Positions 1-64,000 of a stretch of 64,000 nucleotides of DNA are shown in pieces. The position numbers and the translations under genes are program-made. The stretch spans positions 1 through 64,000 of the forward strand of contig CANRJC010000005.1 in assembly GCA_947630795.1 (NCBI GenBank), in the 5' to 3' direction. Source of the DNA: an uncultured Phascolarctobacterium sp. Its GTDB lineage: Bacteria > Bacillota > Negativicutes > Acidaminococcales > Acidaminococcaceae. Under the pieces are notes generated by a model, which worked only from the letters and a program-made list of their open reading frames with translations, was not told the origin of the DNA and searched no databases. Each line of letters opens with the position of its first letter. Position 1 is the first letter of the stretch.

Positions 1-77
1 GAATGCTTTGCCCTTTGTAGGGTTCTGACTTTGATATTTTGCCGGAGAATTTTGCCAACGATTACTTGACACTGTCC

Positions 78-773
78 AGCATTATCGTATGGACAGCCCG
101 GGTTGGACATTGATGGAGAAAAATGGTATACTTTGCTTAGGTCATGATACTCTTGGGATGTATATTGACCGCCTTGGTCGCTGTGGAGTGCGAGTCCCTC
201 AGCGACCTTTTCTCTTTTCATAGCGTCTTTGACTGTATCCGTAACCAAAGAAGATGTCATGTTATTACCTATACGATAGGACAAAACCTCTTTCCCGCAC
301 AGATACATCACAACGCACATGTATAGCATCCCCTTAGCGGTAGGGATATATGTGATGTCTGTTACCTAGAATTTATTAGGCACAGACTGGTCAAAGGCCC
401 TCTTCAGAAGGTTCGGATACTTATGTACGGCATTATCGAAGTGCGTATATGGCCTTACTCGCCGCACTCTTGCCAAGAGATCGTACTTGCGCATTATACG
501 CAACACCGCCTTCAGATTAACATTCTTTCCGTATTTTCTCATGAGCCATCTGCGCACCCTGCGGCAACCGTAGGTCTGCTTAGTTTCATTTTGGCACTCA
601 CATATAAGGTCGCGAAGCCATGTGTCTCTGTTCTCTCGCCCTTGCCGTTTGCACCAAGCGTAGTAACCGCTTCTGGAAACCTCGAAGAAGTCGCACATCA
701 CCTTTAAGTTGTATTTGCTCCGAAATCGCTCTATTATCCTATATTTCAATTTCACCTCCTTCCAACTTCGCAC
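78..773 (-). pseudogene. IS3 transposase OrfB, interrupted and 3'-truncated
   Basis: This encodes the N-terminal and part of the catalytic region of an IS3 OrfB (rve/DDE integrase). Visible family features are the HTH_21-like segment (TYGCRRVRRWL), the VTDITYIP motif carrying the first catalytic Asp, and HSDQGGQYTS carrying the second. An in-frame TAG at 366-368 sits just before VTDITYIP, where the family normally has Trp, so it looks like a single TGG to TAG change. Reading continues in the same frame until about position 78 and then ends after YDNA, before the catalytic Glu. The likely start is a GTG at 773 or the TTG a few codons later, just behind an AAGGAGGTG ribosome site inside the end of orfA. 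Confidence 0.85.
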
Positions 774-1054
774 AGAAAATTTTGGAGCAACTCTACCTGC
801 ATACGAAGTCTGGCAAGTTCCTTATCCTTTCTTATACTTTCATCGGCCTCGTTTTTCCTTGGGCGTCCCTTTAGGCGTATGATATATTCATGTTCTAACA
901 GACGCTGTTTGCGGCGTTGCCGATGGAATAGGTTTTTTACCTGTTCTCTGCTGAGGCCGAAGTTTTCTCCTATCTCCCTGTAAGTCATGCCCTTCTGCTT
1001 CATACACAGAATATCTTCCGCTAGCGATGCTACTTTTGTATACTTTCGAGTCAT
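752..1054 (-). CDS. IS3-family transposase OrfA (helix-turn-helix protein)
   Basis: This 100-residue protein has an N-terminal helix-turn-helix (MTYREIGENFGLSREQVKNLF) and a charged C-terminal coiled-coil-like part (DKELARLRMQVELLQNFL). That is the layout of IS3 OrfA, which binds the element ends and dimerises through a leucine zipper. The ATG at 1054 is preceded by a GGGGGTG ribosome site. The reading frame overlaps orfB by about 22 nt, the place where IS3 elements usually make OrfAB by frameshifting. I see no strong slippery run here. The frame looks intact although its partner is broken. Confidence 0.8.
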   Translation of the reverse strand: MTRKYTKVASLAEDILCMKQKGMTYREIGENFGLSREQVKNLFHRQRRKQRLLEHEYIIRLKGRPRKNEADESIRKDKELARLRMQVELLQNFLCEVGRR

Positions 1055-1135
1055 ATTTACACCCCCTGTCGTTCCTTTTAATTCTACAACAGGGGGTGTA
1101 TTTTTTCGATGTCCATTTTTTAGGGTATAGTTCAC

Positions 1136-1185
1136 ACACACCGGGGGATATTTATTTTTGTGTCTAATGAATGGGATACAGTTCA
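1136..1185 (-). repeat. Second, diverged IS3-type terminal sequence
   Basis: Read on the minus strand, this stretch starts TGAACTGTATCCC and aligns over nearly 50 nt with the end of the adjacent IS remnant (TGAACTATACCC..., ending at 1134), including the shared CCCCC(T/G)GT block. Two related IS ends therefore lie head to tail, as if one copy had inserted next to or into another and most of the second had been lost. Confidence 0.65.
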
Positions 1186-1215
1186 GCGGGGGTATGATTA
1201 TAAAACCACAAAAAC

Positions 1216-1266
1216 AAAAGAGCTTCGATGAAGGCAGAACGATCTGCGGTGCTCGAGGCTCTTTTT
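1216..1266 (-). terminator. Intrinsic terminator after azlCD
   Basis: The AAAAGAGC(T/C)TCGA arms are nearly complementary and surround a GCAGA/TCTGC inner stem. On the minus strand the hairpin runs into GCTCTTTTGTTTTTG. It lies just past the azlD stop. Confidence 0.7.
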
Positions 1267-1279
1267 CTTTCTGAATTTT

Positions 1280-1609
1280 TTACGCGAACACGTATTGCAC
1301 CAGCAGCATGTAGCCGACGGTGCCGGAGGCGACGGCCAGCAGCATGTTGCGGGTGAAAAGCTGCAGCAGCACGGTAAGAGAGCCGGCCAAAAATTCGGGC
1401 AGGCCGTGCTGACCGGCGAAGAGAGAGACATCTTTTAAAGAATAGATCACCAGCATGCCCATCACCGCCGGCGGCAGCACCTGCCCCAAAAAGGCGATGA
1501 GAGGCGGCGTTTTCTTGGAGGCGGGAAAGAGGACGAAGGGGAGGAAGCGGGTGACCATGGTGCCGGCGACTACGGCGGCTATAGTGATGAGTTCTTGGGA
1601 AAAAGTCAT
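1280..1609 (-). CDS. azlD: AzlD-family branched-chain amino acid export subunit
   Basis: This 109-residue, very hydrophobic protein has about four predicted membrane spans and matches the AzlD family in length and pattern. The N-terminal span is followed by [11 protein letters not shown], then a GMLVIYSL span. AzlD is the small partner of AzlC; the pair exports branched-chain amino acids or related analogues through the cytoplasmic membrane. Its ATG overlaps the azlC stop (ATGA), so the two are translationally coupled. The frame stays open further upstream inside azlC, but that extension is only the azlC sequence out of frame. The exact substrate cannot be read from sequence. Confidence 0.85.
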
Positions 1610-2298
1610 GAGCGCTGCCTCCTGTAATAAAAAGCGCAGACGAAAAGCGCCAGCAGCAGGGCCAAAGAGGGCGGCAGAAAAGCCTTTGGCCCCCACAGCA
1701 GCAGGCAGAAGAAGGGAAGGGCCAGCCCCAATAAAGAGGGGCCGTGGTTTTCTTCTCCCTGCCATTGGGCGGCGAAGATGGCCAAAAAGAGAGCGGTGAG
1801 GGCGAAGTCGAGCCCTTTGGCGTCGAAATCCAGCCGACTGCCCACCAGAGCGCCGGTCGTGACCCCCGTCACCCAGTAGCATTGGTTCAAAAAAGTGACG
1901 AAGGTCATGAACCAGCCTTTGTCGATGCCTGCGGGTATTTTCACGCTGCAGTTGATGGCGAAAGATTCGTCGCACATGCCGAAGATGAGGTAGAGCTTCT
2001 TGAGGCCGGTGTCTTTATATTTTTCCAACATGGAGAGGCCGTAAAAAAGATGGCGGGAATTGACGGTGAGGGCCATGAAGAAAGCGTTGAGAGGATCGAA
2101 GGGGCCCAGCAGCAAAGAGACCAGCACGAATTCCATGGAGCCTGCGAAGACCAAGGCGCTGGTGCAGATGGGATAAAGAGGGGCAAAGCCTCTGCCCGTC
2201 ATATAGAGGCCGTAAGAGATGCCCAAAAATAAAAACGCCGCGCAGATGGGCAGCGTGATGGGGAAAGCGGCGCGCAGGGCGCTGCCGTATTTATTCAT
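1606..2298 (-). CDS. azlC: AzlC-family branched-chain amino acid exporter
   Basis: This protein of about 230 residues is the large AzlC subunit. It carries the conserved [18 protein letters not shown] first span, the GSMEFVL segment, and [14 protein letters not shown] followed by FGMCDESFA, all typical of the family. The start is set at 2298 ([12 protein letters not shown]), because longer readings would include the promoter and an unlikely N-terminus. A weak GCAGGTGA site precedes it. The gene forms a two-gene operon with azlD and is transcribed away from the neighbouring aldo/keto reductase gene. It likely acts as a secondary carrier in the inner membrane. I see no Lrp/AzlB regulator gene nearby. 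Confidence 0.87.
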
Positions 2299-2349
2299 CG
2301 TCGTCACCTGCAAAAAGATATCGTTGCAAAGAAAAAAGTGTTTTGTCTC

Positions 2350-2379
2350 ATGATAGCACAGGAAGTTTCCCGCTGTCAA
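2350..2379 (-). promoter_or_regulatory. Sigma-70-type promoter for azlCD
   Basis: On the minus strand TTGACA is followed after 18 nt by TATCAT. This places the transcript start about 40 nt upstream of the azlC ATG. Confidence 0.65.
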
Positions 2380-2446
2380 AGCATAAAGAAAAAGGGAAAA
2401 GGCAGGGCAGCGGAGCAAAAGATAGCCTGAAAGGATCGAAAGTCGT

Positions 2447-2472
2447 TATTCTCAAAGAGAATATCGCGATAT
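2447..2472. promoter_or_regulatory. Two abutting palindromes, candidate operator
   Basis: TATTCTC-AAA-GAGAATA (a 7-3-7 inverted repeat) runs straight into the perfect 12-bp palindrome ATATCGCGATAT. A TATAAATTATAAG stretch follows that could hold a -10 element for the aldo/keto reductase gene. The geometry suggests binding sites for a dimeric regulator between the divergent azlC and reductase genes. The regulator is not identifiable from this window. Confidence 0.45.
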
Positions 2473-2567
2473 AAATTATAAGCATTAGCAAAGGGAAGCC
2501 AAGCCGTGTAAAATAAAAGAGAAGGCAGCGGCAAAAAAATCGCCCGATAAAGAGAGGACCAAGGCTC

Positions 2568-3659
2568 ATGAAATATATCGCAACGATACTTACGGTCCTG
2601 CTCTTTTTATTTTTCGCCTCTTCCTGCGGCCGCAGCTCTTCGGATAAGCAAACGTGCGGCGAAGGGCCCCGGGTCGCAGAAGAAAAAGCAAGAGGTGAAA
2701 AGGGGCCGAGGCCGAGTGGAGACGAGCTCGGTTTTGAGAGAACTGCCGTTAAAAGCTCGGAGCAAAAAAATTTCGGCGCCGAAAAGAAAAATGCGGTGAA
2801 AGCGGGTGAGGATGAATTGAAGAGAAAAAGTGCCGCAGTCGGCAAATTCGATCTTGAAAAAAAGACAGTGCTGTTAAACAGCGGCTATGAAATGCCCATC
2901 GTGGGGCTTGGCACTTACAGCCTCTCGGACAAAGCTTGCTTTGATGCGGTGACTGCCCTCTTAAAAGCGGGCGGCCGGCTCATCGACACTGCCTATATGT
3001 ACGGCAACGAAGCGGCGGTGGGGCGAGCTATCAGAGCTTCGAAAGTGCCGAGAGAAGAAATTTTTGTCATCACGAAGCTTTATCCCGGCAAACAATACAG
3101 AGAGCCGCGCCGGGCGATAGAGGAAGCTCTCGCCAAATTGAACATAGGCTATATCGACATGATGCTCCTTCACCACCCAGGCGAGCACGATGTATATGCT
3201 TATAAGGCCATGGAAGAAGCGGTGAAAGAGGGCAAGCTCCGCTCCCTCGGCCTTTCCAATTGGTATAGCGAAGAATTGCAGGACTTTTTGCCCCGCATTT
3301 CGATCACACCGGCCTTGGTGCAAAATGAGATCCATCCTTATTATCAGGAAAAGACAGTGGTGCCTTTCATCCAAGAAAAGGGGATAGTCATTCAGGGCTG
3401 GTATCCTTTCGGCGGGCGAGGCTACACGAGAGAATTGCTGAACGATAAGACCGTTTTGGCCATAGCGAAGGCTCACGGGGTCAGCGCCGCTCAAGTGATC
3501 TTACGTTGGGATCTGCAAAGGGGCATAGCGGTGATACCCGGTTCTTCGGATCCGAAACATATTCGAGAAAATTTAGACTTGTTCGGTTTTGCCTTGAGCG
3601 TTGAAGAAATGGAAAAAATAGCGGACCTCGACCGCAACGAAAAACACGATTGGTATTGA
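2568..3659 (+). CDS. Lipoprotein aldo/keto reductase
   Basis: This protein of 363 residues begins with a lipoprotein signal peptide (hydrophobic stretch then FFASSC, lipobox Cys near residue 20). A charged, low-complexity linker to about residue 95 follows, then a full AKR barrel. The barrel shows the catalytic tetrad: Asp in IDTAYMYGNE, Tyr in the same motif, Lys in VITKLYPG and His in LLHHPG. The closing IPGSS motif binds NADPH. The best match is the AKR5/2,5-diketo-gluconate reductase group, normally cytoplasmic and about 270-280 residues long. Export with a tether is unusual, because NADPH is not expected outside the cytoplasm. The substrate is unknown. The gene stands alone, with a terminator just after it. 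Confidence 0.8.
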   Translation: MKYIATILTVLLFLFFASSCGRSSSDKQTCGEGPRVAEEKARGEKGPRPSGDELGFERTAVKSSEQKNFGAEKKNAVKAGEDELKRKSAAVGKFDLEKKTVLLNSGYEMPIVGLGTYSLSDKACFDAVTALLKAGGRLIDTAYMYGNEAAVGRAIRASKVPREEIFVITKLYPGKQYREPRRAIEEALAKLNIGYIDMMLLHHPGEHDVYAYKAMEEAVKEGKLRSLGLSNWYSEELQDFLPRISITPALVQNEIHPYYQEKTVVPFIQEKGIVIQGWYPFGGRGYTRELLNDKTVLAIAKAHGVSAAQVILRWDLQRGIAVIPGSSDPKHIRENLDLFGFALSVEEMEKIADLDRNEKHDWY

Positions 3660-3675
3660 GAAGGGTCGAGAAAAG

Positions 3676-3714
3676 ATCCCTCGCTGCTCCTCTTGCGGTG
3701 AGGGATATTTTTTT
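3676..3714 (+). terminator. Intrinsic terminator after the aldo/keto reductase gene
   Basis: ATCCCTC pairs with GAGGGAT across a loop of about 17 nt, followed by ATTTTTTT. Confidence 0.8.
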
Positions 3715-3748
3715 GCCGAAAAAAGTTCGGCCTTCGCCTTTTTCTCTC

Positions 3749-3764
3749 TTTACTTTTATTTTAC
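3749..3764 (+). promoter_or_regulatory. Candidate Pho box upstream of pstS
   Basis: Two TTTAC motifs start exactly 11 bp apart (3749 and 3760), the second reading TTTACA. An 11-bp spacing of such hexamers is the hallmark of PhoB/PhoP binding sites. A PhoB/PhoP-type regulator is encoded four kilobases downstream, so control of the pst operon by phosphate starvation is likely. Confidence 0.55.
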
Positions 3765-3853
3765 ATAAACAGGGTGACGGATTTGATTTTGCCGCTGTAC
3801 TATGAAGTTGTGACCGCAAGGGAACAAAAATAAAAACAAGGGAGAAGATCGCA

Positions 3854-4660
3854 ATGAAAAAAATTTTAACGCTCATCTTCGGCAGTCTGCTGGCGCTTGT
3901 CATGCTGGGCGGCTGCTCGACTCAACAGACGGGAAAAGTCTCTACCGACGGCTCTACCTCCATGGAAGAAGTGATCGGTGTATTGGGCGAAGCTTTTACG
4001 GCGCAAAATAAGGGCGTCACCTTCACCTATAATCCCACCGGTTCGGGCTCGGGCATCACGGCAGTCAAAGAAGGGCGCTGCGATATAGGCCTGTCCAGCC
4101 GCAGTTTGAAAAAAGAAGAAAAAGAAGCCGGCTTGACCGAAACTGTTTTGGCTTATGACGGCATCGCCGTGATCGTGCACCCCGATAACCCGGTGAAAGA
4201 TCTTACATTAAAACAGATCGCCGCCGTCTACACCGGCAAGATCGTCAATTGGAAAGAATTGCAAGGCAAAGACGCACCCATCGTTTTGATAGGCCGCGAA
4301 GCAGGCAGCGGCACCAGAGACGGCTTCGAGAGCATCACAGGTACGAGCAACGCCTGCAAATATCGCCAAGAGCTGACTTCCACAGGCGATGTGATCGCTG
4401 CTGTGGCGGCCAACCCCGATGCCATCGGCTATGCTTCCCTCGCTTCTGTGAAAAAAACCGTGAAGGCTTTGTCTGTAGGAGGCATCGTGCCTTCGGAAGC
4501 TTCTGTGAAAGACGGCAGCTATGTGGTACAGCGCCCCTTCGTCCTCGTCACCAAGAGCGGGAGCAAACTTTCGCCGACGGCACAAAAATTCTTCGATTAC
4601 GCTACCTCTCAGGCTGCGGTGAAATTGATAGCCGGAGCCGGCGTGGTGGCCGCAAAATAA
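3854..4660 (+). CDS. pstS: Phosphate ABC transporter substrate-binding lipoprotein
   Basis: This protein of 268 residues binds inorganic phosphate outside the membrane for the PstSCAB importer. It has a lipoprotein signal (MLGGC, Cys about residue 22). The mature N-terminus carries STDGSTSME, the phosphate loop of the family. PTGSGSGI and IGREAGSGTRDGFE are the remaining ligand segments, and both are intact. A good ribosome site (AGGGAGAAG) precedes the ATG. It heads the operon pstS-C-A-B-phoU, and a GC hairpin just after its stop probably reduces transcription into pstC, so the binding protein is made in excess. Expression probably follows the Pho box upstream. Confidence 0.93.
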   Translation: MKKILTLIFGSLLALVMLGGCSTQQTGKVSTDGSTSMEEVIGVLGEAFTAQNKGVTFTYNPTGSGSGITAVKEGRCDIGLSSRSLKKEEKEAGLTETVLAYDGIAVIVHPDNPVKDLTLKQIAAVYTGKIVNWKELQGKDAPIVLIGREAGSGTRDGFESITGTSNACKYRQELTSTGDVIAAVAANPDAIGYASLASVKKTVKALSVGGIVPSEASVKDGSYVVQRPFVLVTKSGSKLSPTAQKFFDYATSQAAVKLIAGAGVVAAK

Positions 4661-4671
4661 AAATTTTTCCC

Positions 4672-4692
4672 GACGGCCGTGCCCCGGCCGTC
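4672..4692 (+). terminator. Attenuating hairpin between pstS and pstC
   Basis: GACGGCCG pairs perfectly with CGGCCGTC over a 5-nt loop and is followed by only a short T run (AGCTTTTG). It looks like a partial terminator or RNA-stabilising hairpin setting the pstS to pstCAB ratio. Confidence 0.6.
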
Positions 4693-4718
4693 AGCTTTTG
4701 TGCGGGGGGAGCTCAGGG

Positions 4719-5588
4719 ATGAAGAAAAAAACACAATTGATCGAGACCGTCGTTCACGGCCTCTTTCTCTGTCTCGGCCTTATCACCGTAGCCTGTGTGC
4801 TTTTGATCACCGTTTATTTGATCGTTTCCGGGCTGCTGGCCATCAAAGAGATAGGTTTGAAAGAATTTATTTTAGGGACGAAGTGGGCATCGACCGCCGC
4901 CGAACCGTCGTTCGGTATACTGCCTTTCATCCTCACCAGCATCTATGGCACGGCAGGGGCTATGCTCATCGGCCTTCCCGTCGGGTTTTTTACGGCGGTC
5001 TATTTGGCCAAAGCGGCTCCCGCAGCCGTAAAGAAGGTGATCATCAACTTGGTGAGTCTCTTGGCAGGCATCCCCTCGGTGGTCTACGGTTTGGTGGGCA
5101 TGCTGGTGCTGGTGCCGGGGATACGCACGTTTTTTGGCGTGCCCGACGGGGCCGGGTTGTTGGCGGCCATCATCGTGCTTTCGGTGATGATCCTTCCCTC
5201 GGTCATCAACGTGTCTGTAACAGCTTTGGAGGCGGTGCCCAAAGAATATGAAGACGCTTCGTTGGCCTTGGGGGCGACGCCCACCGAAACTTATTTCAGA
5301 GTATCGGTGCCCGCTGCCAAAAGCGGCATCGCCGCCGCCGTGGCCTTAGGTGTGGGCCGAGGGATAGGCGAGGCTATGGCGGTGATGATGGTGGCGGGGA
5401 ATGCGGCCGACATGCCTTCTCTTTTTGCCAGCGTGCGATTTTTGACCACCGCCGTGGCCGCCGAGATGGCTTATTCGGGCGGCTTGCAAAGACAGGCTCT
5501 TTTTTCCATCGCCTTGGTCCTCTTTTTCTTCATCATGCTGAGCAATGCAGCTCTCAATTTCTTTTTGAAAGGAAGTAAGAGAGGATGA
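4719..5588 (+). CDS. pstC: Phosphate ABC transporter permease PstC
   Basis: This 289-residue inner-membrane protein has about six predicted spans. It has the binding-protein-dependent permease signature region (EAVPKEYEDASLALGATPTE) that contacts the PstB ATPase. The GIPSVVYGLVGM loop is shared with PstA, as is normal for Pst permeases. The ATG at 4719 is chosen because it follows a GGGGGAG ribosome site; an upstream ATG would add a short, unlike-family leader. The end overlaps pstA by ATGA, so the two permease subunits are coupled. Confidence 0.93.
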   Translation: MKKKTQLIETVVHGLFLCLGLITVACVLLITVYLIVSGLLAIKEIGLKEFILGTKWASTAAEPSFGILPFILTSIYGTAGAMLIGLPVGFFTAVYLAKAAPAAVKKVIINLVSLLAGIPSVVYGLVGMLVLVPGIRTFFGVPDGAGLLAAIIVLSVMILPSVINVSVTALEAVPKEYEDASLALGATPTETYFRVSVPAAKSGIAAAVALGVGRGIGEAMAVMMVAGNAADMPSLFASVRFLTTAVAAEMAYSGGLQRQALFSIALVLFFFIMLSNAALNFFLKGSKRG

Positions 5589-6448
5589 ATTTAGAAAAAC
5601 GGCGGGTCTGGGGACGAAGACAAGCGGTGGCTGCCCTTTTGAGAGGAGCGATGCTTTTAGCTACGGCCTGCACCTGTTCACTGGCAGTGTTCATCGTTTT
5701 CTACGTTTTGGCGAAGGGGCTGCCCGATATCACTTGGGGATTGGTGAGCACGGCTCCCAGTCATATCAAGCGGACCATCGGCATTTTGCCCGATATTTTG
5801 AACACGGTCTATATCATCGTCGCCGCGGTGACGGCGGTGCTGCCCATAGGGGCGGGAGCGGCTGTCTATTTGACAGAATATGCCGGCAATAAAAAAACAG
5901 TCGAGGTCATCGAATATGTGGCAGAAACTTTGGCAGGCATCCCCTCTGTCATCTACGGCCTGGTGGGCATGCTGGTCTTCAGCGGCACTTTCGGCACTTC
6001 CCTTTTAGCCGGGGCTCTCACCTTGGCGGTGATGAATCTGCCTACGGTGATGAGGACCACGCAGGAAAGTTTGAAGACGGTCCCCCAAAGTTATCGAGAG
6101 GGAGCCTTCGGTCTGGGGGCCGGCAAGTGGAGAGTGATACGCACTGTTGTTCTTCCCGGCTGCAGCGACGGCATCATCACCGGCTGCATCTTGGCGGTGG
6201 GCAGGATGCTGGGAGAATCGGCGGCTCTTCTTTTTACGGCGGGCTTTGCCCATGTATTGAACGGTTTTTTCGACGGCTTAGCGGGCTCGGGCGCCACATT
6301 GACGGTGGCTCTCTATGTTTACGCCAAAGAGAGAGGCGATTTTGAAACTGCTTTTGCCATCGCCGCCATTTTGATGGGGCTGACCCTTTCGGTAAACATA
6401 TTGTCCTCTGCTGTCGGCACTTTTTTCAAAGCAAGAAGAGAGGCGTGA
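5585..6448 (+). CDS. pstA: Phosphate ABC transporter permease PstA
   Basis: This second permease subunit of the Pst importer has 287 residues and about six membrane spans. The [12 protein letters not shown] segment and the EAA-like loop ([21 protein letters not shown]) match the family. It starts within the pstC stop codon and ends 4 nt before pstB, consistent with one polycistronic message. The length is normal for PstA and no defects are seen. Confidence 0.93.
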
Positions 6449-6452
6449 AACT

Positions 6453-7112
6453 ATGATCTCGGTGAACGACCTGTGTTTGTGGTACGGCAACAGTCAGGCA
6501 CTGCACCACATAACGATGGATATACCTGCCTTGGCCATCACCGCCCTCATCGGTCCTTCGGGCTGCGGCAAGTCTACTTTTTTGAAAACTTTGAACCGCA
6601 TGAACGATCTGGTGCCGGGGGTGAGAACGAGCGGCGAAGTGCTGTATCGAGGAAAAAATATTTTTTCTCCGCAAATAGACGTGAACATGCTGCGCAAAGA
6701 GATAGGCATGGTCTTTCAAAAACCCAATCCCTTCCCCATGAGCGTTTACGACAACGTGGCCTACGGCCCCAGGACCCACGGCTTGAGAAAAAAATTGCTT
6801 TTAGACGACATCGTAGAACGCTCTTTGAGAGCCGCCGCCATTTGGGACGAAGTGAAGGACAGGCTGCACAAAAATGCTTTGGGCCTTTCGGGAGGACAAC
6901 AACAGCGCTTGTGCATAGCCCGGGCGTTGGCGGTGGAGCCCAAGGTGCTGTTGATGGACGAGCCCACCAGTGCTCTCGATCCCATCTCTACATCGAAAAT
7001 CGAAGAACTGGCCGTGGCCCTCAAAGAAAAATATACCATCGTCATCGTCACTCACAACATGCAGCAGGCCGTCAGGATCTCCGATAGGACAGCATTCTTT
7101 CTCATGGGATAA
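6453..7112 (+). CDS. pstB: Phosphate ABC transporter ATPase PstB, with premature stop
   Basis: This is the nucleotide-binding subunit of the Pst importer. Walker A (GPSGCGKST), the signature ([16 protein letters not shown]), Walker B (VLLMDEP) and the switch His (IVTHN) are all present. The frame stops at TAA 7110-7112. The same frame then continues for 28 more codons (reading LIEYGTTEKIF through TEDYITGRFG), the standard PstB C-terminus, to a TGA at 7197-7199 that overlaps the phoU start. One base change, GAA to TAA, therefore removes the last 29 residues. The lost part lies outside the ATPase core, so partial function is possible. A sequencing error cannot be excluded. Confidence 0.9.
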
Positions 7113-7198
7113 TTGATCGAATACGGCACTACGGAAAAAATTTTCTCGCTGCCCGAGAAGAAAAAGACGGAAGATTATATTACGGGGAGGTTTGGCTG

Positions 7199-7831
7199 AT
7201 GAGATCGCGTTTCGACGAACAGTTGGCTCTTTTGCACCAAGAGCTCATCACCATGGGCGCTCTTTGCGAGCGGGCCATCGCTCTTTCCGCCCGAGCTTTG
7301 GAGGAGGGGACTACAGAGAGAGCGGGGGAGGTCTTCGAGCATTCGGCTAAGATAGAACGGAAGGAAAGAGACATCGAAGCACTGTGCCTGCGTCTTTTGC
7401 TGCAGCAGCAGCCGGTAGCCAAAGATCTGCGGGTGATCTCGGCGGCGCTGAAAATGGTGACCGATATGGAGCGTATCGGCGACAATTCGGGCGATATCGC
7501 CGAGATAGTGGGCAAAGGGCACATCACCCCCGCTCACGACAAATTACAGATAGGCGAAATGGCCCTGGCCACCGTGAAAATGGTGACAGAGAGCATCGAT
7601 GCCTTCGTGAAAAACGATGTAGACTTGGCGCGAGAGGTCATCGCCTACGATGATGTGGTGGACGGGCACTTCAACAGGATCAAAAAAGCGCTGATCGAAG
7701 TGCTGCGCAGCTGTGACGACGGCGAATATGCTCTCGACCTTTTGATGATAGCGAAATATTTGGAGAGGATGGGCGACCACGCTGTGAACATAGCTCATTG
7801 GGTCCTTTTTTCCATCACCGGCAAAAAATAG
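7199..7831 (+). CDS. phoU: Phosphate transport and signalling regulator PhoU
   Basis: This protein of 210 residues is made of two repeats of a three-helix bundle, each with the family metal-binding pattern (MERIGDNSGDIAE in the first repeat, LERMGDHAVNIAHW in the second). PhoU links the Pst transporter to the PhoR kinase and damps both when phosphate is plentiful. Its ATG overlaps the TGA that would end full-length pstB, so the premature stop in pstB also breaks the usual translational coupling. The GGGGAGG site just upstream can still start it independently. Confidence 0.93.
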   Translation: MRSRFDEQLALLHQELITMGALCERAIALSARALEEGTTERAGEVFEHSAKIERKERDIEALCLRLLLQQQPVAKDLRVISAALKMVTDMERIGDNSGDIAEIVGKGHITPAHDKLQIGEMALATVKMVTESIDAFVKNDVDLAREVIAYDDVVDGHFNRIKKALIEVLRSCDDGEYALDLLMIAKYLERMGDHAVNIAHWVLFSITGKK

Positions 7832-7850
7832 CCGCTGCTTGCAAACGACA

Positions 7851-7879
7851 TTGTGAGAAAGGCGGCGATAGGCTATAAT
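7851..7879 (+). promoter_or_regulatory. Promoter for the phosphate two-component pair
   Basis: TTGTGA, 17 nt, TATAAT. This is a separate start for the regulator and kinase genes, about 30 nt upstream of the first ATG. Confidence 0.75.
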
Positions 7880-7911
7880 TTAGCCAAACGGCGAAAGAAA
7901 GGAAGAAGACG

Positions 7912-8586
7912 ATGATCTTTTGCGTAGAAGATGACAGCGGCATCCGCGATCTTATGATCTATACATTGGAAGCTTCGGGCTATAAGGCCCGGGGCCTCAA
8001 TGACGGGAAAGAATTGCGGGCGGCTTTGGAAAACGAAACGCCCCAGCTCATTTTATTGGATATCATGCTGCCGGGCGACGATGGGATAGCTCTTTTGCAA
8101 AAATTGCGGAGCAATGAAGCTACAGCGGCCATCCCCGTCATCATGGCTTCGGCCAAAGGGACCGAATACGACAAGGTGAGAGGCCTCGACCTCGGGGCCG
8201 ACGATTATCTTTCCAAGCCCTTCGGCATGATGGAGATGGTGTCGAGAGTGAGGGCGGTGCTGAGGCGCAGCGGTCAAAAGAGCAAGACCGCACTGTTGAA
8301 AATCGGCGGGCTGACCCTCAACACCGAAGGCTACACGGTGACGGTGTGGGGAAAAAGAGTGGAGCTCACCTTGAAAGAATATCAGCTTTTGCAAAAATTT
8401 TTGGAGAGACCGGGCACGGTCTTCACTCGCGATCAACTGCTCAGCGATATTTGGGGAGCAAGCTATGTGACAGAGACCAGGACTGTGGATGTTCACATCA
8501 ACACCCTCAGGAGCAAACTGGGCAGCTGCGGTGAGCTTATCGAAACAGTGCGGGGCGTGGGCTATCGTTTGGGGGCGCCTCTATGA
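7912..8586 (+). CDS. phoP: OmpR-family response regulator, PhoB/PhoP type
   Basis: This protein has 224 residues. The receiver domain (1-115) has the acidic pair EDD near residue 7, the phospho-acceptor Asp in LLDIMLPG and Lys in LSKPFG. The winged-helix DNA-binding domain (about 130-222) has TRDQLLSDIWG and the wing VRGVGYRL. It sits directly downstream of pst-phoU and overlaps the kinase gene by ATGA, so it is most likely the regulator acting on the Pho-box repeats before pstS. Whether to call it phoB or phoP is a matter of naming. Confidence 0.88.
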   Translation: MIFCVEDDSGIRDLMIYTLEASGYKARGLNDGKELRAALENETPQLILLDIMLPGDDGIALLQKLRSNEATAAIPVIMASAKGTEYDKVRGLDLGADDYLSKPFGMMEMVSRVRAVLRRSGQKSKTALLKIGGLTLNTEGYTVTVWGKRVELTLKEYQLLQKFLERPGTVFTRDQLLSDIWGASYVTETRTVDVHINTLRSKLGSCGELIETVRGVGYRLGAPL

Positions 8587-10238
8587 AAAAACGCATCTTT
8601 CTCGCTCTCTGCTGCGCCGCCTTCGGCGTCTTTCTCGCTTGCTCGGCTCTTTTTCTCTTCGTGCTCTATGATTATTTCGGTCAAGTGCAGCTGGATCGTC
8701 TCAGAATGCAGACAGAATTGGCCGCTCATGCCGTGGCTGCGGAAGGGGAAAAATATTTCCTCGCTCTGCCTCACACTGCCTATCGCATGACTTGGATCGC
8801 CCCCGACGGCAAAGTTCTTTTCGACGATCGCTCAGCTTTCGAAAAGATGGATAATCACAGCGAGAGAGAAGAGATCAAGACAGCTTTGGCCGTGGGAGAG
8901 GGAGAAAGCAGCCGCTATTCGTCCACCCTCATGGAGCGTTATCTTTATCAGGCCAAAAAATTGCCGGACGGTTCGGTGCTGCGCCTCTCTTTGGCTCACA
9001 GCACGGTGCCCGCTTTGCTGCTGGGCATGCTGCCCTACCTTTCGGCGATAGCCGCCGTAACTTTGCTCTTCTCTTTATTTTTGGCTTCCCGTTTGACAGA
9101 GAGGGCCGTGGCTCCCCTCAACGAATTGGATCTCGACAGACCTTTAGACAACGAGGGCTGCGACGAATTGGCCCCTCTTTTACATCGTCTCGACCGCCAG
9201 CAGCGGCAGATAAAACGGCAGCAGGAAGAATTGGACCGCAAACAAAAAGAATTCGAGACGGTCACGGAAAATATGAGCGAGGGCATCATCCTTTTGAACG
9301 GGAAGGGGCACATCATCGCCATCAACAGAGCAGCTCTAAGACTTTTGGGGGCGGGGCCCTCTTCTGTCGGGCAGCATCTTTTGGACGTGGCCCGCAGCCC
9401 TCAGATCGGCGATCTTTTGGCCAAAGGAGAGGCCGGCCTTTATGATGAAAGAAGATTGGAACTGCCGACAGGCAGCTACGAAGTACGCCTCAGCCCGGTC
9501 AACAGCGGCGACATCGTCTCGGGCTTCGTGCTGCTGCTTTTAGACATCGGTGAAAAAGAAAAAGCCGAACAGCAGAGGCGGGAATTCACCGCCAATGTTT
9601 CTCACGAATTGAAGACGCCGCTGCAGACCATAGCCGGGGCAGCGGAGCTTTTGGAAAAAGGGATAGTGAAAGAAGAAGACCGCCGAGATTTTTATCGGCG
9701 CATTTGTTCGGAAGCCCGGCGTATGAGCCGGCTGGTGGAAGATATTTTGCGTCTGGCCCATTTGGACGAAGGGGCCGAAGACATGAAGCGGGAAGAGACC
9801 GATCTCTTTTCTTTGGCACAAGAAACGGTACGGACCCTGGAGCAGGAAGCAAAAGAGGCTCAGGTGAGCATAACGGTGCAGGGAGAGAGGGCCCTTTTGA
9901 CGGGCAAACCCCAATTGCTGCGCAGCATCGTCTTCAATTTGTGCGATAATGCCGTCAAATATAACCGCCCGGGAGGGAAGGTGAGCGTCACGGTAGAAAA
10001 GAAAGAAAAAGATTGTGTCCTTACCGTCGCCGATACGGGGATAGGCATCCCCAAAGAAGATATGAAGAGGATCTTCGAGCGTTTTTACCGAGTGGACAAA
10101 AGCCGCTCAAAAGAATTGGGAGGCACGGGCCTTGGCCTCTCCATAGTGAAACACGCAGCAAAATGCCACAACGCCTCCATCGAAATAAAAAGCAGAGAGG
10201 GCGAAGGCACTGCGGTGAAAGTAGTCTTCCCCAAATAA
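8583..10238 (+). CDS. phoR: PhoR-type sensor histidine kinase
   Basis: This protein of 551 residues has an N-terminal membrane span, an extracytoplasmic part of about 130 residues and a second span (near 150-170). A PAS-like domain (about 220-325, FETVTENMSEGIILLN) follows. Then come HisKA with the phosphorylated His in FTANVSHELKTP and a HATPase domain with N box (NLCDNAVKYN), G1 (DTGIGI), F box and G2 (GGTGLGLS). This is the standard PhoR layout with a periplasmic domain, which is less usual in Proteobacteria and common in Firmicutes. It partners the regulator immediately upstream. A strong terminator follows. Confidence 0.88.
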   Translation: MKKRIFLALCCAAFGVFLACSALFLFVLYDYFGQVQLDRLRMQTELAAHAVAAEGEKYFLALPHTAYRMTWIAPDGKVLFDDRSAFEKMDNHSEREEIKTALAVGEGESSRYSSTLMERYLYQAKKLPDGSVLRLSLAHSTVPALLLGMLPYLSAIAAVTLLFSLFLASRLTERAVAPLNELDLDRPLDNEGCDELAPLLHRLDRQQRQIKRQQEELDRKQKEFETVTENMSEGIILLNGKGHIIAINRAALRLLGAGPSSVGQHLLDVARSPQIGDLLAKGEAGLYDERRLELPTGSYEVRLSPVNSGDIVSGFVLLLLDIGEKEKAEQQRREFTANVSHELKTPLQTIAGAAELLEKGIVKEEDRRDFYRRICSEARRMSRLVEDILRLAHLDEGAEDMKREETDLFSLAQETVRTLEQEAKEAQVSITVQGERALLTGKPQLLRSIVFNLCDNAVKYNRPGGKVSVTVEKKEKDCVLTVADTGIGIPKEDMKRIFERFYRVDKSRSKELGGTGLGLSIVKHAAKCHNASIEIKSREGEGTAVKVVFPK

Positions 10239-10254
10239 AAAGGGCTTCGTCTTC

Positions 10255-10297
10255 ACGAAAGGAGCCGCAGTCGAGGCTGCGGCTCTCGTGCGTTTTA
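10255..10297 (+). terminator. Terminator after phoR
   Basis: GAGCCGCAG and CTGCGGCTC pair over a small loop, extended by CACG/CGTG outside. A short T run follows (CGTTTTAA). Confidence 0.7.
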
Positions 10298-10385
10298 AGG
10301 GAAAAAGATCGATGGCCCCGCTCTTCTTCTCCCTTTTTTGAAAACAGAGAGGGAAAAAGAAAAAGAAGAGAGCTTTTTCCTTTTC

Positions 10386-10416
10386 TTGACACGCACCGGG
10401 GTCTAAGGTTTATGAT
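10386..10416 (+). promoter_or_regulatory. Promoter for the acid phosphatase gene
   Basis: TTGACA is followed after 19 nt by TATGAT. The spacer is slightly long, which may leave room for activation. The GAGGTG ribosome site follows closely. Confidence 0.55.
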
Positions 10417-10436
10417 AAAGGCTGAGGTGTTGAAGG

Positions 10437-11714
10437 ATGTTCTTGCAAGAAAAAAACAAAAAATTTTCAACGGCGCTCTGTGGACTTTGCCTTTTTCTCG
10501 CGAGCTTGACTCTCGCAGGCTGCGCTTCAAAAGAAAAAGAAGAAGGGAGCGATGCCTCCCTCGGTATAAAAAATGTGCGGCAAATGGTGGCGGCAGATAA
10601 TAGCAGCGGGCGCACGCTGCTCTTCGAAGCGGATAAAAGGCAGGCTTACAGCTTAGAGCTGCAGGCTGAAGAGAATGATGTCCGCAAAGAGCAGTTGACG
10701 GACGTGAGCTTCAAAGACACGAAGGACGAATATATCCAATTTGTCGGCAAATTAAAAAATTTACGGCCCGGCACTCGCTACCGCTACCGTATCGTCGCTC
10801 CCGAAGGCAAAGGGGCGTGGCACAGCCTGCGCACCGACGACGGCAAGAGCAGCTTCACCGCTCTCATCTTCCCCGACTCGCAATCGGCAGATTACGGCGG
10901 CTGGCAAAATTTGGCCAAGCTGGCCTTCGCCCGCGACCCCGACGCCGCTCTTTCCATCAACATGGGAGATCAGGTGGACAACGGCGAAGACGGCCGCCAG
11001 TGGCAGGAGTGGTTCAAAGGCGTGGCCCCCTTCAGCGCCCAAGTGCCCCTTGCGACTTTGGACGGCAACCACGAAACTTACACTTTAAATTGGAAGGTGC
11101 GGCTGCCTCGAGCTTACCTAAATCTTTTTTCTTACCCCGAAAGTTTGCCCGGATATCAAGATCAATTTTACAGCTTCGATTACGGGCCGGTGCATTTTAC
11201 GGCTCTCGACACCAATTTCAAAGAATTGGAAGAATTTCAACCTCGCTTGTGGGAAGACCAACTGCGCTGGTTAGAAGAAGATCTCGCAAAGAGCAAGGCC
11301 AAATGGAAAGTGATCCTCATGCATAAAGACATCATGCTCTACGGCTTCGGCCCCGAGAGTGGCCGCCCCCTCACCAAGACTCGCATCATCGACATAGGGG
11401 AGAGGCTGATGCCCGTCTTCGAAAAACACAAAGTCGACTTAGTGCTCACCGCCCACCTTCACACTTACAGAAGGCGGCAGCCTTTAAAACTTTCCGGCCC
11501 AGCCCCCGACGGCATCCCCTATGTGCTCACCGGTGTGGCCGGCAGCGTTCGCTATCCTAAATTGTGGGGCGACTATGAATTGGATGCGGCTCGGGCCCCT
11601 CAGCCCGAAACTTGCAATTATCTCACTTTGAAAGCGACTGACGAAGCTCTTTTACTGCAGGCCTTTTTAGAAGACGGCAAAGAGTTCGATCGCTTGGAGC
11701 TGAAAAAGCAGTGA
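10437..11714 (+). CDS. Purple acid phosphatase-like lipoprotein metallophosphoesterase
   Basis: This protein of 425 residues starts with a lipoprotein signal (SLTLAGC, Cys about residue 29). A fibronectin-III-like purple acid phosphatase N-domain (YIQFVGKLKNLRPGTRYRYRI) follows, then a calcineurin-type metallophosphoesterase domain. Metal-binding motifs are visible: SINMGDQVDNG, TLDGNHE, LMHKDIM and LTAHLHTYRR. The likely role is release of phosphate from organic esters outside the cytoplasmic membrane. Its place directly behind pst-phoU-phoPR supports phosphate scavenging under the same regulon. The true substrate is unknown. Confidence 0.85.
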   Translation: MFLQEKNKKFSTALCGLCLFLASLTLAGCASKEKEEGSDASLGIKNVRQMVAADNSSGRTLLFEADKRQAYSLELQAEENDVRKEQLTDVSFKDTKDEYIQFVGKLKNLRPGTRYRYRIVAPEGKGAWHSLRTDDGKSSFTALIFPDSQSADYGGWQNLAKLAFARDPDAALSINMGDQVDNGEDGRQWQEWFKGVAPFSAQVPLATLDGNHETYTLNWKVRLPRAYLNLFSYPESLPGYQDQFYSFDYGPVHFTALDTNFKELEEFQPRLWEDQLRWLEEDLAKSKAKWKVILMHKDIMLYGFGPESGRPLTKTRIIDIGERLMPVFEKHKVDLVLTAHLHTYRRRQPLKLSGPAPDGIPYVLTGVAGSVRYPKLWGDYELDAARAPQPETCNYLTLKATDEALLLQAFLEDGKEFDRLELKKQ

Positions 11715-11763
11715 GTTGCTTTTTGCTGCGGCCTGTACTAAAATGAAACGGGGAGGGGAGCCT

Positions 11764-12249
11764 ATGTCCATCGAAAAAGTGCGGGCTTATTTCGCCCGCT
11801 TCGCTATGGAAGATAAGATCATCGAATTCGCCGCGTCTTCGGCCACGGTGGAGCTGGCGGCCAAGGCCGCCGGCTGCAAGCCCGCCCGTATCGCCAAAAC
11901 TTTGAGCTTTAAGATGGGCGAGGGGGCCATCCTCATCGTCACTGCCGGCGATGCCAAAGTGGACAACGCCAAGTTCAAACATTTTTTCGGCGTGAAGGCC
12001 AAGATGCCGGAGCGGGAAGAAGTTGAAGCTCTCATCGGCCACGCGGTGGGCGGGGTGTGTCCCTTTGCGGTGAAAGACGGTGTGAAAGTATATTTGGACA
12101 TATCTTTGAAACGTTTCGCCACTTTCTTTCCCGCCGCAGGCAGCGAGAACAGCGCCATCGAATTGAGCCCCGCCGAATTGGAGCGCTATGCGAGCAACTG
12201 TCAGGGCTGGGCCGATCTGTGCAAGGGCTGGCAGAAGGAGGAAGCATGA
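11764..12249 (+). CDS. YbaK/EbsC-family aminoacyl-tRNA deacylase
   Basis: This protein of 161 residues has the YbaK/ProX fold pattern (AAKAAGCKPARIAKTLSFK, then KFKHFFGVKAKM and GHAVGGVCPFAVKDGVKVYLD). Members hydrolyse mischarged tRNAs such as Cys-tRNAPro or Ala-tRNAPro as free-standing editing enzymes. The start at 11764 follows GGGGAGGGGAG; an in-frame upstream ATG at 11716 lacks such a site and would lie in the spacer. It overlaps the next gene by ATGA. Confidence 0.85.
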   Translation: MSIEKVRAYFARFAMEDKIIEFAASSATVELAAKAAGCKPARIAKTLSFKMGEGAILIVTAGDAKVDNAKFKHFFGVKAKMPEREEVEALIGHAVGGVCPFAVKDGVKVYLDISLKRFATFFPAAGSENSAIELSPAELERYASNCQGWADLCKGWQKEEA

Positions 12250-12950
12250 AAGTAAAAAACGGTAAGATCTTGGGCGTGCTGGGGGGCATGGGGCCTGCTG
12301 CCTCCGCCGAATTTTTGCGGCAGTTCGCCGCACTGTGCCCCGCCCGCTGCGATCAGGAACATCCCAAAGTTTATATGATAGCCGATTGCGACATCCCCGA
12401 CAGGACCGAGGCCATCTTCGGCCGGGGGCCCAGCCCCGAGGCTCAGCTGAAAAAAGATCTGGAGCAGTTGGCGGCCTGGGGGGCCGATCTGTTGGCAGTG
12501 CCCTGCAACACGGCCCACTTTTTCATCGATCGTTTTTTGCCGCAGCTGCCGGTGCCCTTCGTCCACATCATCGAAGAAACGGTGCTGGCGGCTAAAAGGC
12601 TGTCGCCTGAAGGAGCGTGGATGCTCTCCACCAAAGGCACCAGAGCCTGCGGTCTTTATCAGGCCTGCGCGGCTAAACACGGCTTCACTCTTTATATCCC
12701 CAACGAAGAGGAGAGCGATGCATCGCAAGAGGTGATCGATAAGATCAAGGCCAACGATTTTAGCGAAGCGGGGGCTGTGTGCAAAAATTTGGTGGAAAAT
12801 TTGTGGCGCAAGAAAGATCTGCCGGTGATGACGGCCTGCACAGAGCTGCCTTTGGGTTATGATGCTTCGGGCCTGCCCCGAGAGCGGGCGGTGTCCAGCA
12901 TCACGGCCTTAGCCGCGGCTTGCGTGCGAGAATTATATAAAGAAGCGTGA
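12246..12950 (+). CDS. Aspartate/glutamate racemase family protein
   Basis: This protein of 234 residues belongs to the RacX/aspartate racemase family. It begins with GVLGGMGPAAS, and two catalytic cysteines are visible, one in VPCNTAH and one in MTACTELPL. Such enzymes interconvert L- and D-Asp (or other amino acids) without a cofactor, usually to supply D-amino acids for peptidoglycan. Translational coupling to the YbaK-like gene suggests co-expression but not an obvious shared pathway. Substrate specificity cannot be called. Confidence 0.87.
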   Translation: MKVKNGKILGVLGGMGPAASAEFLRQFAALCPARCDQEHPKVYMIADCDIPDRTEAIFGRGPSPEAQLKKDLEQLAAWGADLLAVPCNTAHFFIDRFLPQLPVPFVHIIEETVLAAKRLSPEGAWMLSTKGTRACGLYQACAAKHGFTLYIPNEEESDASQEVIDKIKANDFSEAGAVCKNLVENLWRKKDLPVMTACTELPLGYDASGLPRERAVSSITALAAACVRELYKEA

Positions 12951-12972
12951 ATTTGAAAAAATCGCAACAAAA

Positions 12973-12994
12973 AAGGGTGCCGCAAGGCACCCTT
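12973..12994. terminator. Bidirectional terminator between racemase and mcrC
   Basis: AAGGGTGCC, GCAA loop, GGCACCCTT, with T-rich tails on both strands. It serves the two convergent transcription units. Confidence 0.85.
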
Positions 12995-13017
12995 GATGTT
13001 TTTGCGATCTCTGATGA

Positions 13018-14358
13018 TCATTGAGTCTTTAGTTCTCGATCAAAAAGGCTAAGAAAAATTCTTTCGGCGTTTTTCATTTTCTCGGCAAAAGCAGCGTAAG
13101 GATCTTCTTCACGCGGGATGATCAGCCCGTGCTTGGTGACGGTGATGTCGTCGCGGGCACGGACATTTTTTTCGTAAGTCGAGCCGCTGTTGAGATAAAG
13201 GACCTCATCGCCGCTCTCATTTTGGTCTTCGGGATAGAGAAAATAGCCGCACTTGGCATCGAAACGAAACATGTAAGCCAGCATTTGCAGATAGTCGCCG
13301 CCCACGATGTTCCCCGCAGGTTTATATTTGGCATCGGCGATGAGACGGTCCCGATTTTTTTCGTCGAGCTTGCCGATGAAGTCGGGATAGATCTTGCCTT
13401 TGCTCTTCGCAAATAAATATTGAGCATTTTCGCTTGCTTTATTCTTAGGATGATGGAAAAATTTCTTTAAGAGAGAAGCAATATATTCTTCCCACAGCCA
13501 GGCGCCGTCGAAGAGGATGCCGTAGATGGGTCGGGGGCCGCCGCCTATCCTTTGCTTTTGCTGCCGCAAAATGGCGAGGCAGAGCCGTTGCAGGTCGCGA
13601 TATTCGCGAAAATAGGCATGACGCACCGGCGCTTTTTTATTTTCGAAGACGACCTTGCTCCTCTCGCCGAATTTGTAAGAAGGGGTGGCCGCCGCGATGA
13701 GCTCTGTTTCGTCTTTTGCTCGAGCCAAAAGGCTGCGGCCGCAGGGCCTGCCCTTGATGTATTCTATGGTGTGGCGCACCAGTTGGAGCAAACTGTTGTC
13801 GGCAGAGAGCTCCCGCCGGTCGTAGGCCACTTTGCCGATGAAGGGCGTGTTTTGCCGTATGTGGCGGGGGAGATCTATAGTGCCTTTGATATTGGCGTCG
13901 TTATAGCTGCGGCGGATATATTTTTTGAAGAGGCCTTTTCTGAGAGCAGACTTTAGATAAAGAGGAAAGAGAAAAAGCAGAAAGTCGAAGAGACGGTCAC
14001 TGTCGTCGGCAGAGGTCTTGAGGTCCACGATGTTGGGAAAGTCGAAAACTTTCGCCAACAGGTAGAGAAAGAAATGATCTTCTTCACCGCCGAAGCGGGA
14101 GCAGATGATGAGCCTTTCATCATCGAGGCCCAAAAAGCCCATGACGTTGCCCGTTCGATAAAAGTCGCCGTTTTTCTCGAGGACGAACTGATCGCTGCTG
14201 AGGTCTTCTGAATTTTTTAAAGTTTCTGGGAACACGAAGACGCCCTCCGCCGTCAGGTCCGCCAAAGTTTTGCCGACGAGTTTCTCTCTGAGGCGGGGGA
14301 TGAGCTCGAGTTCTTCTTTTTTGATGTCCGTATTATCCTTGGTCCTGAGCAGAGTCAT
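13018..14358 (-). CDS. mcrC: McrC-like nuclease subunit of an McrBC restriction system
   Basis: This protein of 446 residues has an N-terminal McrC-type region that contacts the McrB ring and a C-terminal PD-(D/E)XK nuclease. The nuclease core is visible as KIYPDFIG followed by LIADAKYK at about residues 318-345. McrC is recruited to McrB rings and cuts foreign DNA carrying modified cytosines. The start overlaps the end of mcrB by 26 nt, so the two are coupled. It ends at the bidirectional terminator. Confidence 0.88.
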   Translation of the reverse strand: MTLLRTKDNTDIKKEELELIPRLREKLVGKTLADLTAEGVFVFPETLKNSEDLSSDQFVLEKNGDFYRTGNVMGFLGLDDERLIICSRFGGEEDHFFLYLLAKVFDFPNIVDLKTSADDSDRLFDFLLFLFPLYLKSALRKGLFKKYIRRSYNDANIKGTIDLPRHIRQNTPFIGKVAYDRRELSADNSLLQLVRHTIEYIKGRPCGRSLLARAKDETELIAAATPSYKFGERSKVVFENKKAPVRHAYFREYRDLQRLCLAILRQQKQRIGGGPRPIYGILFDGAWLWEEYIASLLKKFFHHPKNKASENAQYLFAKSKGKIYPDFIGKLDEKNRDRLIADAKYKPAGNIVGGDYLQMLAYMFRFDAKCGYFLYPEDQNESGDEVLYLNSGSTYEKNVRARDDITVTKHGLIIPREEDPYAAFAEKMKNAERIFLSLFDRELKTQ

Positions 14359-16201
14359 CGGCGTTGCCTTCTGTTACGTTGGGCTTATCGTAAGCTTCTT
14401 TAAATTTTTTCATGAGCTCTTTCTCATCGGGCAGGCCCCGGACGTACTCTTGCAGCAAAGGCTCCAGATAGTCGCTCCACAACTGCTCAAAGCCGATATC
14501 TTTATCTTTTAACTTCAAGAAGTAGGCGGCGCCGATCTGATAATTTTCGTTGAGGTCTTCGGTCTTGGCGATCGCTTCGTTGAGAGCTTTCATGCGGGCC
14601 TTGGCCCCGTCTTTTTTATTATCGCCCAGTTGATCCAGCATCTTCATGCTTTCAGCTGCCGAGAGTTCGATGAAACGAAAGCGGCGGCGCATGGCGAAGT
14701 CGAAGCTGTCCACCGAGCGGTCGATGTCGTTCATGGTGCCGATGATGTAAACATTTTCGGGGATGTAGAATTTTTCGTCGGGGTGGAGATTGTCATATTG
14801 GGTGGCAATCTCTCCTTTTCTGCCGCGGTAGCCGGGGTCCACGGCGAAGAAGAGCTCGCCGAAAATTTTGGAGATCTCGCCGCGATTGATCTCGTCGATG
14901 ATGAAGACGAAATTTTTGGGCTCCTCTTTTTTGACATTGACTGTCGTGGTATTTTTTCGTTTTATGATCTCTTTGTAAAGGGCAAGATCATAAGAATATT
15001 CCTGATGGCCAAAACGACTTTTGAAGAATAGCTGTAAGTCTATTACCTTGGAGAAGTTTACATCGGAGTTCAACATTTGACGAAGTTCGTCAAGTTTAAG
15101 GATAAGCTTGTTTACTACAGCGTTGCCGGGAATGGAAATATAGATCCTAGCACCATCGACAGCGTTTACAGTAAATTTATTGTGGTTCAAAGTTTCAAAC
15201 TCCGTCTCGCCGAAGTCTATCTCGTCAAAGAAAGCGGCAAGCGCTTCTTCGACGGAGAGTTCTCTTTCGATGACTTCTTCGGATTTTTGGGAATCTTCGA
15301 AATTTTTGCGGGCCCGGGCCACAAACTGTTTGAAAATGCCGTCCCTCAGTTCGAAGCTCATGCTGCCGTCGTCGTTGATGCGAGGGCGTAAGCCTTCCAC
15401 AAAGTCGGCGTAATCGTAGCTTGGATGAAATTGCACGAAATCCATCTGCTGTTTTTGCTCGGCCGTAAGTTTATCGACTTCGTCACAGGCGCCCTCTGAA
15501 ATGATGTCGGCAGCGATCTTGTGCGCCAAAAAAGTTTTGCCGGTGCCGGGAGCACCGTGGAAGATAATATTTTTGGAAGAAAGAAGAGCCTTCGCATATT
15601 TAGGGATCCTATCGTCCATAATTTCTTTCTCCTTTACAGGTTTGTATGTGATGTCAAAAAGTGCGCAGATCTTTTTGACCAGAACGTCGTTAGCTGTGAT
15701 CTCGGTCAAAGTTTTCATAGCGAACTTTTGGTCAAGTTTCCAACTGCCCCAATGAAGCCATTTTACTTTATGAATGTTGGCGTATTCTTCATCATGAGTC
15801 GTGTCATAGTAATAATCGGACTCTACGATCCCATAACCGAGGATCTCAGTCAATCCCTTCTTGGCTACAACGATATCGCCCGGTTTCATTTCGTGAGCAA
15901 ATTGCCAGAGAGCTTTGGCGTTGATCTTTTGCTCTGAACTTTGCGGAGATCTTCCTTTAAACTTCTTAGCGTATTCTTTATATTTATCGCATAGGTCGAC
16001 TCGTATCTCTTCGCTGTCTTTGAAATTTTTGAGATCGCCCAATCTGCCCCAGCCGATGCCTATGATGCAGAGTTTATAAAAATCAACTCGTTTGCTCTGA
16101 TCGTCGCCGGTGCCGCACAACCAGTATTTGACCGTTGAATTCTCCTTTGCATCGATCGCCGGAGCAGAAAAAATTTTTGCAGTTTCTTCCGTCGTTCCCA
16201 T
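14333..16201 (-). CDS. mcrB: McrB-like AAA+ GTPase subunit with EVE/PUA-like reader domain
   Basis: This protein of 622 residues has two parts. The N-terminal region (about 22-175: YWLCGTGD, GIGWGRLGDL, MKPGDIVVAKKG, ILGYGIV) resembles EVE/PUA-like domains that read modified bases rather than the E. coli McrB reader. The AAA+ domain has Walker A GAPGTGKT (214-223), Walker B FVFIIDEINRGE, and the MNDIDRS motif matching the McrB GTP signature, then MRRRFRF. The start at 16201 follows GGAGGTAAAA; the frame is open upstream but that part lies over the promoter. The specificity of the reader is a guess. Confidence 0.85.
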   Translation of the reverse strand: MGTTEETAKIFSAPAIDAKENSTVKYWLCGTGDDQSKRVDFYKLCIIGIGWGRLGDLKNFKDSEEIRVDLCDKYKEYAKKFKGRSPQSSEQKINAKALWQFAHEMKPGDIVVAKKGLTEILGYGIVESDYYYDTTHDEEYANIHKVKWLHWGSWKLDQKFAMKTLTEITANDVLVKKICALFDITYKPVKEKEIMDDRIPKYAKALLSSKNIIFHGAPGTGKTFLAHKIAADIISEGACDEVDKLTAEQKQQMDFVQFHPSYDYADFVEGLRPRINDDGSMSFELRDGIFKQFVARARKNFEDSQKSEEVIERELSVEEALAAFFDEIDFGETEFETLNHNKFTVNAVDGARIYISIPGNAVVNKLILKLDELRQMLNSDVNFSKVIDLQLFFKSRFGHQEYSYDLALYKEIIKRKNTTTVNVKKEEPKNFVFIIDEINRGEISKIFGELFFAVDPGYRGRKGEIATQYDNLHPDEKFYIPENVYIIGTMNDIDRSVDSFDFAMRRRFRFIELSAAESMKMLDQLGDNKKDGAKARMKALNEAIAKTEDLNENYQIGAAYFLKLKDKDIGFEQLWSDYLEPLLQEYVRGLPDEKELMKKFKEAYDKPNVTEGNADDSAQDQG

Positions 16202-16295
16202 TTTTACCTCCGCCTTTTTCTTTTTGTATTTTTGTTTTCGTCTTCGTCTTCGTACAAAACTTTTGCGCTTTTCGCATCGTCTTTCTTCAAAAAAT

Positions 16296-16324
16296 ATTAT
16301 AGCCAACAGCCTTTGCAAATTCAA
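16296..16324 (-). promoter_or_regulatory. Promoter for mcrBC
   Basis: On the minus strand TTGAAT, 17 nt, TATAAT. It leaves a 5' leader of about 90 nt rich in GAAGACGAAGACG-type repeats. It is back to back with the truB promoter. Confidence 0.75.
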
Positions 16325-16350
16325 TAGACAGTCTCCGTCCGCCTTTTCTG

Positions 16351-16379
16351 TTGCCTCTCTTTCGCCCTTGGGCTATAAT
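16351..16379 (+). promoter_or_regulatory. Promoter for truB-ribF
   Basis: TTGCCT, 17 nt, TATAAT, about 30 nt before the truB ATG. Confidence 0.75.
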
Positions 16380-16410
16380 AAGGGCAGTGAAAAAAAGAGG
16401 AGGGCGGCCC

Positions 16411-17295
16411 ATGGACGGCATCTTCAACATTTTAAAGCCCCCTGCCATGACCAGTCAGGACGTAGTGGCCTACCTTCGCCGCGCCCTCGGCTGCAAAAAA
16501 ATGGGCCACGGCGGCACGTTGGACCCCGAGGCCGCCGGTGTTCTTCCCGTTTATTGCGGCGCCGCCACCCGTCTCTTGCAATATGCTCTCGATGCGAGCA
16601 AAGAATATATCGGCGAATTCGTCTTGGGCTATAGCACCGACAGCGGCGATGAAGAAGGCAAGGTGACGGGCAGGGCCCCTGTTCCTTTTTTGACGCAAGA
16701 AAAAGCGGAAAACATTTTAAAAAAATTTCTCGGTCCGCAGCAACAGGTGCCCCCCATGTACAGCGCTTTGAAAGTGGGCGGGCAGCGGCTCTATCGCCTC
16801 GCCCGGCAGGGCGTGGAAGTGGAGCGAGCTCCTCGCTCGATCTTTATTCATAAATTAAAGCTTCTTCGCTTAAGACCGCACAGTTTCACTTTGGCCATCA
16901 CCTGCAGCAAGGGCACTTATATCCGCACTCTCGGCGAAGATATCGCCGCCGCCTTGGGCACTCTTGCCGCCATGACTTTTTTGCTGCGCACTCGGGTCGG
17001 CGTTTTTTCCGTCGATGAGGCCGCAAGTTTGGATGAAGTGACGGCAGAGCCCTTGCGTTTTTTGCAGCCGCCTTTAAAAGCTGTTGAGCATTTGCCGAAG
17101 ATCACACTGAGCCCTCAGCAAGCTTTGCGCCTGTCTCAAGGGGTGGCCACCACGGTGAGGCCGGCTCCTTCTGCCGGCGTTTGCGTTTTGCTGGGCCCCG
17201 CAGGAGAGCTTTTGGGCTTGGGCGAAGGCGAGGGCGAAAGGCTGAGACCGAAAAAAATTTTCTTTCCTTACGATCCAGAGGCTAAAAAATCATGA
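16411..17295 (+). CDS. truB: tRNA pseudouridine-55 synthase TruB
   Basis: This protein of 294 residues converts U55 in the tRNA T-loop to pseudouridine. The family motif GHGGTLDPEAAGVL carries the catalytic Asp; YIGEFVLGYSTDSGD and KGTYIRTLGEDI are also diagnostic. The ATG at 16411 has a strong AGGAGG site; an earlier in-frame ATG lies at the -35 element and is discarded. It overlaps ribF by ATGA, the common truB-ribF-rpsO order. The C-terminal PUA-like part is short and diverged. Confidence 0.93.
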   Translation: MDGIFNILKPPAMTSQDVVAYLRRALGCKKMGHGGTLDPEAAGVLPVYCGAATRLLQYALDASKEYIGEFVLGYSTDSGDEEGKVTGRAPVPFLTQEKAENILKKFLGPQQQVPPMYSALKVGGQRLYRLARQGVEVERAPRSIFIHKLKLLRLRPHSFTLAITCSKGTYIRTLGEDIAAALGTLAAMTFLLRTRVGVFSVDEAASLDEVTAEPLRFLQPPLKAVEHLPKITLSPQQALRLSQGVATTVRPAPSAGVCVLLGPAGELLGLGEGEGERLRPKKIFFPYDPEAKKS

Positions 17296-18218
17296 TCATC
17301 GTCAAAACGTGGGAAGAAGTGCATAGTTTTCCTCAAGGCTGCGTGGCGGCCCTGGGCACCTTCGACGGTCTGCATTTGGGCCATCGGCAGGTGATCGAAA
17401 AGGCAAGAGAGCTGGCGAAAGAGAAGGGCTGTCTTTTAGCTGTCTTCACTTTCAGCAATCATCCTCTCGATCATTTGCGGCCGGGCCGTGCGCCCAAATT
17501 GCTTTTGACGACGGCTGCCAAAGAAAAAATGCTGGAAAATTTGGGGGTAGAACTTTTGTTGGAGTTCCCCTTCGATAAAGAGCTCCTTTCTTTGTCGCCC
17601 GCAGCTTTTACGGAGCGTTTGTCGAAATTGGACCTCAAGGCGATCGTGGTGGGAGAAAATTTCACTTACGGCAGCCGCGGGGCAGGCACTCCCGCAACTT
17701 TGGCGAAAGAAGCCCGAGAGCAAGGCTACGAGCTTTCGGTGCAGCCTCTTTTGCAAGTGGACGGGATGACGGTGAGCAGCACCGCCATCCGCCGTCTTTT
17801 GGCTCAGGGGGAAGCGGAAGAAGCGAACAAACTTTTGGGCTATCGCTACACTTTGACAGGCAAAGTGGAGCACGGGCAGGAGCGGGGACGTTTGCTGGGC
17901 TTTCCCACGGCGAACATCGTTTTGCAAAAAAGCAGGCTGGCGCTGCCGGCCGCGGGAGCCTACGCAGCCGAGATAAAATTATCCGACGGCCGAAAATTTT
18001 TCGGCATGGCCAACATCGGCCGCAACCCCACCTTCGACGACGTAGAAGAGCTGCGTTTGGAAACGCACATCTTCGATTTTAAAGAAGACATCTACGGGCA
18101 GCAGTTGGAAGTCGCCTTCATCGCCCGGCTGCGGGGCGAAATGAAATTCGCCAACGTCGCCGCTTTGAAAAGGCAATTGGAAAAAGACAGAGACGCTTGC
18201 AAAAAACTCTTGCGCTGA
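17292..18218 (+). CDS. ribF: Bifunctional riboflavin kinase/FAD synthetase
   Basis: This protein of 308 residues makes FMN and then FAD from riboflavin. The N-terminal adenylyltransferase part has GTFDGLHLGH (ATP site) and the SSTAIRRLL motif. The C-terminal flavokinase has GKVEHGQERGRLLGFPTANI and the NIGRNPTF motif. Length and order are standard for RibF. It is coupled to truB; the rpsO promoter starts inside its last codons. Confidence 0.93.
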   Translation: MIIVKTWEEVHSFPQGCVAALGTFDGLHLGHRQVIEKARELAKEKGCLLAVFTFSNHPLDHLRPGRAPKLLLTTAAKEKMLENLGVELLLEFPFDKELLSLSPAAFTERLSKLDLKAIVVGENFTYGSRGAGTPATLAKEAREQGYELSVQPLLQVDGMTVSSTAIRRLLAQGEAEEANKLLGYRYTLTGKVEHGQERGRLLGFPTANIVLQKSRLALPAAGAYAAEIKLSDGRKFFGMANIGRNPTFDDVEELRLETHIFDFKEDIYGQQLEVAFIARLRGEMKFANVAALKRQLEKDRDACKKLLR

Positions 18219-18323
18219 AAAAGAAAGTTTGTTATACTGGCAAAAGCGAAGCCCCCACTTGGCGACCCGCTCCTCCGGCGATCGCCCGGTCTGCGGCCTT
18301 GATAAAAATTTAGGAGGTATATC
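18210..18323 (+). promoter_or_regulatory. rpsO promoter and 5' leader
   Basis: TTGCGC, 17 nt, TATACT gives a leader of about 75 nt containing a GC-rich foldable stretch around GGCGATCGCC, then the AGGAGGT ribosome site. S15 often binds its own leader to block translation, and this compact structured leader could serve that, but I cannot match it to a known rpsO leader class. Confidence 0.5.
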
Positions 18324-18590
18324 ATGTTAAGCAACGAGGTAAAACAATCCATCATCACAGGCAACGCCCGCCACGAAGGGGACACCGGTTCTCCGGAAGT
18401 GCAGATCGCCATTTTGAGCGAGCGCATCCGCCTGCTCACCGAACATTTGAAGGAGCACAAGAAAGATCATCACTCCCGTCGCGGCCTGCTGAAAATGGTA
18501 GGTAAGCGCCGCGGCCTGCTGAACTATCTGCAGAGCAAAGACATCGAGCGCTACAGAGCCATCATCGCCAAGCTGGGCATCCGCAGATAA
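18324..18590 (+). CDS. rpsO: 30S ribosomal protein S15
   Basis: This 88-residue primary 16S rRNA-binding protein is of standard length, with the family core [17 protein letters not shown], the [12 protein letters not shown] segment and a C-terminal [17 protein letters not shown]. The usual neighbour pnp (polynucleotide phosphorylase) does not follow; a terminator closes the unit instead. Confidence 0.97.
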
Positions 18591-18623
18591 CGTCGCCGCA
18601 AAAAATCTTTCAACAAAAACACA

Positions 18624-18648
18624 AGACCCGCCGTCGGCGGGTCTTTTC
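18624..18648 (+). terminator. Terminator after rpsO
   Basis: AAGACCCGCC, 3-nt loop, GGCGGGTCTT, then a T run. Confidence 0.9.
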
Positions 18649-18731
18649 GTATGCGCAAAAAAGGACGGCGGCGAGAAAAAAGAAAAAAATTTTGAGAGCA
18701 GAGAGAAAAAACTTTGCTCTCTTATGTACTC

Positions 18732-18820
18732 GATCTGATCATGATGATCAGATCGTATTTGATTAGATTAGATTTGATTAGATTAGATTAGATTAGATCA
18801 GATCAGATGTGATCGGATCT
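18732..18820. repeat. GATC-rich palindrome and 12-copy GATNN pentamer tract
   Basis: A 23-bp inverted repeat (10-3-10; 18732-18754) made of GATC-containing units is followed at 18761 by twelve in-register pentamers that each begin GAT: mostly GATTA, then GATCA, GATCG and GATCT. Eight GATC sites fall within 88 bp. The tract lies in the 440-bp gap between rpsO and the rubredoxin-glutamate synthase gene, about 270 bp before that ATG. No convincing gene is seen in the rest of this gap. Confidence 0.85.
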
Positions 18821-19088
18821 GAATAAAACATCTTCGGCTAAAACAAAGAGTTTTGTTGAATGAGAGAAAAATTTTTGCCGAGCCCACGAAACTGAGGTCC
18901 ATCGCGAAAAGTCGTCGATATCGCAAGCGGCGAGCTGAGTGATGAGAGTGGGTGCGAAAAAGAACTTCACAATAATTTTTCCCCGGCACGGCAGGAAAAA
19001 AGCGGCAGGGGCGATAATAGATACAGAGAGCTTCAACGGAAAATAATTATCGGAATGAGGCCGCTACTACAGGGAGGGAGCGATAGCG

Positions 19089-20519
19089 ATGAAAAAATTT
19101 ATCTGCAGCGTGTGCGGTTATGTTTACGAAGGAGAAGAGGCCCCGGCCGTGTGCCCGGTGTGCAAGCAAAAAGAGCCTTTCAAATTGATGGAAGAAGAAA
19201 AAGCAGAGGACAAAACGAAGAGCGCCGAAGAAAATAAAGAATATATTTTACCAGAAGAGGCCGAGGCAAAAGGCGACGAGAAAAGAAAAGAGCTCGATCT
19301 TTCTTATGACAGCCGCTTCGTACGCAAGGACCCAAGCTGCCGCTACATGCAAGAGATCCACGAGATGGCGGTGACCGGCAAGTCTTTAGGCGGCTCCATG
19401 GGGACGAAGATGCCCATGCCTTCTTGGGACAGCATTTTGCTTTTGGGTGCGCAGCTGAACCCGCCGCCTTTAGACGACGACGCCCCGGTGACCACCGCCA
19501 CTGTCATCGGCAAGCACGCCAAAAGGCCCATGATCATCCACAACCCCGTCTTCATCTCCCATATGTCTTTCGGTGCACTCTCCAAAGAGACCAAGATAGC
19601 TTTGGCCAAAGGAGCGGCCATGGCCCGCACCGCCATGTGCAGCGGCGAGGGGGGCATTTTGGAAGAAGAGAAGGCCGCTTCCTATAAATATATTTTCGAA
19701 TACATCCCCAACAAATACAGCGTGACGGACGAGAACCTCCGTTCTTCCGACGCTATCGAGATCAAGATCGGCCAAGGGACGAAGCCCGGCATGGGCGGTC
19801 ATCTGCCGGGAGAAAAAGTTACGGAAGAGATAGCGGCGGTGAGAGGCAAAAAGCCGGGGCAGGACATTCAAAGCCCCAGCAAATTCCCGGAGATCAACAG
19901 CAAGGAAGACTTGAAGGCCATGGTGGAGATGCTGCGCCGGCGCTCCGACGGCCGGCCCATCGGCATCAAGATCGCAGCGGGCCGCATCGAGCGAGACCTG
20001 GAGCATTGTGTTTATGCAGAGCCCGATTTCATCACCATCGACGGCCGCGGCGGGGCCACCGGCTCCAGCCCGCTGCTTTTGCGGGAGGCTTCTTCGGTGC
20101 CCACGGTGTATGCTCTCTATCGGGCCAGAAAATATTTGGACTCGGTGAGATCGGACATCTCTCTTATCATCACCGGGGGCCTGCGGGTGTCGGCCGATTT
20201 TGCCAAAGCGCTGGCCATGGGGGCCGATGCGGTGGCCGTGGCCACCTCGGCTTTGATCGCAGCGGCCTGTCAGCAATACCGTATCTGCGGCAGCGGCAAC
20301 TGCCCCATGGGCATCGCCACCCAAAAGCCCCGGCTGCGGCAGCGTTTGCAAATTGACGCGGCGGCCCAACGAGTGGCCAACTTCCTCAATGTATCGCTGG
20401 AAGAGCTGAAGACTTTCGCCCGCATCACCGGCCACAGCTCTGTCCACGATCTGAGCGTGGACGACTTGGTGACCGTCGATCGGGAGATCTCGGGATTCAC
20501 CAACATCCCCCATGCGTGA
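19089..20519 (+). CDS. Rubredoxin-domain glutamate synthase-like FMN protein
   Basis: This protein of 476 residues joins three parts. A rubredoxin-like iron knuckle pair (CSVCGYVYEG and CPVCKQK) covers residues 6-30. A charged linker follows to about 75. Then comes the FMN-binding synthase domain of glutamate synthase (from about 120). The synthase shows GQGTKPGMGGHLPG, ITIDGRGGATGSSP and the 3Fe-4S cysteines CxxxxxCxxxxC in CQQYRICGSGNCPMG. The N-terminal glutamine amidotransferase of GltB is absent, so it may use free ammonia or another amidotransferase. The rubredoxin part could deliver electrons. The ATG follows GGGAGGGAG. Confidence 0.83.
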   Translation: MKKFICSVCGYVYEGEEAPAVCPVCKQKEPFKLMEEEKAEDKTKSAEENKEYILPEEAEAKGDEKRKELDLSYDSRFVRKDPSCRYMQEIHEMAVTGKSLGGSMGTKMPMPSWDSILLLGAQLNPPPLDDDAPVTTATVIGKHAKRPMIIHNPVFISHMSFGALSKETKIALAKGAAMARTAMCSGEGGILEEEKAASYKYIFEYIPNKYSVTDENLRSSDAIEIKIGQGTKPGMGGHLPGEKVTEEIAAVRGKKPGQDIQSPSKFPEINSKEDLKAMVEMLRRRSDGRPIGIKIAAGRIERDLEHCVYAEPDFITIDGRGGATGSSPLLLREASSVPTVYALYRARKYLDSVRSDISLIITGGLRVSADFAKALAMGADAVAVATSALIAAACQQYRICGSGNCPMGIATQKPRLRQRLQIDAAAQRVANFLNVSLEELKTFARITGHSSVHDLSVDDLVTVDREISGFTNIPHA

Positions 20520-20659
20520 AAAAGGCCGCTTGCAAAAACTGCTCTGTGTTTGCGAAAGCGGAGAGCGAAAGCAAACGGCGAAGGCTGCGAAGCTCACGCT
20601 CAAAAAAGCGATCCGTGGCGAAAAACTCAAAGTCGATCGCGACAAGCAAAAAACGCATA

Positions 20660-20692
20660 ATCATGACCACCCCTCTTAGGGGTGGTCATGAT
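20660..20692. other. Perfect 15-bp inverted repeat
   Basis: ATCATGACCACCCCT and its exact complement flank a 3-nt loop. The tail is only moderately T-rich on the plus strand (ATTTATG). It probably acts as the 3' hairpin of the upstream synthase message, although a protein-binding palindrome is also possible. Confidence 0.7.
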
Positions 20693-20738
20693 TTATGAAG
20701 AAAAAAAGACCCCGCTCGTGGCGGAGGGGAGAAATAAA

Positions 20739-20780
20739 AGGCCCTGTCGCTCTTATATGTCGATAGGGCTTTAGTCGTTT
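20739..20780 (-). terminator. Terminator after the DUF2442 gene
   Basis: On the minus strand GCCCTATCG and CGACAGGGC pair across 11 nt and lead into CTTTTATTT. Confidence 0.7.
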
Positions 20781-20791
20781 TTATATGTAAG

Positions 20792-21061
20792 TTAAGCTTG
20801 ATCTTTTATGAAGCGGCTCACGGGGAGGGAGCACTCGTACAAATGCTCCGGGGCGATGTCCAGCTCGTCGTTCCAAACGACGGTGCCGCATTCGGCCTTG
20901 GCTGTCAGAAAAAGCGAAGGCTCATGCAGGGGGGCATAGATAGGTTTTTCCAGAAGAGGGCGGGCGTTATAAAGTTTTTTTGCTCCGTCGGCGAAAGTAA
21001 GGAGCAGAGTATAATCGCTCTGCGGCCGCACTTCTTTCACCACCCATACAGGCTCTTTCAT
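20792..21061 (-). CDS. DUF2442 domain-containing protein
   Basis: This protein of about 89 residues fits the DUF2442 profile: the opening VWVVKEVRPQSDYTLLLTFADGAKKLYNARPLL, then PLHEPSLF and the closing GTVVWNDELDIAPEHLYE. The family is common beside toxin-antitoxin-like DUF4160 genes, but no such partner is seen here. The start at 21061 (MKEPVW) agrees with the family; a TTG 11 codons upstream is the alternative. Function is unknown. Confidence 0.75.
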   Translation of the reverse strand: MKEPVWVVKEVRPQSDYTLLLTFADGAKKLYNARPLLEKPIYAPLHEPSLFLTAKAECGTVVWNDELDIAPEHLYECSLPVSRFIKDQA

Positions 21062-21447
21062 GGTTTCGCGCACTTCTTTCTGCTGCAGGCTCAACGCAAA
21101 GTTTCGATCTTATAAAGGGGCTGTTCGTTCATTGCAAGCTCCCGATTTGCCAAAAGTTCATCTTTATGAAGTTCTGCCCAAGCAACGATAACATCATAGC
21201 ATATTTGCCGACAAAAGTTAACGGCGTATTTTTTGAAAGCAACACCGAAAGCGCAGCGACTTTCGCAAAAGTCTGCGGTGCCGAGCTGCGAACATTAAAT
21301 ATCGTCGCTTTCTCGAAAAAAGCGGCGGCGAAAAAAAATTGGGCTTCTTTAGAAAAAGGTCGAGGCGAAAATCTTTGCTTCTATTGCCAAAAGCGGCGGC
21401 GAAAACTTTTGCTTTTTGCGAAAAGGGCAGAGCGCGAGCCCCTGCGC
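21062..21447. other. Gene-poor, purine-rich spacer
   Basis: No gene is supported between the DUF2442 gene and the next promoter. The stretch has repeated AAAAGCGGCGGCGAAAA-type blocks with TTTGCTT between them (about 21320-21420), related in style to the intergenic repeats found elsewhere in the window. Confidence 0.5.
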
Positions 21448-21477
21448 TTGTGAGAGAGAGAAAGTGTGTGCTATACT
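21448..21477 (+). promoter_or_regulatory. Promoter for the Sel1-repeat gene (and possibly addBA)
   Basis: TTGTGA, 18 nt, TATACT, about 75 nt before the ATG. Confidence 0.6.
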
Positions 21478-21553
21478 GTAAAGGTGAGAGCGGGCCGCTT
21501 GCAGCAGAGAAAAAAGAAACGGCGGCGCGCAAAAACAGAGGGAGGAAGAAAAG

Positions 21554-22378
21554 ATGATCGACATGAAGACCGTGGCCGAAGAAGTGAAAAACATTGCGGA
21601 AAAGGTGAGCCCTCGCCGCCTGAGCAAGGTCCACGCTTACCTCGTTTCCTTGCTGCACGAGGACGGCAGCGTCAGCGAGCGGCCCTACGATATCGCCGTA
21701 AAAATTTTGAGCTTGGATAAACCTCAGCGCTTCACCAAGCTCCAGATCGAATTCATCGTTTGGCTTTTGCAGCTGGAGATACGGGAAGGCAACGACACTG
21801 CCATGAACGACTTGGGCGCGGCCTATTACGACGGGCGCCGGGGCTTCCCCCAAAATTACGAACTGGCCATGCAATATTACAAAATGGCGGCGGCCAAAGG
21901 AAACAGAGTTGCCCAGGAAAATTTGGGCTATTGCTACTACTACGGCCGCGACGGCAAGAGAGACTACGAAAAAGCTTTTCATTATTTTGCCTTGGGCGCC
22001 TTCGACGGCCACCTCATCTCTCTTTACAAGATCGGCGACATGTACCTCAACGGCTATTTCGTGGAGAAAAACGAAAAGGAAGCCTTCTATATCTTCATGC
22101 GCTGCTTGGACACCATGACCGACGAGGCGGCGCCCCGGGTGGCCGGGCCGCTCTTCTTGCGGCTGGGAAAGATGTTTTCGGAAGGAAGAGGCACGGAAAA
22201 AGATCCTCAGGCTGCTCTCAGCTGTTACCAAAAAGCGGAGAACTATCTCTTCGACATGGTGATGGCGGGAGACGAGATGTACCGCAAAAGTTTGGACGGC
22301 GCCGTCGCCGGGCAAGCAGCAGCCCGCGAAGAACTGCGCAAGATCTTGCCTGAAAGACGGCGCTTCGGCATTTCTTGA
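21554..22378 (+). CDS. Sel1-like tetratricopeptide repeat protein
   Basis: This protein of 274 residues has no signal peptide. The middle carries several Sel1-type repeats of about 36 residues: NDLGAAYYDGRRGFPQNYELAMQYY, ENLGYCYYYGRDGKRDYEKAFHYF, YKIGDMYLNGYFVEKNEKEAFYIF and LRLGKMFSEGRGTEKDPQAALSCY. Such solenoids act as protein-protein scaffolds. The N-terminal 70 residues are helical and of unknown role. It ends 11 nt before addB, so the two are probably co-transcribed, but a link to recombination is only a guess. Confidence 0.82.
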   Translation: MIDMKTVAEEVKNIAEKVSPRRLSKVHAYLVSLLHEDGSVSERPYDIAVKILSLDKPQRFTKLQIEFIVWLLQLEIREGNDTAMNDLGAAYYDGRRGFPQNYELAMQYYKMAAAKGNRVAQENLGYCYYYGRDGKRDYEKAFHYFALGAFDGHLISLYKIGDMYLNGYFVEKNEKEAFYIFMRCLDTMTDEAAPRVAGPLFLRLGKMFSEGRGTEKDPQAALSCYQKAENYLFDMVMAGDEMYRKSLDGAVAGQAAAREELRKILPERRRFGIS

Positions 22379-22389
22379 GGAGGCAGCCC

Positions 22390-25377
22390 ATGTCAGCTGT
22401 TTTATACTGCCTGCCACTAGGTAGCAGCATGAGAGATAGATTCGCCGCCGCCGTCAAAAAGAAGACGGGGGAGGGGGCAGTGCTGGTGCTGCCCAACAGC
22501 GCTTTGGCGGAAGAAGCTGAGCGCAGGCACGGCCTTGCGGTCATCAGCTTGGACAAATTGGCCGGCGAGATCTTGAATCATAACGGCTATAAAAAATTCA
22601 AGCTGTTGAACCGGCGCAGCCAAGAATTGGTGCTGGGCCAGGTGCTGGAAGACTTGGCGGCGGCCGGGCGCCTGTCCTATTTCGAGCCTTTGGCGGGCAA
22701 GAAAAATTTCGTGAAAGAAATGGTCAGCTTCATCGGCCAAATAAGGCGCAGCGGCGCCTCCGAAGAAGAGGTGCAGCGAGCTTTGAGCGCATGGGAGAGG
22801 CAGGGCAGCCTCGGGGAAAAAGACAAGGCCACCGCCATGATCTACACCGCCTACCGGATGAAGCTGGCTCAGGAAGATCGCTTCGATCTGCAGGGCGTGT
22901 ACAGTTTGGCAGCGGCCGAAATGAGCAAAGAGAAGAGCAGCGTGCCCTATAAAGAGATCTACATCAGCGATTTTTCTTTCTTCGAACCTTTGCAGCTGGA
23001 GCTTTTGCGGGCCCTCTCTTTCAAGGCGCAGCTCTGCATCGCTTTTTGCTGCGAAAAAAAGCGGGAAGAAGTTTTCGCCGCCGCCCGCGACAGTTTTGCC
23101 GCTCTCAGCGGCTTTTGCTCCGTCAAGTTCATCGATCCGCCTGTCGAAGAAAGCGCCGGCCCTCTTGCGCATCTGCGCCGGCATCTTTTCGACAGCGAAG
23201 GAGAAAAATACGAGGGCGAAGACGCAAAAGAGGCTGTGTCTCTTTCTGAATACGGCAGCAGCGAGGCCGAGAGCCGCTTCGTCCTCACCGAATGCAAAAA
23301 ATTGCTTTTGGCGGGAACGGACCCGCGGGACATTTTGGTCTGCGCCAAAAATTTAGACGCTTACAGCGGCCTGCGGGCCTTGGCCGACGAATACGGCCTG
23401 CCTTTGGCCCTGCCTGCCGTGACCTGTTTGGCAGAGCAGCCCCTCGCTTCTTTTTTGCTGGCGGCGCTGGGGGCCGCCCTCGGCGGCCGCAAAGGCGTGC
23501 AAAATTATTTCGCTTTGTTCGAAAGCAGCCTGGGGCAGCTGGTCTTCACCGCCGATGCTCAGGCTCTCTGCCGTTTGCGGCAGGAAAAATATTTCGACGA
23601 TACGGCAGCTCTTCGAGAGGAAGGCCGAAGCTTTTTGGGCGAAGAAGACGAAGCGGCGGCCGCTCTTTACGCTTTTTGGCACGACCTGCCCCGTGCTTGC
23701 ACGGTCGCCGGCCTGCGGGCCGAAGCGGAAAAACTTTTGACGGCCCTCGACCTGCCCCGCCGTTTAGGCGCGCTGCACCGGGAGGGGAAGCTGTCTCTGG
23801 AATTTTTGCGGCCCCTGCTCATGAGCCAAGAAGCCATTCGCCGCACTCTTTTGCAAGCGGAAAAAGACTACGGCGAGTGCGGCTTGGCCGAGAAAAAATT
23901 CACGCCGGGAGAAATGATCGCCCTGTGCAAAGAAGTGTGGAGCGAAGAGCAGCTCACTTTGGACCCGGGGCAGCGGGAAGGCATCGCCTGCATGGAAGTG
24001 GCCCGCTGTCAGGGGCAGAGCTACCCTTACATTTTTTTGCTGGGGCTGGAAGAAGGTGCCTTCCCCCGCTCGCTGCGGCAGCGTTTTTACGACGAACAGG
24101 AGCGCTATGAACTGGATGCTTTGGGCATCAGCCTGCCGCTGCGGGCGCAGGCCTATGCCGAAGACGCTTACGCTTTCGCCCAGCTGGCAGCTCAGGCGCA
24201 AAAGAAGCTCTGTCTCAGCTGGTCTCGAGAAGACGAGGCCGTGCCCTCTCCTTACGTCGAAGAAGTGAAAAAACTTTTCCCGGCTCTCCGAGTCGGCGTC
24301 ATAAACGGGAAGAAAGCTCCCGCATCTTTCAGAGAACTGTGGCAGCAGGGAGCCGATCTGCAACACTACCTGACTTGCGAAGAGCTGGCCGCCGCCGCGG
24401 CCGACAAAAAACGGGCGGCCGGGGCCCCTCTCTACGTGGGCGACCTGAGCCAAAGCGATGCGGCCGCAGCCCTGCCGAAACGAAAAACTTTCAGCGCCAG
24501 CACCTTGGAAGTTTATGCCAAGTGTCCTTTTCGCTATTTAGGCGAGAAAGTGTGGCAGCAGGAGCCGATCGAAGCCAAAGAAGACACGGCGGAGCCGGCA
24601 GACGAAGGCAGCATCCTCCACGCCGTGCTGGCCGCTGTCGCCAAGCAGTTGATAGACGATGAAGAAGAATTGGCGGATCGGCCCTTTGAAGAGCGGGAGG
24701 AAAAAGTGTCGGCTCTTTTAAAAGAAGTGATGGCTCCTTACAGCAGCCGCAGCCTGGCCTTCGCCTGCGAAGAAGAGCGATTGAGCCGCACTCTCCGCCG
24801 TTTTTTGAAATTCGCTTACGAAGAAGAAGAACGCTGGGGGCAGCAGCCTTGGGCCGCAGAGCAGAGCTTCGACGAAAAAGGGGGCACGGCTCTGGACTTG
24901 GGCATCATCGCCGGGCAAAAGGTGAGCATCGAAGGTCGCATCGACCGCATCGACAGGACAGAGGAGGGCCTCTATGTTACCGATTACAAGCGGGCGAACA
25001 CTCCCTCCGACAAAGAAAGGACGGAAGGAAAAGATCTGCAGCTCCCCATCTATCTTTTGGCCTTGGCTCAAAAGAGCAAAGAAAAAGTGTCGGGTGGCAG
25101 TTATCTGAATTTAAAAGACTTGAAACGGAAAGGCAAGGCCCTCTTCGGCGACTCTTCTTATAAAGAGCTGTATAAAGAAAAGCGCTATTTGGCTCCTTAC
25201 GACGAAAGTTTCGCCGCCTTCGAAAAATTTTTCCTGGAAAAATTGCGAACTTACATAGAAAACATCTGCGACGGCGCTTTTGAGCCCCGGCCTTACAGCG
25301 GCTGCGAAAAATATTGCCCCTTGGCCGGCGTTTGCCGCCGGCATTTGCTGCAGGGGAGGGACGAAGAAAATGAGTGA
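22390..25377 (+). CDS. addB: RexB/AddB-like nuclease subunit of the AddAB complex
   Basis: This protein of 995 residues is the second subunit of the helicase-nuclease that processes double-strand ends. The C-terminus carries the PD-(D/E)XK core (GRIDRIDRTEEGLYVTDYKRA, about residues 855-880). Cysteines for an iron-sulfur cluster follow in the AddB pattern: one Cys in KCPFRYLGEK upstream of the nuclease and three near the end (CEKYCPLAGVCR). The N-terminus lacks a Walker A motif, as in RexB rather than Bacillus AddB. The start at 22390 follows TTGAGGAGG. It overlaps addA by 8 nt. Confidence 0.85.
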   Translation: MSAVLYCLPLGSSMRDRFAAAVKKKTGEGAVLVLPNSALAEEAERRHGLAVISLDKLAGEILNHNGYKKFKLLNRRSQELVLGQVLEDLAAAGRLSYFEPLAGKKNFVKEMVSFIGQIRRSGASEEEVQRALSAWERQGSLGEKDKATAMIYTAYRMKLAQEDRFDLQGVYSLAAAEMSKEKSSVPYKEIYISDFSFFEPLQLELLRALSFKAQLCIAFCCEKKREEVFAAARDSFAALSGFCSVKFIDPPVEESAGPLAHLRRHLFDSEGEKYEGEDAKEAVSLSEYGSSEAESRFVLTECKKLLLAGTDPRDILVCAKNLDAYSGLRALADEYGLPLALPAVTCLAEQPLASFLLAALGAALGGRKGVQNYFALFESSLGQLVFTADAQALCRLRQEKYFDDTAALREEGRSFLGEEDEAAAALYAFWHDLPRACTVAGLRAEAEKLLTALDLPRRLGALHREGKLSLEFLRPLLMSQEAIRRTLLQAEKDYGECGLAEKKFTPGEMIALCKEVWSEEQLTLDPGQREGIACMEVARCQGQSYPYIFLLGLEEGAFPRSLRQRFYDEQERYELDALGISLPLRAQAYAEDAYAFAQLAAQAQKKLCLSWSREDEAVPSPYVEEVKKLFPALRVGVINGKKAPASFRELWQQGADLQHYLTCEELAAAAADKKRAAGAPLYVGDLSQSDAAAALPKRKTFSASTLEVYAKCPFRYLGEKVWQQEPIEAKEDTAEPADEGSILHAVLAAVAKQLIDDEEELADRPFEEREEKVSALLKEVMAPYSSRSLAFACEEERLSRTLRRFLKFAYEEEERWGQQPWAAEQSFDEKGGTALDLGIIAGQKVSIEGRIDRIDRTEEGLYVTDYKRANTPSDKERTEGKDLQLPIYLLALAQKSKEKVSGGSYLNLKDLKRKGKALFGDSSYKELYKEKRYLAPYDESFAAFEKFFLEKLRTYIENICDGAFEPRPYSGCEKYCPLAGVCRRHLLQGRDEENE

Positions 25378-28300
25378 GCAGAAATTTACCCGACCCCAGC
25401 AGCAGGCCATCGACGCTCTCACCGGCAATGTTTTCGTGTCCGCCGGCGCCGGCAGCGGCAAGACCCGGGTGATGGTGGAGCGTTTTTTGAAGCTGCTGGC
25501 AGCTCAGCGCTCCCTCGCCGATAAAAAAGTGTCTCCCGCCAACTTGGTGGCCATCACATTCACCAAAAAAGCGGCGGGAGAATTGAAAGAAAGGATCAGA
25601 GCGGGGATAGCCGAACGTGTGGCCGAAGAACCGCAATATAAAGATTTTTGGCTGAAACAGCAGCAAACTTTGGACCAGGCCCAGATAGGCACCATCCACG
25701 GCCTTTGCGCCCGCCTGCTGAGAGAACAGGCGGCGGTGCTGGGCCTGGACCCCGATTTTCAAACCGCCGACGAAACTGAGAGCGCCGTTTTTTTGTGCGA
25801 CTGTCTGAACGAATTCTTCGCCGAAAATTACAAAGAGGCAGAGCCGGACCTCGCCCTTTTGGTGAATGCCTACGGCGGCAAACAGGTGAAAGAAAATTTA
25901 AAGGCTCTGCTCTCTAAAGTAGAAGAGATCGCCGCCTGGGGCGACCTCAGCGAGCCTTATCGAAAGAATATCCGAGAGAGCGAAGCTCTTTATGAAACTG
26001 TCTTCGGCGAATTAAAAGGGGTGGTCGCCCGGAAGGACGACTTTAAAAAAACAAAAGGCGAAGAATTTTTGGCTGTCATCGCAGAAGAGCTGCCTATTTT
26101 AGCGCAGTCTCTCGTCGTCGCTCATGACTTTGCGCCCCTAAAAAAATTATTGGGCTCGGCCCCCGACGGCAGGACCAAAGTAGGCAAGGCTCTGAAGCCG
26201 GCGAGAGAGCAGCTGGAGCGATTAGAGACGGCTGAAGCCGATAAGATAGCTCTGCCTTTGGTGGACGCTTATAAAAATGTTTTGAAAAATTTGGCGGCCT
26301 TCACGGCGGCGGCCAAGGCCCAGCGGGGGCTGGTGGGCTACGACGATCTGGAAGAGCAGGCCCTGGGGCTCTTGCGGCAGCACCCCGAGGTGCGGGGCTA
26401 CTATCAAAAACTTTTCACCCACATCATGGTGGATGAATTTCAAGACACCAATGCCCGCCAAAAAAGCATCATCTATCTATTGTGCGGCGACGACGAGGAC
26501 CGTTTGCAAAACGGCAAACTTTTCACGGTGGGCGACCCCAAACAATCCATCTATCGTTTCAGGGGGGCAGACGTGGGCGTCTTCGCCGGGGTGAGGCGAG
26601 AGATAGAAGAAGAAAAGAAGGGCGAACTTGTCAGCATGGACGATAATTTTCGCTCTTCAAAAGAAGTTTTGGCCGCTGTGGATGAGGCTTTTGCCGCATT
26701 GTTGGGGACTGACGAAAGCGAAGCCGTTTTCTTCGAACCCTTAGAAGGTCACTTCACGAGTAACGAAAGGCCTCGCTTTTTGCACATCGATATAGGCGAA
26801 GAAAAAAATGCAGCGCTTTTGGAAGCACGAGCCGTGGCTCGCGAGCTGAAAGAATTGCTGGCCCGGCCTTATCACCTCACTTATGAAGACGGACGGGAAG
26901 AAGAAAAGGCTGCGGACTTGGGGAAGATAGCGGTGCTTCTGCCCCGCTTCACTCATGTTGATGAAATAAAAGAAGCTTTTCGAGAAGAAGGGCTGCCCTT
27001 CCTCGTCTATAACGGCCACGGTTTTTATCAGCGGCAGGAAGTGGCGGACATCCTCTCTCTCTGCAGGGGCCTGCTCCATAAATACGAGAACCTGCCCTTG
27101 GCGGGTGCTCTGCGCAGCCCCTATTTCGGTTTAGACGACGCCACTCTCACCCGTTTATTTTTAGCTGTGCCACAGCATGGAAGTTTGCGAGAAACTTTAT
27201 TGAAGGCCGACACCGCCGACTTTAACGCAGAGCAGCGGCCCTTAGTGGCCAGAGCTCAGCGCTTGGTGAAAGAGCTCACCGCCGCCGCCGCTTTGTGGGG
27301 TCCGCGAGAATTTTTCCGGGAATTGATGAGAGCTTTGAAAACGGAAGCCGTCCTCGGCGCTCAAGTCGGGGGTCGGCAGCAGCTGGCCAACGTAAAAAAA
27401 TTGGGCCGCCTCCTCTTTGCCTTTGCTGCGGAGACGGGAGGAAGTTTGGCGGACTTCATCGCTCACACAGAGCAACTGACAGCCTTCGGCAATTTAGAAA
27501 CGGAGGCCAACTTGGAAGCCCCCGCCGCCGCCTCTGTCATGACGGTCCACGGGGCCAAGGGCTTGGAATTCGATACGGTGATCTTGCCCCAACTTTCGGG
27601 CAAGGGGAACGCAGACAAAAGTTCCGTCCGTTTTTCTCCTACCTTGGGGCTGGGAGTGCAGGCACCTTTAGACGACGGGAGCACGAAAGACACCGGCGTT
27701 TTGAAAGCTTTGAAAGAAGAAAATTCCCTGCTGCAGCAAAAAGAAGATCTGCGCCTGCTCTATGTGGCCATGACCAGAGCCAAGTATCGGCTCATCCTTG
27801 CAGGCACTTTTAAAGACGGCAAAAAGAGCGAAGCCCGAAATTGGTACAATCTGCTGAACGATCCGGCTGTCCTCGGCAGTTCGGACGATGTGGAGCATGT
27901 GAAACTCGAGGCAAAAGAATATAAAGAAGAGAGCAGCTCGGAAACTATCAACGCTGCCGCAGAAGAAAGCGAGGAAAATTTAGCGGCTCCTCTTGCTCTG
28001 CCTCAAAAGTCCGTCTCTTCCTTCACACCTACGGCCATCGCCGCCTATCTCGTCTGTCCCCGCCGTTATTTTTATCATTACGTGGCGAAACTGCCGGAAG
28101 AAGAAGCCGTCTTCCCCAAAGGCAAGGGCAAGAGCAAGGCTCTGCCCCCCGTTCTTTTGGGCAGCGTCATCCACAGAAGTTTAGAACTTCTGCATCTAAA
28201 AGCAGGGACGAGCGAGAAAGAGCGAGAACTGAAAGTTGCCGAAAGTTACGCCCGCGCCCTGAGGGAAGAAGCCCCCGACTTTATAGGCAGCGAGGCAGCA

Positions 28301-28846
28301 GCCGCAGGAGAAAAACTTTTGCAAGACTACGCAGCCGGCGAACTCTTCGCAAAATTGCCGGAAGAGCGGCAGCGGGAGTTGCAGCTGCAGTGGTGGGAAG
28401 ACGACCTTCGCTTCACGGGCATCATCGACTGCCTTTACGAAGACGAGAACGGGCAGCACATCGTGGACTTCAAGAGCGGCCGACCGCCCGCCGAAGAGGG
28501 GCTCCCCCTCGCCTACGCTTATCAATTGGCCCTCTACGCTCGGGGAGCAGCCAAGCTCTTCGGCCACAAAAAGATCGACGGGAGTCTCCACTTTCTGCGA
28601 GAAGAGGGCAAGGACCGAGGCTGCGGCGGAGAAGAATTGGCGGCTTACGGGGAAGAAGCTGTGTCTCTGGCCCGCAGGATAAGCGGCAAAAAGGCGGAGG
28701 AGGCAGCTTTTGCCCCTGCGATAGGGAGCCGCTACTGCCCCTATTGTTCCTATAACTATCTCTGTCCCGCCGCTTCTCACCCTAAGGAAGAGGCGGACGG
28801 CGAAGAACTTTGCTCCCGCAAGATACGGCAAGGAGGCGAGCTATGA
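25370..28846 (+). CDS. addA: AddA helicase-nuclease
   Basis: This protein of 1158 residues is the UvrD-like ATP-dependent helicase and nuclease of AddAB. The Q-motif (FTRPQQQAID) and Walker A (SAGAGSGKT) lie at the N-terminus. Motif Ia is TFTKKAAGELKERI, motif II is IMVDEFQDTN, motif III is VGDPKQSIYRFRGAD, and motifs V and VI (MTVHGAKGLEFDTV, LLYVAMTRAKYRL) follow. The C-terminal nuclease core is DCLYEDENGQHIVDFKSG. All helicase motifs look intact. It starts inside addB and ends in an ATGA overlap with a small membrane protein gene. Confidence 0.93.
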   Translation: MSEQKFTRPQQQAIDALTGNVFVSAGAGSGKTRVMVERFLKLLAAQRSLADKKVSPANLVAITFTKKAAGELKERIRAGIAERVAEEPQYKDFWLKQQQTLDQAQIGTIHGLCARLLREQAAVLGLDPDFQTADETESAVFLCDCLNEFFAENYKEAEPDLALLVNAYGGKQVKENLKALLSKVEEIAAWGDLSEPYRKNIRESEALYETVFGELKGVVARKDDFKKTKGEEFLAVIAEELPILAQSLVVAHDFAPLKKLLGSAPDGRTKVGKALKPAREQLERLETAEADKIALPLVDAYKNVLKNLAAFTAAAKAQRGLVGYDDLEEQALGLLRQHPEVRGYYQKLFTHIMVDEFQDTNARQKSIIYLLCGDDEDRLQNGKLFTVGDPKQSIYRFRGADVGVFAGVRREIEEEKKGELVSMDDNFRSSKEVLAAVDEAFAALLGTDESEAVFFEPLEGHFTSNERPRFLHIDIGEEKNAALLEARAVARELKELLARPYHLTYEDGREEEKAADLGKIAVLLPRFTHVDEIKEAFREEGLPFLVYNGHGFYQRQEVADILSLCRGLLHKYENLPLAGALRSPYFGLDDATLTRLFLAVPQHGSLRETLLKADTADFNAEQRPLVARAQRLVKELTAAAALWGPREFFRELMRALKTEAVLGAQVGGRQQLANVKKLGRLLFAFAAETGGSLADFIAHTEQLTAFGNLETEANLEAPAAASVMTVHGAKGLEFDTVILPQLSGKGNADKSSVRFSPTLGLGVQAPLDDGSTKDTGVLKALKEENSLLQQKEDLRLLYVAMTRAKYRLILAGTFKDGKKSEARNWYNLLNDPAVLGSSDDVEHVKLEAKEYKEESSSETINAAAEESEENLAAPLALPQKSVSSFTPTAIAAYLVCPRRYFYHYVAKLPEEEAVFPKGKGKSKALPPVLLGSVIHRSLELLHLKAGTSEKERELKVAESYARALREEAPDFIGSEAAAAGEKLLQDYAAGELFAKLPEERQRELQLQWWEDDLRFTGIIDCLYEDENGQHIVDFKSGRPPAEEGLPLAYAYQLALYARGAAKLFGHKKIDGSLHFLREEGKDRGCGGEELAAYGEEAVSLARRISGKKAEEAAFAPAIGSRYCPYCSYNYLCPAASHPKEEADGEELCSRKIRQGGEL

Positions 28847-29043
28847 ATATTTTCGGCGTTACTTTGGACGGTTGGGATGCGGTGGCGCTGCTGGTGTTTA
28901 TCATCTCTCTTTTCATTTTGCTCAGCATGGCTCTGCGTAAAGATTTGGACTTGGACCCGGAGGTGGCACGCAAGCTGCGCACCCGGGCCATCGGCGGGGC
29001 CATTGCGGGGCTCGCCTATTTGGGCATAAGATTTTTTCTGTGA
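28843..29043 (+). CDS. Small membrane protein of unknown function
   Basis: This 66-residue protein has two hydrophobic segments (about 8-25 and 46-64) separated by a charged loop (RKDLDLDPEVARKLRTR). No family is recognised. An AGGAGG site and the ATGA overlap with addA support it as a real, coupled gene. A convergent-gene terminator follows. Confidence 0.7.
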   Translation: MNIFGVTLDGWDAVALLVFIISLFILLSMALRKDLDLDPEVARKLRTRAIGGAIAGLAYLGIRFFL

Positions 29044-29057
29044 AGGCGCAAGAAAAG

Positions 29058-29090
29058 GCCGCCGGCTTTTTGCCGGCGGCTGTTGTGTTT
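29058..29090. terminator. Bidirectional terminator
   Basis: GCCGCCGGC, T5 loop, GCCGGCGGC, with T-rich tails to both sides. It separates the addBA unit from the minus-strand genes beyond it. Confidence 0.85.
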
Positions 29091-29204
29091 TTATGAAGCT
29101 GTGATGGCCCGCTGTCTCGGCCGCAAGGGGCGAGCCTGAAGAAGCTGGCTCTCGTCAAAGAGAGGCAGTCATCTTCTTTAAAAGATCGATTCAAATCTCG
29201 GCTC

Positions 29205-29648
29205 TTAGCTCAGACTTTTCACATAGGCGGCGGCGTAGACCACGGCTCTGGCGGTGAGAGGAGCACACTTGTCGTGAGGCTCCGTGGGCTTGAACTTGCC
29301 GCCCCGCAGGTCGTAGCACTTGAGGCTGCCGAAATCTTTTTCCATGGCCAAGGCAAAAGCTTTGGTGGCGGCGTTGATCTTGGGCCGGTCCCAGCCTAAG
29401 GCAGTGCCGTAGATGCCGATGAACATCAGCGTCCCCTTATAAAGACCGCATTGATCTCGATGATCTCTGTCTTCCAGTACGCCGTTCATGGCCGCATAGA
29501 CCTGTTCGTTCAAGGGGAAGCGCAAAAGATCGCTGAGGCAGTGGAGCAGGGTGAGGCCGCAGCTGTAGCCTTTTTCCATAAAGTAGTGATGAGCCTTTTC
29601 CTCCAAAAAGCTGTGCTCCGCCTCGCTCAAAATTTTAACGTCAGTCAT
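29205..29648 (-). CDS. C_GCAxxG_C_C family redox protein
   Basis: This protein of 147 residues has the cysteine layout of the C_GCAxxG_C_C family: GYSCGLTLLHCL, then DQCGLYKGTLMF, then LKCYDLR and HDKCAPLTARAV. Members are small putative redox or metal-binding proteins common in anaerobes. The reaction is not established. The GAGGAG site precedes ATG 29648. It lies 13 nt behind the metal-dependent hydrolase gene and is probably co-transcribed with it. Confidence 0.8.
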   Translation of the reverse strand: MTDVKILSEAEHSFLEEKAHHYFMEKGYSCGLTLLHCLSDLLRFPLNEQVYAAMNGVLEDRDHRDQCGLYKGTLMFIGIYGTALGWDRPKINAATKAFALAMEKDFGSLKCYDLRGGKFKPTEPHDKCAPLTARAVVYAAAYVKSLS

Positions 29649-29661
29649 CTTTGCTCCTCTC

Positions 29662-30336
29662 TTAAACTTCCAAGGGGATGGTCTCGCCCGGGACCACGAT
29701 CAAAACTTTGCTGGCTGTGTGAGCCTCTACATCTTTTTTATAAGCCTCGACATCTTGGGCGATGGGGGGCCAAGTGTTATAGTGGACCGGGATCACATAT
29801 TTAGCCTGCAGCATTTCGGCCGCTAGGGCAGCGTCGTGAGGATCCATGGTGAAGTTGCCGCCGATGGGCAGCACCGCATAGGTGAAGGGATCGAGTTTGG
29901 GCAGCAGGGCCATATCGCCGAAGAGGCCGGTGTCGCCGGCAAAATAAAGTTTGATGCCGTAAAAATCGACCACGAAGCCGCAGGCGTGGCCGCCGGCTAC
30001 GCCGCTGCCGTGAAAGGCCAAGGTGAGCCGCACTTTGCCGAAGGGGAAGGTGTAGGTGCCACCTACGTGCATGCCGTGGGCTTGGCAGCCTGCTTCTCCC
30101 GCCAAGCCTGCCACCTCCGCAGTGGAGATGATGGTGGCTCCGCAGTGTTTGGCGATCTCGAAGGCAGAGCCAATGTGATCGAAGTGGGCGTGGCTGATGA
30201 AGATATAATCCACCTTGATGTCTGCGGCCTTCAACCCTTCGGGATTGCCGTCCAGGAAAGGATCGAAGATGGCGGTATGGCCGTCTTTTTCCAAAATGAA
30301 GCAGGCATGGTTGATAAAATGAAAGTTAGCGCTCAT
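29662..30336 (-). CDS. UPF0173 metallo-beta-lactamase-fold hydrolase
   Basis: This protein of 224 residues is a YtkL/UPF0173-type metallo-hydrolase. The metal motif is HAHFDHIG; other ligands lie in GGHACGF, GDTGLFGD and PVHYNT. The start at 30336 (MSANFHF) follows a strong AGGAGG; an ATG six codons earlier overlaps that site and is unlikely. The physiological substrate is unknown for the family. It leads a two-gene unit. Confidence 0.88.
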   Translation of the reverse strand: MSANFHFINHACFILEKDGHTAIFDPFLDGNPEGLKAADIKVDYIFISHAHFDHIGSAFEIAKHCGATIISTAEVAGLAGEAGCQAHGMHVGGTYTFPFGKVRLTLAFHGSGVAGGHACGFVVDFYGIKLYFAGDTGLFGDMALLPKLDPFTYAVLPIGGNFTMDPHDAALAAEMLQAKYVIPVHYNTWPPIAQDVEAYKKDVEAHTASKVLIVVPGETIPLEV

Positions 30337-30368
30337 GATAGGACCTCCTGACATTAGTTTCTGTTATC

Positions 30369-30397
30369 ATTATACCCTATATGAAGGAGCTTGTCAC
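30369..30397 (-). promoter_or_regulatory. Promoter for the UPF0173 unit
   Basis: Minus strand: GTGACA, 17 nt, TATAAT. Confidence 0.7.
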
Positions 30398-30400
30398 TTT

Positions 30401-30690
30401 TTGCGGCGGGGCAGAGCGTAAAAAGAAAAAGCCGCGGTTTTTGTCCTCACATTTTTGAAAAAAGCTCACGGTTCTTTGCCGCAGGAGCTGTGAAAAAAGC
30501 CGCCGTTTTTCGGCGCCATGTTTTTTGAAAAAAGCTCGGCTTTTCGCCGTCAGGTTTTTTATAAAAGTTCCTGCTTTTGCGCTGACCCTTTTTTCCGAAA
30601 CGGTCTGCCTTTTTTGCCGCCGCATTTTTTCAAAAAGCTCACGGCTTTTCGGCGGCCCTTTTTCGCCGCGGCCTCAGCCCCGAAAATGGG
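30401..30690. repeat. Intergenic tandem repeat array, unit about 34-35 nt
   Basis: Diverged copies of TTTTTTGAAAAAAGCTC, then GGCTTTTCGCCG, recur every 34-35 nt from about 30450 to 30680. One unit is TTTTTTCAAAAAGCTCACGG followed by a GC palindrome. Unit lengths vary and are not all multiples of three, so open frames over it are accidental. The rest of the gap up to the purE promoter shows nothing else clear. Confidence 0.7.
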
Positions 30691-30790
30691 CCTGCGTCAC
30701 CGTCGGCTCTGTGCTTTTCGGCGACAGGTTTTTGCCCTTTCTATAAGGATCTATCGGCTCCATATTGTTAAAAAGTTCACATCTTTTACA

Positions 30791-30819
30791 TTGACACCCT
30801 GCGCCGCTGTTGGTAAAAT
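30791..30819 (+). promoter_or_regulatory. Promoter for the purine operon
   Basis: TTGACA, 17 nt, TAAAAT. This is a near-consensus promoter about 175 nt before purE. Confidence 0.8.
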
Positions 30820-30825
30820 GAAAAA

Positions 30826-30993
30826 AAGAGCAGCAACAGCTGTTGTTTCTGTGTTGGGATTCACCCCGGAGGATGTAGTGCATACCAAGTGTATAGCTAA
30901 GGCTTCTGCGGGGTGCTTCTTTATTACAAGGGCTTTTTGCCCGGAGCCGAGGGCCGTTTTCTTGCGGCCGCAGCGTAAAGAGAGGGGAAGTTC
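30826..30993 (+). promoter_or_regulatory. Long structured leader of purE, class unknown
   Basis: About 168 nt of leader contain a GGGATTCACCCC segment, an ATAC/GTAT hairpin near 30890, AGCTAAGGCTTCTGCGGGG, a GGGCTTTTTGCCC hairpin and a GGCCG/CGGCC hairpin before the ribosome site. The size and position suit a purine- or PRPP-sensing RNA or attenuator. I cannot match it to the guanine/adenine or ykkC-type consensus with confidence. Confidence 0.4.
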
Positions 30994-31497
30994 GTGAAAG
31001 CCGCCATTATCATGGGTTCCGATTCCGATTGGCCTATCCTGGAGGCAGCAGAGAAGACCCTGCGGGATTTCGGCATCGAGACCGAAGTGACAGTAGCTTC
31101 TGCCCACCGCACGCCTAAAGCGGTGGAAGTGTTTGCCGCCGGGGCGAGAGAGCGGGGCGTGGAAGTGATCATCGCCGCCGCCGGAGCCGCCGCTCATTTA
31201 GGCGGAGTGATCGCCGCTTATACCACTCTGCCGGTGATCGGCATCCCCATCAACGCCACTCCTTTGGGAGGGCTGGACGCTCTTTTCAGTTTCGTGCAGA
31301 TGCCGGGGGGAGTGCCGGTGGCGACTATGGCCATCAACGGCGCCAAAAACGCAGCCCTTTTCGCCGTGGAGATCTTGGCGGTGAAATATCCCGACTTGAT
31401 AGACAAATTGGCCGCTTATCGCAAGACCATGGCCGATGAAGTGAAAGCCAAGGGTGAAAAGCTCAAAAAATTGCGCAGCCGGGCCGGGCAAGAATGA
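30994..31497 (+). CDS. purE: N5-carboxyaminoimidazole ribonucleotide mutase PurE
   Basis: This protein of 167 residues converts N5-CAIR to CAIR in purine synthesis. MGSDSDWPIL and SAHRTP (with the catalytic His) are clear, and the length is right for class I PurE. The start is a GTG behind GAGAGGGGAAG. It opens the cluster purE-F-M-N-H-D and overlaps purF by ATGA. Neither purK nor purC is next to it, although both are often neighbours. Confidence 0.94.
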   Translation: MKAAIIMGSDSDWPILEAAEKTLRDFGIETEVTVASAHRTPKAVEVFAAGARERGVEVIIAAAGAAAHLGGVIAAYTTLPVIGIPINATPLGGLDALFSFVQMPGGVPVATMAINGAKNAALFAVEILAVKYPDLIDKLAAYRKTMADEVKAKGEKLKKLRSRAGQE

Positions 31498-32975
31498 GAC
31501 GGGAGGACGCCGTGACTGAAAGAGCGGAGAATTTGCAGCTTGCAGTCTGCAGCGAGGGGCGAGACGACAAGTTACACGAAGAATGCGGAGTCTTCGGCAT
31601 CGTCAGCCGGGGGGGAGATGTGGCCCTCACCACTTACTGGGGCCTGTACGCCCTGCAGCACCGGGGGCAGGAGAGCACCGGCATCGTAGTTACAGACGGC
31701 CGCACCATGCACGTGAAGAAGGGTATGGGCTTGGTGGCCGAAGTTTATAAAGATGGCGTGGACGAGCTGAAAGGTTTTGCGGCTATCGGCCACGTTCGTT
31801 ACAGCACCCAGGGGGCCAGTATGCCTTACAACATACAGCCGCTCCGGGTGTTTTTTGACGGCGGGAATTTAGCGCTGAGCCACAACGGCAACCTCACCAA
31901 CGCCGGGGCATTGAGGGCCAACTTGGCGAAAGAAGGGGCCGTCTTCACCACCACCGTAGACACGGAGGTGTTGCTGAATTTGATCGCTTACAGCGCTCAC
32001 GCCGCCATCGAAGACAGAGTGGCAGAGGCAGTGAGCCAGATCAAAGGCGGCTTCAGCATGCTCTTTTTGACCGACAACAAATTGATCGCCGTGCGGGATC
32101 CCTACGGCTTCCGTCCTTTGGCTCTGGGCCGTTTGGACGACGGCTGGTGCGTGGCCAGCGAGTCGTGCGCTTTCGACTTGGTGGGCGCCGAGATGGTGAG
32201 AGACGTCCTGCCGGGAGAAATGATAGTGCTGGACCTGGACACCGAGGTGCCTCTCAGCATCATGTGGGCCAAGAAGAAGCCGGCTCACAAAGCTCACTGC
32301 GTTTTCGAATATGTTTATTTCGCCCGCAACGACAGCATCATCGACGGCCAGTCCGTTTATGCCTCCCGCATCCAAATGGGCAGAGAATTGGCCAAAGAGA
32401 CCGCCCACATCAAACCCGACATCGTGATCAGCGTGCCCGACTCGGGCACAGCGGCTGCCATCGGTTATTCTCAAGCAGCGGGCGTGCCCTTCATGGAGGG
32501 CCTGACGAAGAACCGTTATATAGGCCGCACCTTCATCCAGCCCACCCAGAGGCAGCGGGACAACGCCGTGCGTTTGAAACTGAACCCGGTGCGCAGCGTG
32601 GTGGCGGGCAAAAGAGTGGTGATGGTGGACGACAGCATCGTGCGGGGCACCACCAGCGGCAAGATCGTGAAACTTTTGAAAGAAGCCGGGGCCAAAGAGG
32701 TCCACGTGTGCATCTCTTCGCCGCCGGTCACCGACTCCTGTTATTACGGCATCGACACCAGCGAGAGAAAAGAACTCATCGCCGCCCACTACAACGTGGA
32801 CGAGATCTGCCGTTTCATCGGCGCCGACAGTTTGCACTACATCTCTTTGGACGGGATGAAGAGAGCCGTCTCCGCCGTGTGGCCTCAGGATCTGTGCTGC
32901 GCCTGTTTCAACTCTCATTATCCCGATGAAGCGGACAAAGTGATAGACGATGAGCCCGCAGGCATCGAAGAATAA
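31494..32975 (+). CDS. purF: Amidophosphoribosyltransferase PurF
   Basis: This protein of 493 residues catalyses the first committed step, PRPP plus glutamine to phosphoribosylamine. The N-terminal nucleophile Cys sits at about residue 31 (HEECGVFGI), so a propeptide of about 30 residues is removed, as in the Bacillus-type enzyme. The PRPP loop is VVMVDDSIVRGTTSG. Cysteines placed as in the iron-sulfur type are present (CVFEYVYFARND; SSPPVTDSCYYG; CCACFNSHYP). It is coupled to purE by ATGA. Confidence 0.94.
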   Translation: MRREDAVTERAENLQLAVCSEGRDDKLHEECGVFGIVSRGGDVALTTYWGLYALQHRGQESTGIVVTDGRTMHVKKGMGLVAEVYKDGVDELKGFAAIGHVRYSTQGASMPYNIQPLRVFFDGGNLALSHNGNLTNAGALRANLAKEGAVFTTTVDTEVLLNLIAYSAHAAIEDRVAEAVSQIKGGFSMLFLTDNKLIAVRDPYGFRPLALGRLDDGWCVASESCAFDLVGAEMVRDVLPGEMIVLDLDTEVPLSIMWAKKKPAHKAHCVFEYVYFARNDSIIDGQSVYASRIQMGRELAKETAHIKPDIVISVPDSGTAAAIGYSQAAGVPFMEGLTKNRYIGRTFIQPTQRQRDNAVRLKLNPVRSVVAGKRVVMVDDSIVRGTTSGKIVKLLKEAGAKEVHVCISSPPVTDSCYYGIDTSERKELIAAHYNVDEICRFIGADSLHYISLDGMKRAVSAVWPQDLCCACFNSHYPDEADKVIDDEPAGIEE

Positions 32976-32982
32976 AACAAGC

Positions 32983-33080
32983 GAATGATCGAAAAAAGCT
33001 TCGAAAGATCTCTTGCAAATAAAAATAAACAGACGAGCGAAAAAAGGTACGAAAGAGCTCTTGCAAAATAAAAATAAGCG
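32983..33080. repeat. Two direct repeats of 49 nt between purF and purM
   Basis: Units at 32983-33031 and 33032-33080 align over their full length (GATCGAAAAAAGCTTCGAAAG versus the matching part of the second, then CTCTTGCAAA and AAAATAAA). A partial third copy (GGAAGCTCGAAAAATAAAA) follows. The array begins directly after the purF stop. Confidence 0.75.
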
Positions 33081-33132
33081 GAAGCTCGAAAAATAAAAGC
33101 AGCGAAAGAGAAAGACGAAGGAGGAAGGAGCC

Positions 33133-34194
33133 ATGAGCGAACAGAAGAAGGCCCTTACCTATGCCGCCGCCGGGGTGGACATCGATGCCGGCAATAAAGC
33201 GGTGGAATTGATGAAGGACAGCGTTCGGGCCACCTACAGGCCGGAAGTGCTGGGGGATCTGGGGGGCTTCGGCGGCCTTTTCGCCCTCGATCTTAAAAAA
33301 TATAAAGAACCGGTGCTGGTCTCGGGCACCGACGGCGTAGGCACTAAATTGAAGCTGGCCTTTATGACCGATAAGCACGGCAGCATCGGCCAAGATGCGG
33401 TGGCCATGTGTGTCAACGACGTGCTGGTGCAGGGAGCAGAGCCCCTCTTCTTTTTGGATTACATCGCCGTAGATAAAGTAGATTCACGCAAAGTGGCGGA
33501 CATCGTGGCCGGGGTGGCTGCGGCCTGCAAAGAGAGCGGCTGCGCTTTGATCGGCGGCGAAACGGCAGAGATGGCCGGTTTTTACGCCAAAGGCGAATAC
33601 GACATCGCCGGCTTTTGCGTGGGAGCCGTCGACCGTGCGAAACTCATCGACGGCAGCAAGGTGAAGGCGGATGACGTGCTCTTGGGCCTGCCCTCCAGCG
33701 GCGTCCACAGCAACGGTTTTTCTTTGGTGAGAAAAATTTGTTTCGAAGTGATGGGCTACGCTGTCGACACTTTCATCCCCGACTTCGGCCGCACTTTGGG
33801 AGAAGAATTGCTGACGCCTACGCGGCTCTACCCGAAGACGGTGCTGCCTCTTTTGGAAAAATTCGACCTGCACGGTCTGGTGCACATCACCGGCGGCGGT
33901 TTTTACGACAACATCCCCCGCATCCTGCCCAAACATTGCGGCGCTCTCATCGATGCCGGGGCATGGGAAGTTCCCGTCGTCTTTAAAAAATTGCAAGAGT
34001 GGGGCAACGTGCCCTTGGAAGAAATGTACCGCACCTTCAACATGGGCATAGGGATGGTGCTGGTGGTGGCCCCCGAGGAAGAAGAGGCTGTGCTGGAGCA
34101 CTTGGAGAAAGCGGGCGAAGCCTGCTGCAGATTGGGTAGGGTGACGGAAGGAGCCCATATAGTCAGCATGAAGGGCGGCGATTTTTGTGAGTGA
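33133..34194 (+). CDS. purM: Phosphoribosylformylglycinamidine cyclo-ligase PurM
   Basis: This protein of 353 residues is AIR synthetase. The N-terminal YAAAGVDIDAGNKAVE, the SGTDGVGTKLKLA motif, DAVAMCVNDVLVQGAEPLFFLDY and the GGETAEM motif are intact. It starts behind AAGGAGGAAGGAG and overlaps the purN start by 8 nt. It acts in the cytoplasm after PurL, which is not in this window. Confidence 0.94.
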   Translation: MSEQKKALTYAAAGVDIDAGNKAVELMKDSVRATYRPEVLGDLGGFGGLFALDLKKYKEPVLVSGTDGVGTKLKLAFMTDKHGSIGQDAVAMCVNDVLVQGAEPLFFLDYIAVDKVDSRKVADIVAGVAAACKESGCALIGGETAEMAGFYAKGEYDIAGFCVGAVDRAKLIDGSKVKADDVLLGLPSSGVHSNGFSLVRKICFEVMGYAVDTFIPDFGRTLGEELLTPTRLYPKTVLPLLEKFDLHGLVHITGGGFYDNIPRILPKHCGALIDAGAWEVPVVFKKLQEWGNVPLEEMYRTFNMGIGMVLVVAPEEEEAVLEHLEKAGEACCRLGRVTEGAHIVSMKGGDFCE

Positions 34195-34807
34195 AGCGAA
34201 AAAGATCGGCGTTTTGGTGAGCGGCAGGGGCAGCAACCTGCAGGCTCTCATCGATAGGATCGAGGCAGGCAAGTTGGACGTGAAGATCGCTGTCGTCATC
34301 TCCGATATGCCCGGGGCCTTCGCTCTTATGCGAGCGGAAAAAGCAGGCATCAAAACTTTGACGGTGAACAGAAAAAGTTACGGAGATAGGGCCTCCTTCG
34401 AAAAGGCTGTGGACGCGGCCCTGAGAGAGGCCGGCTGCGAACTGGTGGTGCTGGCCGGTTTCATGCGCATCCTCAGCCCCGCCTTCGTGGCCGCTTGGCC
34501 TCATCTCATCATCAACATCCACCCGGCACTGCTGCCCAGTTTCCCCGGTCTGCACGGCCAGGGGCAGGCAGTGGCCTACGGGGTGAAATATTCGGGCTGC
34601 ACCGTGCATTTCGTAGATGCCGGCACCGACAGCGGCCCCATCATTTTGCAAAAAGTCGTGCCCGTTTTAGACGACGACACAGAAGACAGCTTGGCCGAGC
34701 GCATCTTGGCGAAAGAACACGAGGCCCTGCCCGAGGCTGTCGAGCTGTGGGCCCAAGGGCGGCTGTTGATAGAAGGGCGCAAAGTAAAAATCATAAGTAA
34801 AAAGTAA
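34187..34807 (+). CDS. purN: Phosphoribosylglycinamide formyltransferase PurN
   Basis: This protein of 206 residues transfers the formyl group from 10-formyl-THF to GAR. The N-terminal VLVSGRGSNLQALI, the catalytic NIHPALLPSFPGLHG and VHFVDAGTDSGPII are the family motifs. The start is a GTG overlapping the end of purM. The dipeptide-rich tail (KVKIISKK) leads into a repeat-like spacer. Confidence 0.93.
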   Translation: MSEAKKIGVLVSGRGSNLQALIDRIEAGKLDVKIAVVISDMPGAFALMRAEKAGIKTLTVNRKSYGDRASFEKAVDAALREAGCELVVLAGFMRILSPAFVAAWPHLIINIHPALLPSFPGLHGQGQAVAYGVKYSGCTVHFVDAGTDSGPIILQKVVPVLDDDTEDSLAERILAKEHEALPEAVELWAQGRLLIEGRKVKIISKK

Positions 34808-34912
34808 AAGCAGAAGCCGCAAGCAAAAGCCGCGAGTAAAGATCAAAAGTAAAACTTGTACGCGAAAGCTGCGGGCGAAAGCTGCGAGCAAAATTTTCAG
34901 ATAAAAGTTGCA
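34808..34912. repeat. Short-unit repeat spacer between purN and purH
   Basis: The stretch is built of variants of GCGAGCAAAAGCCGC and GCGGGCGAAAGCT repeated about every 15-18 nt. It contains no gene signal until the GAAGGAGGGG ribosome site of purH. Confidence 0.6.
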
Positions 34913-34936
34913 GATGATAAAGAAGGAGGGGACAAA

Positions 34937-35524
34937 ATGAAGATAAAAAGAGCCTTGCTGAGCGTATCCGATAAGACGGGGCTGGTAGAATTGGCGAAAT
35001 TTTTGAGCGAGCGGGGAGTGGAGCTCATCTCCACCGGCGGCACCATGAAGGCGCTGCAAGAGGCGGGCCTGCCTGTCACCTACGTGAGCGACGTCACCGG
35101 CTTCCCCGAGATCATGGACGGCAGAGTGAAGACCCTCAACCCCAAGATCCACGGCGGCATCTTGGCGGTGCGTTCTAAAAAAGAACACATGGAAGCCTTG
35201 GCCGCTCACGGCATCAAACCCATCGACCTGGTGGTGGTGAATCTTTATCCCTTTGCCGAGACCATCGCCAAGCCCGGTGTGACCGAAGAAGAAGCCATCG
35301 AGAACATCGACATCGGCGGGCCGGCCATGGTGAGGGCAGCGGCGAAAAATTTCAAAGACGTGGTGATCGTCACCTATCCCAGCCGCTATAAGGGGCTCAT
35401 GGAACAATTGGCGGCCGCAGGTGATATCGATGAAAAAACGCGCAGAGAGTTAGCGGCCGAAGCTTTTCGTCACACCCACGAATACGACGGCATGATCTGT
35501 CGTTATCTTGAAAATATAAAATAG
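34937..35524 (+). CDS. purH: Stand-alone IMP cyclohydrolase (N-terminal half of PurH)
   Basis: This protein of 195 residues matches only the MGS-like IMP cyclohydrolase domain of Pur[45 protein letters not shown] and [16 protein letters not shown]. It stops at [20 protein letters not shown], exactly where the AICAR transformylase domain (a further 300 or so residues) normally begins. purD starts 14 nt later with no leftover transformylase sequence, so this is a clean domain split rather than decay. The formyl-transfer step must be encoded elsewhere. Confidence 0.88.
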
Positions 35525-35538
35525 AAAGAGGCTCGATC

Positions 35539-36813
35539 ATGAAGATATTGCTGTTAGGCAGCGGCGGCCGCGAACATGCGCTGGCCTGGAAATTGGTCCA
35601 AAGCCCTTCCGTTGAAGTCCTCTATGCGGCGCCGGGGAACCCCGGCATCGCCAAGCTGCCCAAGTGCCGCCTTGTCGAACTGGACAGTGAAGACAGCGAA
35701 GCCTGCGCCGCTTTCGCCGAAAGTCACGCCATCGATCTTACGGTGGTGGGACCGGAGGCTCCCTTGGTGGGGGGCATCGCCGATGTTTTCGCCGCCCGGG
35801 GCTTAAAAGTTTTCGGGCCGAAAAAAGGCGCGGCTCAATTGGAAGGTTCTAAAGCTTTCAGTAAAGCTTTGATGGAAAAATATCACATCCCCACCGCCCG
35901 CTTCAAGACCTGCACCTCTTTGGAAGAGGCTCGGGCCTATGTGAAAGAAGCGGGGGCGCCCATCGTGGTGAAGGCCGACGGCCTGGCCGCAGGCAAGGGC
36001 GTGGTAGTGGCCATGACCCAAGGGGAAGCTCTGCAGGCGCTGGAAGAATTGATGGGCGACCGCAAATTCGGCAGCGCCGGCGAAAAAGCAGTGCTGGAAG
36101 AATATATGGAAGGGGAAGAAGCTTCCCTTTTGGCCTTCACCGACGGCAGCACCGTGGTGCCCATGGTGGCTTCGCAAGATCATAAACGAGTCTTCGACGG
36201 CGATAAAGGCCCCAACACCGGGGGCATGGGCACTTATGCGCCGGCCCCGGTAGTGACGAAGGCGGTAGAAGAGCTGGCCATCGAAACTATTTTGAAACCG
36301 ACGGTGGCTGCCATGGCCGCCGAGGGCCTGCCCTACGTGGGCTGCCTCTATGCCGGTTTGATGATCAAAGACGGCGTGCCCAAAGTTGTGGAATTCAACT
36401 GCCGCTTCGGCGACCCGGAGACTCAGGTGGTGCTGCCCCTTTTAGAGGGCGACTTGGCTCAGATCATGCTGGCCTGCGCCGAGGGCCGCTTAAAAGAACA
36501 GAAATTTTCGCAGAAAGAGGGGGCAGCCGTGTGCGTGGTGCTGGCCAGCGGCGGCTACCCCGGCAGTTACGTTAAAGGAAGAGAGATAACCGGTATCGAA
36601 GAAGCAGAGGCTGCCGGCGCCGTGGTCTTTCACGCGGGCACAGCTGCCAAAGACGGCAAGCTCGTCACCGCGGGGGGCAGAGTGCTGGGCGTCACCGCCA
36701 CCGCCCCCACCATCCGCGAAGCCCGCAATGCGGCCTACACCGCCGCAAGCAAGATCTCTTTCGAAGGCTGCTTCTGCCGTCAGGACATCGCCTGGCGGGC
36801 CCTCACCCGTTAA
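35539..36813 (+). CDS. purD: Phosphoribosylamine-glycine ligase PurD
   Basis: This protein of 424 residues makes GAR from phosphoribosylamine, glycine and ATP. The N-terminal LLLGSGGREHALAWKL, the ATP-grasp segments (VVKADGLAAGKGVVVA, GDRKFGSAGEKAVLEEYMEGEEAS) and the metal ligands in VEFNCRFGDPETQ are all present. It is the last gene of the tight purE-to-purD cluster and lies 53 nt before the IMP dehydrogenase gene. Confidence 0.95.
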   Translation: MKILLLGSGGREHALAWKLVQSPSVEVLYAAPGNPGIAKLPKCRLVELDSEDSEACAAFAESHAIDLTVVGPEAPLVGGIADVFAARGLKVFGPKKGAAQLEGSKAFSKALMEKYHIPTARFKTCTSLEEARAYVKEAGAPIVVKADGLAAGKGVVVAMTQGEALQALEELMGDRKFGSAGEKAVLEEYMEGEEASLLAFTDGSTVVPMVASQDHKRVFDGDKGPNTGGMGTYAPAPVVTKAVEELAIETILKPTVAAMAAEGLPYVGCLYAGLMIKDGVPKVVEFNCRFGDPETQVVLPLLEGDLAQIMLACAEGRLKEQKFSQKEGAAVCVVLASGGYPGSYVKGREITGIEEAEAAGAVVFHAGTAAKDGKLVTAGGRVLGVTATAPTIREARNAAYTAASKISFEGCFCRQDIAWRALTR

Positions 36814-36866
36814 AGAGCTCACGAAAAATAAAATAAAGAAGAAAAAATAAAAAAGGAGAGCAATAG

Positions 36867-38378
36867 ATGGCCTATTATTACGACGAACCTGCCCACACTT
36901 TCAGCGAGTATCTTTTGGTGCCCGGCTATTCTTCCGAACACTGCATCCCCGACAACGTGGACCTGCGTACTCCCTTGGTGAAATACCGCAAAGGGGAAGA
37001 GCCGTCCATCGTCATGAACATACCTTTGGTGAGCGCCATCATGCAGTCGGTATCGGGTGAACAGCTGGCCATCGCCCTTTCCAAAGAAGGAGGCATCTCC
37101 TTCATCTACGGTTCTCAGAGCATCCAAGACGAGGCGGCCATGGTGGCCAGAGTGAAGGCTCATCGCGCCGGCTTCGTCAGCTCCGATTCCAACATTCGCC
37201 CCGACAGCACCTTGGCCGATATCTTGGCTTTGAAAGAACTCACCGGCCATTCCACCGTGGCTGTCACTTCCGACGGCACCGTCAACGGCCGTTTAGAGGG
37301 CATCGTCACCAGCAGAGACTATCGCCCCAGCCGCATGAGCCGCGATGCGAAGGTGAGAGATTTCATGACCCCCATCGAGCAGATGGTGGTGGCCGGCAAA
37401 GACACCACTCTTCAACAGGCCAACGATATCATTTGGGATAAAAAATTGAACACCCTGCCCATCATCGACGACGACGGCAGGCTGCTCTACATGGTCTTTC
37501 GCAAAGACTACGCCACTCACAAAGAATATCCGCTGGAATTGCTGGACAGCAAAAAGCGGCACATCGTGGGGGCGGGCATCAACACCCGCGATTATGCCGA
37601 AAGAGTGCCCGCTTTGGTGGAAGCCGGGGCCGACGTCATCTGCATCGATTCGTCCGAAGGCTTCAGCGCTTGGCAGAAACAAACTTTAGATTGGATTCGC
37701 GCCCACTACGGCGATACCGTGAAGGTGGGAGCGGGCAACGTGGTGGATGCCGAGGGCTTTCGCTTTTTGGCCGAGGCCGGGGCCGACTTCGTGAAGGTGG
37801 GTATCGGCGGCGGTTCCATTTGCATCACCCGCGAGCAAAAAGGCATAGGCAGAGGGCAGGCCACGGCGGTGATAGAAGTGGCCAAGGCCCGGGACGAATA
37901 TTTCAAAGAGACGGGCATCTACGTGCCCATCTGCTCCGACGGCGGCATCGTTTACGATTATCACATGACTTTGGCTTTGGCCATGGGCGCCGACTTCTTG
38001 ATGCTGGGCCGCTACTTCGCCCGCTTCGACGAGAGCCCCACCCTTAAGGTGAACATCAACGGCACCTACATGAAAGAATATTGGGGCGAGGGCAGCAACA
38101 GGGCCCGCAACTGGCAGCGCTACGATATGGGCGGCGCTTCCAAATTGAGCTTCGAAGAAGGGGTGGACAGTTATGTTCCCTATGCAGGCTCTTTGAAAGA
38201 CAACGTCACTCTCACTCTCAACAAAGTTCGCTCCACCATGTGCAACTGCGGTGCTTTGAACATCGCCGAATTGCAGGCGAAGGCAAAACTCACCTTGGTC
38301 AGCGCCACCTCTTTGGTGGAAGGCGGGGCCCACGACGTGCTCTTGAAAGACAACGTGCCCAACAGCCATCCCAAATAA
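36867..38378 (+). CDS. guaB: IMP dehydrogenase
   Basis: This protein of 503 residues oxidises IMP to XMP, the first step toward GMP. It has the barrel start ([24 protein letters not shown]), a CBS pair in the middle (about residues 115-230, [11 protein letters not shown]), then the catalytic loop [20 protein letters not shown] with the active Cys and the flap. The first glycine-rich loop reads GIGGGS rather than GIGPGS, as in the less common GuaB branch. A good AAAAGGAGAG site precedes the ATG. It follows purD and probably belongs to the same transcript. Confidence 0.9.
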
Positions 38379-38394
38379 GAAAAATTGCGGCATA

Positions 38395-38675
38395 ATTCTC
38401 GACTGCGTCTGCATTTTCGAAAAGATATCGGCAAGATCGCAAGGTCAGCGGCATTTTCAAAAAGAGCGTCTTAAAACTCGCGACCTCGGCAGATCTTTTC
38501 GAAAAAATTTCGAAGCTCGGCGTGAAGGCGCGAGTCTTTTCGCAAAAATTTTCCGAAGAGGGGCGCAAGATCGTCGCTTTTTCGGAGAAAGCAGCGGGGA
38601 AAAAGCATGAGCTCGGCGGTCCATCGAGAAAATTTTCGCCGAAGGCGTAAAGAGGGCGGCCTTTTCTCAAAAAGC
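38395..38675. repeat. Diverged intergenic repeat array after guaB
   Basis: Elements such as GCATTTTCGAAAAGA, TCTTTTCGAAAAAATTTCG and GTCTTTTCGCAAAAATTTTC recur about every 35-50 nt, each around a TTTTCGAAAA core. The irregular spacing suggests an older array than those elsewhere in the window. Confidence 0.55.
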
Positions 38676-38685
38676 GGGCAAATTG

Positions 38686-38715
38686 TTGACAAGGGCAAAG
38701 GCCCGGTGCTATAAT
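38686..38715 (+). promoter_or_regulatory. Strong promoter for the SLC13 carrier
   Basis: TTGACA, 18 nt, TATAAT: both hexamers are perfect, in keeping with the codon usage of the gene, which indicates high expression. Confidence 0.85.
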
Positions 38716-38784
38716 GTAGTCAAAGTGTAGAAGGGCGCAGTGCGTCCCTTGCGATGTTCTTTCTCAACTTCATCACTCTCAACG

Positions 38785-38815
38785 GTATATGGTGCTTCGC
38801 ACTGTATATAAATTT
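38785..38815 (+). other. Leader hairpin before the SLC13 ribosome site
   Basis: TATATGGTGC pairs with GCACTGTATATA over a tight TTC loop and is followed by AAATTTTT. It sits only about 8 nt upstream of AAAAGGAGG in a 118-nt leader. It could be an attenuator or a 5' stabilising hairpin. Confidence 0.5.
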
Positions 38816-38833
38816 TTAAAAGGAGGAACTATA

Positions 38834-40102
38834 ATGTCCCCAGCAGTAGTATGTCTTATTGTTGTGGCCGTAACTGCTCTGTTGTTTATCACTGAACTGA
38901 TCCCTCTGGCAGTTACTTCAATGCTGAGCTGCACCGTTTGCGGCTTGCTTGGCCTCATCTCCACCAAACAAGTATACAGCGGCCTGTCTAACTCCACCGT
39001 TGTACTGTTTGCTGGCATGTTCGTTGTAGGCGCTGCTATGTTCTACACCGGCCTGGCCCAGAACATCGGTAACACCGTTGTTCGTATGGTAGGCAGAGGC
39101 GAGAACAGCCTGATGTTCGGCCTGATGCTGGTTGGTACCTGCCTGTCCGCAGTACTGTCCAACACCGGTACCGCAGCCTGCCTGCTTCCCGTAGCACTGG
39201 GCATCTGCTCCGTTGCTAAGGTTCCCGCTTCCGTAGAGTTGATGCCTTTGGCATTTGCCTGCGGTTGGGGCGGCGTTATCACGATGGTAGGTACTCCTCC
39301 TAACATCATCGCCACCGGCGTTCTTCGCGGCGCCAACCTGCCTTCCTTCGGCTTCTTCGAATTCGCCCTCATCGGTATCCCTCTCTCCATCGCCGGCATG
39401 GCCTACATGATGACCATCGGCAAGAGACTGTTGCCTCGCAGAGAGATCGCTGCCGACACCGAAGTTGAGCAAGAGATCGAAGCTACCTCCACCTCCAGCA
39501 GCAAACAGATAATCTCCGGTATCATCCTGATCGTCGTTGTTATCGTAATGGCTCTGGAGTTCAAGTGGTGCACCCTTGAGATGGCCGCTGTTATCGGCGC
39601 TCTGGTTTGCGTAATCACCGGCTGCCTCACCGAGAAACAAGCTTATGCTTCCATCGACTGGGTTACCATCTTCCTGTTCGCAGGCATGATGCCTGTATCC
39701 ACCGCTATGGATAAGACCGGCGCCGGCAAATTGATCGCCGAAGCTACCGTTAGCGCTATGGGCGGCAGCCCCTCCCCGCTGGTAGTTACCGCAGTTCTGT
39801 TCCTGCTGTCCTGCGGCCTGACCCAGTTCATGTCCAACACCGCTTCCGCTGCTCTGCTGTGCCCCTTGGGCTTGGCTATCTCCAAGCAGCTGGGCGCTGA
39901 CCCCCGTGCCGTATTGATGGCTATTGCAGTTGCAGCTTCCTGCGCATTTGCAACCCCTGTAGGCACTCCTCCTAACACTCTGGTTCTCGGCCCCGGCGGC
40001 TACAAGTTCATGGACTATGTTAAAGCCGGTGTTGGCCTGGTAATCGTAAGCTTCATCGTATCCGTTATCGTTATTCCTATCGTATGGCCTTTCTTCCCTT
40101 GA
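38834..40102 (+). CDS. SLC13/DASS-family dicarboxylate carrier
   Basis: This 422-residue integral membrane protein has about 11-12 predicted spans and two internal repeats. Each carries the SNT substrate and sodium motif (SNTGTAACLLPVALG and SNTASAALLCPLGLA) and a following GTPPN loop (MVGTPPNIIATG, PVGTPPNTLVLG). DASS proteins import succinate, malate, fumarate, citrate or sulfate with sodium. The GTT, GTA, GCT and CTG-rich codon use is sharply different from neighbouring genes, marking very high expression. In a succinate-using Negativicute this would be the main substrate carrier, but that is inference. The ATG at 38834 follows AAAAGGAGG. Confidence 0.85.
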   Translation: MSPAVVCLIVVAVTALLFITELIPLAVTSMLSCTVCGLLGLISTKQVYSGLSNSTVVLFAGMFVVGAAMFYTGLAQNIGNTVVRMVGRGENSLMFGLMLVGTCLSAVLSNTGTAACLLPVALGICSVAKVPASVELMPLAFACGWGGVITMVGTPPNIIATGVLRGANLPSFGFFEFALIGIPLSIAGMAYMMTIGKRLLPRREIAADTEVEQEIEATSTSSSKQIISGIILIVVVIVMALEFKWCTLEMAAVIGALVCVITGCLTEKQAYASIDWVTIFLFAGMMPVSTAMDKTGAGKLIAEATVSAMGGSPSPLVVTAVLFLLSCGLTQFMSNTASAALLCPLGLAISKQLGADPRAVLMAIAVAASCAFATPVGTPPNTLVLGPGGYKFMDYVKAGVGLVIVSFIVSVIVIPIVWPFFP

Positions 40103-40137
40103 TAGGTTAGAAAAAGTCGACGTATCGGCGATAACAG

Positions 40138-40165
40138 AGGCGCAGCCTTCGGGCTGCGCCTTTTT
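40138..40165 (+). terminator. Terminator after the SLC13 gene
   Basis: AGGCGCAGCC, TTCG-type loop, GGCTGCGCC, TTTTT. A very strong hairpin. Confidence 0.92.
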
Positions 40166-40189
40166 ATATTGGCAGATAAAAAAAGATCT

Positions 40190-40440
40190 TGCGGCAAAAA
40201 CTTTAAAAGTCTCACCAAAAACTCCGCTGGAAAAAAGAAAAAGCTCACGGCGAAAGCGTAAGCGGAAAAAGAAGAGATGCTCAGCTGTGAGTGCGTGAGA
40301 AAAAGCAAAGGGCGCGCAGGTATAAGTCTGCGAGAAAAAGAGAAAGGCACTCGACCGTAAGTGTGAGAGAAAAAGAAAATATTTTCGACGAGAGGAAAAA
40401 GAAAAAGTAGCGTATTGAGAAAAAGTAAGAGATGTTTACC
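40190..40440. repeat. Tandem repeat array, unit about 35-36 nt
   Basis: At least four units, starting near 40245, follow the pattern GCTCACGGC, GTAAG or GTGAG, then GAGAAAAAG. Copies are 35-36 nt long and share about half their bases. The array lies between the SLC13 terminator and the convergent AbiF gene. Confidence 0.7.
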
Positions 40441-40458
40441 GGTGATCAGGATGTCTGC

Positions 40459-41370
40459 TCACTTATTCGGAGAGCGTAATACTTCCTGCCATTGTGTGGG
40501 GAAACCGATATAAGAGAGTCGCACAACGGATCTGTATCTCTTGAGTAAAGTTTCAAGCTGCTCGAGAAACTCCAGCCAACGTTCATCTTCACCATCACAG
40601 TTTAACATGCGTTTTATGACAAGTAAGACAGGGAAAAGTTTGTTTCTATCATTCGATCGATACATTTTATGTTCACGGTAAAGATGAGGTGCCTGTTTTA
40701 AAGGCCGGTTATATAGCCTTCCGTAATGGGCACAGATGTTTCGAAGCTCTACAAGAGCCAATATCCAACTGCCGAGATATCTAGGTTCTGTTTTATATAG
40801 CTTAGCGATTTCTTTGCTGTCTTCCGGTTTCATAATACAGTATAAAGAGGACAAGTTTCCGAAGGTAAAAAGTTCAACAGCTACCCAAATAGGAAAGTGA
40901 TTTTCGTATCTATCTACGTGATGCTTTACAAAAGCATTATTTTTTTGATGGATGCATTCCTTCCTGAAGTTGTTCAGCACAGATTCATGGACGGATATGC
41001 CGCCACTTCTATTTATATCGTTAAAGTTGGCATTATCTATATAGCCTTCAGGACCATATTTCAATGCCAGATGATAAGAGATCTGAGTGCGAAGTTGAAT
41101 CTCCAACTGCTCAATCACACGGAAAAAGATATTACGGAGATTTCTATCAAACTCGTAAAGCTGATAGATGTGATCGATAGTGATATTCTCAAGATATTTT
41201 TCTTTGTCGTCATTTCGTGTTAAGCCAATACCATAACCACTCAAGCGATAATAATTTACCTTTTTGAGGATATCATATGCAGCATCATCATTTGTTATCG
41301 TCAATGCATGTTCATTCTTTAACCGAGCAAGTTGTTCATCATATTTTAGAGCAGGTTTCAATGGATCCAT
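40459..41370 (-). CDS. AbiF-type abortive infection protein (Abi_2, HEPN RNase)
   Basis: This protein of 303 residues matches the Abi_2 (AbiD/AbiF) family: the N-terminal ALKYDEQLARLKNEHALTI, VNYYRLSGYGIGL, FDRNLRNIFFRVIEQLEIQLRTQI, and the late ALVELRNICAHYGRLYNRP. The last holds R210-N-x3-H215, the RxxxxH catalytic motif of HEPN ribonucleases. The family is linked to phage defence by growth arrest. The gene stands alone behind a structured leader ending in a terminator, then GGAGGAACT and the ATG. Its AT-rich codon use differs from its neighbours, suggesting transfer. Confidence 0.85.
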   Translation of the reverse strand: MDPLKPALKYDEQLARLKNEHALTITNDDAAYDILKKVNYYRLSGYGIGLTRNDDKEKYLENITIDHIYQLYEFDRNLRNIFFRVIEQLEIQLRTQISYHLALKYGPEGYIDNANFNDINRSGGISVHESVLNNFRKECIHQKNNAFVKHHVDRYENHFPIWVAVELFTFGNLSSLYCIMKPEDSKEIAKLYKTEPRYLGSWILALVELRNICAHYGRLYNRPLKQAPHLYREHKMYRSNDRNKLFPVLLVIKRMLNCDGEDERWLEFLEQLETLLKRYRSVVRLSYIGFPTQWQEVLRSPNK

Positions 41371-41385
41371 AGTTCCTCCGAGTAT

Positions 41386-41444
41386 AAAAAAAGTCCCACC
41401 GTGGTCCGCAGTGCGTTGCCGCCTTATGCGTGGTGGGCTCTGTC
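41386..41444 (-). ncRNA. Short structured leader RNA of the AbiF gene, with terminator
   Basis: The promoter predicts a transcript start near 41444. The RNA folds as GCCCACC paired with GGTGGG (arms 41432-41437 and 41395-41400 on the plus strand). An inner CGCA/TGCG pairing and further GC-rich bases lie between, and the fold is followed by ACTTTTTTT. That gives a free RNA of about 60 nt ending 15 nt before the AbiF start codon. From memory, a conserved abiF RNA motif is known upstream of Abi_2 genes; this looks like a member, but I could not compare it with a model. It may act as an RNA antitoxin or attenuator. Confidence 0.65.
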
Positions 41445-41450
41445 ACGTAT

Positions 41451-41479
41451 ATTTTAACTAATACAAATAGAAAAGTCAA
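41451..41479 (-). promoter_or_regulatory. Promoter for the AbiF leader RNA and gene
   Basis: Minus strand: TTGACT, 17 nt, TAAAAT, a strong match placed so that the leader RNA starts about 7 nt downstream. Confidence 0.8.
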
Positions 41480-41600
41480 CTGTTTTTTAGCTATTTTTAA
41501 ATAAAAGTTGGGGAAAAGAAAAGAGTGTCGCCTCTTTGCTTTTATCTTCGCTGAGTATGAAAAGAGGAAAGTCACAGATCAAAACAAAAAGCAAAAGAAA

Positions 41601-41626
41601 AAAGACTCCGCAAGTTGCGAAGTCTT
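41601..41626 (-). terminator. Terminator of the tRNA unit
   Basis: AAAGACT, CGCAA/TTGCG inner stem, AGTCTTT. On the minus strand it ends in TTTTTTC, directly after tRNA-Val. Confidence 0.85.
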
Positions 41627-41637
41627 TCGTTGTTTTT

Positions 41638-41713
41638 TGGTGGGCGCTGACGGGATCGAACCGCCGACATTCTGCTTGTAGGGCAGACGCTCTCCCAGCT
41701 GAGCTAAGCGCCC
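41638..41713 (-). tRNA. tRNA-Val (UAC)
   Basis: All four stems pair: acceptor GGGCGCT/AGCGCCC, D-stem GCTC/GAGC, anticodon stem TCTGC/GCAGA and T-stem GGCGG/CCGTC with TTCGATC. The anticodon loop is CCTACAA, so the anticodon is UAC (Val). CCA is encoded. Position 33, nearly always U, is C here if the loop is read as seven bases. Confidence 0.9.
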
Positions 41714-41717
41714 GAAG

Positions 41718-41793
41718 TGGCTCCCCGAGTAGGACTCGAACCTACGACGCCCTGATTAACAGTCAGGTGTTCTACCGACTGAACTATCGGGGA
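41718..41793 (-). tRNA. tRNA-Asn (GUU)
   Basis: Acceptor TCCCCGA/TCGGGGA, D-arm with GTTC, anticodon loop CTGTTAA in the stem CTGA/TCAG, T-arm TTCGAGTC, discriminator G and encoded CCA. It lies 4 nt upstream of tRNA-Val in the same transcript. Confidence 0.95.
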
Positions 41794-41811
41794 ATGTCAC
41801 CAACGAAAATC

Positions 41812-41840
41812 ATTATAACCACTATGCGGGCCTTTGTCAA
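41812..41840 (-). promoter_or_regulatory. Consensus promoter for the tRNA pair
   Basis: Minus strand: TTGACA, 17 nt, TATAAT, a perfect match to the sigma-70 consensus. Confidence 0.92.
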
Positions 41841-41844
41841 CAGT

Positions 41845-42033
41845 TTTTTTGGAAAATCAAAGAGTTCTCTTTGGATCCGCAGCTTTCAGAAAAAAGCACG
41901 AGCTCTTCGCTCTTTATGCTTTCAAAAAATCACAGAGCTTTTTATCTCTTTACTCTTTCAAAAGCTCAGGAGTTCTTCTCTTCTTTATTTTTCAAAAAAG
42001 CACGAATCTTCGCCCTTTATATTTTCAAAACGC
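41845..42033. repeat. Tandem repeat array, unit 36 nt
   Basis: Three successive units of exactly 36 nt start CTTTCA at about 41883, 41919 and 41955, and a shorter fourth starts TTCA near 41991. On the minus strand the pattern is TGAAAGCATAAAGAGCGAAG, AGCTC, then T-rich. It fills the gap between the tRNA promoter and the YhcH gene end. Confidence 0.75.
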
Positions 42034-42501
42034 TCAACGGGCCCGCACCTTCACCACGACTTTTTTTACTTCTTCCGCACGGTCGCCGTAAAAACAGTTG
42101 GGGCGATGCAGTTCCCAAGGGAAGAAGACGACCCAGTCGCCTTCTTCGGCCAGCACCACATTGGTCTCCGCAGCGGGAGGATAAAAGAGGAGATCTTTTT
42201 CTTTCGCGTAGTCTTCAACAGGGGCAAGGCCGGCGGGGCAGTCTTTGTACCAAATGGCCTCCCTGCCTTTGGCCAGATAGTGGACGTCGATATAGACATC
42301 GTGGCGCTCGGGCTTGCGGTCTTCTTTGGGCTCGGTGAGATAGGTGCTCACTTTGGCGATGATGTCAGCGCCGTCGATCGGGTAATCACCGGACGCGAGA
42401 GAGGCGCAGTCGGTCTCGGCCAAAAAACGCAGAGCTTTTTGCAGCTCGTCGCTCAAATAGGGCAGATGTTTTTCGATATTTTCTTTAGTGCCGTGCAGCA
42501 T
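42034..42501 (-). CDS. YhcH/YjgK/YiaL family protein
   Basis: This protein of 155 residues is in the DUF386 family with a cupin-like barrel: the conserved HDVYIDVHYLAKGREAIWY in the middle and DWVVFFPWELHRPNCFYG near the end, with the His pair that binds metal. Relatives such as NanQ open sugar anomers or act in sialic acid and glycan use. No sugar genes are adjacent, so the role is open. AAAGGAG precedes the ATG. Confidence 0.85.
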   Translation of the reverse strand: MLHGTKENIEKHLPYLSDELQKALRFLAETDCASLASGDYPIDGADIIAKVSTYLTEPKEDRKPERHDVYIDVHYLAKGREAIWYKDCPAGLAPVEDYAKEKDLLFYPPAAETNVVLAEEGDWVVFFPWELHRPNCFYGDRAEEVKKVVVKVRAR

Positions 42502-42583
42502 AGTGTTTCTCCTTTTTTCAAAAACGCAAAAGCGAGGGGCTTCGGCCCCGCTCTTGCCGATTTCTACGGCGGGGCAAAAAGTC

Positions 42584-42612
42584 CTGCAAAGGGGCGAGGG
42601 TTGTGATAAAAT
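42584..42612 (+). promoter_or_regulatory. Promoter for the BacA-like ABC transporter
   Basis: CTGCAA, 17 nt, TAAAAT preceded by TG (extended -10). It lies over the most upstream possible start codon of the gene, which argues for a later start. Confidence 0.55.
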
Positions 42613-42650
42613 TAAAAGAGCCGCGCCGGCGGCGAGAGGGAGGCAGGGCC

Positions 42651-44387
42651 TTGCAGAAGAAATTCGGCTTTTCCAAACAATTTTTCAAAGACGTTTGGGG
42701 CTTGACCAAAAGTTATTGGCAGTCGGAAGAAAAGGGCAGGGCCTTTTTCCTTTTGGCTTGCATCGTGGGCCTCACCTTGGGCATCGTCTATCTTTTGGTG
42801 CTCTTGAACCGCTGGAACAACAGCTTTTACAGCGCGCTGCAAAATTACGAGACGGGGAAGATCTTCGACGAGCTCATCCATTTTTCTTATTTGGCCGCCA
42901 TCTACATCATTTTGGCCGTTTATTCTTATTATTTGCAGCAGTGCCTCGTTTTGCGCTGGCGGCAGTGGCTCACCGGCCGTTTTTTGGACGTTTATTTAGC
43001 GGACCGCACCTACTATCAATTGCAGATGTTCGGCCTGGACACCGATAACCCCGATCAGCGTATCAGCGAAGACGTGCGCCTCTTCGTAGAGATGAGCCTG
43101 AGCTTCGCCGTGGGCATTTTGCGCTCGCTCTGCACTTTTGTCTCTTTCGTTTTCATCCTCTATGAACTCAGCGGCAGTTTGGAGTTCGATCTTTTCGGCC
43201 GCCACCTGTCGGTGGACGGCTATCTCTTTTGGGCTTCTCTTCTTTATTCTGTCATCGGCACCTACATCACCCACCTGGTGGGGAAAAAACTGGTGGGGCT
43301 GAACTTCGTGCAGCAGCGTTTTGAGGCGGACTTTCGCTACAGCATGATCCGCCTGAGAGAGAGCAGCGAGAACGTGGCCTTTTATCGGGGCGAAGAAGAA
43401 GAGCGGCAGGTGTTCGACGGCCGCTTCACTTCTCTTTTGAAAAATTTCCGCCGTTTGATCGATAAACAGAAACAATTGGTGTGGCTGAATTCCGGCTATT
43501 CTCAGATCGCCATCATCTTTCCCTTCGTGGCGGCCATGCAGCGCTATCTGGCCAAAGAGATCACTTTAGGCGGCCTGATGCAAGTGTCCAGCGCCTTTGG
43601 CAACGTACAGGGTGCCCTCTCCTATTTCGCCGATATGTACGCTTCTATCGCCGAGTGGCAGGCGGTGGTGATGCGTCTCACTCTCTTCGGGCGCCACATG
43701 CAGCAGGTGGGGGCGGCCACTCAACGCTTTCATCTGGAGCGTTTCGGCACCGCTGCCGAAGTTGAAGCGCAAAATTTACAGATAACCCTCCCCGACGGCA
43801 CGCCTCTTTTGGAAAAAGTGGATTTTGTTTTAGAGCCGGGGCAGAACGTCATCGTGAAAGGAAAGAGCGGGGCGGGCAAAAGCACCCTGCTGCGGGTGCT
43901 GGCAGGCATCTGGCCCTTCGTCAACGGAAAAATTTTGCTGCCGCCGCAAAAAGAATCGATGTTCATCCCCCAAAGGCCCTACATCCCTTTGGGCACTTTG
44001 CGGCAAGCGCTGCTCTACCCGGGAGCGCCGGGGATGACGGATGATGGCTTGAAGAAGTTGATGGAGCTGTGCCGCATCGGTCATCTCGCCGAAAAATTGA
44101 ACGAAGAGGCAGATTGGAGCCACATGCTGAGCATAGGAGAGCAGCAGCGGCTGGCCTTCGTGCGGGTGCACGTGCAAAAGCCCCGCTGGCTCTTTTTGGA
44201 CGAAGCCACCAGCGCCTTGGACGAAGAGACAGAGGCAGAGATGTACGAACTGCTGGCGGAGAAATTGCCGGGCACCACGGTGGTGAGCGTAGGCCACCGC
44301 AGCACGCTGGACCGTTTCCACCGGCGCATCTTGCGGCTGGATAAAGAAAAAAAGACAGTGAGAGCCGAAGAAGCGGCTTCTTCATAA
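42651..44387 (+). CDS. SbmA/BacA-like (YddA-type) ABC transporter ATPase-permease
   Basis: This protein of 578 residues has an N-terminal SbmA/BacA-like membrane domain (about 1-340, several spans, RWNNSFYSALQNYE near the first loop, RISEDVRLFVE) fused to an ABC ATPase. The ATPase has Walker A KGKSGAGKST, the signature LSIGEQQRLAF and Walker B WLFLDEATSALD. Relatives move vitamin B12, peptides or long-chain fatty acyl compounds; the substrate here is unknown. I prefer the TTG at 42651, behind GGGAGG, because the GTG at 42603 overlaps the likely -10 element. Confidence 0.83.
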   Translation: MQKKFGFSKQFFKDVWGLTKSYWQSEEKGRAFFLLACIVGLTLGIVYLLVLLNRWNNSFYSALQNYETGKIFDELIHFSYLAAIYIILAVYSYYLQQCLVLRWRQWLTGRFLDVYLADRTYYQLQMFGLDTDNPDQRISEDVRLFVEMSLSFAVGILRSLCTFVSFVFILYELSGSLEFDLFGRHLSVDGYLFWASLLYSVIGTYITHLVGKKLVGLNFVQQRFEADFRYSMIRLRESSENVAFYRGEEEERQVFDGRFTSLLKNFRRLIDKQKQLVWLNSGYSQIAIIFPFVAAMQRYLAKEITLGGLMQVSSAFGNVQGALSYFADMYASIAEWQAVVMRLTLFGRHMQQVGAATQRFHLERFGTAAEVEAQNLQITLPDGTPLLEKVDFVLEPGQNVIVKGKSGAGKSTLLRVLAGIWPFVNGKILLPPQKESMFIPQRPYIPLGTLRQALLYPGAPGMTDDGLKKLMELCRIGHLAEKLNEEADWSHMLSIGEQQRLAFVRVHVQKPRWLFLDEATSALDEETEAEMYELLAEKLPGTTVVSVGHRSTLDRFHRRILRLDKEKKTVRAEEAASS

Positions 44388-44425
44388 AAAAGCTCTACGC
44401 CGAAAGCGTATAACAAAAAAGAAAG
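44388..44425. repeat. Single copy of the intergenic repeat
   Basis: One unit reading AAAAAAGCTC, then ACGCCGAAAGCG and AAAAAAG directly after the transporter stop. It matches the consensus of the arrays near 40.2 and 47.6 kb. Confidence 0.5.
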
Positions 44426-44462
44426 CAGTCCCTTTACAAGGCTGCGGTGAGGAGAGAAGAGC

Positions 44463-44903
44463 ATGAACAAAAAAGCGCAAGCCTTCATCGATTTTACGAA
44501 GGAGCGGGAACTTAAAGTGTGGGCCGATATCTACGAAGCGCCGGCAGAGGACAAGGTGCACACGGTGATCTTCGAAGCGGTCATCGAGGCGGGGGAAGAC
44601 AAGCTACCCCTGCGCCTTTATATGGACGACAGCTTCTACATCATGCTGACGGTGAGAGCGGCGGCGGGAGCAGTCACTGCCGCCAATAAAGAAGCTGTTT
44701 TGGAGGGGCTCAACTATTACAATTCCCGCTACAAAATTTTCAAATACTATGCGGACAGCGACGGCGATATCTTTTTGGAGAGCTGCTTGCCCGCCGGGGA
44801 CGAGCACCTGGACTGCGACCTCATCTATACGGTGCTGCTGCGGGTGATAGTGCCTCACGTGCTGGAAGAATACAAAAACATCAAAGCGCTTTTGAAAAAG
44901 TAA
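44463..44903 (+). CDS. YbjN-like domain protein of unknown function
   Basis: This protein of 146 residues has no signal peptide. The layout (LYMDDSFYIMLTVRAAAG, LEGLNYYNSRYKIFKYYADSDGDIFLESCLP) resembles the YbjN/type III chaperone-like fold, in which a short sheet packs on helices. The family is linked to stress or secretion chaperoning in other bacteria, but nothing here fixes a role. Ribosome site GAGGAGAGAAGAGC. Confidence 0.6.
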   Translation: MNKKAQAFIDFTKERELKVWADIYEAPAEDKVHTVIFEAVIEAGEDKLPLRLYMDDSFYIMLTVRAAAGAVTAANKEAVLEGLNYYNSRYKIFKYYADSDGDIFLESCLPAGDEHLDCDLIYTVLLRVIVPHVLEEYKNIKALLKK

Positions 44904-45212
44904 GGCCAAAACTCCGCGACTTTTCAAAAAGCACAACGAGTGAAACTCTGTGACTGTTTGAAAAAGCAAAACAAATGAGCTCCCGTGACTTTTCTGACTT
45001 TTCGAAGATCAACAGAGAAAAGCTCTGTGAGTGTTTGAAAAAGTGAGAGCAAAAACTCCGAGACTTTTCGAAATAGCGAGAGGAGAAAAACTTTGCGGCT
45101 TTTCGAAAAAGCGAAAGGCGCGAGTATCGGCAGCTTTTAGAAAAGCAGAACGAAAGAGGTCTGCGACTGTTTGAAAAAAGCAAAAGGAGCGAGGTCCCGT
45201 GACCTTACGAAA
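44904..45212. repeat. Longest array of the intergenic repeat, unit about 33-36 nt
   Basis: About nine units follow one another. A typical one is TTTGAAAAAGCAAAACAAAT, then GAGCTCCCGTGAC. Cores vary between TTTTCGAAAAAGC and TTTTCAAAAAGC. It starts within a few bases of the preceding stop codon and ends at the terminator. Confidence 0.8.
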
Positions 45213-45214
45213 AA

Positions 45215-45250
45215 AGCCCGCGGCTTTTGCCGCGGGCTGTGCTGTTTTTT
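45215..45250 (+). terminator. Terminator upstream of the leuA leader
   Basis: GCCCGCGGC, TTTT loop, GCCGCGGGC, then GTGCTGTTTTTT. Confidence 0.88.
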
Positions 45251-45530
45251 GAGGCGAGCCGCTCCTATTTCTCACTTTTGAAAAAATGTTGATTTTGAGA
45301 AACAGGGTGACAAATTTGTGACTTTTCCGGCGGCGAAGAGAGACGACAGCCGTCATGTCGCTTTTTTAAAGCCTTCGCAAAAAAGAGAAAGCTTTTCGCC
45401 TTTTGCATTTCTTCGAAAAAATTTTCTCTTTTTACTGAAGCGCACAGCAAAAAATTTTCCCTCTTCAGCGAAGGGTTCGGCAAAAAAATTCAAAAGGGCG
45501 GCCAGCGGCCCCTGTCTTTGCAAATAAGCG
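45251..45530. other. Gene-free spacer before the leuA promoter
   Basis: No gene is supported. The stretch has more diverged repeat elements such as TTCTTCGAAAAAATTTTCTC, related to the array upstream. Confidence 0.5.
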
Positions 45531-45559
45531 TTGACAAAGAGAGAGAGACTTGTTACAAT
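45531..45559 (+). promoter_or_regulatory. Promoter of the leuA T-box transcript
   Basis: TTGACA, 17 nt, TACAAT. Confidence 0.85.
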
Positions 45560-45565
45560 GTTCAC

Positions 45566-45876
45566 ATATAACTTTATAAGCCCCTGAAAGACGAAGAAGG
45601 GAAGAAGAAACGGAAGTTTCGGCCGCAGAGAGCCGCCGGCAGGTGTAAGGCGGCGCCGAAGACCGTAAGGATACTGGTCCCGGAGTCGCCTGCCCGAATA
45701 GTTCGAAAAATTTTTTGAACGAAGTAGGGGAGGACGCAAAGCAGCGTTACTTGCTAAGGCCTTGTTTGAGGCTGATGAGAGCGGCGGCGGTGAGAGCCGA
45801 GAGCGCCGAAGTAGGGTGGTACCGCGGATAATTTCGCCCCTAGTGCCTTTTGTGCCGGGGGCGTTTTCATTTTTTC
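45566..45876 (+). promoter_or_regulatory. T-box riboswitch controlling leuA
   Basis: The T-box sequence AGGGTGGTACCGCGG is at 45813-45827 and is followed by an intrinsic terminator (CGCCCC with GGGGGCG, then TTTTCATTTTTT, 45835-45876). Upstream is a Stem I region with AGAGAGCCG and GGTGTAAGGCGGC distal-loop elements (about 45635-45655). The specifier probably lies near GGATACTGG, where CTG (Leu) would fit the downstream gene; this is a tentative reading. Uncharged tRNA-Leu would favour antitermination. Confidence 0.88.
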
Positions 45877-45904
45877 ATTCAGTTTCAGGAGGAAAAAGAT
45901 CTTG

Positions 45905-47608
45905 ATGAAACACATGCATGCGGAAAAGAAATATCTCCCCTTCGATTACGTGAAGCTGCCGGATAGGCAGTGGCCCGAAAAACGCATCACCAAAGCGCCG
46001 GTGTGGTGCTCTGTGGACCTTCGAGACGGCAACCAAGCTCTTGTTGCTCCCATGGGCATCCCCGCCAAGGTGCGCTTCTTCCACACGCTGGTGGACTGCG
46101 GCTTCAAAGAGATAGAGGTGGGCTTCCCCTCCGCCTCCGAGACCGAATATGCCACGCTGCGCACCCTCATCGAAGGAGGGCACATCCCCGACGACGTGTG
46201 GGTGCAGGTGCTGATGCAGGCGCGGGAAGAATTGATCCGCAAAACTTTCGAAGCGGTGCGGGGCGCGAAGAACATCATCATCCACTTTTACAATTCCACA
46301 AGCACTTTGCAGAGAAAGATCGTCTTTCAAAAAGACATGGACGGCATCATCGACATCGCCGTGCAGGGGGCTCGCCTCATCAAACAATTGTCGGAGGAAG
46401 AAAGAGCACGCAGCGGCATGAACATCCGCTACGAATATTCGCCCGAAAGTTTCACCGGCACCGAGATCGATTTTTCGCTGCGCATCTGTGAGGCAGTGCT
46501 GGACGAACTGGGCGCCACGAAAGAAGAGCCGGTGATCATCAACCTGCCCAGCACGGTCGAACTGTGCACCGCCAACACTTATGCGGACCAGATCGAATAT
46601 TTCTGCCGCCACATGAAGGAGAGAGAGCGGGCCATCATCAGCCTGCATCCTCACAACGACAGAGGCACCGGCGTGGCCTGCGCCGAGCTAGGCCTGATGG
46701 CCGGGGCCGAAAGAGTGGAGGGCACCCTCTTCGGCAACGGTGAGCGCACCGGCAACTTGGACATCGTCACCGTGGCTTTGAACATGTTCACTCAGGGCGT
46801 CGATCCTCAGTTGGACTTCAGCAATATTTTGGAACTGAAAGAGATCTACGAAGACTGCACCGGCATGCTGGTGCCGGAGCGGCAGCCTTATGCGGGGAAA
46901 TTGGCCTTCACCGCCTTCAGCGGTTCTCATCAAGATGCCATCCGCAAAGGCTACGAATATATGAAAGATCATCACACGGCCTATTGGGAAGTGCCCTATC
47001 TGCCCATCAACCCGGCAGACCTGCACCGCGATTACGAGCCGGTGATCCGCATCAACAGCCAGTCGGGGAAGGGCGGCGCCGCTTTCGTATTGCAAGAGAC
47101 AGCAGGCTACAAACTGCCTAAAGAGATGCACCCCGAATTCGGCAGCATCGTGAAGGCCGAGGCCGACAAGTTCGGCGATGAATTGACCAGCCTGCAGGTG
47201 GTGGAGCTTTTCGACAAAGAATATTTGAAATACAAGGGGCGCTTTGCTTTGGTGCGCCACCTCTTCAGCGAATTCGAAGGGGAAGACGGCCACATGGTCA
47301 CCCGCTTTGAGGGCATAGTGGCCAAAGACGGCATCGAGCACAAAGTGACGGGGGTGGGCAACGGCCCCATCGCCGCCTTCTGCCAGGCCATGAACACTTT
47401 GGGCTGCGAAGGCTACGGCTTCGTCGATTATCACGAGCATGCGGTGTCCAGAGGCGGCTCCAACGCCGTGGGCATCTGCTACATAGAGATCAGCAAGCCG
47501 GACGGCACCCACTGCTTCGGGGTGGGCATGCATCCCAACATCAACGTGGCTGCCTGCCTGGGCATCATCTGCGCCGTGAACAGGGCGGAGGACAGCCTGA
47601 AAAAGTGA
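45905..47608 (+). CDS. leuA: 2-isopropylmalate synthase, long (LeuA2) type
   Basis: This protein of about 567 residues condenses acetyl-CoA and 2-oxoisovalerate, the first step of leucine synthesis. The catalytic barrel has VDLRDGNQAL (metal Asp), GFPSASETE and SLHPHNDRGTG (metal His pair). The C-terminal regulatory domain for leucine feedback starts near residue 430. Length and sequence match the yeast/actinobacterial-like type 2 enzyme. The start could be the ATG at 45905 or the TTG just before it, behind AGGAGG. Control is by the T-box upstream. Confidence 0.92.
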   Translation: MKHMHAEKKYLPFDYVKLPDRQWPEKRITKAPVWCSVDLRDGNQALVAPMGIPAKVRFFHTLVDCGFKEIEVGFPSASETEYATLRTLIEGGHIPDDVWVQVLMQAREELIRKTFEAVRGAKNIIIHFYNSTSTLQRKIVFQKDMDGIIDIAVQGARLIKQLSEEERARSGMNIRYEYSPESFTGTEIDFSLRICEAVLDELGATKEEPVIINLPSTVELCTANTYADQIEYFCRHMKERERAIISLHPHNDRGTGVACAELGLMAGAERVEGTLFGNGERTGNLDIVTVALNMFTQGVDPQLDFSNILELKEIYEDCTGMLVPERQPYAGKLAFTAFSGSHQDAIRKGYEYMKDHHTAYWEVPYLPINPADLHRDYEPVIRINSQSGKGGAAFVLQETAGYKLPKEMHPEFGSIVKAEADKFGDELTSLQVVELFDKEYLKYKGRFALVRHLFSEFEGEDGHMVTRFEGIVAKDGIEHKVTGVGNGPIAAFCQAMNTLGCEGYGFVDYHEHAVSRGGSNAVGICYIEISKPDGTHCFGVGMHPNINVAACLGIICAVNRAEDSLKK

Positions 47609-47792
47609 AGCTCGGCACGAAAAGTGTGCGAGTCGAAAAGCGAAGCTCGGCTTGAAAAGTGTGCGAGTTGAAAACCAAAGCTCAACTTGCAAAAGGTGCG
47701 GGCAAAAAAGAAAAGCTCAATGCGTTAAGCGAGGGAGCAAAAAGTAAAGAGCGAGGCGCAAAAAGCGTCAGCGAAAAAATGAAGAGCGAGGA
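47607..47792. repeat. Regular 35-nt tandem repeat array after leuA
   Basis: Five units in a row of 35, 35, 34, 35 and 36 nt. The first two differ at only a few positions (GAAGCTCGGC, GAAAAGTGTGCGAGT, GAAAA). Later copies drift. The first unit begins inside the leuA stop codon. This is the clearest array of the family in the window. Confidence 0.85.
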
Positions 47793-47829
47793 AAAAAGCC
47801 GGCGGGCACGCAAGTGCAAGCCGGCTTTT
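47793..47829 (+). terminator. Terminator after leuA
   Basis: AAAAGCCGGC and GCCGGCTTTT arms with CAC/GTG inside. Strong and also usable from the other strand. Confidence 0.88.
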
Positions 47830-48120
47830 GAATATGTCACAAAAACCATATATCATTCGTGACATGTTGACAAGATACCCGCAGCTTTCGACCGACGACT
47901 CGCCGTGATGTGCAGCGAAAGCTGCGAGAGCCCACGAGAGAGAACTCTCGACGAAAAAAGATCCGGTCCGGCGTAAACAGGCCTCGTGCTGTGAGCGAAG
48001 AAAAATTTTGCGGGAGTTCCCGCAAGAGAGGGCCAGGTCGAAAAAGCTCCGGCTCTTCGTAAATTAGTGCCTTTGCGTGAAGCGAAGGAAAAAAATCGTG
48101 TTATAATAGAAATAAGAGAC
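47830..48120. other. Spacer with diverged repeat units before the permease leader
   Basis: No gene is supported. Related repeat elements occur (GAAAAAGCTCCGGCTC, then GTGCCTTTGCGTGAAGCG). A TATAAT hexamer at about 48101-48106 could be the -10 of the permease transcript, but no good -35 lies at the right distance. Confidence 0.45.
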
Positions 48121-48153
48121 GAGCTGTGAGCAAGCTGTCTTTTTGCAAAGGCA

Positions 48154-48220
48154 GCGGCGCCGGCGGCAGACGAAAAAATTTCGTATGCTCTGTTGCGGGC
48201 CGCGGCGCTTTTTTCGTTTT
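48154..48220 (+). terminator. Leader terminator (possible attenuator) before the purine permease
   Basis: A long GC-rich imperfect stem (GCGCCGGCGGCAGA with TCTGTTGCGGG and CGCGGCGC) ends in TTTTTTCGTTTTT, about 25 nt before the permease start codon. Placed inside the leader, it may regulate read-through. Confidence 0.6.
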
Positions 48221-48242
48221 TCTTTCACAACAGGAGGTCTTC

Positions 48243-49641
48243 ATGGAAAAATTTTTTGCCGTAAAAGAGAAGGGCTCTACCGTCAGGACGGAAGTTTTGG
48301 CGGGACTCACCACCTTCATGACCATGGCCTACATCCTCATGGTGAATTCGGGGATGTTCTCGCAGCTGGAGGGGGTGTCCTACGATGCCATCTACATCGC
48401 CACCGCCATCTCCGCCTGCATCGGCACGGCCCTCTCGGGCCTTTTGGCCAATCTGCCGCTGGCTCAGGCCTCGGCCATGGGCTCTAATGCCTTCTTCGTC
48501 TACACCGTCTGCATGGGCTTCGGCCTGAGCTACGCCAATGCTTTGGTGCTGATCCTCATAGACGGCGTCGCCTTCATCATCATGACGGTGACGGGCCTGC
48601 GCAAAAAGATCTTCGACGCCATCCCGCCGGAGGTGAGGGTGGCCATACCTGCGGGCATCGGCCTCTTCATCGCCCTCATCGGTTTAGAAAGTTCCGGTCT
48701 GGTGCAGGCCGACCCCGCCACCTATGTGACCCTGGCCTCTTTCAATCTTTTGTCCGACGCGGTGGCCTGGAAGGACATCATGCCTCGCTTGGTGACTCTC
48801 TTTGCCCTCACGGTGATAGCCGTTCTCACTTGCAAAAAAAGTGAAAGGCTCTGTGCTGTGGGGCATTTTGAGCGGTGCGGGGCTCTATTATCTTTTGGGC
48901 TTCACCGTGCCCGGGTTTTACGACAAATTTTCCGCATCTTTGAAATTCGATCCCTTCGCCGCCTTCGTCGCCTTTAAAGAAGACGCTTTGTGCCGCGTGT
49001 TCAGCGACGGTTTCGATTTCTCCCACTATTTGGCTTCTCACAGCAACATGGAGCTGGCCACCCTCATCGCCACCACCGCCTTGGCCTTTTGCCTCGTCGA
49101 TATGTTCGACACCATCGGCACTCTCTACGGCGCCTGTGCTCGGGGCGATCTTTTGACGAAAGAAGGGGAAGTGCCCAACATGGAGAAGGCTATGCTGGCC
49201 GATGCCATCGCCACCACCTGCGGCGCCGTGTGCGGCACTTCTACGGTGAGCACTTATGTGGAATCTTCTGCCGGCATCGCCGAGGGAGGCAAGACGGGTC
49301 TGGCCTCCATGGTGACAGCCGCTCTCTTCTTCATCAGCCTCTTTTTGAGCCCGGTGGCTGCCTTGGTGCCCGGCTGTGCCGCCGCCGCCGCCCTCATCTA
49401 CGTGGGCATCATGATGATGAACTGCGCAGGCCAGATAAATTGGCTGAAAGCGGAAGAAGCTGTGCCAGCCTTCCTCACCTTGGCCATGATGCCTTTCACT
49501 TATAACATTTCTTACGGCATCGCCTTCGGCCTCATCGCCTATGTTTTCATCGCCACTTTCACCGGCAAGGCCAAAAAGCTCAGCCTGGCCACGTGGGTGA
49601 TCGCCCTGCTCTTCGCGCTGATGTTCTTCGTGACTCATTGA
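48243..49641 (+). pseudogene. NCS2-family purine permease, split by a frameshift
   Basis: The first reading frame (48243 to about 48840) has the N-terminal half of an NCS2/AzgA-type carrier: EVLAGLTTFMTMAYILMVNSGM and QASAMGSNAFFVYTVCMGFG. The second (from about 48835 to 49641) has the rest: LVDMFDTIGTLYGACAR, TSTVSTYVESSAGIAEGGKTGLASM, then the final spans. They are joined by a run of seven A at 48834-48840; with six A the frame reads through as one protein of about 465 residues. The carrier probably takes up adenine or hypoxanthine, given the adenine deaminase next door. True decay, slippage control or a base-calling error are all possible. Confidence 0.85.
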
Positions 49642-49652
49642 GGAGGCGCGGC

Positions 49653-51341
49653 ATGAAGACTCTTTTAAAGAACGGGACCGTCGTCAACGTCTTCACCGAA
49701 AAGTCGGAGAAAGCGGATGTCTTGCTGGAAGATGAAAAGATCATCGGCGTGGGCGCTTACGGCGAAGAAGATGCCGATATAGTCGAAGACATCTCCGGCA
49801 AATTCGTGTGCCCCGGCTTCATCGACAGCCACATCCACATCGAGAGCACTTTGCTCTTGCCGGCTGCCTTCGCCGAGGCCGTGCTGCCTCACGGCACTAC
49901 GGCCGTGGTGGCCGACCCTCACGAGATAGCCAACGTGTGCGGCGCAGAGGGCATCCGCTTCATGCTGGAAGCAAGTGCCGGCCTGCCTCTTACGGTGTAC
50001 ATCATGCTGCCTTCCTGCGTGCCGGCCACGCCTTTGGATGAAAACGGCGCAACTCTTTCTGCCGAAGACTTGGAGCCTTTTTATGCCGAGCCCAGAGTGC
50101 TGGGCCTGGCCGAAGTGATGGATTACCCGGGCGTGATCGCCAAAAAGAAAGACATCATCGCCAAAATAGCTGCCGCTCGCAAAAAGGGGAAGGCAGTGGA
50201 CGGGCATGCACCTCTTCTTGCGGGCAGAGGGCTAGATCTTTATATAGCCGCCGGGATAGAGAGCGACCACGAGTGTTCGAATTTCGCGGAAGCGGCAGAA
50301 AAGCTGGGCAAGGGCCAGTGGATCATGATCAGAGAAGGGACGGCGGCCAGAAATTTGGACGCTTTGCTGGAACTTTTCGAAGAGCCTTGGTGCCGCAGCT
50401 GCCTTTTGGCCACCGACGACCGTCACCCGGAAGATCTTTTGCAAGACGGCCACATCGATCACATCATCAGGCGGGCCGTCGCACAAGGAAAAGATGTGGT
50501 GAGGGCCATCACCATGGCTACCTTGCATGCGGCTAGACGTTTCAACTTGAAAGATGTGGGGGCAGTGGCCCCGGGCTACAGAGCGGACCTTTTGGTGTTG
50601 GACGATTTGAAAAAAGTTGCGGTGCGTGATGTTTACTGCGGCGGCAAAAAAGCGGTGAGCAAGGGGCAGGTGCTGCCTTTCGCCGCCCCTGCCGTAAATA
50701 AAGAGCTGCTGCAAAAGGTCAAGAACACTTTTCATCTGGACAGGCTCACGCCCGCCGACTTTCACATCGAAGCAAAGAGCGGAAAATGCAGAGTGATCAA
50801 AACTCTGCCCGGCGAACTTTTGACGGAAGAAGAGATAGTTTCGATCGATTGGGCTCACGCCAACGGCGTAGACACAGAGCGGGACATCGTGAAGATGGCC
50901 GTCATCGAAAGGCACCGGCACACGGGCCACAGGGGCCTGGGCTTCGTGTCGGGGCTGGGGCTGAAGAGGGGAGCGCTGGCCACGTCCGTGGCCCACGATT
51001 CTCACAACTTGGCAGTGGCGGGCACCAACGATGAAGACATGGCCGTTGCCGCCGAAAGAGCAAGAGAGTTGGGCGGCGGTTATGTTCTCGCCTGCGAAGG
51101 GAAGGTCGTCGCCGAGCTGCCTTTGCCCATAGCGGGGCTGATGAGCGAGCTGGATGCCGAAGAGGCTGCGGCGAAAAACAAAGAGCTTTTGGACAAACTG
51201 CAGGAGCTGGGCGTGCCCCGCAAAACGGCGCCGCTGATGACTTTGGCTTTTTTGAGCCTGCCGGTGATACCTCATTTGAAGCTGACCACCAGAGGCTTGG
51301 CAGCTGTGGCCGAACAAAAGATCGTGCCCCTTTACGTGTGA
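49653..51341 (+). CDS. ade: Adenine deaminase
   Basis: This protein of 562 residues converts adenine to hypoxanthine and ammonia. The amidohydrolase metal motif is PGFIDSHIHIEST; PHEIANVCG, DGHAPLL, TDDRHPEDL and the C-terminal HDSHNLAVAGTN are the family marks. The start at 49653 follows a strong AGGAGG; the frame extends upstream into the permease gene, but that part is not family-like. It is 11 nt behind the permease gene, forming an adenine salvage unit. Confidence 0.93.
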   Translation: MKTLLKNGTVVNVFTEKSEKADVLLEDEKIIGVGAYGEEDADIVEDISGKFVCPGFIDSHIHIESTLLLPAAFAEAVLPHGTTAVVADPHEIANVCGAEGIRFMLEASAGLPLTVYIMLPSCVPATPLDENGATLSAEDLEPFYAEPRVLGLAEVMDYPGVIAKKKDIIAKIAAARKKGKAVDGHAPLLAGRGLDLYIAAGIESDHECSNFAEAAEKLGKGQWIMIREGTAARNLDALLELFEEPWCRSCLLATDDRHPEDLLQDGHIDHIIRRAVAQGKDVVRAITMATLHAARRFNLKDVGAVAPGYRADLLVLDDLKKVAVRDVYCGGKKAVSKGQVLPFAAPAVNKELLQKVKNTFHLDRLTPADFHIEAKSGKCRVIKTLPGELLTEEEIVSIDWAHANGVDTERDIVKMAVIERHRHTGHRGLGFVSGLGLKRGALATSVAHDSHNLAVAGTNDEDMAVAAERARELGGGYVLACEGKVVAELPLPIAGLMSELDAEEAAAKNKELLDKLQELGVPRKTAPLMTLAFLSLPVIPHLKLTTRGLAAVAEQKIVPLYV

Positions 51342-51357
51342 AGAAAAAAGAAAAAAG

Positions 51358-51420
51358 AGAGGCAGCGCGCTTTTCTATAAAAAAATTTTCGGGAAAAGAC
51401 GGCGCTGCCTCTTGCTTTCT
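51358..51420 (+). terminator. Terminator after ade
   Basis: AGAGGCAGCGC and GCGCTGCCTCT enclose about 33 nt, followed by TGCTTTCT. The loop itself contains an AAAAAATTTT palindrome. Confidence 0.75.
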
Positions 51421-51439
51421 GCCCGGGGCCTGCTATGAT
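51412..51439 (+). promoter_or_regulatory. Promoter for the flavin reductase gene
   Basis: TTGCTT, 16 nt, TATGAT. Confidence 0.55.
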
Positions 51440-51487
51440 AGGAGAGGGCAGGCACTGCCCGGTTGGAACGAAGCGAGGTAAAAGAAC

Positions 51488-52051
51488 ATGAGAAAAAATT
51501 TGAAATTGACCGAAGGGATCTTCCCCATGCCCGTGCTGATGATCGCCACTTATAACGAAGACGGCAGCGTGAACGTGATGAATGCTGCCTGGGGGACCAT
51601 GCAGGAAAGAAACACGGTGGCTTTGAATTTGTCGGAGGATCACAAAACGGTGGAGAACATCAAAGCCAGAGGCGCTTTCACCGTCAGCATCGCCGACGCG
51701 GCCCACGTGGCCGAGGCCGACTATTTCGGCGTGGTGAGCGGCAATAAAGAGCCGGCCAAATTCGCCAAGAGCGGCCTCACCGCCGTGAAGTCTTCTTTGG
51801 TGGACGCTCCCGTCATCGCAGAGTTCCCGCTCTGCTTGGAGTGCGAATTCATCGAGTATCAAAGCAACGCTTACGGCGTGGGCGTGATCGGCAAAGTGGT
51901 GAACGTCAGCGCCGACGAGAGAGTGATGAAGGGAGAGAAGGTGGACATGGCTTTGGTGGACGCCATCGCCTTCGACCCGTACACTCACGGTTATTATCGA
52001 GTGAAGGAAAGAGTGGGCGAGGCTTTCAAAGACGGCCTGAAGCTGAAATAA
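51488..52051 (+). CDS. Flavin reductase-like FMN-binding protein
   Basis: This protein of 187 residues is in the flavin reductase-like/FMN-binding split-barrel group: the opening FPMPVLMIATYNEDGSVNVMNAAWG, VALNLSEDHKTVENIKARGAFTVSI and the GVIGKVVNVSADE barrel closure. Such proteins bind FMN and reduce flavins or, in anaerobes, other electron carriers. It is a single gene with its own promoter and terminator. The exact partner is unknown. Confidence 0.85.
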   Translation: MRKNLKLTEGIFPMPVLMIATYNEDGSVNVMNAAWGTMQERNTVALNLSEDHKTVENIKARGAFTVSIADAAHVAEADYFGVVSGNKEPAKFAKSGLTAVKSSLVDAPVIAEFPLCLECEFIEYQSNAYGVGVIGKVVNVSADERVMKGEKVDMALVDAIAFDPYTHGYYRVKERVGEAFKDGLKLK

Positions 52052-52101
52052 AAAAGTTTTCGGCCCCGCCCCGAAAGTGAAAAGAAAAAGAATTTTTCGT
52101 G

Positions 52102-52140
52102 CAGCCCTGTCGAAGAAAGACGGGGCTGCGAATTTTTTTG
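52102..52140 (+). terminator. Terminator after the flavin reductase gene
   Basis: GCAGCCC-T-GTC and GAC-G-GGGCTGC arms, then GAATTTTTTT. Confidence 0.9.
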
Positions 52141-52540
52141 CGGGAAGGGCGAAGGGTGCTGTCATTTGCAAAAGAGCTTCGCCTTTGCTCCTTTTCATTT
52201 TTCCCTCTCGCCTCTTCATTTTAAGAAAGACCGCAGTTAAGGGGGCAAAATTTTAAAAATCGTCAAAAAATACCCCGTTAACTGGGGAAAAAGAGGGGGG
52301 GCGATCGGGCGAGGGGGCGAGGGAGAGGCGATTATAAACGGAAAATTTTTCGGGGAAGGATGAGGGGGCAGGCGCATATTTTAACCGTGTGCATTTGAAG
52401 ACGGTTAAAAAAGAAAGAGCCGCCCGAAGGAGCTCTTTTCGTTTGGAGGGATGTGGGGGAGTGGTAGCTGTAAACGGAAAATTTTTTTAGCAGCAAAAAC
52501 GCCATCTTTCGAGAAGTTTTGCCCAATAGCTGAACAAAAT
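52141..52540. other. G-rich spacer with direct repeats at the edge of the restriction island
   Basis: No gene is supported in this 400-nt stretch. It holds an inverted repeat (AGTTAAGGGG with CCCCGTTAACT, 52235-52283) and a purine-only G-rich run to about 52326. Two copies of (A/G)TAAACGGAAAATTTTT lie near 52334 and 52470. Between these are two hairpins (AACCGT/ACGGTT; AAAGAGC/GCTCTTT followed by a T-rich tail). Confidence 0.6.
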
Positions 52541-52542
52541 GT

Positions 52543-52571
52543 TTGATTTTTTCACGATATCGTGATATAGT
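52543..52571 (+). promoter_or_regulatory. Promoter with palindromic operator for the XRE controller
   Basis: TTGATT, 17 nt, TATAGT. The spacer contains the perfect 14-bp palindrome TCACGATATCGTGA (52552-52565), which ends right at the -10 hexamer. A repressor bound there would block RNA polymerase, as expected for autoregulation by the small HTH protein just downstream. Confidence 0.8.
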
Positions 52572-52606
52572 TTAGCTAGTTTCGAAATACTTCAGGAGGT
52601 ATGAGG

Positions 52607-52828
52607 ATGTCAGTAAGCTACAAACGACTTTTCGAGCTGTTGATTGATAGAGATATCACGACCGTACAACTACAGCAAAATGCCGGATACAGTGCCAACA
52701 TAACGACACGATTAAGAAATGACGATTATGTATCTATGGAATCGATTGAAAAGATCTGCAGCACGCTTCGTTGCGGTGTAGATGACATTCTCGAATTCGT
52801 ACCAAGAGATAAGAGAAGGTCTCTCTAA
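52607..52828 (+). CDS. XRE-family HTH controller of the restriction island
   Basis: This protein of 73 residues is almost wholly a Cro/CI-type helix-turn-helix: YKRLFELLIDRDITTVQLQQNAGYSANITTRLRNDDYVSMESIEKICSTLRCGVDDILEF. Small proteins of this kind often time expression of restriction-modification genes. The second ATG (52607) is chosen because AGGAGG lies 7 nt ahead of it, whereas the first ATG abuts that site. A palindrome over its promoter suggests it represses itself. Confidence 0.82.
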   Translation: MSVSYKRLFELLIDRDITTVQLQQNAGYSANITTRLRNDDYVSMESIEKICSTLRCGVDDILEFVPRDKRRSL

Positions 52829-52836
52829 GTCACTTT

Positions 52837-52949
52837 GATCGGGACTGTGTATTTTGATATCATTGGCCATCGATCCGGCGTCTGTCGGTGCTAATAAGGG
52901 ACTCGGCCCCGGCCAGTGTATAAATGAGCGGATCGATCGTTCATCGATC
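52837..52949 (+). repeat. Five GATC sites in the methyltransferase leader
   Basis: GATC occurs at 52837, 52872, 52931, 52935 and 52946. The last three are packed round CGATCGTTCATCGATCG just before the ribosome site. If the system recognises GATC, as Sau3AI-like enzymes do, methylation of these sites could feed back on expression. Confidence 0.6.
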
Positions 52950-52962
52950 GAAGGAGGGCTTT

Positions 52963-54180
52963 ATGGAAAAAACTATGTGTGAATTGTTTGCTGGTGTAGG
53001 TGGGTTCCGTTTGGGGTTCGACCGTCTCAGATCCGGGTGGAAGACTACTTGGTTCTCGCAATGGGAACCAGGAGCGAAAACGCAATGGGCTCACGATTGT
53101 TATTTGCAGCATTTTGGCGATAGCACAGACATGAACGGCAAATACCATACCGGCGATGATATCGGGACAGTAGAGAAGTCTACCATACCAGATCACACGC
53201 TTTTAGTCGGAGGTTTTCCCTGTCAGGATTACAGCGTGGCTCATACGCTCTCCTCTTCACACGGTATAGAAGGGAAAAAAGGTGTGTTGTGGTGGCAGAT
53301 CAGGGATACTCTCGTGGCAAAAAAAGCTCCTTTCTGTATCCTTGAGAATGTCGACAGGCTCTTGAAGTCGCCAGCAAAACAGCGTGGCCGTGATTTCGGA
53401 GTCATCTTGGCATGTTTAGCAGCACTCGGATATAGCGTAGAATGGCGTGTAGTCAATGCGGCACAGTACGGTGCAGCGCAACGCAGACGACGGACATTCA
53501 TTTTTGCCTATCACAACGACACCGGGTATGGAAGAAAAATGGCAAATATCCCTGCTGAGGATATCATTGAGAGGCACGGGTTCATGGCGAAAGCATTCCC
53601 CGTAAAAGATATGGGCAGCGTCTCGGAGAAGGTCCTTGGTGAAGATATCGTAGATGTGAGCGATAATTTTGCCTTCGATTTTGAAAATGCCGGACATATG
53701 AGGAACGGTATCATCCATACAGCAAAGATAGTCGAAGAGGAAGAAGAGCCTCGCATGTTAGGAGATATCTTGCAAAAAAACGTCGACGAAAAATTTTATA
53801 TCCCCGGCGATAAAATGGCTAAATGGACCTATTTGAAAGGCGCCAAAAAGATCCCCAGAACATCTAATGATGGCCACGAATATGTATTTTCAGAAGGTCC
53901 GATCGCCTTTCCGGATCCATGGGACAGGCCGGGGCGGACCATGCTCACCAGCGAATCTACCCTCAATCGTTCTACGCATGTCGTTTCTGATCCCGGAACA
54001 GGCAGATTAAGGCTCCTAACTCCTGTCGAAACAGAACGGCTGCAAGGGTTCGAAGACGAGTGGACCAATACAGGTATGCCCGACCGTATGCGTTATTTCT
54101 GCATGGGCAATGCATTAGTGGTCCCGATGATAACTAGGATGGGGAACGTACTTGATGAGATAATAGCTAATGAAAGTTGA
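52963..54180 (+). CDS. DNA cytosine-C5 methyltransferase 1 of the island
   Basis: This protein of 405 residues has the full motif set of C5 methyltransferases. Motif I is ELFAGVGGFRLGFDR, IV is GGFPCQDYSV with the catalytic Cys, VI is ILENVDRLL, VIII is AAQRRRRTFIFA. A target-recognition region covers about 190-310, IX is RRLTPVE-like (LRLLTPVETERLQGF) and X is MGNALVVPMI. It protects the host DNA from the endonuclease encoded next. The start at 52963 follows AAGGAGGG; an upstream ATG lies in the GATC-rich leader. It is paralogous to the second methyltransferase, with which it shares most motifs. Confidence 0.93.
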   Translation: MEKTMCELFAGVGGFRLGFDRLRSGWKTTWFSQWEPGAKTQWAHDCYLQHFGDSTDMNGKYHTGDDIGTVEKSTIPDHTLLVGGFPCQDYSVAHTLSSSHGIEGKKGVLWWQIRDTLVAKKAPFCILENVDRLLKSPAKQRGRDFGVILACLAALGYSVEWRVVNAAQYGAAQRRRRTFIFAYHNDTGYGRKMANIPAEDIIERHGFMAKAFPVKDMGSVSEKVLGEDIVDVSDNFAFDFENAGHMRNGIIHTAKIVEEEEEPRMLGDILQKNVDEKFYIPGDKMAKWTYLKGAKKIPRTSNDGHEYVFSEGPIAFPDPWDRPGRTMLTSESTLNRSTHVVSDPGTGRLRLLTPVETERLQGFEDEWTNTGMPDRMRYFCMGNALVVPMITRMGNVLDEIIANES

Positions 54181-54265
54181 TCACCAGCTTACATTTTTTA
54201 GGGAGCATGCACGTTGATAGATCCCCATCTTGACGATGTGATGCCGACTGAAAGAGGAGTTGACT

Positions 54266-55621
54266 ATGAAAGGCACACCATATACGACCGAAAAAGCGAT
54301 ACTGGAAAGAGCTCAAGAAGTCATAGGGATACCCTTGAAGTGCGTCGATAAGAAAGGGAGATTGGAGACGGGGAAAGGCGCTATCGGTACTGTCATAGAA
54401 GAGAGCTGGTTCGGCTATGCTCCTAATTCTGAGACCGAACCGGATTTTCCCGAAGCAGGGGTCGAGCTCAAAGTCACCCCGTACATTCGCAACAGAGACG
54501 ATAAGATACGTGCTAAAGAACGGCTGGTATGCAACATCATCAACTATATGGAAGAGTACACCAAAACATTCGAGACCAGTGCTTTTTGGCATAAGTGCAA
54601 AAAGATGCTGTTGATGTCATATGAGCATCGCTACGACATACCAAAGGGCGATCTCACGATAGATAGGGCTATCTTGTTCAAATTCCCGGATGAAGACCTC
54701 GTGATCATCGAGCGTGACTGGAAAGCGATCATAGACAAGGTCAGAGCAGGAAAGGCTCATGAGATCTCGGAAGGCGACACTATGTACCTTGCCGCCTGTA
54801 CTAAGGGCGCTGACGCATCATCTATGCGAAAGCAACCATGTTCTGATATACTGGCAAAGCAACGTGCTTATTCTCTAAAGGCAGCCTACATGACACAGAT
54901 ATTGAACAAATATATATTCGGTGACGTACAAAATGAGCGTATCATCAAAGATGTCAGACAACTCCAAAGATACTCTTTCGAAGAGTTGCTCATACAACGA
55001 CTCGCTCCGTTCTACGGGAAGACATTGACAGAATTGCTGGCGATGTATGGCATAAGGACCAGTGCAAAAAATGTGACCGAGATTATTTTGACCAAAATGC
55101 TCGGCCTAAATGAAAAGATGACAAAGTCTGAGGAATTTCAAAAAGCAGGCATTATACCAAAGACGATCAGGGTGAACCGCAACGGTAAGATTAAAGAAAG
55201 CATGTCTTTTCCAAAGTTTGATTTTATCGAGCTCAGCAAAGAGGAAGAATGGGAAGAATCGGGACTGTATAACTATTTGGCACCCACTAGATTCATGTTC
55301 GTCATCTTCAAAGAACGGAGCGATGGGGCGTTCGTTTTCGACAGGGTGTTGTTTTGGAACATCCCTAACGAAGATCTGGAAGAAGTAAAAAAGGTCTGGG
55401 AGCGTACTAGAGAGACGATAAAGAGGGGGGTCAAACTTACAGTGACCGCTCGCGGTGTAGAGAACGACCTGCCTAAGAAAAAAGATAACCCTGTCGCACA
55501 TGTACGTCCTCACGCTAGGGATACTAGTGATACTGCTCCTCTACCTGATGGTCGTATGATGGCAAAGCAATGTTTTTGGTTGAACAATACTTATATCGAA
55601 AAGCAGATAAAAAAGAAATGA
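54266..55621 (+). CDS. Sau3AI-family type II restriction endonuclease
   Basis: This protein of 451 residues resembles Sau3AI, a MutH-fold enzyme with an N-terminal catalytic and a C-terminal allosteric copy. The catalytic residues D60, E67 and K69 sit in EPDFPEAGVELKV, after KGAIGTVIEESWFGYAPN. The C-terminal copy ends with VRPHARDTSDTAPLPDGRMMAKQCFWLNNTYI in the family pattern. Sau3AI cuts at GATC, so GATC specificity is probable but untested. ATG 54266 has GAGGAGT 5 nt before it. It lies 85 nt behind methyltransferase 1. Confidence 0.88.
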   Translation: MKGTPYTTEKAILERAQEVIGIPLKCVDKKGRLETGKGAIGTVIEESWFGYAPNSETEPDFPEAGVELKVTPYIRNRDDKIRAKERLVCNIINYMEEYTKTFETSAFWHKCKKMLLMSYEHRYDIPKGDLTIDRAILFKFPDEDLVIIERDWKAIIDKVRAGKAHEISEGDTMYLAACTKGADASSMRKQPCSDILAKQRAYSLKAAYMTQILNKYIFGDVQNERIIKDVRQLQRYSFEELLIQRLAPFYGKTLTELLAMYGIRTSAKNVTEIILTKMLGLNEKMTKSEEFQKAGIIPKTIRVNRNGKIKESMSFPKFDFIELSKEEEWEESGLYNYLAPTRFMFVIFKERSDGAFVFDRVLFWNIPNEDLEEVKKVWERTRETIKRGVKLTVTARGVENDLPKKKDNPVAHVRPHARDTSDTAPLPDGRMMAKQCFWLNNTYIEKQIKKK

Positions 55622-55659
55622 GATCCGGAACATTTTCGGGAATGTAGGCATGAAGTTTT

Positions 55660-56115
55660 ATGAAACATCCGAAGTCTTATGATTCAATTCCGGAGACCAG
55701 AAAAAGAATGGCGCATGTCAGTTTGAAAGGCGGTAAAGCTGAGCGGATACTGGCAAAAGTTTTGTGGCATCGTGGCTATCGCTATCGCAAAAATGACAAA
55801 CGTTTGCCGGGATCGCCGGATATAGCTATATCTAAATATCGCATCGCTATCTTCGTCGACGGTGAATTCTGGCATGGTAAAGATTGGGAGATACGGCGGG
55901 ACAGGTTACAGCGAAATCGTGAGTATTGGATAGAAAAGATAGAAGAAAATATAGTGCGCGATCTTCGAAATGATAGGGCGCTAACAGGATCAGGATGGAT
56001 ACCTGTCCACTTTTGGGAAAAAGAGGTCATCAAGGATCTATCTGCTTGTGTAGATAAAGTCGAGCAGATCATATCGATGCGATCGCTCGACAGTACAGAG
56101 GGCACAGAGCACTGA
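55660..56115 (+). CDS. vsr: Very short patch repair endonuclease Vsr
   Basis: This protein of 151 residues is in the Vsr family: the opening TRKRMAHVSLKGGKAERILAKVLWHRGYRYRKNDKRLPGSPDI, then the catalytic FVDGEFWHGKDWE. Vsr nicks next to T:G mispairs that arise when 5-methylcytosine deaminates, so it fits between two C5 methyltransferases. It suggests that both methylate at C5 within a common site. It is co-directional with the endonuclease gene, with a 38-nt gap. Confidence 0.9.
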   Translation: MKHPKSYDSIPETRKRMAHVSLKGGKAERILAKVLWHRGYRYRKNDKRLPGSPDIAISKYRIAIFVDGEFWHGKDWEIRRDRLQRNREYWIEKIEENIVRDLRNDRALTGSGWIPVHFWEKEVIKDLSACVDKVEQIISMRSLDSTEGTEH

Positions 56116-56156
56116 TCCATTATCGACAATGTTTCCCTGTAAAGGAGCCTTCATCT

Positions 56157-57380
56157 ATGGAGCCTATAAGAACAGTAGAGCTTTTCGCGGGCGTCGGAGG
56201 TTTCCGTTTAGGGCTGGAAGCGGCATCTGACAGGTTTAAGGTCGTATGGGCGAACCAATGGGAACCATCTATGCAGGAGCAATATGCTTTTGATTGTTAT
56301 ACGGCTCATTTCGGTAACGACCGGTCCCAAGTTTGTCAAGATATCGCTAAAGTAAAAGGTTCTATACCCGATCATGACCTGTTAGTCGGCGGCTTCCCTT
56401 GTCAAGACTATTCCATCATGAAGAAAAACTCTGCCGGTATAGAAGGGCCGAAGGGAGCGCTATGGTGGCAGATAGACGACATATTAAGAGAAAAGCGCCC
56501 CAGATATCTGCTATTGGAGAACGTGGACAGGATACTTCGCTCTCCTGCCAAGCAATGCGGGCGAGATTTCTCCATGATCTTGCGCTGTTTGTATGATAAA
56601 GGTTATGCTGTCGAATGGCGAGTGATCAATGCCGCCGAATATGGGAACGCACAGCGCAGGCGACGGACTTTCATCCTAGCATATCACAGCGTGACCAAAA
56701 GGTTTCGCGATCTGGCAGAAGGGGTCTGCTCAAAATGGCTGAAGTTCATGCACAAATATTTGCTCGAAGGGTCTATATTGGCAAAAGCTTTTCCCATCAA
56801 AAGCCATGGTACGGATTATTCTAAATTTTGGATAGATGAGATGGTATACTCGGATGTCCAAGATCTTTCTGTACGACAAAAAGTATTCCTATATAACGCA
56901 GGACTGATGATGAACGGGCTCGTATACTCGATCGATGTCCATCCGCAGATGGAATCGCCCATAGCTTTACGTGATATATTGGAAGATGGACGAGTCGATG
57001 AACATTTCTTCTTACGAAAAGCCGATATGCCAAGTTGGAGATATGCCAAAGGAGCAAAAAGAGAGCAAAGGATCCGCCTGAACGGTGAAAAATATTGGTT
57101 CACTGAAGGTGTCGTCGAATTTCCGGAACCGTTAGATAGACCGGCGAGAACTATCCTTACATCTGAAACACAAGTCGGACGTACCTCTCATGTCGTAGCC
57201 GATCCGCAAACAGGCCGATTACGCACATTGACACCAGTCGAATGCGAGAGGTTGAATGGGTTCCCGGACGGTTGGACCGATACCGGTATGCCGGAAAAAA
57301 TGCGGTATTTTTGCATGGGCAATGCTTTGGTGGTCCCTCTGGTCACTAGGATAGGCGAAGGACTGATAGCCGATCTTTAG
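56157..57380 (+). CDS. DNA cytosine-C5 methyltransferase 2 of the island
   Basis: This protein of 407 residues is a paralogue of methyltransferase 1 with the same motifs (ELFAGVGGFRLGLE, GGFPCQDYSI, LLENVDRIL, NAQRRRRTFILA, MGNALVVPLV). The central target-recognition region differs more than the catalytic parts. Two enzymes could serve the two strands of an asymmetric site, or one could act on newly entered or hemimethylated DNA, as in DpnII-like systems. AAAGGAGCC precedes the ATG. It is the last gene of the island. Confidence 0.92.
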   Translation: MEPIRTVELFAGVGGFRLGLEAASDRFKVVWANQWEPSMQEQYAFDCYTAHFGNDRSQVCQDIAKVKGSIPDHDLLVGGFPCQDYSIMKKNSAGIEGPKGALWWQIDDILREKRPRYLLLENVDRILRSPAKQCGRDFSMILRCLYDKGYAVEWRVINAAEYGNAQRRRRTFILAYHSVTKRFRDLAEGVCSKWLKFMHKYLLEGSILAKAFPIKSHGTDYSKFWIDEMVYSDVQDLSVRQKVFLYNAGLMMNGLVYSIDVHPQMESPIALRDILEDGRVDEHFFLRKADMPSWRYAKGAKREQRIRLNGEKYWFTEGVVEFPEPLDRPARTILTSETQVGRTSHVVADPQTGRLRTLTPVECERLNGFPDGWTDTGMPEKMRYFCMGNALVVPLVTRIGEGLIADL

Positions 57381-57439
57381 TGGCAATGTTTATATTTCGT
57401 CTTCCATTTACTTCATTCATCTCGAAAGGAGCGCCCCTT

Positions 57440-57652
57440 ATGAAAACCGTCACCGTCGCCATCAAAGAGACCGTCGTTCAAGAGTTCAAAGTGACCGTGG
57501 ACTGCGATGACAAAAAAGAAGCGGTGAGCAAGGCCATCGACATTGCCATAGAAAAATACAAAAACTGCGAATTCGTTTTAGAGCCCGGTGAGCTGATCTG
57601 CAAACGCATCGCCGCCGTGAGCCCTCGACGCACAAAGTGGGAAGAATTTTGA
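57440..57652 (+). CDS. Small DpnD/PcfM-like protein
   Basis: This 70-residue protein begins MKTVTVAIKETVVQEFKVTVDC, then a helix KKEAVSKAIDIAIEKYKN and CEFVLEPGEL. The shape resembles DpnD/PcfM family proteins, some of which sit next to restriction genes, but the similarity is weak. Codon use is closer to the surrounding genome than to the island, so it may be native. Start at 57440 behind AAAGGAG. Confidence 0.5.
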   Translation: MKTVTVAIKETVVQEFKVTVDCDDKKEAVSKAIDIAIEKYKNCEFVLEPGELICKRIAAVSPRRTKWEEF

Positions 57653-57685
57653 GCTTCATTTCCCTTTCTGCCCTGCCTTGCTTAA

Positions 57686-57834
57686 AAAGTTTGGAGTGTG
57701 GAGCTTATTGAGTGTGGAGTGTGGAGTGAGAAGCAGAGCCTTTCATCCGCGTCGGGCATTTCACCCTCTTGCACAGCGTGCAAGTTTGTACGGTCCTGCT
57801 GAGGATACCCGGCGACCGCTCAATGACCGACGCT
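57686..57834 (+). repeat. Dispersed repeat, copy 1 (GGAGTGTGGAG type)
   Basis: The copy opens AGTTTGGAGTGTGGAGCTTA with several GGAGTGTGGAGTG steps, passes CAGAGC(C/T)TTTCATCCGC, and ends GCTCAATGACCGACGCT. The second copy at 58283-58450 has the same three blocks in the same order and orientation, while the DNA between the blocks differs. Confidence 0.75.
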
Positions 57835-58051
57835 ACACAAGCCATTGCTCTTCTTTTGGGTTTTGATCTATGTAAAAAAGGCAGCACGCCTTCTCTTCAC
57901 CGCAGCTGTGAAGGAAAACGCACTGCCTTTTGATTTTTTTGCAAGACTGCTTCTCTTCGAACTTTCGCGCGCGCATAACAGCACTGCCTTTCGTATAAGT
58001 ATATATATAATACTCTCTCCATTAGTAGTTAGTATATTAGAGAGAACGGGG

Positions 58052-58141
58052 ATGACGGAAAATAAGAAACGAAAGAAAAAACCGGCAAAAAAGAAAGCAA
58101 AGAAAAAAGCTGCTTTCGAGGTCTCAAAAAAAGCCCTCTAA
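58052..58141 (+). CDS. Putative 29-residue lysine-rich peptide
   Basis: A short frame encodes a very basic peptide with two KKKAKKK/KKKPAKKK-like blocks, similar in style to C-terminal tails of DNA- or RNA-binding proteins. A TATAAT is at 58006-58011 without a clear -35, a CTCTCT/AGAGAG inverted repeat lies in the leader and GAGAACGGGG precedes the ATG. It runs directly into the long hairpin downstream. It may be a real small protein or a chance frame in lysine-rich DNA. Confidence 0.35.
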   Translation: MTENKKRKKKPAKKKAKKKAAFEVSKKAL

Positions 58142-58280
58142 ATATATAAACGGGAAAAACGGACGATTTGTGACGTACCTGCGGAAAAAAATTTTCAAAA
58201 GCCGGTTTTTGCGGCTTCGAAAAAATTTTCTTCCGGCGACACGTCACAATTTGACGAAAAAACCCGTTTATATATATAGG
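58133..58280. repeat. Long imperfect inverted repeat of about 145 bp
   Basis: The left arm (ATATATAAACGGG, then GATTTGTGACGT) and right arm (ACGTCACAATTTGACG, then CCCGTTTATATATAT) are complementary with small bulges. The middle folds again round AAAATTTT and a GCCG/CGGC stem. The whole region can form one extended hairpin. It is flanked by the two GGAGTGTGGAG repeats. Confidence 0.8.
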
Positions 58281-58282
58281 GG

Positions 58283-58450
58283 CTTAAAGAGTTTGGAGTG
58301 TGGAGCTTAAAGAGTTTGGAGTGTGGAGTGAGGAGCTATGGAGAGCAGAGTGTGGAGAGTGTGAGAGTGGAGTGTGGAGAGCAGAGCTTTTCATCCGCAC
58401 GCCTAACGCTTCGACAGGCTCAGCGGGCGGCGTGCTCAATGACCGACGCT
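58283..58450 (+). repeat. Dispersed repeat, copy 2 (GGAGTGTGGAG type)
   Basis: Same opening, middle and closing blocks as copy 1. Its variable part contains CTTCGACAGGCTCAG, a short palindromic-type sequence seen as a scattered repeat in many bacterial genomes. Confidence 0.75.
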
Positions 58451-58483
58451 GCGTTAGCTCGGCGAAAATTTCAACGGCGGCTG

Positions 58484-58521
58484 CACAAAAAAAGACGGCC
58501 GCTCACGCGGCCGCCTCTGCT
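58484..58521 (-). terminator. Terminator after the carboxyltransferase gene
   Basis: Minus strand: GCGGCCGC, GTGA loop, GCGGCCG, TCTTTTTTT. Confidence 0.9.
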
Positions 58522-58539
58522 GCTTTTTCAAAGCAAGCG

Positions 58540-59895
58540 TCAATTTGCTTTTCTGTGTTTGGCGAAATAGGCCAAAGCCACGTCGGGGAAGGAAGCGTAG
58601 CTCAAAACATCGTCGATGCTCGCGTTGGGATAGCCCTTTTCGGCCAGCGCCTTGCGCATATCGTCCAATTGCGGGGCGATGTCGTCAGCAGGCCGATGAT
58701 CGATCACCGGTTGATTGCCGATAGCCAAACGCTGCACTTCGGGATCGATGGGGCCCGGTGTGCGGCCGTATTTGCCGCGGATGAGGTCTTTCACTTCGCG
58801 GGGGATCATTTTGTAGCGGCCGAAGGCTGCGTTGAAGGAAGCCATGGTGCCAACGATCTGGCTGGTGGGAGTCACCAGCGGCGGATAACCCAGCTCGGCC
58901 CGCACCTTGGGCATCTCGGCCAGCATCTCTTCGTATTTGTCGGCCACGCCCATGCCCTTCAGCTGATTCAAAAGGTTGCTGAGCATGCCGCCGGGGATCT
59001 GGAAGGTGAGCACTTTGGGATCGATGGGGATGTTGGCGCTGAGATTGAAATCTTTCACCAAGTCGGCCCGCACTTGCTTGAAGTGATCGGCCAAAGGCGA
59101 AAGTTTTTGCAGATCGATGTGAGTGTCGTAAACAGTGCCGGCCAAAGTAGCCACCAACGATTCGGTGCAAGGCTGGCTGGTGCTGACGGCGAAGGGAGAG
59201 AGGGCAGTGTCTACGATGTCCACGCCGGCTTCGATGGCCTTCAAGTAGGTCATGTCGCCCATGCCGCTGGTGAAGTGAGTGTGCAGGTCGATGGGCACGC
59301 TCAAATTAGATTTCAGCGCCCGCACCAATTGCTCGGCAGCGTAGGGCTTCAAGAGGCCGGCCATGTCTTTGATGCAGATGGAATCGGCACCCATCTCCAC
59401 CAGTTCGCGGCCCAATTTCACGAAGTCTTCGTCCCGATGATAGGGGCTGACGGTGTAAACGATGCAGCCCTGCACGTGGGCACCTTCTTCTTTGGCCGCC
59501 CTCATGGCGCATTCTAAGTTGCGGGTGTCGTTGAGAGCGTCGAAGATGCGGATGATGGAGATGCCGTTGGCCACAGAGCGCTTCACGAATTCGCGCACCA
59601 CATCGTCGGCGTAATGATTGTAGCCTAAAATGTTTTGGCCCCTAAGCAGCATCTGCAGAGGAGTTTTGGTGACGTGCTTGCGCAAAGTGCGCAGCCTTTC
59701 CCAGGGGTCCTCGTCCAAAAAGCGCAGGCAGGTGTCGAAGGTGGCGCCGCCCCAAGCTTCCAAAGCGTAGAAGCCGGCGTCGTCCAACTGCTCCAGCACC
59801 GGCAGCATATCGGTGATGCGCATGCGGGTGGCGGCTACGGATTGATGGGCATCCCGAAGGATGGTCTCCACGATCTTTACGGGAGTGATAGCCAT
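58540..59895 (-). CDS. Oxaloacetate decarboxylase alpha / pyruvate carboxylase B-type carboxyltransferase
   Basis: This protein of 451 residues is the carboxyltransferase barrel plus PYC-OADA domain. It carries TILRDAHQSVAATRMR, LEAWGGATFDTCLRFL, LRGQNILGY, the active Lys in SICIKDMAGLL and the zinc-binding DLHTHFTSGMG. The C-terminal biotinyl domain of full-length OadA/PycB is absent, so a separate biotin carrier protein must be used. With membrane decarboxylase subunits it would pump sodium; with a biotin carboxylase it would make oxaloacetate. The start at 59895 follows AAGGAGC; an upstream extension is unlike the family. Confidence 0.88.
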   Translation of the reverse strand: MAITPVKIVETILRDAHQSVAATRMRITDMLPVLEQLDDAGFYALEAWGGATFDTCLRFLDEDPWERLRTLRKHVTKTPLQMLLRGQNILGYNHYADDVVREFVKRSVANGISIIRIFDALNDTRNLECAMRAAKEEGAHVQGCIVYTVSPYHRDEDFVKLGRELVEMGADSICIKDMAGLLKPYAAEQLVRALKSNLSVPIDLHTHFTSGMGDMTYLKAIEAGVDIVDTALSPFAVSTSQPCTESLVATLAGTVYDTHIDLQKLSPLADHFKQVRADLVKDFNLSANIPIDPKVLTFQIPGGMLSNLLNQLKGMGVADKYEEMLAEMPKVRAELGYPPLVTPTSQIVGTMASFNAAFGRYKMIPREVKDLIRGKYGRTPGPIDPEVQRLAIGNQPVIDHRPADDIAPQLDDMRKALAEKGYPNASIDDVLSYASFPDVALAYFAKHRKAN

Positions 59896-60094
59896 ATCGA
59901 TTGCTCCTTTCAAGGTATAGATAGCTTTCTTCACAGGCGTTTCAGCGTAAAAAAAATCACGCTACGGCGGCCCGTCATTTTTATTTTAGCACATTCACGG
60001 CCGGATAGATAGGGGCGAAGGCGGAAGATGTTTCAGAAAAAGGTTAAAAAGCTGTGAACTGTTCGTCTTTAAAAGCGAGGGTTGGTAAAAAGTG
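59896..60094. other. Divergent intergenic region
   Basis: The minus-strand leader of the carboxyltransferase gene holds a hairpin AGCGT/ACGCT with a T8 loop (59942-59961) and a TAAAAT that could be a -10 (about 59987). No gene is seen. Confidence 0.45.
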
Positions 60095-60124
60095 TTGGCC
60101 TCGTCCCCGCCTCCATGGTATAAT
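60095..60124 (+). promoter_or_regulatory. Promoter for the DUF3783 gene
   Basis: TTGGCC, 18 nt, TATAAT. Confidence 0.6.
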
Positions 60125-60151
60125 GAGGCAGACAGGAAAGGATGATGGCTG

Positions 60152-60586
60152 ATGCGTTTAGTGCTGGCCTTTGATTTTTCCGCCGAGAGGCTGGCGGCCC
60201 TGCGTTTGGCGGCTTTGGCGGCCAAGGCACAGGTGAAGGAAGTGCCGCCCGAGGACTTTCACACACCGCTGGGGACTTTGGCAAAGATCAAAGGCTTTGT
60301 CGCAAAAGGCGAGGCAAAAGAAGCAGAACTCGCGGAAGAAGAACTGCCCCAAAAAGAATTCGTCTATCTGGCGGGCTTCGACAGGCCCGGCCTCGATCGT
60401 TTTTTGGCGGCGGTGCAAAGAGGAAAATTGCGCCGCATCGACTTGAAGGCCATGGCCACGCCCGTCAACGTGCAGTGGACGCCCCTGCGGCTTTTCAAAG
60501 AATTGCGGGACGAACACAGCTACATGGGCAAAATGAACAAAAAGCTCCTCACTGTCCATTCGCAGCCAAAAGAAGAACGGCAGTGA
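60152..60586 (+). CDS. DUF3783 domain-containing protein
   Basis: This protein of 144 residues fits DUF3783: the strand-helix start LVLAFDFSAERLAALRLAALAAKAQVKEV, then KEFVYLAGFDRPGLDRFLAAVQR and KAMATPVNVQWTPLRLFKELRDEH. The family is small and found mainly in anaerobic Firmicutes; function unknown. It is 63 nt upstream of the yajQ-like gene and may share its transcript. Confidence 0.75.
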   Translation: MRLVLAFDFSAERLAALRLAALAAKAQVKEVPPEDFHTPLGTLAKIKGFVAKGEAKEAELAEEELPQKEFVYLAGFDRPGLDRFLAAVQRGKLRRIDLKAMATPVNVQWTPLRLFKELRDEHSYMGKMNKKLLTVHSQPKEERQ

Positions 60587-60649
60587 GAGCCTCTTGAAAA
60601 AATTTTTCGACAGTCGCAAAAAAAGAGCGAACGCTCGCGGAGGATGCAA

Positions 60650-61141
60650 ATGGCAAAAGACAGTTCTTTCGACGTAGTATCCCAAGTAGACAAACAGGAG
60701 ATGGCCAACGCAGTGAACCAAGTGCAGAAGGAAGTGGCTCAGCGCTTTGACTTTCGAGGCAGCTCCGCTTCTCTCACTTTGGAAGAAAATTGTTTGAAGC
60801 TGGCAGCGGAAGACGAATACAAGCTGGACGCCATCCTCACCATGCTGCGCATCCGTTTGGCGAAGAGGGGCGTGCCTCTGCGCTGTTTGGAACCGGGAAA
60901 GATCGAACCGGCGGCCAAGGGGACGGTGCGGCAGCAAGTGAACATCCGCCAAGGCATCGACAAAGAAAAGGCCAAGAGCATCATCAACACTGTCAAAGGA
61001 TTGAAATTGAAAGTGACCGCCCAGATCCAAGACGATCAGGTGAGAGTGAGCGGCGCCAAAAAGGACGACTTGCAGGCAGTGATCAAAAAATTGAAAGAAA
61101 GCGATTTCGGCATCGACCTGCAGTTCATCAACCTGCGCTGA
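60650..61141 (+). CDS. YajQ/UPF0234 family nucleotide-binding protein
   Basis: This protein of 163 residues has the YajQ opening MAKDSSFDVVSQVDKQEMANAVNQVQKEVAQRFDF and the repeated-fold ending VTAQIQDDQVRVSGAKKDDLQAVI. It has two ferredoxin-like folds and binds nucleotides; some relatives sense cyclic di-GMP. ATG 60650 is 6 nt after GGAGG; an ATG two codons earlier overlaps that spacing. The length is normal. Confidence 0.93.
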   Translation: MAKDSSFDVVSQVDKQEMANAVNQVQKEVAQRFDFRGSSASLTLEENCLKLAAEDEYKLDAILTMLRIRLAKRGVPLRCLEPGKIEPAAKGTVRQQVNIRQGIDKEKAKSIINTVKGLKLKVTAQIQDDQVRVSGAKKDDLQAVIKKLKESDFGIDLQFINLR

Positions 61142-61231
61142 AAAAAGTCGGCGTATTTTTCGAGAAAGTCAAAAAGCCCCTTAGGGCGAAAAGAAGCAGC
61201 ACATAATTTCATAAGGCTCATCATCGATGCA

Positions 61232-61270
61232 AGCGGGAGTAGTTCTATCCTTCTCCCGCTCGATTTTTTT
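61232..61270 (+). terminator. Terminator between yajQ and pilT
   Basis: AGCGGGAG and CTCCCGCT with a 13-nt loop, then CGATTTTTTT. The pilT ribosome site begins in the next few bases, so it may double as an attenuator. Confidence 0.8.
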
Positions 61271-61284
61271 AAAAGGAGAAAAAA

Positions 61285-62283
61285 ATGGACGTCATTTCTT
61301 TATTGAAGAAGGCAAGAGCTTTGAAAGCTTCCGATCTGCACCTTGCTTTGGGAGAAAGGCCCTATGTGAGGAGAAACGGCCTCTTAGAGCCTTTGACCGA
61401 AGAAAAGATCAGCGACGAAAAAGAGCTGGCCGAGGCGGGAAGAGAACTTTTGGGAAAAAGTTGGGAAGAAGAAGAAAAAAAGCTGCAAGAAAAAGATTTC
61501 GCTTTTGCTCTTTCTCTGGCAGGCGAAGAAGTGCCGGTGCGGGGCAACGCCTTTCGTCAGCGAAGCAGCTGGGCCTTCGCTCTGCGCCTTTTGCCGTCAA
61601 GGCCCCCAAGTTGGCAAGAACTGGGCCTGCCTGAAGCGGTGGGGGCGTGGACCCGGGCCCAAGGAGGGCTCATCTTAGTTGCCGGCCCCACCGGCAGCGG
61701 CAAAAGCACCACTTTAGCCGCCCTCATCGATAAGATCAATCGGGAACGGGCCTGCCACATCATCACTTTGGAAGACCCCATCGAATATCGCCACAGAGGA
61801 GAGCTGGCCCTCATCGCTCAGCGTGAATTGGGCAGAGACACGAGAGACTTTGCCTCGGGCCTGCGGTCTGCTTTGAGACAGGACCCGGATGTTCTTTTGA
61901 TCGGTGAATTGCGGGAGAAAGAGGCCATGACCATCACTCTGCAGGCGGCAGAGACGGGACATTTATGCTTGGCCACCGTTCACGCTTCTTCGACTGTCGA
62001 AGCCATCGGCCGCATTTTAGACGTGATGGCCGAACAAGCGGGCTCGGCGGCCCAAGTGGCCGCTGTTTTGGTGGGAGTGGTGAGCCAGCGTTTGCTGCCG
62101 AAAAAAGGAGGGGGCAGGGCGGCGGCCTTCGAAGTGCTGACCGCCACCCCGGCGCTCAGAAATTTGATCAGACAGAGACAATTGCACCAAGTGCCCGGCT
62201 ACATAGAAACGGGCAGCCGCTACGGCATGGTGACCATGGCGGCTGCCTTGGAAAAATTGCGCAGAGCTGGCGTCATCGAATGA
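61285..62283 (+). CDS. pilT: Type IV pilus retraction ATPase, PilT family
   Basis: This protein of 332 residues has ASDLHLALGERPYVRRNG at the start and Walker A AGPTGSGKSTT. The Asp box follows (HIITLEDPIEYRHRG), then a Walker B variant LLIGELRE and the His box GHLCLATVHASS. The AIRNLIR-type motif required for retraction appears as ALRNLIRQRQLHQV. In the cell it forms a hexamer at the pilus base. No pilus genes are adjacent. The GAGE-type glutamate of Walker B is replaced by GEL, a small deviation. Confidence 0.9.
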   Translation: MDVISLLKKARALKASDLHLALGERPYVRRNGLLEPLTEEKISDEKELAEAGRELLGKSWEEEEKKLQEKDFAFALSLAGEEVPVRGNAFRQRSSWAFALRLLPSRPPSWQELGLPEAVGAWTRAQGGLILVAGPTGSGKSTTLAALIDKINRERACHIITLEDPIEYRHRGELALIAQRELGRDTRDFASGLRSALRQDPDVLLIGELREKEAMTITLQAAETGHLCLATVHASSTVEAIGRILDVMAEQAGSAAQVAAVLVGVVSQRLLPKKGGGRAAAFEVLTATPALRNLIRQRQLHQVPGYIETGSRYGMVTMAAALEKLRRAGVIE

Positions 62284-62358
62284 GCAAAGAAGCGAGGAGC
62301 GGTCAAAGGGACAGTAAGTTATAAATAAAAGCGACCGAGAAAAAATTTTTTCTTCGTC

Positions 62359-64000
62359 TTACAGAACGTGGTCTTTGGCCAAACGGGCCAGCAATTCTCG
62401 GCGGCCCAAAAGCCACAGCAGGTCGCCGTTTTCGAAAATCAACGAAACGTGGGGCTCGTTGATGGTGTAGGCGCCCCTTTCTATGCCGATGACCATGCAC
62501 TGCCAGCGCTCCCTCAGGTTCGCCTCCTTCATGGTCTTGCCCAAAAGGAAGGAGTGTTTGTCGATCTTCAAAGCGAAATAGATGAAACCGTCTTGAGGCT
62601 GGGCCAGCATGAACGATCTCAGGCTGACAGCGGCCGCCAATTTTTGCAGGCCCATGCGGGCATGAGCGCCGGCGTTGGCTAAAGCGTCCAATTGCACACG
62701 GTTGCCGATCAAAAGCAGCCGGTCGCCCCCTTCTAAGGTGCGGATGCCGGAGGGGAGGTCGATGACTGCGCCCTTTTCGCTGACGATCTGCAGCACGTTG
62801 CAGGCGTAGTAGGCCCTGAAGCCGATGTCCTGCAATTTTCTGCCGGCCAAAGGCGAAGTGTGGGACAGCCGATAGCTTTGCACGTGGATCTCTTCGTCGA
62901 ACCAATGTTCGTTTTCGGCGCCTGCGGCCTCACGATGCTCCCGCATGTGTTTTTCGTTCAGATTCACCAAAAAGCGGGCTTCGACACGCAGGTATTGACG
63001 AAGGAAGAAATCGCTGCTGCTGAGGGCCCAGACCGCCGCAGCCATCACCGCCAAGACCAGCCAGCCGGAGAGGCCGGCCAAAGTGTGGAAGCAAAAATTC
63101 AAGAAGCCGCCCACTACCACCACTCTCAGCAGCACCAGCACGCACAAAGGCAAATGATTGCTGCGCCGTTTGAACCAAAGAAGAGTGAAGAGGTCGGCGC
63201 CGCCGGTCCTGTTGATCAAAAGGGCGCAGAGGAGGGGCGCCATCAATAAAAAGCTGACGGCCGCCGCCGCCAAGTGGGGGCGAGGCAGGCCCGTCTTCGT
63301 CAATTCGGGCAGCAGGAAGTGCTCGGCGCCCACGGCGATGGCAGCGAGGAGCACGGTGAAGATCAAAAGGCGCAGGCAATAATCTTTCAAGAAATCGCGC
63401 CAATCGCTGTCTTCTTTTTCTTCGCCCATCCGTACGGTGTAGCGCTCTAAAATTTTTTGCGCTTTTTGCGGGAGGATATTCTGCAACGCTTTATAAGCGG
63501 GCTCGGCCGAACGGATGAGAAAGGGAGTGGCGAAAGTGGTGAGGACGCTCACCGCCACCACTATCGGGTAGAGAAAGCCGCTGGTGAGATGTTGAGAGGC
63601 CCCTAAGGCGGCCAAGATGAAAGAGAATTCGCCGATCTGACAGAGGGCAGAGCCGCAGCGAACAGCAGTGTGCAGGTCCAGGCCCGCAGCCAGCACTCCC
63701 AAGCAGCCCATGCTCGATTGACCGACGATGACCACCGCCGTCAAGACCAGCACCGGCACGGCATATTGCACGAGCAGTTTGGGGTCCACCAACATGCCCA
63801 CGGAAACGAAGAAGACGGCACCGAAAAGATCTTTCACCGGTGTGATGAGGTGTTCTATCCTTTCGGCGTTGGGAGCTTCGGAGATCAAGGAGCCCATGAG
63901 GAAGGCGCCCAAGGCGGCGGAGAAACCCAAATAACTTACCAAGGCCACCATGGTGAGGCACAGGCCCAAAGAGACTACCAAAAGACTTTCGTCGTTGAGG
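62359..64000 (-). CDS. KefB-type cation:proton antiporter, partial
   Basis: The C-terminal 547 or so residues of a CPA2 antiporter are seen; the gene runs past the window end, so the start is missing. The membrane part (ending near residue 330) shows ALGAFLMGSLISEAPNAERIEHLITPVKDLFGAVFFVSVGMLVDP and the CQIGEFSFILAA motif of the family. Two TrkA-C/RCK-like regulatory domains follow (SPLAGRKLQDIGFRAYYACNVLQIV, and HSFLLGKTMKEANLRERWQCMVIGIER), which sense ligands and gate transport. It exchanges K+ or Na+ for H+; which ion is not clear. Confidence 0.88.
   Translation of the reverse strand, partial: LNDESLLVVSLGLCLTMVALVSYLGFSAALGAFLMGSLISEAPNAERIEHLITPVKDLFGAVFFVSVGMLVDPKLLVQYAVPVLVLTAVVIVGQSSMGCLGVLAAGLDLHTAVRCGSALCQIGEFSFILAALGASQHLTSGFLYPIVVAVSVLTTFATPFLIRSAEPAYKALQNILPQKAQKILERYTVRMGEEKEDSDWRDFLKDYCLRLLIFTVLLAAIAVGAEHFLLPELTKTGLPRPHLAAAAVSFLLMAPLLCALLINRTGGADLFTLLWFKRRSNHLPLCVLVLLRVVVVGGFLNFCFHTLAGLSGWLVLAVMAAAVWALSSSDFFLRQYLRVEARFLVNLNEKHMREHREAAGAENEHWFDEEIHVQSYRLSHTSPLAGRKLQDIGFRAYYACNVLQIVSEKGAVIDLPSGIRTLEGGDRLLLIGNRVQLDALANAGAHARMGLQKLAAAVSLRSFMLAQPQDGFIYFALKIDKHSFLLGKTMKEANLRERWQCMVIGIERGAYTINEPHVSLIFENGDLLWLLGRRELLARLAKDHVL

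Follow-up and report, generated by a model that had tools for sequence, protein, structure and literature searches.

Within the window, that is, the complete 64,000-nucleotide stretch of DNA analyzed here, the minus strand carries a compact unit consisting, in the order of transcription, of a promoter, a predicted terminated RNA of ~55 nt, a ribosome-binding site, and a gene encoding a 303-residue HEPN protein of the Abi_2/AbiF family. The arrangement is that of a type III toxin-antitoxin system, with the gene for the putative RNA antitoxin located directly upstream of the toxin gene and a terminator between the two. The individual features are as follows.

40459..41370 (-): abiF (Abi_2/AbiD-F family), 303 aa, ATG at 41370
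40726..40743 (-): HEPN catalytic motif R210-N-I-C-A-H215 (RNICAH), aligned to R210/H215 of PbAbiF
41375..41379 (-): ribosome-binding site GGAGG
41386..41392 (-): intrinsic terminator (T7 tract plus outer stem) between RNA and gene
41390..41443 (-): abiF-like putative antitoxin RNA (AbiFr), from covariance model R1 and covariation
41437-41432/41400-41395 (-): outer stem CCCACC/GGTGGG
41430-41427/41410-41407 (-): inner stem CGCA/TGCG
41406-41401 (-): conserved 3' bulge GACCAC
41422-41413 (-): extra apical hairpin GCG-GCAA-CGC
41451..41479 (-): RNA promoter, sigma-70-type, TTGACT-N17-TAAAAT, 10/12 matches (-35 TTGACT 41479-41474; spacer 17 nt; -10 TAAAAT 41456-41451)
41641..41793 (-): two tRNA genes just upstream of the abiF locus

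The protein matches the Pfam Abi_2 family (PF07751) with an E-value of 1.1e-53 and a score of 182.7 bits against a cut-off of 25.6, it is called AbiD by PADLOC (5e-99), and the HEPN motif that the original prediction had read in the gene is found at residues 210-215. The PbAbiF-ncRNA structure described in PMC12737573 (PDB 8VZ6) aligns to residues 14-296 with an E-value of 1.2e-21, such that the two proteins are homologous over their full lengths in spite of low sequence identity. In this alignment Arg 210 and His 215 fall on Arg 210 and His 215 of PbAbiF, the positions of the HEPN RxxxxH motif. The double alanine mutant of these residues in PbAbiF is inactive (PMC12373285). Toxicity and ribonuclease activity would be expected for the protein in the window as for its HEPN AbiF relatives. 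There is no second Abi_2 gene in the source genome, and a pattern scan of the genome contigs with the protein sequence gave chance matches only.

The minus-strand promoter, the T7 terminator, and the GGAGG ribosome-binding site can all be read from the sequence as had been claimed. The promoter had been described as strong, and it does match the consensus at 10 of 12 positions, but a scan returned five such sites as compared to 3.5 expected from shuffling, and thus, taken singly, it does not rise above chance. Likewise, the proposed short RNA folding around CCCACC/GGTGGG has its stem, but its folding z-score is only -1.1, with 24 of 200 shuffled sequences folding equally well, so that the fold taken singly is not above chance either. 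It is comparison that establishes the RNA. The Rfam abiF RNA model (RF03085), by which it was to have been recognized, gave no match to the window RNA at E-values up to 10, the RNA thus lying below both the reporting limit and the gathering threshold of 37 bits, and in the source genome as a whole it yielded only weak, chance-like matches elsewhere. For this reason the RNA is classed as abiF-like rather than as a member of RF03085. A pseudoknot, the search for which had been proposed as a check, was seen neither in the folds nor in the alignment.

Homologous abiF genes with 28-51% identity were employed for the comparison. Preceding their start codons is a common RNA skeleton, ACAG..CYCACC-A-CGC-(apical part)-GCG-NACCA-GGTGRG-C-TTTT, with a promoter-like sequence at the same place as in the window and, in most cases, a T tract after the same stem; the window RNA itself ends in GGTGGG-AC-T7. 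RF03085 scores these homologous RNAs at 36.4-42.9 bits, which reaches or nears its cut-off of 37, and their core is common to the window RNA. A covariance model, R1, constructed from the RNAs of 28 homologues with that of the window excluded, finds the window RNA with 46 bits and an E-value of 1.8e-12. Its stems contain nine pairs, six of which display changes on both sides, and the covariation among aligned homologues on which the original prediction depended is thereby borne out. Pairing was observed in 96% of cells, versus 85.5% in shuffles and 28-50% in slid controls, and the result was repeated on 34 sequences. In the window RNA the apical part AUAAG-GCG-GCAA-CGC-ACU replaces the common CUCUUAACAAU, and we believe that RF03085 probably misses the RNA because this part is both changed and enlarged. 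The closest AbiF found, at 56% identity, is encoded on a viral contig (L122) and is accompanied by an RNA of the same subtype. Judged by its homologues, through which it was found, the window RNA is a divergent abiF RNA.

A system of this kind has been characterized experimentally. The original prediction of an RNA toxin-antitoxin pair with an HEPN AbiF protein draws support from homology to both RCd22/AbiFCd and PbAbiF/AbiFr, although RF03085 remained unmatched, whereas its description as a little-described system no longer holds given the work on the AbiF RNA-antitoxin system in 2025. In Clostridioides difficile the short RNA RCd22 predominates among the products; it is recovered together with AbiF on purification and neutralizes the protein both in cis and in trans (PMC12373285). 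The AbiFCd-RCd22 module of the C. difficile phages phi027/phiC2 (PMC12373285) resembles the locus in the window in that an Abi_2/AbiF toxin lies behind a promoter-driven, terminated antitoxin RNA; the HEPN motifs are the same, and the window protein shows 34% identity to the phiC2 homologue. There are differences, however. RCd22 contains two abiF motifs in ~100-130 nt, whereas the window RNA has a single motif with an additional hairpin at its apex and a stem that, unlike that of RCd22, doubles as the terminator. In addition, the window locus is chromosomal, whereas AbiFCd-RCd22 is positioned in a prophage lysis module. As in PbAbiF-AbiFr, one single-motif RNA per monomer would be expected. 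The AbiF RNA-antitoxin module is thus already known, and the locus described here is a divergent member.

By analogy with these relatives, the locus would function as a type III-like toxin-antitoxin or abortive-infection module. The promoter would give rise mostly to the ~55-nt terminated RNA, which in its folded form would hold the AbiF HEPN ribonuclease dimer inactive, and occasional read-through would supply the AbiF mRNA. A phage that upset the supply of RNA would free AbiF, and RNA would then be cut.

The abiF locus occupies a variable site between an SLC13-like transporter gene and the tRNA pair (window 40347-41585, compared with L373 on G001:C22). In the congener G001 the flanks are 95-97% alike, and the site holds, instead of abiF, a gene for a 293-residue protein that we take to be Rpn/PD-(D/E)XK-like. 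Degenerate repeats of ~34-35 bp, rich in CTTTTTC, are found in intergenic DNA at 40200-40440, 41890-42030, 44909-44994, and 45051-45118, and the corresponding site of the congener has similar units. An ordinary T-box leader (Rfam, 108 bits) at 45585-45844 precedes a leuA-like gene.

A scan of the whole source genome with R1 revealed one further good match, at G000:C8:27361-27442 (E 2e-5), which lies in a prophage. This RNA shares CCACGCATAAGG and CACTGCGGACCACGG with that of the window. Its outer stem, CCCCCC/GGGGGG, and its apical hairpin differ from those of the window RNA, yet both are intact. It has its own TTGACT-N18-TATAAT promoter and a T tract, and it follows genes for a holin and an endolysin; head, baseplate, and reverse transcriptase genes are also present in the surrounding prophage. 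There is no Abi_2 gene near this RNA, and such copies are referred to here as solo. The pattern joining CCACGCATAAGG and CACTGCGGACCACGG occurs in only three IMG/VR stretches. The reverse transcriptase (L120, G000:C8:29766-30998; 410 aa, PHROG 1423) adjoins tail genes and is perhaps part of a diversity-generating retroelement.

Solo RNAs extend well beyond this genome. R1 identified 34 RNAs among 380 genomes of the class, distributed over 30 of them. About half of the RNAs lack Abi_2 within 1.5 kb, and several of these solo RNAs adjoin phage lysis, portal/terminase, or integrase genes. A BLAST search of named phages with the RNA consensus returned 104 records. When R1 was applied to whole phage records, the RNA was confirmed in 13 phages with E-values from 7e-15 to 1.3e-4, namely phiNIT1 (7e-15), SBSphiJ (1.5e-12), SA-C12, P1, Bp8p-C, Bobb, P59 (2.2e-8), SPO1 (3.7e-8), Paulomi, SNW-1, Javan132, Stau2 (2.6e-5), and dArtagnan; the whole records of phages K, A511, and T4 gave no match. 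The carriers are both temperate and strictly lytic, they infect Bacillota and other phyla, and they include phages of Lactobacillus, Enterococcus, and Sulfurimonas. PF07751 was absent from 13 phage and six viral records with a solo RNA (SPO1 lay outside this test), whereas four AbiF-coupled control records scored as expected. It was likewise absent from all of the 43 further viral solo records searched.

An exact-core scan with ACGCCTCTTAACAATGCGNACC, which favors close copies and whose matches are not all independent, gave 80 solo and six coupled RNAs in viral contigs, with 12 too short to tell; such contigs are often fragments. The RNAs in bacterial genomes comprised 39 solo, 69 coupled, nine near, and five short. 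The ratio of solo to coupled or near RNAs is accordingly 80:6 in viral contigs versus 39:78 in genomes (Fisher p 2.6e-19), and after near-identical copies were collapsed and the short cases assigned to the solo group, it is 76:3 versus 42:64. Solo RNAs are often located beside tRNA, lysis, or terminase genes, yet their neighbors vary and include lysis genes, portal/terminase, tRNAs, RelBE, and integrase. No other consistent partner gene was found, the downstream open reading frames differing from locus to locus. The notion of a different protein partner for those viral solos whose bulge contains a C (GCGCACC) was weakened by eight AbiF-coupled genome copies that share this C.

Since the exact-core scan required the core only, the outer stem provides an independent test of structure. 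At least five of its six pairs are preserved in 96% of the 69 distinct viral solos, whereas redistributing the 3' arms among them yields 50%, with a maximum of 65%, and this complementarity is maintained across 44 different 5' arms. Examples are GACTTAGC/GCTAAGTC in Javan132, CCTCAC/GTGAGG in P59, and CTTGC/GCAAG in SPO1. Judged by the complementarity of the outer stem, the structure of the solo RNA is under selection.

These data bear on several alternative explanations. It is improbable that the solo RNAs are now functionless remnants of AbiF modules that have lost their toxin. Some of the chromosomal ones clearly are relics: L250 retains the RNA together with a truncated AbiF start (a 40-aa stub), the 3' arms of L225, L232, and L252 are broken, and the regions flanking AbiF are variable. 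This does not account, however, for the preserved outer stems of the viral copies, for strongly scoring RNAs without Abi_2 in lytic phages of several genera, or for the promoter and terminator kept by the prophage copy; useless DNA, moreover, is purged quickly from phage genomes. Also unlikely, if less so, is another task for the phage RNA, be it cis regulation, a processing element of tRNA arrays, or the binding of a different phage protein. A tRNA is located within 1.5 kb of 30 of the 76 viral solo RNAs. In P59, P1, and SA-C12 a gap of 2-3 nt separates the 3' end of the RNA from the tRNA that follows, and therefore RNase P could produce that end. The terminator is missing in some lytic phages, so that a discrete RNA must there come from processing. 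The absence of a U tract from several copies means, on the other hand, that cis attenuation is not general, and both the varied neighborhoods and the conserved core and 3' bulge, which are the same as in AbiF-coupled RNAs, argue against such roles.

Little weight is given to the proposal that the prophage RNA serves the lysogen and not lytic growth, protecting the cell as a spare antitoxin or an anti-addiction device when plasmids or phages bring in AbiF. The source genome does contain both AbiF and the prophage RNA, and AbiF modules are also borne by plasmids and phages, but solo RNAs occur in strictly lytic phages as well, for which no lysogen exists. Least probable is that the leader in the window is a mere transcription attenuator of abiF devoid of antitoxin function. 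The terminator does directly precede the gene, and RCd22 has, in addition, a cis effect, reducing the amount of abiF transcript (PMC12373285). The RNAs of the relatives, however, are described as binding AbiF and acting in trans (PMC12373285; PMC12737573), and neither the conserved bulge nor the solo phage copies would make sense for a pure attenuator.

Taken with the homology, the most likely reading is that the window contains an AbiF toxin-antitoxin module and that the solo phage RNAs are antitoxin mimics which neutralize AbiF. For the lytic phages, RNA mimicry against AbiF would be the simplest reading of a solo AbiFr. The RNAs would be expressed during infection and would bind AbiF; a phage bringing its own antitoxin RNA would keep AbiF bound, and infection would proceed, to the benefit of the phage. 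AbiF is found on plasmids of Cytobacillus oceanisediminis, the host species of P59 and the only lytic-phage host for which this is established. Probably, then, the solo AbiF antitoxin RNAs form a natural class of RNA anti-defense elements that is widespread among phages and encoded to keep AbiF inactive. The source genome would itself provide a matched pair, with AbiF on the chromosome and, in the prophage, a mimic whose subtype is exactly that of the RNA at the AbiF locus.

There are precedents for such a strategy. Pseudo-ToxI, by which phage phiTE blocks the host toxin (PMC3475682), copies the RNA antitoxin of a type III system and, like the solo abiF RNAs, is carried by the phage without the toxin. 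It belongs to the ToxIN family, however, has a repeated RNA, and was observed in escape mutants from selection, whereas the solo abiF RNAs are natural, as a rule single-copy, and distributed over many phage genera. The Racr solitary-repeat RNA anti-CRISPRs are phage-encoded solo RNA mimics (PMC10651486), and rAcrVIA1 is cited in PMC12948488 as acting against Cas13. These, too, imitate the RNA of a defense ribonucleoprotein, but their targets are Cas proteins, whereas that of the solo abiF RNAs would be AbiF. An RF03085 abiF sRNA has been annotated in the lytic cyanophage S-CREM1 without an antitoxin or anti-defense interpretation (PMC9964418). In the open literature searched, to which any claim of novelty is limited, no proposal of solo abiF RNAs as antitoxin mimics was found.

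The presence of these RNAs alone in phages suggests a possible antidote to AbiF defense. If this is true, the novelty lies in phages widely carrying the AbiF antitoxin RNA by itself, and small RNAs that stand unannotated in SPO1 and other classic lytic phages would gain a function. PbAbiF is described in PMC12737573 as a proposed ancestor of Cas13; AbiF, the likely root of Cas13, would then be engaged in an arms race of RNA mimics, as later with the RNA anti-CRISPRs. The solo RNAs would offer a ready test of AbiF as a natural phage defense, and their catalog would be one of natural AbiF inhibitors.

Several loci display other arrangements. Viral contig L350 has a tandem array of two or more abiF-like RNAs, the outer stems of which differ although each is self-complementary. 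In three genomes of one genus (L110, L113, and L117 in G043, G338, and G341), a solo RNA of the window subtype occupies one conserved chromosomal place adjoining a gene for a 114-residue zinc-ribbon-like protein, and resembles neither a phage copy nor a fresh relic. In L092 and L097 (G107 and G115), an abiF-like RNA and a ribosome-binding site are followed by a short non-Abi_2 open reading frame, presumably of the DUF1653 type, which may represent either a substitute for the toxin or a different pairing. Finally, one genome contains four solo abiF-like RNAs (G309:C1 578047, 2409132, 2528497, and 3855678), and one of them, L108, adjoins RelBE and lies between phage genes for portal and terminase.
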